From the IMG/VR virus record IMGVR_UViG_3300026097_000136, positions 1-20,008 of that record: DNA of 20,008 bases. The stretch is one strand, 5' to 3'. The stretch comes from a virus. Positions 1 through 20,008 of the stretch are shown here, in pieces (the first letter of the stretch is position 1; each line of letters begins with the position of its first letter). The translations under genes and the position numbers were made by a program. The notes below the pieces were generated by a model, which was not told where the DNA came from, did no database searches, and was given only the letters and a program-made list of their open reading frames with translations.

Positions 1-1
1 G

Positions 2-172
2 CATCAGTTATTACCCGGACGTGCGCCAGATTCGGTGTCGGTGTTGACCCTGAAACCAGAGGGGCAGAACCAGAATGAGATTGCTCTACGCGCTCGCATT
101 CGCTCCATGCGTGGCAATGGCAGACTTGGGTCAACTGAGCCTGCCTGCGCCCCCATCATGGCCAACAGGTAA
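2..172 (+). CDS. possible 3' end of an upstream late gene (partial)
   Basis: An open frame enters from the left edge and stops with TAA at 170-172. Its visible end has a protein-like composition (for example LTLKPEGQNQNEIALRARIR) and fairly GC-rich third positions. It would overlap the next gene by about 98 bases in another frame, as spanin-type pairs can do. A competing frame ends with TGA at 76-78 and makes a classical ATGA overlap with the ATG at 75. Only one of the two is likely to be the real upstream gene, and the sequence to decide is outside the window. No function can be given. Confidence 0.3.
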   Translation, partial: HQLLPGRAPDSVSVLTLKPEGQNQNEIALRARIRSMRGNGRLGSTEPACAPIMANR

Positions 173-500
173 CGACAAGGTTCGCAGTGCCGATGGTGTG
201 CAGTGCGAGACAAGCACGACACCACGCGACTGGTACATGGACATTGGTATTGTTGGTGGTCGAGGCAATGGCCTTGGGTCAAACTCCAACCCCACCATTG
301 TGGATGTCAACAGTACGTTCGTGAACAACAACTTTGAGCGAAACACAATGGCCGTCTATGCCCGTGTGGTTATAAATTTGGACAAGCCAAAGCCGCACAT
401 TGATTGCGGCCGTCTGTATCAACTAGAAATTGATCGCCTCAAGATGGAGATTGAGTATTTGCAAATGGGTCAGGGCGTGGCAGGTGGGGTAGTGGAGTAA
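75..500 (+). CDS. small secreted phage protein with C-terminal coiled coil
   Basis: This 141-residue protein begins with a short signal peptide (MRLLYALAFAPCVAMA, then DLG), with an AMA signal peptidase I site near residue 16. A purine-rich AGAGGGG lies about 10 bases before the ATG. After a proline-rich stretch (LPAPPSWP) comes a segment with RSADGVQCETS, then a Gly/Asn-rich middle, and a C-terminal helix DCGRLYQLEIDRLKMEIEYL with coiled-coil spacing. Two cysteines remain after cleavage and could pair in the periplasm. I do not recognise a named family. Its position at the end of the late operon would suit a lysis or envelope role, but this is only inference. There is no convincing lipobox. 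Confidence 0.75.
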   Translation: MRLLYALAFAPCVAMADLGQLSLPAPPSWPTGNDKVRSADGVQCETSTTPRDWYMDIGIVGGRGNGLGSNSNPTIVDVNSTFVNNNFERNTMAVYARVVINLDKPKPHIDCGRLYQLEIDRLKMEIEYLQMGQGVAGGVVE

Positions 501-569
501 GCGGGTTCCCATATAGCAGGGTTCCGACCAGCGCCATGCCCAATGGTTTTGGTCAGCAGCACACAACAA

Positions 570-601
570 GTCAGGGCGCTAACACCTGACACCCGCTTTT
601 T
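570..601 (+). terminator. possible terminator between convergent operons
   Basis: GTCAGG (570-575) and CCTGAC (585-590) form a 6-bp stem with a 9-base loop. ACCCGC and five T follow. The element sits in the about 100-base gap between the rightward gene ending at 500 and the leftward gene ending at 604, where a terminator is expected. The stem is short, so efficiency is uncertain. Confidence 0.35.
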
Positions 602-603
602 GT

Positions 604-1284
604 TCAGTAACCGTTTTTTGATTTTAGCTTGGCTTCAATGGCACGGGCAAAAGAGGCTTTTTGGAACTGCCCCACAAATTCCATACATAGATTTTCTACC
701 TCTTCATACGTCAGGCCTTGCCATTCTGGGTCAGAATGCATCAGCGGCTCACCGTCCTCAAAGTACACGTTGCGTAGCACCCAGCCGTTGTAGGTTTCAT
801 CGTCCACAATCTTGGCGCAAGCCTCACGTTCTTTAGCGGCGATGGTTCTGGCAAAACGTTTAAACAAATTCAGCACTGATGCCGACTCGACATTTAACCC
901 GGCTGAATCTGCGCCAGATTGATTGGCTAATTCTTTGATTTTGTCGTCTGTCAGTCCTTGCCATTCACGCTCAAGCGGTGCGGCATACAGCTTTGTGCCA
1001 GCGGGTGGCATCTTAGGGATTGATACGCCGAGCAACCCGTGCAACTCGAAAATTTCGCCGATAGGCTCCACAACATCTGTAGCGGAGTTTGGCGGCTCTG
1101 TTAACAGTCGTGTTAGCGCTCTGATTTGTGCGTCTACTGTAGCTCGCAAAGGCAAATACTGTTCTTCGGTCAGCGGGTGATATTCCCACTCCATACCGCG
1201 CCAAACACGATAACCTGATAGTTTGCGGCTAACGCTCTCAAGCGCCCACAAAACTTTTTGAATAGCAGTTTGTGATTCAGTCAT
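604..1284 (-). CDS. phage protein with two WQGLT-type repeats, unknown function
   Basis: About 226 residues. The ATG at 1290 has AGGAG only one base away, while the in-frame ATG at 1284 has AGGAG at a good 7-base spacing, so I chose 1284. An N-terminal helical part is followed by GTKLYAAP, a motif frequent in small phage proteins. Two copies of a module then begin with EWQGLT (about residues 107 and 187) and continue to FARTIAAK and FARAIEAK. The first copy contains AAKEREACAKI, also present in two neighbouring genes. It overlaps the gene before it by the ATGA arrangement. It is the last gene of the integrase transcript. The function is unknown; the repeats suggest growth by duplication. Confidence 0.75.
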   Translation of the reverse strand: MTESQTAIQKVLWALESVSRKLSGYRVWRGMEWEYHPLTEEQYLPLRATVDAQIRALTRLLTEPPNSATDVVEPIGEIFELHGLLGVSIPKMPPAGTKLYAAPLEREWQGLTDDKIKELANQSGADSAGLNVESASVLNLFKRFARTIAAKEREACAKIVDDETYNGWVLRNVYFEDGEPLMHSDPEWQGLTYEEVENLCMEFVGQFQKASFARAIEAKLKSKNGY

Positions 1285-1286
1285 TC

Positions 1287-1562
1287 TCATTCTCCTCTTG
1301 CTTTTGCGATTGCGGCACGGGCTGCGTCAACTGGTATATCCATCCGTTCGCAGGCGTCCGCCAATACCGTTAGCGCATTTAACAAATCCGGTGCGGCGGC
1401 GATTAGTCGGGCGTTGGCGTTTTCATGACCTGATCCAGTACGGGTTTCGGCTATTTGCATACCTCGACCTCGCTCGCCTACATCCATAGAAATTAACCAC
1501 TCTCCAGATCGGGCTGATAATTCCTTGCCATATTTCCACGGACCCGGTGTGTGCTTAGTCAT
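1287..1562 (-). CDS. HTPGPW-type phage protein
   Basis: This 91-residue protein starts MTKHTPGPW and has a C-terminal NARLIAAAPDLLNAL. These two signatures define a very common small family in phages of Proteobacteria whose function is not established. The middle (EWLISMD, QIAETRTG) is predicted beta-rich and the C-terminus is helical. AAGGGGA stands five bases before the start. The first codons overlap the stop of the upstream gene (AATGA), indicating translational coupling in a four-gene chain downstream of the integrase. Nothing catalytic is visible. Identification as a real gene is firm; a role cannot be given. Confidence 0.85.
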   Translation of the reverse strand: MTKHTPGPWKYGKELSARSGEWLISMDVGERGRGMQIAETRTGSGHENANARLIAAAPDLLNALTVLADACERMDIPVDAARAAIAKARGE

Positions 1563-1765
1563 TTCATTCCCCTTGCTCTAATAGCATTGGCGCCAAAAAC
1601 GCCGATTTGACCGCCGATCTGCTCGCAAATTTGAGCGCAAGCCTCGCGCTCCTTGGCGGCAATGGCTTGGGCGAACGCAATCAGCTCCATGTGTGTGACG
1701 ATCTGGACGCACACGGGTTTCTTGATTAAATGATCTGCCAGTAGCAGGATTTCATCGTCAGTCAT
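1559..1765 (-). CDS. small phage protein with AAKEREACAQI helix
   Basis: About 68 residues from the ATG at 1765 (MTDDEILLLADHLI). The earlier ATG at 1774 has GAGG only two bases away, so the later start looks better. The first half resembles the short TDDEI helix at the start of many phage early proteins. The second half, AFAQAIAAKEREACAQICEQI, repeats at protein and DNA level a segment of the gene at 604-1284 (815-855 against 1635-1675, about 32 of 41 bases equal). It overlaps the stop of the preceding gene by eight bases and the start of the next by a few. Function unknown; probably a helical accessory protein. Confidence 0.7.
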   Translation of the reverse strand: MTDDEILLLADHLIKKPVCVQIVTHMELIAFAQAIAAKEREACAQICEQIGGQIGVFGANAIRARGMK

Positions 1766-1967
1766 GAAGTCCATTCCTCATCAAATAAGCGCGAAACTCA
1801 GCGCCAGTTCCATCGAATCGCTCAGCCACTTGAGCACATTCCTCGCGCTGAATCGCCGCGACCATTTTTAGCAGTCGCTTTAACTGGTCACGATTGAAGG
1901 TATAAGTTTCACCTTCGATTTGCGCGCCAGTAAGGAGCGAGTAATCGTGAACCTTTTGGGGTGTCAT
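1758..1967 (-). CDS. small phage protein, diverged member of the same local family
   Basis: This 69-residue protein (MTPQKVHDYSLLTGAQIEGE...) has a C-terminal helix MVAAIQREECAQVAERFDG. This looks like a diverged version of the AAKEREACAQI segment in the two downstream genes. It lies 28 bases after the integrase stop, and its own ribosome binding site is poor, so it probably relies on readthrough translation or coupling. It is the first of the four small genes behind the integrase. No domain of known function is recognised. Coding status is supported by the packed arrangement and the shared motif. Confidence 0.65.
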   Translation of the reverse strand: MTPQKVHDYSLLTGAQIEGETYTFNRDQLKRLLKMVAAIQREECAQVAERFDGTGAEFRAYLMRNGLHD

Positions 1968-1995
1968 TTACGTGCCATTAAATGATTTATTGTTT

Positions 1996-3123
1996 TTACG
2001 ATTGGTAAAAGTTAGCTACCGCCTCGAAACATCGGCGCAATTGCGATGGAGTAGGGTGCAGGTAATGCACCAACGTCACGTCAGCACCGCCCGAGTGATT
2101 CAGCGCGGCCTTGATGACCGGGTATTGAACGTCCTGCTCACTGGCGGTGATGGCGAACATTTTGCGCAGGTCATGAGCGCCAAAAAATGGGACATCTTTA
2201 ATGACACGCAAGGCGTGGCGTGGGCCGTTTGAGCAGACAAACAATTTATGCTCTGGCTTGCGGTCTTTAAGGAAGGGCTTCAGGACGTCCACCAGCGCGT
2301 TGCACAGATAGACCTTGTGGTCGGTATGGGTCTTGGTAGCACGCAGCGTGGCACAACCCTCTAGCAGATCAATATCGCCCACCAGCAGACGGTCCACCTC
2401 ACCTAGACGGCAACCCGTGTAAAGCAAGAAAATGCCAAAGCACACCGTTGGTGTCTTTTCCATGGCCATTAGCTGACGCAGGATGATCTGCCCGTGCTTA
2501 GGTTCAAGCCGCGCACGTTTGGCACGTGGGGTTTCAAGCTGTACTGAGCGCGGGATTTCGAAAACCCCATCCATGTAAGACACCACGGTCTTTAAAAACT
2601 TGATGGCCTTGGTAGCGCGGATAGGAGTGCTAGCATCGCACATGTCGATATACATGGCGTTGATGTCGGCCGGGGTCATTGCCAATGGGTCTTTATCTAA
2701 ATGAGCATTCAAAGGACCATCGCGCAATTGCTCATAGAAACGAACAGTGGCCGGGCGCATGCGAACATTCTTTTTGAAATATGTCTCAATAAATTTCCGG
2801 ATGGTCGGGACGTTTGCTTGAGCTTCAGCTTCTTTTTTGGCCTGCTCAGCATCCAGTCTGGCCTGCTCAAAACGATCATGTCCTTGGCGCAGTTCTACAT
2901 ATACCTGCTGAGCCATGGCACGTGCGTCCTTGTAAGGCATGGACAGCGCGTCACCAAGGGCGTATTTGTAACGTTTGCCCGAGGCTTCAGTCTTTACAAA
3001 CCAACTGCGCTTGCCAGAACGGTATACGCGCAGGAAAAGACCGGGCGTTTGCGCGTCGGGCAAATACAGATCTTTGGTGGGGTTGGGCTGGGTTGTCTTG
3101 GCCACTGTGTCGTTCAGTCTCAT
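1996..3123 (-). CDS. int: tyrosine site-specific recombinase (phage integrase)
   Basis: This protein of about 375 residues integrates and, with an excisionase, excises the phage at the adjacent attachment site. An N-terminal DUF4102-like arm-binding domain (LYLPDAQTPGLFLRVYRSGK...YALGD) is followed by a core-binding domain and a C-terminal catalytic domain. Visible catalytic signatures are TGCRLGE (first Arg), TKTH (Lys region), HDLRK (His-x-x-Arg), LNHS (His) and VHYLH (Tyr nucleophile). The order and length fit P4-type prophage integrases. I chose ATG 3123 because GGAG lies 7 bases before it. The longer TTG start at 3150 would run into the arm-type repeats. The gene reads away from attP. 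It is probably driven by the promoter at 3194-3224, which overlaps a GTTAAC box. Confidence 0.95.
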   Translation of the reverse strand: MRLNDTVAKTTQPNPTKDLYLPDAQTPGLFLRVYRSGKRSWFVKTEASGKRYKYALGDALSMPYKDARAMAQQVYVELRQGHDRFEQARLDAEQAKKEAEAQANVPTIRKFIETYFKKNVRMRPATVRFYEQLRDGPLNAHLDKDPLAMTPADINAMYIDMCDASTPIRATKAIKFLKTVVSYMDGVFEIPRSVQLETPRAKRARLEPKHGQIILRQLMAMEKTPTVCFGIFLLYTGCRLGEVDRLLVGDIDLLEGCATLRATKTHTDHKVYLCNALVDVLKPFLKDRKPEHKLFVCSNGPRHALRVIKDVPFFGAHDLRKMFAITASEQDVQYPVIKAALNHSGGADVTLVHYLHPTPSQLRRCFEAVANFYQS

Positions 3124-3139
3124 CAATGCTCTCCGTCTC

Positions 3140-3159
3140 AAGGTTCGCAAAAGGTGCGC
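3140..3159 (+). repeat. arm-type integrase sites, left pair
   Basis: AAGGTTCGC (3140-3148) and AAGGTGCGC (3151-3159) are tandem copies with an 11-base repeat length, in the same orientation as the pair on the other side of the core. Tandem short direct repeats about one helical turn apart on both sides of a core are the usual form of integrase arm sites. They lie just upstream of the chosen integrase start. Confidence 0.6.
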
Positions 3160-3193
3160 AAATTTTGTTTCCGTGTTGCGACTTTCAAGACAG

Positions 3194-3224
3194 ATGTTAA
3201 CACTTTAAACGCTTTTCACGTCAA
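3194..3224 (-). promoter_or_regulatory. probable integrase promoter overlapped by a GTTAAC box
   Basis: On the minus strand TTGACG (3224-3219) matches the -35 consensus at five of six positions. A -10 may be TAACAT (3199-3194, spacing 19) or may lie at GTTAAC (3201-3196, spacing 17). TGTTAACA (3195-3202) is the same box found twice at the repressor operator, so a bound repressor would cover the -10. Promoter assignment is by eye only. Confidence 0.4.
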
Positions 3225-3283
3225 TTATTTTTGAAAATTTGTGCAAAGTGCTAAGTCATTGATTCTAGTGACAACACGAAGCA

Positions 3284-3330
3284 GAATCATAATCCGTAAG
3301 TCCGGGGTTCGAGTCCCTGATGCGCCACCA
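3284..3330 (+). other. attP: attachment-site core: 3' part of a tRNA with CAT anticodon
   Basis: Bases 3286-3292 form an anticodon loop with CAT at 3288-3290. A T arm follows (CGGGG / TTCGAGT / CCCTG, all five pairs formed, one of them G-U), then an acceptor strand ATGCGCC, discriminator A and CCA (3328-3330). No matching GGCGCAT 5' half or D arm lies upstream, and the fifth anticodon-stem position already shows an A-C mismatch, so it is not a working tRNA gene. Integrases commonly use the 3' end of tRNA genes, and the phage copy rebuilds the gene after insertion. The target is probably an elongator tRNA-Met or a tRNA-Ile2 gene. The left limit of identity cannot be fixed without the host sequence. 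Confidence 0.8.
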
Positions 3331-3355
3331 ATCTTTTCAATAACTTAGCGTACTT

Positions 3356-3375
3356 TTGTTAACGTGAGTTAACAA
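3356..3375. promoter_or_regulatory. two-box operator-like palindrome inside attP
   Basis: TTGTTAAC (3356-3363), spacer GTGA, GTTAACAA (3368-3375): a perfect 8-4-8 inverted repeat. The two GTTAAC boxes are 10 bp apart centre to centre, as at 7807-7824 beside the repressor gene. It lies between the core and the right arm repeats. Neither strand has a T tract directly after it, so it is not a typical terminator. A regulator or architectural protein site is more likely. Confidence 0.55.
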
Positions 3376-3386
3376 GAAAAAATCTC

Positions 3387-3406
3387 AAGGTGCGCTGAAG
3401 GTGCGT
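3387..3406 (+). repeat. arm-type integrase sites, right pair
   Basis: AAGGTGCGC (3387-3395) and AAGGTGCGT (3398-3406), again with an 11-base repeat length and in the same orientation as 3140-3159. They end exactly before the stop codon of the excisionase-like gene. Having both pairs around one core argues that the window shows attP and not a prophage end. Confidence 0.6.
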
Positions 3407-3598
3407 TTAGAATTCATCACGCATGTACTCTCGTATAGCGTCGGCTGAATACAACACTCGACCCTCTGGGGTCTTGAACCAGTGAACATATTTCTTGGCA
3501 CGGCCTGCCGCGACCCGATAACGCTGCTTGCGCAAAGTGGTCACAGAGATGCCAATAATCGTGGCCGCTTCGTGTTCGGTAAAAAATTTCTTATCCAT
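3407..3598 (-). CDS. excisionase-like helix-turn-helix protein
   Basis: A 63-residue basic protein. FFTEHEAATIIGISVTTLRK at residues 5-24 is a MerR/excisionase-type helix-turn-helix. It is followed by a wing-like segment (YVHWFKTPEGRVLYS) and a final helix (ADAIREYMRDEF). AGGAG lies five bases before ATG 3598, and the start overlaps the upstream gene by eight bases. The frame stays open further upstream, but that stretch is out of frame inside the preceding gene. As the last gene of the recombination operon, directly beside the attachment site, it is a good candidate for the recombination directionality factor that turns the integrase toward excision. A plain transcription factor remains possible. 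Confidence 0.75.
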   Translation of the reverse strand: MDKKFFTEHEAATIIGISVTTLRKQRYRVAAGRAKKYVHWFKTPEGRVLYSADAIREYMRDEF

Positions 3599-4076
3599 TT
3601 TTGCTCCTATAAACCTTGGCTTTTTCCATGCTGACGTAAGCGTTATTGCGCAGCACTTCACCGCCATTGACCGTGGCTTGCGTGACCGTGTTTCGGATGG
3701 CCATGTCCAAAACAAGTGATCCGTCAGGCTCGCTGAACTTCTCGACCAGCAATGTTTTGTCCGGCACCAGATACAGAAAACCCAGTAGGGGGACCTGAAA
3801 CCCGGTGGCAATCTGCCGCGCCTGCTCCAGCTTTTCCCACGTGAGTAACCACTGGCTCCAATACTCTTTCGTAAAAGTCTCCAAGGTGCATTGCCTGCAC
3901 TTGGTTTCAACGATGGCGTATATCTCACCATTGCGAGTCAGCGCAGCATCGACCCGCGCTGGTTTGTCTTTTGGGGTGTGGACGTAGTCAAGGCTTGGGA
4001 AATGTTCCTTGAAAATAGCAACTGCTTCCAGCTCTTGCGACACGGTTTTCTGACCTTTTGGCGTAAGTATGTCCAT
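3591..4076 (-). CDS. PD-(D/E)XK nuclease-like protein
   Basis: 161 residues. A segment RVDAALTRNG (Asp43) followed by EIYAIVETKC (Glu57-x-Lys59) has the spacing of the Asp...Glu-x-Lys active site of PD-(D/E)XK nucleases. The flanking strands and a following helix (FTKEYWSQWLLTWEKLEQAR) fit the fold core. It sits between a RuvC-like resolvase and the excisionase-like gene, so a DNA-processing job in recombination is likely. It begins seven bases after the resolvase stop with only a weak ribosome binding site, suggesting coupled translation. The fold assignment rests on one motif and context, so activity is inferred. Confidence 0.65.
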   Translation of the reverse strand: MDILTPKGQKTVSQELEAVAIFKEHFPSLDYVHTPKDKPARVDAALTRNGEIYAIVETKCRQCTLETFTKEYWSQWLLTWEKLEQARQIATGFQVPLLGFLYLVPDKTLLVEKFSEPDGSLVLDMAIRNTVTQATVNGGEVLRNNAYVSMEKAKVYRSKNG

Positions 4077-4083
4077 GTCTCAA

Positions 4084-4572
4084 TCACTTGTATTTGGTTT
4101 TCCAAAGCCACACGGCCATGGCCATGGCTTCAGCTTTGTCGTGATCTTTCTTGCGTGACAGGTCGGCATCGGGGAATTGCATTTGCATCTGACCGCGCAC
4201 GTATTCCTTGTCGCTTGTGAAACCCATAGAGCGCTTCCAGATGGCCGGGGCGACCAGTTGCATGGGCAAGCCAAGGGTTTGGATCACGCCCTCGGCAACA
4301 CCGCGTGAGTGACCCATTGAGTACGTGCTGGCCACGCCCTGACCGGGCATTGACGCAGTCTTTTCAATCACGCACTCGTAATACTCCTGCTGGTCCTTGG
4401 CCATAATGTCGCGCACCAAACGCGCAAGGCCTGCGCCGTCCACTGACCGACTGACCTTGGCATTTTTGACCGCTCGCAACACTGGCATTTCGTGAAGCGC
4501 CACCAACGTGCGGCCATCTTTGACCGCAGCAATGGCACCGCTGATTCCCGGATCTACAGATATAGCAATCAT
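4084..4572 (-). CDS. RuvC-like Holliday junction resolvase
   Basis: About 162 residues with an RNase H-like fold. MIAISVDPGISGAIA carries the first catalytic Asp. VIEK holds the Glu at the second position. KKDHDKAEAMAMAVW near the C-terminus supplies the final acidic cluster, as in RuvC and phage resolvases. It would cut four-way junctions made during recombination or replication before packaging. GGAG lies nine bases before ATG 4572, and this ATG overlaps the stop of the preceding gene (ATGA). An earlier in-frame ATG at 4605 lies inside that gene and is less likely. Family assignment is confident, specific substrate less so. Confidence 0.85.
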   Translation of the reverse strand: MIAISVDPGISGAIAAVKDGRTLVALHEMPVLRAVKNAKVSRSVDGAGLARLVRDIMAKDQQEYYECVIEKTASMPGQGVASTYSMGHSRGVAEGVIQTLGLPMQLVAPAIWKRSMGFTSDKEYVRGQMQMQFPDADLSRKKDHDKAEAMAMAVWLWKTKYK

Positions 4573-4982
4573 GGATGTCTTCTCCTTACGTAAGGAGAAA
4601 TCCACTTGGCTAGTCGCTTAATGTCGCCGCGCCATTTCCTGTCTTGCCCTTCTTTTCCACGATAAAAGGCTTTAAAACCGTTGTCTTCGATATTTGGTTC
4701 AAAATACCAGCCAGCCTTAATCAATGACTGATAAAAATAAAGGTAAGGGTAAGGAACAACGATAATTCGAATTTTGTTGTCATTTAATAATTGCGTGGAA
4801 AAAGTGCCTTGCCCAAATTTTTTGCGTAACAAAGTTCCGATCCGGCTTTGACAATACGCTCTAGTAAAATGATAAGTCGGGTGATCGGTAATGCTGCCAG
4901 AATTTATACGATCGACGATTTCTTTAGCCCAGTCGTTTAGATCAGCGTCAGGATCAGTGGAAATTTTTACATTTAGACTCAT
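4569..4982 (-). CDS. unknown AT-rich gene in the recombination operon
   Basis: 137 residues (MSLNVKISTDPDADLNDWAKEI...). I do not recognise a family. The protein is mixed alpha/beta, with a hydrophobic aromatic strand region IRIIVVPYPYLYFYQSL and a basic C-terminal end (KWRGDIKRLAKWISPYVRRRHP has nine Lys/Arg, plus one His), which could touch nucleic acid. The DNA is visibly richer in A and T than the genes on both sides, with many TTA/ATT codons, which suggests a separate origin. Both ends overlap neighbours by ATGA, so it is fully integrated in the operon. AAGG precedes the start by seven bases. No function is proposed. Confidence 0.75.
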   Translation of the reverse strand: MSLNVKISTDPDADLNDWAKEIVDRINSGSITDHPTYHFTRAYCQSRIGTLLRKKFGQGTFSTQLLNDNKIRIIVVPYPYLYFYQSLIKAGWYFEPNIEDNGFKAFYRGKEGQDRKWRGDIKRLAKWISPYVRRRHP

Positions 4983-5248
4983 GCGACCGCCTTCAAAAAG
5001 TTTGAATTCGCTGGGCGCAACATCAGAGTGTTAGCACCGTCAAACAATGCGTCGAGGTCGGCCTCAATCCACTCTGGGTCGCAGGTGTGGTTGTACATGC
5101 CGATAAACTCGCCCGGGGGGGGTGGCTGGTTTTCCCAAGCCCGGGTGACGCAGTTGTCGTTGGTTTTGTAAAGTGCGATGGATCGGCCATACTCATCGCA
5201 CAGGCGCAGCACCTTAAGTGCAATGGTTTCAGTTTTCATTAATGGCAT
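4979..5248 (-). CDS. small phage protein of unknown function
   Basis: 89 residues from ATG 5248, which has GAGG at six bases; an upstream TTG at 5260 is less likely. The sequence (ALKVLRLCDEYGRSIALYKTND...) contains a central PPPPGEF turn and an acidic segment EWIEADLDALFDG. Two cysteines and a His (HTC) are present but do not form a clear metal site. It lies eight bases after the SSB-like gene and overlaps the next gene by ATGA, so it is translated with the recombination proteins. I do not recognise the family. Confidence 0.7.
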   Translation of the reverse strand: MPLMKTETIALKVLRLCDEYGRSIALYKTNDNCVTRAWENQPPPPGEFIGMYNHTCDPEWIEADLDALFDGANTLMLRPANSNFLKAVA

Positions 5249-5256
5249 GACGCACC

Positions 5257-5523
5257 TCAAAACGGAATGTCACTTTCGATATCGGACATCGACTTAGCCG
5301 CAGGCTTTTCTTTCGGTGCGGGCTGGGGAGGTGCCTCGGCCAACTGAACCGCGCCCGACATAAACTTCATGCCCGATTTGGATTCTTTAAGCCACGCAGA
5401 CATCCAATACTTTTGCCCATTGATGGTGATACTTCCCTTGTACTCGGGGGCGCGGTCATTGCCTTTCTTGTCGTTTTTAAAAATCGCAAAGCGCAACTCG
5501 TCTGAATATTCTTTATCGCTCAC
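5257..5523 (-). CDS. SSB-like protein with an SDIPF tail
   Basis: 88 residues starting at GTG 5523, with AAGGAG seven bases upstream. Beta-strand segments (LRFAIFKND, YKGSITINGQKYWMSAWLKE, GMKFMSGAVQL) would suit a small OB-type fold. A Pro/Lys-rich linker leads to an acidic C-terminal tip ending ESDIPF. Bacterial single-strand binding proteins end in nearly the same way (DDIPF), and that tip recruits recombination and replication enzymes. Placement directly after the exonuclease and annealing protein genes supports ssDNA binding during phage recombination. The core sequence is not close to canonical SSB, so a DUF736-like small protein with a mimic tail is the alternative. Confidence 0.65.
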   Translation of the reverse strand: MSDKEYSDELRFAIFKNDKKGNDRAPEYKGSITINGQKYWMSAWLKESKSGMKFMSGAVQLAEAPPQPAPKEKPAAKSMSDIESDIPF

Positions 5524-6148
5524 GTGCGTTCTCCTTAATAGCTAGGATGGTGTCGTTGATTTCCAAGTTGAAATCGTGGACGTAGTTTTGAATCTTCGTA
5601 ATCAGTGCATCATTGCGCTCAATCCAGAAACGCTTCATGCACATATCTAATGGCAGGCGCGGATCGTAATAAACGAGCCACGCATATCGACTATTGGTGC
5701 AAGCCATTTGCCACTGAACCTGCATGACGTAACGTTCATCAGGCTTGTTGTCGTTGATGGTTTGCAACATGGTTTTAGTGGTAGGACACTTAATCTCAAT
5801 AAGCCCGTCCGCACCGATCAGGCCGTCAGGGGAAGCCCCTGCATAATCCATGCCCGGGTGCTGGATGAAACCCGTCTGGTCAACTTCAATTTCGTACTTG
5901 CCTTCAAAGAACTCTCGAGCCTCTGGCTCGGTCTCGGTTCCCCACTGCATCGCCGCATTCACATACTTGGCCATGCAAACGCCAGTGATGCGCTCTTCGA
6001 CCAATTCCCAAAGGTAGTCAATACGCTTGGCTGACCAACTGCCGTTTTTGTTTTGCTCCATAACATCGGCGATGCGTGAGGCGGTGATGCGCCCACAGCG
6101 GGCCTGAAACCATTCGGTACTACCTTGGGTGTATTGAGAAGAATCCAT
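5513..6148 (-). CDS. YqaJ-type (lambda Exo family) exonuclease
   Basis: 211 residues. The start MDSSQYTQGSTEWFQAR and ITASRIADVM match the N-terminal signature of YqaJ viral recombinases (QGTxEWxxxRxGxITASR). The catalytic region follows: YAGASPDGLIGADG with the conserved Asp, then LIEIKCP with Glu-x-Lys, and a later QVQWQMACT helix. The enzyme degrades one strand at DNA ends to give single strands for the annealing protein encoded just upstream. AGGAG stands nine bases before ATG 6148; the frame extends further upstream, but only inside the ERF gene. It overlaps the ERF gene by 29 bases and the SSB-like gene by 11, showing a coupled cassette. Confidence 0.9.
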   Translation of the reverse strand: MDSSQYTQGSTEWFQARCGRITASRIADVMEQNKNGSWSAKRIDYLWELVEERITGVCMAKYVNAAMQWGTETEPEAREFFEGKYEIEVDQTGFIQHPGMDYAGASPDGLIGADGLIEIKCPTTKTMLQTINDNKPDERYVMQVQWQMACTNSRYAWLVYYDPRLPLDMCMKRFWIERNDALITKIQNYVHDFNLEINDTILAIKENARER

Positions 6149-6611
6149 CTTCGCTTGCTCCTGTGGTGGTTGATTCTTGTGCCATGCGTCCACGCTCTTT
6201 GGCGGTCTGCTTCGCTGGGCGGCTGGCTGCCGCGCCGTCATCGTCTGTCTCTGCTGCCAGTGCTAAAAAAGCAGCCAGTTGATACCGGCGGCCGTAGGTG
6301 ATGGCGCTGCCAAAACCTTGCGCATCTGCGCGACTGACTGGGAAAAACGCCGGTCCGCTGTCAATCCACTGGCCACTTGAGTGCATGAGCCGGGTACTAA
6401 CGTAAACACCAGCATCGCTGTTCTGAACCGACTGAGATATAACCAAACCGTTTGAGGTAAGAGCCTCTTGTGTGGCCTCATTGATCCCTTGAAGGGTGCT
6501 AAACGCATTCTTGAAGTGGGGATTAAACCCGTCAAGTTTCAAAGGCTTAAAGGATTTCTTTGCAGTAACTAATGCCGTAACCACATTGTCGATGGTGTCA
6601 CTGTGTAACAT
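6120..6611 (-). CDS. erf: ERF family single-strand annealing protein
   Basis: About 163 residues. The hallmark ERF blocks are visible: a lysine-rich NPHFKNAFSTLQGINEATQ, then GLVISQSVQN, and finally AQGFGSAITYGRRYQLAAFL followed by the acidic AAETDDDGAA. ERF proteins bind single-stranded DNA and anneal complementary strands, serving phage recombination and often genome circularisation. The partner exonuclease is encoded immediately downstream with a 29-base overlap. GGAG lies five bases before ATG 6611; longer in-frame starts cover the 41-aa membrane peptide gene and lack such a site. The C-terminal 30 residues are charged and probably flexible. Confidence 0.92.
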   Translation of the reverse strand: MLHSDTIDNVVTALVTAKKSFKPLKLDGFNPHFKNAFSTLQGINEATQEALTSNGLVISQSVQNSDAGVYVSTRLMHSSGQWIDSGPAFFPVSRADAQGFGSAITYGRRYQLAAFLALAAETDDDGAAASRPAKQTAKERGRMAQESTTTGASEDGFFSIHPR

Positions 6612-6631
6612 GTTGTCTCCAGTTAAAACAC

Positions 6632-6757
6632 TCAGGCCAAAAAAAATCCGAATAGGACAGCGCCCATTAAAATGGCCACCGCCCAATCGGCAAAGCAGCG
6701 CAACTTTTCACCGTCGCGCCGCTGCTTGTTGTAAGCTGAGTAATCGTTATCGCCCAT
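6632..6757 (-). CDS. 41-residue single-span membrane peptide
   Basis: A short gene with GGAG seven bases before ATG 6757. The peptide has a charged start (MGDNDYSAYNKQRRDGEKLR) and one hydrophobic span of about 18 residues (FADWAVAILMGAVLFGFFLA), which ends the protein. The positive charges before the span would keep the N-terminus in the cytoplasm. It is the first gene after the leftward promoter at 6814-6842, 20 bases ahead of the ERF gene. No family is recognised. Good start signals and a clean hydrophobic span make it more than a chance frame. Confidence 0.65.
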   Translation of the reverse strand: MGDNDYSAYNKQRRDGEKLRCFADWAVAILMGAVLFGFFLA

Positions 6758-6813
6758 GTTCCGTCTCCGTCTGTTTTGCCCGCTGTGGTGGTGAAATGTT
6801 TGCAACTGTCATA

Positions 6814-6842
6814 ATAGTATCTGATGTTTTAATGAGTCGCAA
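6814..6842 (-). promoter_or_regulatory. leftward early promoter for the recombination operon
   Basis: On the minus strand TTGCGA (6842-6837) and TACTAT (6819-6814) are 17 bases apart, giving four of six matches at each element. The promoter lies just past the stop of the membrane protein gene and about 55 bases before the 41-residue gene, where the early left promoter is expected. No GTTAAC box lies within it, so direct control by the same repressor is not evident. Confidence 0.5.
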
Positions 6843-6846
6843 CATA

Positions 6847-7155
6847 CTAGCCAAATATTTTTTTACACGTGCCATTCCACAACAACACCGCCCCCATAAC
6901 TAGGCCATAGGCTAACCACGCAGCAATCCAAAAACCAATTACCGCCAGCGGGCTGACGAAAACAGCGAACAGACTTATCCAAAACGCAGGCCACAAAGCC
7001 CACTTGGCCATCGTCACGTGAGACTTCGGGAATCTAGATACATCACTGGTGGCCATGTAGGTATCCAAAATGTGCAGGCTATAAAGAAGCAACACGGCAT
7101 AAATCACAAAAGCGGTCTGGTACTCTGGCGAAAGCGTTTCAAAAAGTGCCAACAT
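6847..7155 (-). CDS. membrane protein co-transcribed with the repressor
   Basis: 102 residues with three hydrophobic spans: about residues 14-30 (TAFVIYAVLLLYSLHIL), 51-70 (WALWPAFWISLFAVFV) and 72-93 (VIGFWIAAWLAYGLVMGAVL). AAGGAG stands six bases before ATG 7155, an excellent site. It starts only ten bases after the repressor stop and has no visible promoter of its own, so it should be expressed in the lysogen. Membrane proteins expressed with a prophage repressor often act in superinfection exclusion or alter the host envelope. That is inference from position; the sequence itself matches no family I can name. Confidence 0.75.
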   Translation of the reverse strand: MLALFETLSPEYQTAFVIYAVLLLYSLHILDTYMATSDVSRFPKSHVTMAKWALWPAFWISLFAVFVSPLAVIGFWIAAWLAYGLVMGAVLLWNGTCKKIFG

Positions 7156-7165
7156 AATTTTCTCC

Positions 7166-7783
7166 TTAAACAGAGGTCGCGGGCTTGATCCATGTAATGG
7201 GAGTGGCCCAATCAATCTGCACGTCCGACACCACTGTGCCATCATTAAATGCGCTCACTGCGTCATACGTGCCGGGCTTGAATCCCGCTTTAATCACGGC
7301 CACATACATCGCACCATCGACATTGACGTAGGCGCATAACTGACCAGCAGCCTGCGCAGCGGTCAACTGCGCACCTGATGCATATACCAACCAGCGCTCA
7401 TATATGCCCGGGATTCTGATCTGGATGCCAAACCCAGACACCCGAGTGTCGAACGGTGCCATTGTGTCAAATGTTTCATCTTGTGACATCCCCACAACAG
7501 CGCGGTCTTCGCCAAGATAATGGCTAACCGGAATGGTTCTTTTTTGGTCGGTCAACGGCGCGCCTGCGCGCTTTAAAATTTCAAAGGAATCCACACCCAG
7601 AAGGTCTGCTAAGTGAGGCAGCAGTGCTTCTGGAATCTTGCTCACACCGCGCAACATAAGGCTCACCGTGGACGGTGACGTTCCAAGCTCAGCGGCCATG
7701 CCGCGCATGGTCAGACCTCGCTCGTTCATGCGCTGCTGGAACCAACTTTGATCTAAGTTTGGGTTTTGTATTTTGGTTCTCAT
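7166..7783 (-). CDS. phage repressor, HTH plus S24-like C-terminal domain without catalytic Ser
   Basis: 205 residues. Residues 24-46 (LTMRGMAAELGTSPSTVSLM) form an XRE-type helix-turn-helix. Residues about 85-203 resemble the beta-rich LexA/CI C-terminal dimerisation domain (IPGIYERWLVYASG, GQLCAYVNVDGAMYVAVIKAG, TYDAVSAFNDG). The Gly-Asp-Ser-Met type motif that carries the catalytic serine is missing, so RecA-stimulated self-cleavage looks impossible. GGGAG precedes ATG 7783 by seven bases. The gene is divergent from the replication operon, with a two-box operator 24 bases upstream, the layout of an autoregulated lysogeny switch. Induction may use an antirepressor or a different signal. Confidence 0.88.
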   Translation of the reverse strand: MRTKIQNPNLDQSWFQQRMNERGLTMRGMAAELGTSPSTVSLMLRGVSKIPEALLPHLADLLGVDSFEILKRAGAPLTDQKRTIPVSHYLGEDRAVVGMSQDETFDTMAPFDTRVSGFGIQIRIPGIYERWLVYASGAQLTAAQAAGQLCAYVNVDGAMYVAVIKAGFKPGTYDAVSAFNDGTVVSDVQIDWATPITWIKPATSV

Positions 7784-7806
7784 GACTCGTCTCCCAACGA
7801 TTTAAC

Positions 7807-7824
7807 TGTTAACACAAGTTAACA
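7807..7824. promoter_or_regulatory. repressor operator, two GTTAAC boxes
   Basis: TGTTAACACAAGTTAACA is a perfect 7-4-7 inverted repeat in the 129-base divergent region between the repressor and the rightward operon. Its boxes are 10 bp apart, on one face of the helix. A degenerate relative (TTTTAACTAGTAACAA, 7880-7895) lies nearer the rightward genes. A possible rightward -35 TTGATT (7843-7848) lacks a good -10, so I do not place promoters firmly here. Confidence 0.6.
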
Positions 7825-7912
7825 CTTTCTGAACAAAACGTGTTGATTTCCTGTCCTACTTGAATTACGCTTGCGGTGTTTTAACTAGTAACAACATCAC
7901 AGGAGTAGCAAC

Positions 7913-8110
7913 ATGTATGACGGAGAACTGATTGGCATACAGCCGCGCACCAGCCCGGTTTCACTGGCCAGACAAGACGACTTTCTGGTCGTCATAGACG
8001 TGGGTTCAGGCTCACGCATTCGAATCCACAAAGACCATATACGCGCCCTCGAAGACGCAATTTTCGACATTAAGTGGTCCATGAACAACAACGGAGATGA
8101 TGATGCTTGA
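7913..8110 (+). CDS. small first protein of the replication operon, unknown
   Basis: 65 residues (MYDGELIGIQPRTSPVSLARQ...). The ATG has AGGAG seven bases upstream. The middle (DFLVVIDVGSGSRIRIHKDHI) predicts two beta strands, followed by a helix RALEDAIFDIKWSM and an acidic tail NNNGDDDA. No helix-turn-helix is evident. It is the first rightward gene opposite the repressor, the place where many phages carry a Cro-type regulator, but the sequence does not show one. The last codons overlap the start of the ribbon-helix-helix gene. Confidence 0.75.
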   Translation: MYDGELIGIQPRTSPVSLARQDDFLVVIDVGSGSRIRIHKDHIRALEDAIFDIKWSMNNNGDDDA

Positions 8111-8276
8111 AGAAAAAGTGTCAACCGGCTTTCGCATCGAGCGTTCATGCCGTGAAGCATTGGCCTATCTGGCCGAGCGTGAGAATCGCTCACTTGCCAA
8201 CTACATCGAAAGCGTTCTGAAGGCTGAGATCAAGCGCAAGGTACGCCAACTACCCGACCACATCAAAAAGCGCTAA
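8103..8276 (+). CDS. ribbon-helix-helix DNA-binding protein (Arc/CopG-like)
   Basis: 57 residues. VSTGFRIERSCREALAYLAE gives the beta strand and first helix. NRSLANYIESVLKAEIKRKV gives the turn and second helix of a ribbon-helix-helix fold, with the usual S-x-x-x-Y-I-E pattern. Three ATG codons occur in a row; the third (8103) is six bases from GGAG and is preferred. It overlaps the previous gene by eight bases and lies ten bases before the primase gene. With no Cro-like helix-turn-helix nearby, this is the likely early regulator opposing the repressor. It is not accompanied by a toxin gene. Confidence 0.7.
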   Translation: MLEEKVSTGFRIERSCREALAYLAERENRSLANYIESVLKAEIKRKVRQLPDHIKKR

Positions 8277-8286
8277 GGAGATCGCC

Positions 8287-9213
8287 ATGCAATTTAATAC
8301 ACGTGGTTTCCAGCGCGACATCCGTCAAGGCGCTGAGCAGCTTGACCTCATTGGCTGGACCGTGGCGCTGGACAAATTTGACAATTTCCCCACCAGCTTT
8401 GCCGGTGACTTTGGTGATCTGGTTGAATATATTGAGGCCAGACGCGCACCCAAGAAACACCAACTGGCCATTAGCGGCCTGTTCGGGGGCGACGGCCGAA
8501 GGTGCCTAGAGAACGCCGCCCCCCGTCAGTTTCTGCCGTTTGACATTGACGGTGCCGACGGGGATGGGGTCGATGAAGAAACCTACCAGTGGCTCGTTTG
8601 GTATTTCGAGAATACCTACTCCCACGTGCGTTACGAAACACATTCGTCGCAGCCAGATGCGCGAAAGTTTCGCGTGATTATCGAACTCGATAAGCGCGTG
8701 ACAGACGAACAATCAAGGGCGCTTGGCCACCACATCCAGATTGAGTCTGGTTTCCCTGACGTGTTTGATGCTGCCGTGTACCGCCTGTCTCAGTTGTGCT
8801 ACTTGGCCGCGCCGTGGGTGGAGGTTGTGCGGGTCGATGGTTTGCCAGTGGACGTGGCGCACCTGCTACGTGTTGCGCAGCGTCTGGGTCGTTATGTGCC
8901 ATCCAAGGCTCAGGTGAAACGCGAATCCCCAAAGCTGGCTGCGTCTGCCATTGCACGGTTGCAGGAACAACTAGACGTACCGGACGTTGTTGCGTTTTTC
9001 CAGCATAACGGTTTAGTTCAAAAAGAATCGAAGCGTGGCCTGCACGTGATTTGCCCATGGGTGGCCGACCATTCACATGGCGATGCCACCGGCACGATGG
9101 TGTTTCGCCCAAGCGCAGACAACGGCTACATCGGTGGGTTTCACTGCTGCCATAGTCACTGCGAGCATCGCAACATCAAGGACGTGTTTAGGCTCATAAG
9201 GGGACTGAAATGA
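8287..9213 (+). CDS. archaeo-eukaryotic-type primase with C-terminal zinc motif
   Basis: 308 residues. FLPFDIDGAD (Asp86 and Asp88) is the D-x-D metal motif of AEP/PrimPol primases. YETHSSQPDARKFRVIIELDK is the following strand with the conserved S...K-x-R, and DAAVYRLSQLCYLAAP resembles the third motif region. The C-terminal part has CPWVADHSHG and later FHCCHSHCEH, a Cys/His set able to hold zinc, like the CxxH...CxHxxC ribbons of phage primases. It would make primers for phage DNA synthesis with the helicase encoded next. AAGGAG lies six bases before the ATG, and the stop overlaps the helicase start as ATGA. Primase family is well supported; polymerase ability is not known. Confidence 0.82.
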   Translation: MQFNTRGFQRDIRQGAEQLDLIGWTVALDKFDNFPTSFAGDFGDLVEYIEARRAPKKHQLAISGLFGGDGRRCLENAAPRQFLPFDIDGADGDGVDEETYQWLVWYFENTYSHVRYETHSSQPDARKFRVIIELDKRVTDEQSRALGHHIQIESGFPDVFDAAVYRLSQLCYLAAPWVEVVRVDGLPVDVAHLLRVAQRLGRYVPSKAQVKRESPKLAASAIARLQEQLDVPDVVAFFQHNGLVQKESKRGLHVICPWVADHSHGDATGTMVFRPSADNGYIGGFHCCHSHCEHRNIKDVFRLIRGLK

Positions 9214-10490
9214 CCGACATGAGCGAAATCATTAAGAACCTCAAAGCGCCACCAGAAGCCGACAGCGCCAACCCTTTTGCCGAGTTTATTGATTACGACT
9301 TAGACAACCCGCCAGTTGCCTCTTACTTGCTCGACCAACTCATATGCGACAAGATCACGCTCATTGCTGGCAGTCCCGGTGTCGGTAAAACGACGCAACT
9401 GGTGCCACTATTTTGCAGAGTGGCTCACCTTTGCGCAGCAGATGATCCACTTAAGCCAGAGGTCAGGCGCAGGGTCGTGTATTTCTCTGAAGACCCGGAC
9501 CAAGTTGTGAAAATATTGCATGCCATGTATCTCGATGGCCAACTGGGGAGTGCCAGTCAGTCCGAAATCAAGGACTGGTTTCGTATCATCAGTGCGCGCA
9601 GGCTTCACCACCACGAATTCATTGAGCGCCGGGATTTCATGGCCACACTGGCCAATGAAGTCGATTGCAATGGCCACGTGTATCACGACATGCCGCTGCT
9701 GGTGTTCGACACCTCAAGCGCATCGTTCGAGATGGAAGACGAAAACAGCAACAGCGCCGTCTCAGCCGTTTTAAGCACCCTCAAGAGCGAGATGGGGGGT
9801 GTGCCTACGGTCATCATCACCCACATCGCCAAAGCGCTTAAACGGGTCGAGGCGGGCGCTATGTCGAGCCGTGGTGCTGGGAGTTGGGAAGGTGACGTGG
9901 CGCAGGTTTGTTACTTGACCATGGAAGACGAGGCCGATGAAGAGTGCAAGACGCGCTGGCTTGAAATCGCCAAGGGTAAGCACCGCTTCACCACCAAATT
10001 TGAGGGCATCAGCTTCGAGGGCAGGTTGTTTGATTATGAAACAACCAACCGCATGGGGCAGCCAAAGACCGAGCATGTGATGTACGCCATGCCACGTGCG
10101 GTTACACGGAACGAAAAGGTGGCCGGTGCTGCTGACCGTGCGCAAGAATCGGCGCAGCGCAAATACGATGAGTTGCGTGGCCGAGTGCTAAATGCCATGG
10201 AAAAGATGCTGATGCCGCCCGTTGCGCAGTTGCCTTCGACTAAAAATCAAATCATGGTTGAGGTCGCAGCTAACCGAAACCAGCTTACAAAAGTCATTAA
10301 CGATTTGATTAACGAGCGCTGGGTACATGTTCTGGACGTGCCGCCAGAGCGCAGGTTAAACAACAGTCACAAACAAATATTGCTGCGAGTCGATGAGACC
10401 GCCCGTAATCGTTGGATCGAGACGGGGGAAGAACCTTACCTCATTGATGAGTTGCCTGCTCAGTGGCTGGCGAAGCCTGACCCGTCTTGA
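9210..10490 (+). CDS. RepA-like hexameric replicative helicase
   Basis: 426 residues with a RecA-type ATPase core. Walker A is GSPGVGKTT (54-62), and YFSEDPD (91-97) is the strand typical of RepA/AAA_25 helicases. Walker B is LLVFDT (163-168), and ITHIAK with SRGAGSWEGD (203-229) supplies the sensor and arginine region. After about residue 310 a helical, basic segment and a winged-helix-like part (STKNQIMVEVAANRNQLTKV) follow, probably for DNA or origin contact. It unwinds DNA at the phage fork with the primase. It overlaps the primase stop by four bases. Its last 50 bases overlap the end of a convergent gene. Confidence 0.88.
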   Translation: MTDMSEIIKNLKAPPEADSANPFAEFIDYDLDNPPVASYLLDQLICDKITLIAGSPGVGKTTQLVPLFCRVAHLCAADDPLKPEVRRRVVYFSEDPDQVVKILHAMYLDGQLGSASQSEIKDWFRIISARRLHHHEFIERRDFMATLANEVDCNGHVYHDMPLLVFDTSSASFEMEDENSNSAVSAVLSTLKSEMGGVPTVIITHIAKALKRVEAGAMSSRGAGSWEGDVAQVCYLTMEDEADEECKTRWLEIAKGKHRFTTKFEGISFEGRLFDYETTNRMGQPKTEHVMYAMPRAVTRNEKVAGAADRAQESAQRKYDELRGRVLNAMEKMLMPPVAQLPSTKNQIMVEVAANRNQLTKVINDLINERWVHVLDVPPERRLNNSHKQILLRVDETARNRWIETGEEPYLIDELPAQWLAKPDPS

Positions 10491-10653
10491 TGAGGTAGAG
10501 TTCAAAGATGGCCGGGTCCATGCGGTGAACGCCCGCTTCCCACTCAGACCACCTTTGTTGAGCAGCCCGATGAACTGTCTGGGCTGCTTTTTTTTGGTCA
10601 TGACCAGCCGCCTGCCGCGCCAATTTAATTTGCTCAGGGGTCGGGTGGTGCAT
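10441..10653 (-). CDS. small XRE-like phage regulator
   Basis: 70 residues from ATG 10653, with AAGG seven bases upstream; a GTG three bases earlier is possible. TPEQIKLARQAAGHDQKKAAQTV...RWSEWEAGVHRMDPAIFELYLIKTG follows the pattern of a small helix-turn-helix family often found in phages, where a W-x-x-W-E-x-G motif is conserved. The C-terminus is Ala/Thr-rich. It is the last gene of the leftward accessory operon and could be the protein that binds that operon's palindromic operator. Its end overlaps the helicase 3' end on the other strand. Confidence 0.7.
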   Translation of the reverse strand: MHHPTPEQIKLARQAAGHDQKKAAQTVHRAAQQRWSEWEAGVHRMDPAIFELYLIKTGQASPATEQATHQ

Positions 10654-10763
10654 CACATAGCCTTAAAAAACAAAAAGAGCAGATAAGCAATCACCCAGAT
10701 GGCGATGTAACCAAGAATGGCCAGACCTGCTGCGCCCCCGATAAGCATGAAAATCGTTTCCAT
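10653..10763 (-). CDS. 36-residue hydrophobic membrane peptide
   Basis: A very short gene with a near-ideal AAGGAG six bases before ATG 10763. METIFMLIGG...FFKAM is almost wholly hydrophobic, long enough for one long or two short membrane spans, with a single Lys near the end. It starts ten bases after the zinc-motif gene, and its TGA shares a base with the ATG of the XRE-like gene. Possible roles are a small inner-membrane modulator or a holin-like peptide; nothing in the sequence decides between them. The start signal and tight packing make translation likely. Confidence 0.65.
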   Translation of the reverse strand: METIFMLIGGAAGLAILGYIAIWVIAYLLFLFFKAM

Positions 10764-10773
10764 GGTCGTCTCC

Positions 10774-10977
10774 TTAACGCTTGTGCATAGTGGTGGCCGT
10801 CAAGCCATCATCTCGATGATAAACCGATCCGCAAGAAACGCAATGTGTGGCATCTAAACAGCCCGAGAACAGGATTTCGGTGTCAACCATGGTCAGATGG
10901 TCAAGCAGGGTCGAATCGTCGCTGGTGAAGGTTTTTACGGGCAGCTTGCCGGTGGTGCGGGTTTGAAGTGCGAACAT
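10774..10977 (-). CDS. small protein with Cys-rich putative zinc knuckle
   Basis: 67 residues from ATG 10977, with AAGGAG six bases upstream. The in-frame extension to 11055 lies within the preceding gene and lacks a good site. After a basic N-terminus (FALQTRTTGKLPVKTF) the protein has GCLDATHCVSCGSVYH, giving Cys-x6-Cys-x2-Cys-x4-His, which could bind zinc. It is in the accessory operon between a conserved 72-residue protein and a membrane peptide. No family is recognised. A nucleic-acid or protein-binding adaptor would be plausible. Confidence 0.7.
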   Translation of the reverse strand: MFALQTRTTGKLPVKTFTSDDSTLLDHLTMVDTEILFSGCLDATHCVSCGSVYHRDDGLTATTMHKR

Positions 10978-11012
10978 GTTTTTCTCCTTGGAAGGGGCCG
11001 TGGCCCCGTAAT

Positions 11013-11231
11013 TTATTTGGCTTGGATAACTGGGGACATACTGAAACGACCCCACGGGAAAACCATTTCGCGCCCCTCAAATTCAGACACTCGCAGGCGA
11101 GGTTTAGTCAATGAGTCACCTTTCACCGTGATTGTTTTGGCAGTGCGTGAAACCACGGTGATGGAAATCACTGTTTCGTGGTCTGCGATGCTACGAGTGG
11201 TATATGTTTTACCGGGTTCAAACTTGGTCAT
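11013..11231 (-). CDS. conserved small phage protein, beta-rich
   Basis: 72 residues (MTKFEPGKTYTTRSIADHE...). The pattern F.PGKTY.TRSI.DHE, then VVSRTAKTITVKG, then a final W/Y-G-x-FSMSPVI, is one I recognise from many unrelated phages and plasmids as a small conserved protein of unknown function. It appears to be an all-beta, single-domain protein. GGAG stands seven bases before ATG 11231. It is the first gene behind the operator-controlled promoter at 11265-11294, so it leads the accessory operon. No catalytic residues are evident. Confidence 0.8.
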   Translation of the reverse strand: MTKFEPGKTYTTRSIADHETVISITVVSRTAKTITVKGDSLTKPRLRVSEFEGREMVFPWGRFSMSPVIQAK

Positions 11232-11264
11232 CTCAAATCTCCGTCAAAAAGTGTGTATGTAAAG

Positions 11265-11294
11265 ATTAGAACACGGATTCCGTGTTTAGTTCAA
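11265..11294 (-). promoter_or_regulatory. leftward promoter with embedded palindromic operator
   Basis: On the minus strand TTGAAC (11294-11289) and TCTAAT (11270-11265, five of six) are 18 bases apart. The spacer is filled by AACACGGATTCCGTGTT (11270-11286), an 8-1-8 inverted repeat. A protein bound there would block RNA polymerase, the classical repressed-promoter layout. The operator sequence differs from the GTTAAC boxes, so a different regulator is expected. Confidence 0.6.
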
Positions 11295-11328
11295 TCTTTT
11301 TTCAACTTTTTTTGACACTAGTATCATG

Positions 11329-11343
11329 TTGCTTCCGAAGCAA
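11329..11343. repeat. short perfect palindrome
   Basis: TTGCTTCCGAAGCAA is a 7-1-7 inverted repeat in the gene-free region between the accessory promoter and the packaging genes. It lies shortly after a lone TTGACA (11312-11317) that has no matching -10. It may be another regulator site. The loop is too short for a stable hairpin, so a DNA-binding role is more likely than an RNA one. Confidence 0.4.
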
Positions 11344-11393
11344 TTCCGGTCGTATCGCACCCTATAAGAAAATAAGTGTTGATACAGGCGAAA

Positions 11394-11520
11394 CGGACCG
11401 TATCGGTAAGGGCTCGTAGGCGGGTTTGAGACCATGACAGGAAGGGCGCTTGGTGCGCCCCTTCCATGTCACTTGAAATCGCTTCTTTCCCCGCCTACTC
11501 GCATTGCCCGGGTCGGTCCG
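11394..11520. other. 127-nt nested inverted-repeat element before the packaging genes
   Basis: Outer arms CGGACCG (11394-11400) and CGGTCCG (11514-11520) enclose GGGC/GCCC (11410-11413 with 11506-11509) and GTAGGCGGG/CCCGCCTAC (11416-11424 with 11490-11498). Inside is a long hairpin: TGACA-GGAAGGG-CGC (11435-11449) pairs with GCG-CCCTTCC-TGTCA (11455-11471), with two single-base bulges. It occupies most of the 334-base gap 11232-11565. GATACAG occurs at 11381, 11520, 11568 and 11668. The element could be a packaging start or terminase-binding site, or a structured RNA. The sequence alone does not tell. Confidence 0.5.
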
Positions 11521-11565
11521 ATACAGGCCAGTTTCGGTCAGTAAATAAATAGATAAGGAAATGCC

Positions 11566-11835
11566 TTGATACAGTCGGGAAAGATCAAAAAACAAACCAT
11601 GAAACGCAGCCAGTGGCAGGCATGGCTTAACGCACACAGACCGGCCACGGCTTGTCAGTATTGCCGCGATACAGCCGGTACATACAACCACAAGGAGTGC
11701 TTCGACTGCGCCGTGAGGTTGATTGTCAGCGCAAGACCAAACCGCCGCGCTCAGGAAGCCATGCTGACCGTGGTTGAAAAGCAACACGGGCGAGAACGGC
11801 TTATAGAGGCTGTGAAGGCAATACCCTTTGTGTAA
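11566..11835 (+). CDS. small zinc-ribbon protein ahead of the terminase genes
   Basis: 89 residues if it starts at TTG 11566, which has AAGGA six bases upstream. ATG 11599 (78 residues) lacks a near site. CQYCRDTAG...HKECFDCAV gives two Cys-x2-Cys knuckles, a clear metal-binding ribbon. The second half is a basic amphipathic helix region (RPNRRAQEAMLTVVEKQHG). It is the first rightward gene of the late cluster and could act as a late regulator or DNA-binding packaging helper. The family is not one I can name. Confidence 0.7.
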   Translation: MIQSGKIKKQTMKRSQWQAWLNAHRPATACQYCRDTAGTYNHKECFDCAVRLIVSARPNRRAQEAMLTVVEKQHGRERLIEAVKAIPFV

Positions 11836-11892
11836 CCCGAGGTTGAGAATTAAACCGCGCAGGGGGCTTCTCATGGCTTCTGAGAGGTATTG

Positions 11893-11923
11893 TTGCCACG
11901 AGTTAAAACATGTGTTGTAGAAT
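11893..11923 (+). promoter_or_regulatory. possible promoter for the packaging genes
   Basis: TTGCCA (11893-11898) and TAGAAT (11918-11923) each match the consensus at five of six positions, but the spacing is 19. The -10 ends six bases before the ATG at 11930, and no Shine-Dalgarno site is present, so an mRNA from here would be leaderless or nearly so. Confidence 0.4.
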
Positions 11924-11929
11924 CAACGC

Positions 11930-12436
11930 ATGGGACAGGAAAAAAACCACGGTTCTGCGAGTGAGACAGGGAAAGGGGAGGGAGGCGAGAATGCTTCGCA
12001 TCTCGAACGCCCCAGATCGCCCCTGACCGGCGCGCCTGTTCCCGGCGGGAGACCGAAAGGCGTTCCAAACAAAATCACACGAACATTCAAGGCAGCGGCC
12101 GAGAAAGCCTTCGAGAAGGGCGGTGGCGTGGACTGGCTGGTCAAGATGATGAATGGCACGGCATCAGACCGCGCAGCGGTGCTACAACTCTACGGCAGGC
12201 TCATCCCAGCGCAGCTTCAGGGCGAGGTCAACCACTCGGTAAAGGTGCAGCTAACCTTCGCGCAAGGGCGCAATATCGCCCCAAATCTGCCCAGTGATAC
12301 GCAATCCGCTGGTGGTCGGCAGATACCCCATGATAATCAAGACGTTATAGACGTTGAGCCTATACAGCGCGACTCAAGGTGCGGTGAGGGTGTTGACGCA
12401 GACCAAGACAAGGGCAATGGTCATGACCAGACCTGA
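11930..12436 (+). CDS. putative terminase small subunit
   Basis: 168 residues. The N-terminal 35 residues are charged and disordered-looking. GGRPKGVPNKITRTFKAAAEKAF is a basic motif typical of phage proteins encoded just before the large terminase. It is followed by helical segments DWLVKMMNG, RAAVLQLYGRLIPAQLQGEV and an acidic, Gln/Asp-rich tail (DVIDVEPIQRDSR). The small subunit recognises the packaging site and loads the motor. Position 111 bases before the large subunit supports the call, whereas sequence similarity to well-studied TerS proteins is not visible to me. The start has no ribosome binding site and directly follows a -10-like hexamer. Confidence 0.65.
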   Translation: MGQEKNHGSASETGKGEGGENASHLERPRSPLTGAPVPGGRPKGVPNKITRTFKAAAEKAFEKGGGVDWLVKMMNGTASDRAAVLQLYGRLIPAQLQGEVNHSVKVQLTFAQGRNIAPNLPSDTQSAGGRQIPHDNQDVIDVEPIQRDSRCGEGVDADQDKGNGHDQT

Positions 12437-12448
12437 TCGCCTGCTGGC

Positions 12449-12483
12449 AGACCCACCCCCCCTAACGACCCGACGGGGGGTCT
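12449..12483 (+). repeat. GC-rich hairpin between small and large terminase
   Basis: AGACCC (12449-12454) pairs with GGGTCT (12478-12483), and inner runs of C and G (12456-12462 with 12475-12480) offer further pairing in shifted registers. No T tract follows, so it is a weak candidate for termination. It may modulate translation of the large terminase or serve packaging. The rest of the 111-base gap shows only a GAGGG ribosome binding site. Confidence 0.35.
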
Positions 12484-12547
12484 CTGTTTCCGTTTCCGGA
12501 CCCTCCCATCCAAAATTACCCCACCAGATCGTATTTTCGAGGGCGGC

Positions 12548-13885
12548 ATGAACTCAATTATTGAATACAAGCCCCGAGAGCAATTGATTCCTTTTCACAG
12601 CAGGGACAGGCGCTGGACGGTAATTGTGGCGCACCGTCGTTTTGGAAAAACATTTGGCGCATGCGCGGACTTGGTTATTGGGGCGCTTGAGACAGGTCTT
12701 CACCGGCCGCAGTTTGCTTACCTTGCTCCTCAGCGAGAACAGGCGAAACGCACGGCATGGGCATATCTGAAAGAACTGACCGAGCCTGTTTGGCACAAGA
12801 AGCCAAATGAAGCCGAGTTGAAGATTGAACTTGATAACGCGCACGGTGGTGTCTCAACGATTTACGTTGGCGGGGCTGACAATCCGGACGCGATGCGTGG
12901 CTTGTATTTCGACGGCGTGATTTTGGACGAGTTTGGAGACATGAGGCCGGGGGCGTGGTTGTCAGTTTTGCGCCCTGCATTGTCAGACCGTCGCGGTTGG
13001 GCTGTCTTCATGGGAACGCCCAAGGGCCGCAACATGTTTTGGACAATGCGCGAAGAGGCGCGGTTGAATCCTGACACGCACTTGTTGCTTGAATTCCCGG
13101 CGAGCAAGACGGGCATTATTCACCCCGACGAACTGGAGCAGGCGCGGCTTCAGATGACCCCTGAGACCTTTGCCATTGAGTACGAGTGTTCGTTTGATGC
13201 GTCGATCCCGGGCAGTTATTTTGCCCGTGAGTTGGGGGCGGTGTTTGAGGCCGGGCAGATTGGCAACGAAGAGCGTTTCCAGCGCGACCCTGACTTTCCG
13301 GTGTCGGTGGTGGGGGACTTGGGTTTTACCGACAGTTGCGCGTGGTGGGTGTGGCAAAAGGCACCCGGTGGTTTTCGGGTGGTGGATTACTACGAGGCCG
13401 ATGGGCGCGACATTGGGCATTACGTTGAGTGGATACGGTCACTGGGCAATGTTGAAGATGTGTGGTTGCCGCATGATGCCCGGGCCAAGAGTCTTCAGAC
13501 CGGGCGCAGCATTGTGGAGGTTTTTTTGTCTTCAGGGATAACCCCGAGGCTTGTTCCTAAGGCGAAGTTTCACGATGGGATCGAGGCTGCTCGGCAGGTG
13601 ATCCCGGCGTGTTGGTTTAACGAGGACAAGTGCTACGCGGGGCTAGAGCATTTGCGGGCGTACTGTCGGCTGTGGGATGAGAAAACCGGGACCTTTAAGG
13701 ACCGCGCTAATCACGACAGCCACAGTCACGCCGCTGATGCGTTTCGTTATTTTGCGCAGTGTTGTGGGCATGTGCAGGTCCAAGAGGTGTTTACACCAGA
13801 GGCAACACGTGAAACAATTCAAACATACGGGTTTTCTCTTGAAGACCTTTACGCGGCGAAGCCGTCACCGAGCAGGCGGATTTAA
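12548..13885 (+). CDS. terL: terminase large subunit
   Basis: 445 residues, the ATP-driven packaging motor and nuclease. Walker A is AHRRFGKT (28-35), Walker B VILDEFG (124-130) and the coupling motif FMGTPKG (154-160). The C-terminal RNase H-like nuclease has Asp257 in VGDLGFTDS, Asp310 in LPHDA and Asp398 in SHAADAFRY. The length is usual for the family. It works with the small subunit and docks on the portal encoded next; the stop and the portal start share one base (TAATG). GAGGG precedes the ATG by four bases. All key residues are present. Confidence 0.96.
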   Translation: MNSIIEYKPREQLIPFHSRDRRWTVIVAHRRFGKTFGACADLVIGALETGLHRPQFAYLAPQREQAKRTAWAYLKELTEPVWHKKPNEAELKIELDNAHGGVSTIYVGGADNPDAMRGLYFDGVILDEFGDMRPGAWLSVLRPALSDRRGWAVFMGTPKGRNMFWTMREEARLNPDTHLLLEFPASKTGIIHPDELEQARLQMTPETFAIEYECSFDASIPGSYFARELGAVFEAGQIGNEERFQRDPDFPVSVVGDLGFTDSCAWWVWQKAPGGFRVVDYYEADGRDIGHYVEWIRSLGNVEDVWLPHDARAKSLQTGRSIVEVFLSSGITPRLVPKAKFHDGIEAARQVIPACWFNEDKCYAGLEHLRAYCRLWDEKTGTFKDRANHDSHSHAADAFRYFAQCCGHVQVQEVFTPEATRETIQTYGFSLEDLYAAKPSPSRRI

Positions 13886-16011
13886 TGGCTACCAGTGAGA
13901 TAGAGACTTTAGAAGACGCGCAGTCGCCCGTGAAGATGTGGGCGCAAGAGATCAGTGCTGCGCAAGAGTTCATGAAGCCTTTTCAGAAAGAGGCGAAGAA
14001 GATCAACCGTCGGTTTTTGGACAAGCGCGAGGCGACCGAAGACAGCGAGTACCGCGTCAATTTGTTTTGGTCCACGATTAAGGTTGTGATGTCGATGTTG
14101 TTTGCTCGGCCCCCACAGGTGGTGGTCAAGCGCGAGTATGACGACTACAACGACGATGCCAGTCGTGTGGCTAGTGAGATTTTAGAGCGATTGCTTAACA
14201 ACGACGTGCAGGGCGACGGTAGCACCAGTCGCGCCAGCATTCGGCTTTCGTTGCAGGACTGGGCCACGCTTGGCATGGGTCAGGTCTGGAATCGTTATGA
14301 AGTGGAAACGACCACCGAGATGACCGAGCCTGTCATTGACCAAATGACGGGCATGGAGATGGAGCCTGCTCAGGAGTACGAGCGCTTGGTGTCAGAAAAT
14401 GTGGTGACGGACTACGTGTTTTGGGATGATTTTTTGTATTCACCGGCCCGCATTTGGGCCGATGTTCGTTGGGTGGCTCGTAGGGTGTACATGACCCGCG
14501 ACGAGTTGATTGCCCGATTTGGCGAGGAAGTTGGCAAGCGCGTCCCGATGGCCAAGTCGCGTCCCAAGGCAGAGCAATCGCCCAGTGGTGCGCAGATGCC
14601 ACCGCCAAAGGATCCGTGGTCACGTGCCAAGGTCTGGGAGATTTGGGATAAGTCGAGTCGTTCGGTGGTGTTTTATGCTGAAGGGTGTGATTTCCTTTTG
14701 GATCAGGTCGAGGACCCTTTGCAGCTAAAGGATTTCTTCCCGTGTCCTGAGCCGTTGCTTGAGAACACGACCACGGCTGAGTTGGTGCCGCGCTCAGATT
14801 ATGTCATGGCGCAAGATCAGTTCAATCAGTTGGACGAAATCAACACCCGGATTTCGTGGCTTACCCGTGGCATGAAGTTGGTTGGTGTGTACGACAAGTC
14901 GGCCGAGGGTGTGCAGCGCATGCTGAATCAGGCCACAGAGAATCAGTTGATCCCTGTGGACAACTGGGCGCTTTTTGCCGAAAGCGGCGGTTTGAAGGGC
15001 AAAGTTGAGTGGATGCCGATTCAGGACGTGGCCGCGGTATTAGAGCGACTGATAATGCTGCGCGAGCAGGTCAAGGGTCAGATTTATGAGGTGTTGGGCA
15101 TTTCCGACATCATGCGCGGTTCGACCAAGGCCAGTGAGACAGCGTCGGCCCAGCAACTGAAGGCGCAGTTTGGTTCTACCCGAATTTCGGAGAAGCAGCA
15201 GTCAGTCGGCATGTTTGTTCAGCGCGTTCTTGGCATCAAGGCCGAGATTATTGAAAAGCATTTTCAGCCAGAGACAATTGCGCAGCGCTCGAATGTGATG
15301 ATGACCCCTGACGCGCAGTTGGCACCACAGGCCATTCAGCTTTTGAAGTCACCTGACGCAGTCTCGTATCGGGTGTCGGTGCAATCTGAGACGATGGCTT
15401 ACCAAGACGAGCAATTTTTGATTAAGAGTCGCACTGAGGCTTTGACCGCCATGGGTCAGTTCTTGCAGCAAGCAAACGCGGCAGCCCAAACGATGCCACA
15501 GACAGGCCCCATGTTCTTGGAGATGGTCAAGTGGTACATGTCTTCATTTCACGGTTTCCAGAGCATTGAGGGCGTGTTGGACAAGGCCATCATGCAAGCG
15601 AACCAAGTACTGGCACAGCCAAAGCAGCCTGACCCGAAAGAGGCGGCTGAGGTTCAGCGTGACTACGCTGAGATCGAAGAAAAGAAAGCGGGTGCGCTTG
15701 AGCGTCGTGCAGGTGCGGCCAAGGACTTGGCAGAGACCGCACTCAAAGCGCGTGAGGCCGGGATGCCGTTCCCGCCGATCCCGCCAGAGCCACTATTGCC
15801 ACCCATGGGCGCAGGCGGTATGCCGCCGATGATGCCGGGTGGGCCACCAGTTTCACCGGGGCAGGGAGGTATGTCTCCGTCTCCGTCTCCGCAACCCCCC
15901 GCGCAGCCTTCTCCTGTTGCGCAGCCCCCGGTGAATCCTAATCAACCACCACAGCCCCAAATGCCAGCACCGCCTCAGTTACCACCGGGATCACAGGGAG
16001 GTCAGCCATGA
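13885..16011 (+). CDS. portal protein with a proline-rich C-terminal tail
   Basis: 708 residues, similar in size to P22-type portals. It forms the ring at one head vertex through which DNA enters and leaves. Supporting features are the position after terL, the N-terminal helical part with NLFWSTIKVVMSMLFARPPQV, VTDYVFWDDFLYSPAR, and long helices (residues about 310-460, including QFNQLDEINTRISWL and MLREQVKGQIYEVLGISDIM), all usual in portal stems. Residues 555-625 are a charged helix. The last 82 residues are about 40 percent proline with Met, Gly and Gln, clearly disordered, and not needed for the portal fold. The stop overlaps the next gene as ATGA. Confidence 0.92.
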   Translation: MATSEIETLEDAQSPVKMWAQEISAAQEFMKPFQKEAKKINRRFLDKREATEDSEYRVNLFWSTIKVVMSMLFARPPQVVVKREYDDYNDDASRVASEILERLLNNDVQGDGSTSRASIRLSLQDWATLGMGQVWNRYEVETTTEMTEPVIDQMTGMEMEPAQEYERLVSENVVTDYVFWDDFLYSPARIWADVRWVARRVYMTRDELIARFGEEVGKRVPMAKSRPKAEQSPSGAQMPPPKDPWSRAKVWEIWDKSSRSVVFYAEGCDFLLDQVEDPLQLKDFFPCPEPLLENTTTAELVPRSDYVMAQDQFNQLDEINTRISWLTRGMKLVGVYDKSAEGVQRMLNQATENQLIPVDNWALFAESGGLKGKVEWMPIQDVAAVLERLIMLREQVKGQIYEVLGISDIMRGSTKASETASAQQLKAQFGSTRISEKQQSVGMFVQRVLGIKAEIIEKHFQPETIAQRSNVMMTPDAQLAPQAIQLLKSPDAVSYRVSVQSETMAYQDEQFLIKSRTEALTAMGQFLQQANAAAQTMPQTGPMFLEMVKWYMSSFHGFQSIEGVLDKAIMQANQVLAQPKQPDPKEAAEVQRDYAEIEEKKAGALERRAGAAKDLAETALKAREAGMPFPPIPPEPLLPPMGAGGMPPMMPGGPPVSPGQGGMSPSPSPQPPAQPSPVAQPPVNPNQPPQPQMPAPPQLPPGSQGGQP

Positions 16012-16340
16012 CGCGCAGACGTTGGCGACAGATGCCAGACGGCACATTAGTCGAAGTTGATATCCACAGTGGTGGGACTTCCAGAAATGGGAACGGCGAT
16101 GACGCTCTGTGGGGAGATCGCTCATACGATGGGCTACGCGCCCCCGATGGTACGGACATATCAAGTCGCACCAAGCACCGTGAATATCTTAAGCGCACAG
16201 GGCTGACCACTTACGACGACTTTGCAGGCGAGTTCTCTAAGAAACGCAAAGAGCGCGATGAGTACCACCTTGGGCAACGTGGCTCTGTTGCCAAAAACGA
16301 CATCAACGCAGCAATCGAATACCTAAAATCCCGCCGATAG
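16008..16340 (+). CDS. conserved protein between portal and scaffold
   Basis: 110 basic residues. It starts MTRRRWRQMPDGTLVEV and contains DGTDISSRTKHREYLKRTGL, a block I have seen in proteins at the same place in other short-tailed phages. The C-terminus is helical (KKRKERDEYHLGQRGSVAKNDINAAIEYL). It is translated from an ATGA overlap with the portal and ends nine bases before the scaffold. It may help head assembly, but its role is not established. Its high content of Lys and Arg contrasts with the acidic scaffold next to it. Confidence 0.8.
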   Translation: MTRRRWRQMPDGTLVEVDIHSGGTSRNGNGDDALWGDRSYDGLRAPDGTDISSRTKHREYLKRTGLTTYDDFAGEFSKKRKERDEYHLGQRGSVAKNDINAAIEYLKSRR

Positions 16341-16349
16341 GAGCAGAAA

Positions 16350-17483
16350 ATGCCACCCGAAAACACCACCACAGAGCAACCCGAAGACGATTTGCGGGCA
16401 TCATTAGAGTCCGCATACGAAGAAAAGGCTGAAATAGAGCCACAAGACCCTCCAGAACCGCAAGAAAGTGCGCCAGCGGACGAAAATTCGTCTGAAACGC
16501 CCGAAAACACGTCTTTAAGAGACGAAATTGACGAGAAATCGTCAAAAAAGCCTGAAGAAGGCGAAAAAAAGCCCTTTGTAGAGGTCAAAAAGCCAAATCA
16601 GCCACCTTCGGAAGACGACAAAACCGAAATAGCGGAAAAAGACCCGATTGCCAAAGCCCCACAGGCGTGGAAACCCGAAGCACGTGAGCATTGGGACTCA
16701 ATCCCGGCTGAAGCGCGCAAAGAAATTGTGCGTCATGAGCAGCAAGTCAAAGAGACCTTGCGTGAGACGGCTCAAGCACGTCAATTTGCTCAAGCAGTGA
16801 ATCAAACCATCCAGCCTTACCAGCATTTCATCAAGGCTGAAGGCGGCAATCCCATATCGGCCATTGATAATCTGTTCAGCACGGCAGCCATGCTGCGTAC
16901 CGGCAACGCCGAGCAGGTGGCCAATCTAGTGACGCAGATTACCAACCAGTTTGGTATCAATCGTTTTGGTAAAGAATTTGTGCGCAAATTGGACGAGTCT
17001 TTGTCTGGCGCATCTCCCAAAGAAGACCCGCCTGAAATTGCGGCTTTAAAGCAGCAATATGAGCAGCAACTGGCTCCTTTGCGGCAGATGCAGGAACAAT
17101 TCCAGCAACAGCAGTATTACCAGCAGCAACAGGCCCAACAAGCCACGCAAGCGGAGTTGCAGCAGTTTGCCAGTCAAGCGGAGTTTATGGAAGATGTCCG
17201 AATGGACATGGCCGATTTAATGGACCTTGCGTCCCAGCAGGGCAAGCAAATCACCTTGCAAGAGGCTTATGACAGAGCTTGCTGGGCGAATCCCGAAATC
17301 CGCAATGTTTTGACCAAGCGGCAACAGGCAGAGCAAGCTCAGCAGGTCAATCAAACGGCGCAGCGGGCTAAACGTGCAGCAGTTAGCGTAAGCGGATCAG
17401 CACCTCCTTCCGGTTCCCAAACATCTGGTGGCGGGAATTTGCGCGACGATTTGGAATTTGCGTTTAGTCGGGTTTCACGTTGA
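16350..17483 (+). CDS. head scaffolding protein
   Basis: 377 residues without Cys-rich or catalytic motifs except a single Cys near residue 311. The first 110 residues are acidic and rich in Glu, Pro and Ser, probably unfolded. A helical middle follows (WKPEAREHWDSIPAEARKEI, HEQQVKETLRETAQARQFAQ), then a region of many glutamines (residues about 230-275, QQYEQQLAPLRQMQEQFQQQ) and more helix. Such an acidic, coiled-coil protein directly before the coat gene is the usual scaffold, which builds the procapsid and then leaves. AGGAG lies six bases before the ATG. No protease domain is seen. Confidence 0.85.
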   Translation: MPPENTTTEQPEDDLRASLESAYEEKAEIEPQDPPEPQESAPADENSSETPENTSLRDEIDEKSSKKPEEGEKKPFVEVKKPNQPPSEDDKTEIAEKDPIAKAPQAWKPEAREHWDSIPAEARKEIVRHEQQVKETLRETAQARQFAQAVNQTIQPYQHFIKAEGGNPISAIDNLFSTAAMLRTGNAEQVANLVTQITNQFGINRFGKEFVRKLDESLSGASPKEDPPEIAALKQQYEQQLAPLRQMQEQFQQQQYYQQQQAQQATQAELQQFASQAEFMEDVRMDMADLMDLASQQGKQITLQEAYDRACWANPEIRNVLTKRQQAEQAQQVNQTAQRAKRAAVSVSGSAPPSGSQTSGGGNLRDDLEFAFSRVSR

Positions 17484-17531
17484 TTGTTGTTTTAGTTAAA
17501 ACAGTCTAAAATAGTCCAAACAGGAGTTCAT

Positions 17532-17560
17532 ACAACCGACCTGTTGATTTAATCGGTTGT
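17532..17560 (+). repeat. hairpin in the scaffold-coat intergenic region
   Basis: ACAACCGA (17532-17539) pairs with TCGGTTGT (17553-17560) around a 13-base loop. The 161-base gap 17484-17644 also contains an A/T-rich stretch with TAAAAT-like hexamers (about 17498-17512) and the coat ribosome binding site GGAG, seven bases before 17645. No T tract follows the stem. It may adjust coat mRNA level or stability. Confidence 0.4.
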
Positions 17561-17644
17561 CAATGAGCGACCCACGACGGGACTCAATTGAAAAGACGGC
17601 CAAGAAGAAAGTTTTTCTTGTTCAATTTTTAATGGAGTCTCGTC

Positions 17645-18625
17645 ATGAGCATGAACATTAGCGACATCGTCGCAACTACGATTGAAAGTCGTAGCCGCAA
17701 AATTGCGGATAACGTTACCGCCAACAATGCACTTCTCACACGTCTGAACAACGCAGGCGGCATCCGTGAGATTACTGGTGGCTCAGTCATTTACGAAGAG
17801 CTGAGCTATCAAGAAAATTCCAACTTCGGTTTTTACTCGGGTTTTGACCTTTTGCCGGTTGCTGCGCAGTCGGTTATCAGTGCTGCTGAGTTTCAATTGA
17901 AGCAAGCCGCTGTGCCTGTCACGGTGTCTGGTCTTGAGTACCTACAAAACGCGGGCCGTGAGCGCATGATTGATTTGCTCGAAGCCCGTTTGAAAGTGGC
18001 TGAGTCAACCATGGCCAACAAGCTGGCCAGCGCCATTTACGGCGACGGTACAGCAGACGGCGGTAAGAGCATCACAGGTTTGAACGCAGCCGTTCCTACC
18101 GACCCATCAAGCGGCACTTACGGCGGCATTGACCGTGCAACGTGGCAGTTCTGGCGCTCACAAGCGTTTGATGCAAATGTTGATGGTGGCTCTACCACGG
18201 GCATCACGTCTGCCAACGTGCAGACATTCATGAACGCTTTGTGGTCTAAGCTGATTCGTGGCTCTGACCGTCCCGACCTGATCGTCTGCGACAACCAGTT
18301 CTGGTCGGCTTTCATGGGTTCTTTACAGCCTCAGCAGCGTTTCACTGACCCACGTTCAGCCACGCTCGGTTTCGATTCGATCAAGTTCATGTCTGCGGAC
18401 GTGGTGCTTGATGGCGGGATCGGCGGCGCATGTCCTGCTAACACGGCGTTTTTCTTGAACACCGACTACATCTTCTGGAGACCGCACCGTGATCGCAACA
18501 TGACCACGATTGGACCAGAGCGTCGGTTCTCAGTTAACCAAGACGCTGAAGTGCAGGTCATGGGCTGGGCAGGTAACTTGACATGCTCAGGCTCTCAGTT
18601 CCAAGGTCGGTTGTTTACGACCTAA
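17645..18625 (+). CDS. major capsid protein (HK97-type fold inferred)
   Basis: 326 residues. It sits after the scaffold gene and has the composition of a coat protein: few Cys, many Ala, Gly, Thr. An N-terminal helix (ISDIVATTIESRSRKIADNV) is followed by an E-loop-like strand region (GGSVIYEELSYQENSNFGFYSG) and a spine-helix region (MIDLLEARLKVAESTMANKLASAIYGDG). The C-terminal region ends FSVNQDAEVQVMGWAGNLTCSGSQFQGRLF. It forms the icosahedral shell. GGAG lies seven bases before the start. Its own terminator follows at 18662, so the coat message may accumulate separately. Confidence 0.9.
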   Translation: MSMNISDIVATTIESRSRKIADNVTANNALLTRLNNAGGIREITGGSVIYEELSYQENSNFGFYSGFDLLPVAAQSVISAAEFQLKQAAVPVTVSGLEYLQNAGRERMIDLLEARLKVAESTMANKLASAIYGDGTADGGKSITGLNAAVPTDPSSGTYGGIDRATWQFWRSQAFDANVDGGSTTGITSANVQTFMNALWSKLIRGSDRPDLIVCDNQFWSAFMGSLQPQQRFTDPRSATLGFDSIKFMSADVVLDGGIGGACPANTAFFLNTDYIFWRPHRDRNMTTIGPERRFSVNQDAEVQVMGWAGNLTCSGSQFQGRLFTT

Positions 18626-18661
18626 TCGGTTGTTCGCTGTGGTGGTGAGCAACTTTGGGAG

Positions 18662-18694
18662 TCTCGGGCATTTGCCTGAGATTCCCCCTTTTTG
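18662..18694 (+). terminator. terminator after the coat gene
   Basis: TCTCGGGCA (18662-18670) pairs with TGCCTGAGA (18673-18681), including one G-U pair and closing over a tiny loop, and is followed by TTCCCCCTTTTT. It fits an intrinsic terminator, probably partial because structural genes continue. The T tract runs directly into the ribosome binding site of the next gene. Confidence 0.6.
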
Positions 18695-18703
18695 GAGAAA
18701 GAC

Positions 18704-18943
18704 ATGCCTACGTTCGCATCTTCCAAAGCCCCGATTGCCTATCTTGACGACCCTACTCAACCCTTGGGCGGCTTGAATCAAGGCATGGGCTATTCAACAG
18801 ACATTGACCCCGCAACAGTTACTACCGGGTCGTTTTTAGGTGGCGCAGCCGCGACCATCAAATACCAAGCAGGCGCACAAGTTGTTCCAGACGTTCAGGA
18901 GCCAGTTCAAGAGCCTGCTGTCAAAAAGGCAGTTAAGAAGTAA
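18704..18943 (+). CDS. small head-associated phage protein, unknown
   Basis: 79 residues from ATG 18704, with GGAG six bases upstream; an upstream in-frame TTG at 18692 overlaps that site and is not used. The protein is low in predicted structure: YLDDPTQPLGGLNQGMGYSTDID, a Gly/Ala-rich centre, and a tail of VPDVQEPVQEPAVKKAVKK with a near repeat VQEPVQEPAVKKAVKK. Position between coat and connector genes suggests a minor head or decoration protein. I do not recognise the family. Confidence 0.7.
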   Translation: MPTFASSKAPIAYLDDPTQPLGGLNQGMGYSTDIDPATVTTGSFLGGAAATIKYQAGAQVVPDVQEPVQEPAVKKAVKK

Positions 18944-18948
18944 TCCAC

Positions 18949-18966
18949 GGGGGCCATCGCGCCCCC
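18949..18966 (+). terminator. GC-rich hairpin in a short intergenic gap
   Basis: GGGGGC (18949-18954) pairs with GCCCCC (18961-18966) around CATCGC, followed by ATTTCT. A short stem of six G-C pairs with a weak T stretch; probably an attenuator or mRNA-stabilising structure between two head genes and not a full stop. Confidence 0.4.
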
Positions 18967-18988
18967 ATTTCTCATGGAGCAATAAAAA

Positions 18989-19624
18989 ATGAATGACACC
19001 ACCACGATTCCAAGCGAAGGTCTGACACTAGACGAGTTGCAACGCAACCCGTTTGCTGAAGAAGTGGCCAATCAGTACGGCAGCCCCGACGATGACAAAA
19101 AACTCATCGTGCGGTTTTACATGAACCCGGTAGAGCAAAAAGCTGAGTCAATTAAGGCTGGGCGCAAGATTTTCAAAGACACCGAGTACATCGAAATCCT
19201 GACCCCGGGCGACAAGTATTCCATCATCAAGCGTCAAGTCTTTGATATGGATCGTCGCCGTTTTGCCGACGCATATGCTCGCTTTAAGGCTGGCCAGCAA
19301 AACACTGTTTCCGGTACGCCGTTAAGCACCTTGGTGTGGATGAGTGACTCACGGGTTAAAGAGTATGAGTTCTTTAACATCTTGACCGTTGAGCAGCTTG
19401 CGCAGGCCTCAGACGGCTCCCAAGTGGCTCAAGTCATGGGCTTTCAAGAAGATAAACGCAAAGCGCAGAACTTTTTATCCACCAGCGAAAGCGACGCTCC
19501 CATTGCTGAGATGCGAGCCAAATTAGATGAACGCGACGCTCAGTTGCAATTGTTGCAAACCCAGTTGGCAGAGTTAAGCGCCAAAGTTGAAAAGCAGCCT
19601 ACGGCTCGAGCCGCTAAGGGGTAA
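18989..19624 (+). CDS. head-associated phage protein with C-terminal coiled coil
   Basis: 211 residues. The globular part (LIVRFYMNPVEQKAESIKAGRKIF, YIEILTPGDKYSIIKRQVFD, RRRFADAYARFKAGQQNTVSG) seems to bind no cofactor. A C-terminal heptad region, EMRAKLDERDAQLQLLQTQL..LSAKVEKQ, forms a coiled coil. Proteins of this kind follow the coat gene in several short-tailed phages and are present in the particle or needed for assembly, but their exact role is not established. GGAG lies nine bases before the ATG. The stop is three bases from the next start. Confidence 0.75.
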   Translation: MNDTTTIPSEGLTLDELQRNPFAEEVANQYGSPDDDKKLIVRFYMNPVEQKAESIKAGRKIFKDTEYIEILTPGDKYSIIKRQVFDMDRRRFADAYARFKAGQQNTVSGTPLSTLVWMSDSRVKEYEFFNILTVEQLAQASDGSQVAQVMGFQEDKRKAQNFLSTSESDAPIAEMRAKLDERDAQLQLLQTQLAELSAKVEKQPTARAAKG

Positions 19625-19626
19625 AT

Positions 19627-20008
19627 ATGAACGCTTATGAGATCAACCAATACGCTACTTTGTACGACATCACCCGCGAAGTCGCGACTATGGTTGGTCT
19701 TAATAAGCCTCAAGACCCGGCCGGGTCGTCTGATGCCAATATTCAGCAATTAGTGTCGGCAGTTAACCAAGCTGCGCAAGACATGTTCAACCTCTACGAC
19801 TGGCAGCAGCTAGTCAAGAAGTACGAGGTCGAAATTAAAGCAGACGAACCCGGTCAGCGCGAAAAATCGTTCGATTTGCCACCGGACTTCTGGTGTTTTA
19901 TCGACCAGACGCAGTGGAACAAAGACACGCGCCTGCCTGCCATTGGCCCCATCAGCCCGCAAATGTGGATGCAAATTAACGTCCGAATGCCGATGGTTGT
20001 GTTGACGT
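19627..20008 (+). CDS. connector/tail-adaptor-type protein (partial, runs off the right edge)
   Basis: 127 residues are visible, with no stop before the edge. AAGGGG stands five bases before the ATG. The N-terminus is helical (NIQQLVSAVNQAAQDMFNLYDWQQL), followed by strands with FDLPPDFWCFIDQTQWN and RLPAIGPISPQMWMQI. A Tyr-Asp-Trp block followed by an LPxDF block, a tryptophan-asparagine pair and an R-x-P-x-x-GPIS segment fits the proteins that close the portal and begin the tail in P22-like and BPP-1-like phages. Full identification needs the missing C-terminus. Confidence 0.7.
   Translation, partial: MNAYEINQYATLYDITREVATMVGLNKPQDPAGSSDANIQQLVSAVNQAAQDMFNLYDWQQLVKKYEVEIKADEPGQREKSFDLPPDFWCFIDQTQWNKDTRLPAIGPISPQMWMQINVRMPMVVLT

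Follow-up and report, generated by a model that had tools for sequence, protein, structure and literature searches.

A likely attP with paired arm sites around a tRNA-Met half in a temperate tailed phage, and a repeat motif common to the site and the repressor region

In the attachment sites of P2-like phages, the core is flanked to the left and to the right by two arm sites in direct repeat (PMC3931495). In coliphage 186, the Apl protein acts as both an excisionase and a regulator and binds 6-bp direct repeats, spaced at 10–11 bp, at attP and between the promoters of the switch (PMC7498355). Integrase promoters that overlap att regions form a further point of reference, as autoregulation has been reported for them (PMC2951348). 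The locus considered here lies in a stretch of 20,008 bases (hereafter the window) from the IMG/VR record IMGVR_UViG_3300026097_000136, which represents a temperate, tailed phage of a probably proteobacterial host. Its segment 3140–3406 is in all likelihood the attP of this phage, and roles can be proposed in it for the integrase, IHF and an excisionase. That the segment is a complete attP had been claimed in the original prediction, and the claim is supported by the gene context, with phage DNA on both sides, by a half-tRNA, by two plus two direct arm sites and by the recurrence of the half-tRNA in other phages.

The segment is framed by four sites of the form AAGGTKCGY, all in one orientation and arranged as two pairs with an 11-bp period that flank the tRNA half (Table 1). 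The two 23-nt blocks 3136–3158 and 3383–3405 are identical at 20 of 23 positions; a 23-mer direct repeat with at least 20/23 identities appeared in none of 500 dinucleotide-preserving shuffles of 2900–3700, and a two-pair quartet with period 11 in none of 100 such shuffles. The pattern of arm pairs is thus far beyond chance. The single 9-mer is not rare, with 18 matches at up to one mismatch in the window against 7.2 expected, and it is therefore the pairing and placement of the sites that carry the argument. The repeats, their period, their common orientation and their coordinates had all been predicted, and all of them can be read directly from the DNA.

Table 1. Features of the candidate attP region and of the repressor region, in window coordinates
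Feature	Position	Strand	Basis
Tyrosine integrase gene, 375 aa, with N-terminal arm-binding domain	1996..3123	-	Pfam; ATG 3123, GGAG upstream
Left arm site 1, AAGGTTCGC	3140..3148	+	direct reading, motif count, shuffles
Left arm site 2, AAGGTGCGC	3151..3159	+	direct reading, motif count, shuffles
GTTAACACTTT, candidate switch-protein site, identical to 7818–7828 at the repressor operator region	3196..3206	+	
IHF-like site AATCAATGACTTA, 0 mismatches to WATCAANNNNTTR	3252..3264	-	consensus match
Core, 3' half of elongator tRNA-Met, anticodon arm to CCA, 47 nt	3284..3330	+	ARAGORN, alignment
IHF-like site TTTCAATAACTTA, 1 mismatch, inverted relative to 3252–3264	3335..3347	+	consensus match
TTGTTAACGTGAGTTAACAA, two GTTAAC 10 bp apart, candidate switch-protein site	3356..3375	.	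motif search, shuffles
Right arm site 1, AAGGTGCGC	3387..3395	+	direct reading, motif count, shuffles
Right arm site 2, AAGGTGCGT	3398..3406	+	direct reading, motif count, shuffles
63-aa winged-HTH protein, candidate excisionase (RDF)	3407..3598	-	HTH_17, phrog_66, predicted structure
CI-type repressor, 205 aa	7166..7783	-	HTH_31/HTH_3, phrog_8/phrog_4
CTGTTAACACAAGTTAACAC, operator-like site, 18/20 pattern positions in common with 3356–3375	7806..7825	.	motif search, shuffles

The core between the two pairs is a tRNA half with the anticodon CAT at 3288–3290 and the CCA at 3328–3330, exactly as had been proposed. ARAGORN finds no whole tRNA in the window, a 5' tRNA half is absent as well, and all 47 nt of the half align at 89.4% to an ARAGORN-confirmed whole tRNA-Met of Neisseria gonorrhoeae. 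The same half recurs in five other IMG/VR contigs at 44–45 of 47 nt and with an identical left boundary beside the anticodon loop, a common boundary which suggests that strand exchange takes place there; the 7-bp overlap would probably be ATCATAA at 3286–3292. The core of these five contigs reads GAATCATAATCCGCAGGTCCGGGGTTCGA(G/A)TCCCTGATGCGCCACCA, 2–3 nt off that of the window, and in four of the five (L052–L055, with a full reading in L055 only) an unrelated integrase-like coding sequence lies 3' of the core. At 3296–3299, two bases set the core of the window apart from those of the other phages (TCCGTAAG vs TCCGCAGG), located where the anticodon stem ends and in the variable loop; the difference suggests another host species or a drift of the phage half. 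The expectation that the half would match a tRNA gene in host genomes found no support, as neither an exact nor a relaxed pattern recovered a match, an attB or an integrated copy in about 85,000 genomes (genome_contigs); this negative is a weak one because both patterns demanded TCCGT, and the other phage cores have TCCGC. The pattern corrected for this restriction is GAATCATAATCCGYARGTCCGGGGTTCGARTCCCTGATGCGCCACCA.

Two IHF-like sites lie between the arms and the core, which they enclose as an inverted repeat with 12/13 matching positions. Equally good inverted repeats arose in 3 of 60 shuffles and at least two IHF-like sites in about 9% of shuffles, making their number not significant, so that the argument for them is one of placement rather than of number. 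The flanks of the core are rich in A+T, with a G+C content of 34% in 3160–3283 and 29% in 3331–3386 as against 52% in the whole window. Neither the IHF-like sites nor the motif shared with the switch, discussed below, formed part of the original prediction.

The integrase gene starts at the ATG at 3123, rather than at the TTG at 3150, and reads leftward, away from the site, in agreement with what had been predicted. Its product combines a C-terminal catalytic domain (Phage_integrase, 2.6e-12, 47.3 bits vs the curated cut-off of 27.1 in Pfam) with an N-terminal Arm-DNA-bind_3 domain (3.9e-11, 43.4 bits vs a curated cut-off of 27), and the R, HxxR, H and Y motifs are visible when it is aligned with two other integrases. 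The arm domain additionally matches the solved domain of a CP4-like integrase (3jtz, E 0.001). The protein is a divergent one, showing 21–28% identity to records of the phage and plasmid collections and having no close relatives in viral_contigs; its single-sequence structure prediction is poor (pLDDT 42), with the N-terminal three-strand-plus-helix part alone reaching about 70. A search of 3000–3700 for a consensus sigma-70 promoter or a terminator found none. As the left arm pair falls in the integrase leader, autoregulation is plausible by analogy with other att regions (PMC2951348).

At the other edge of the segment, where an excisionase-like gene had been predicted, a small HTH gene does end at 3407, directly adjoining the right arm pair, and its excisionase label derives from weak matches. 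The 63-aa protein matches HTH_17 at 4.5e-4, which is below the Pfam cut-off, and phrog_66 ("excisionase and transcriptional regulator") at 4.5e-4, and its single-sequence model (pLDDT 69.5) resembles MerR/BldC domains; the excisionases Pukovnik Xis and RdfS are among the weak matches of this model, none of which is at E <= 0.001. These matches make it a candidate excisionase. This gene and that of the integrase, which attP separates, are both read leftward. While the genome is circular, early transcription in this direction could cross attP and enter the integrase gene; after integration, the latter would lie at the other end of the prophage.

The integrase and small genes occupy the left part of the window. 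Past the att region follow the HTH_17 gene and the genes for a PD-(D/E)XK protein, a Holliday junction resolvase, a YqaJ exonuclease and an Erf annealing protein, with the CI-type repressor, primase/helicase-like proteins, terminase, portal, major head protein and tail protein further along; close relatives of the repressor and of the RuvC-like protein were not found in viral_contigs. The best DNA relative (G001, with the loci L002 and L048) aligns to 12011–20008 of the window at 76% and to 1–505 at 93% identity, and the greater closeness of the left end compared with the structural genes points to an exchange that took place recently within the lineage. Following the left-end gene that it has in common with the window, G001 carries a different integration module at the matching map position, comprising a tRNA-Asn 3' half (L048 about 5829–5878, by our own reading of the sequence) and another integrase. 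This shows that integration modules have been exchanged at this map position. The window integrase has an aligned identity of 20% to that of G001, mainly in the catalytic motifs, whereas the integrase of L055 is 60% identical to the latter. Thus, among related phages, one tRNA-Met half with one boundary is shared by two unrelated integrase families, while 60%-identical members of a single family use either tRNA-Met or tRNA-Asn. The two modules that display this natural change of target within one integrase family are L048:5829–6962 of G001, where the integrase uses a tRNA-Asn half, and L055:10978–12106, where it uses a tRNA-Met half. The late genes of G001 also include an RVT_1 reverse transcriptase gene (L048:449–1489), which weakly matches models of group II introns, retrons and DRTs.

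The presence of phage genes on both sides is the reason for reading the segment as an attP and as neither an attL nor an attR. The contig is linear and partial, with no end repeats on the complete 20,008-base record, and metagenome contigs can be chimeras, which would accommodate an origin of the segment as the end of an integrated prophage (attR) or as an artifact of assembly. However, both flanks align to one sister phage, G001, with the integration module at the matching place, and the fact that this phage has a different module after the common left-end gene makes a prophage end or a chimera less likely; an attR is additionally at odds with the lack of a 5' tRNA half and with the matching arm pairs on both sides. 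Such an origin is therefore highly improbable. A different challenge concerns the arm sites themselves, as the AAGGTGCG pairs might be bound by a replication initiator, the excisionase or a regulator, with the true arm sites elsewhere in the segment. Other phage contigs do have tandem AAGGTGCG arrays with a period of about 11 bp that are not near integrases, in some cases within replication-like genes, and the integrase has no close relatives in the collections searched on which the arm motif might be compared. Against this stand the P2-type layout (PMC3931495), in which a pair on each side of the core, in one orientation, lies directly between the core and the int and xis genes, and the arm-binding domain of the integrase, and the assignment of the pairs to another protein is accordingly improbable.

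With the segment taken as attP, a course of events can be proposed along known lines. The N-terminal arm domain of the integrase would bind the two AAGGTGCG pairs and its catalytic part the tRNA-like core, and IHF-like bends between the arms and the core would bring the arm sites and the core together. Strand exchange would then take place at the anticodon loop of the host tRNA-Met gene, with the half borne by the phage rebuilding the host tRNA upon integration, and the small winged-HTH protein, whose gene adjoins the right edge, may promote excision.

The candidate switch-protein site in the gap between the core and the right arm bears on how these events might be tied to the lysis–lysogeny decision. 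The exact arrangement GTTAAC-N4-GTTAAC occurs in the window only there and at the operator-like site, which sits 23–42 bp upstream of the repressor start, and its frequency by shuffling is 1 in 20,000 in each of the two regions. Since the motif was first picked in attP, it is its second appearance, at the switch, that counts as independent evidence. In G001 and L055, which have other modules, the motif was not seen, and a motif shared between switch and attP does not rise above shuffles. The pattern in the window suggests that one switch protein may act both at attP and at the repressor region, like Apl of 186, and on the simplest reading this would be the 63-aa protein, in a dual role of the Apl kind. 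More tentatively than the steps set out above, the lysis–lysogeny regulator, whether this small HTH protein or the repressor, might thus also bind attP through the GTTAAC pair. The pair in attP might be an operator of the CI-type repressor, and not a site of the small HTH protein, in which case either transcription through attP or recombination itself would be gated by the repressor. The GTTAAC pair forms a perfect 20-bp dyad, and its second copy lies 23–42 bp upstream of the repressor start; nevertheless, 6-bp direct repeats 10 bp apart at both attP and the switch are just what Apl of 186 uses (PMC7498355), and for a repressor a single dyad in the switch region is a small number. A role as repressor operator may hence be accorded a substantial chance, if somewhat short of an even one. 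A more elaborate version, which is rather doubtful, has the immunity repressor seated on an operator within attP, in the core–arm gap, such that derepression would directly free the site for recombination, and integration would sever the integrase from the early operon by virtue of attP lying between the leftward excisionase and integrase genes. Whether a single protein couples immunity to recombination could be tested in a simple way on the shared GTTAAC pair.

The four arm sites had also been thought to provide a clean recognition model for an integrase of this type, and this did not hold up. A scan of IMG/VR with the pattern AAGGTGCGNNNAAGGTGCG for a tandem AAGGTGCG pair recovered 14 other contigs, only three of which have any tyrosine recombinase, and in none of the 14 was the pair seen around an att core. 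With so few recombinases and no flanked core, AAGGTGCG cannot serve as a general model; as a general arm motif the pair is rejected, most arrays elsewhere being away from integrases. The one array near an integrase gene (G045) is found at the 3' end of that gene, which has a tRNA-like half upstream. Longer arrays with a period of about 11 bp, located off integrases, are seen in unrelated phage contigs (L062:8079–8119, L066:2328–2357, L070:2961–3001, L071:3383–3422 and L072:10907–10925), some of them inside replication-like genes by our own gene reading, and these are possible iterons of replication origins. A further phage contig has AAGGTGCGAC repeats, both direct and inverted, around an intergenic stretch (L063:12177–12232).

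Several parallels might be struck between this site and the described systems. The closest named relatives of the portal protein are those of the Myxococcus phages Mx8 and Mx9 (about 41% identity); for the integrase of the window, a search of the phage collection at E 1e-5 yielded nothing. With the modules of L052–L055 the site has the tRNA-Met half in common, and with G001 the phage lineage and the map position; however, the integrase of these modules is unrelated (20% aligned identity), is without a match to the arm domain and lies on the opposite side of the core, and the half in G001 is that of tRNA-Asn. In the KplE1/HK620-type modules (PMC2951348), the att region overlaps the integrase promoter, and the left arm pair of the window is likewise situated in the integrase leader, but here the integrase and the intact tRNA would end up at opposite ends of the prophage and no consensus promoter was found. 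The likeness to 186 Apl and P2 Cox is that attP and the lysis–lysogeny switch both carry short direct repeats with a spacing of one helical turn (PMC7498355); in 186 these number five and seven, whereas here each cluster has no more than two, with one further single repeat, the sites are palindromic, and for the binder there are only candidates. With the P2-type attP, finally, the site has in common that directly repeated arm sites stand in pairs to the left and right of the core, but it differs in its tRNA-half core and its Arm-DNA-bind_3 integrase, and the portal and other genes of the phage are not P2-like. What emerges is a compact annotated attP, with arms, IHF-like sites, core and candidate switch-protein sites, for a divergent integrase that stands without close relatives in the collections searched. 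Thus, the site may be seen as a well-preserved attP of a known kind, to which a DNA motif of the dormancy switch, placed inside the site itself, adds a twist.
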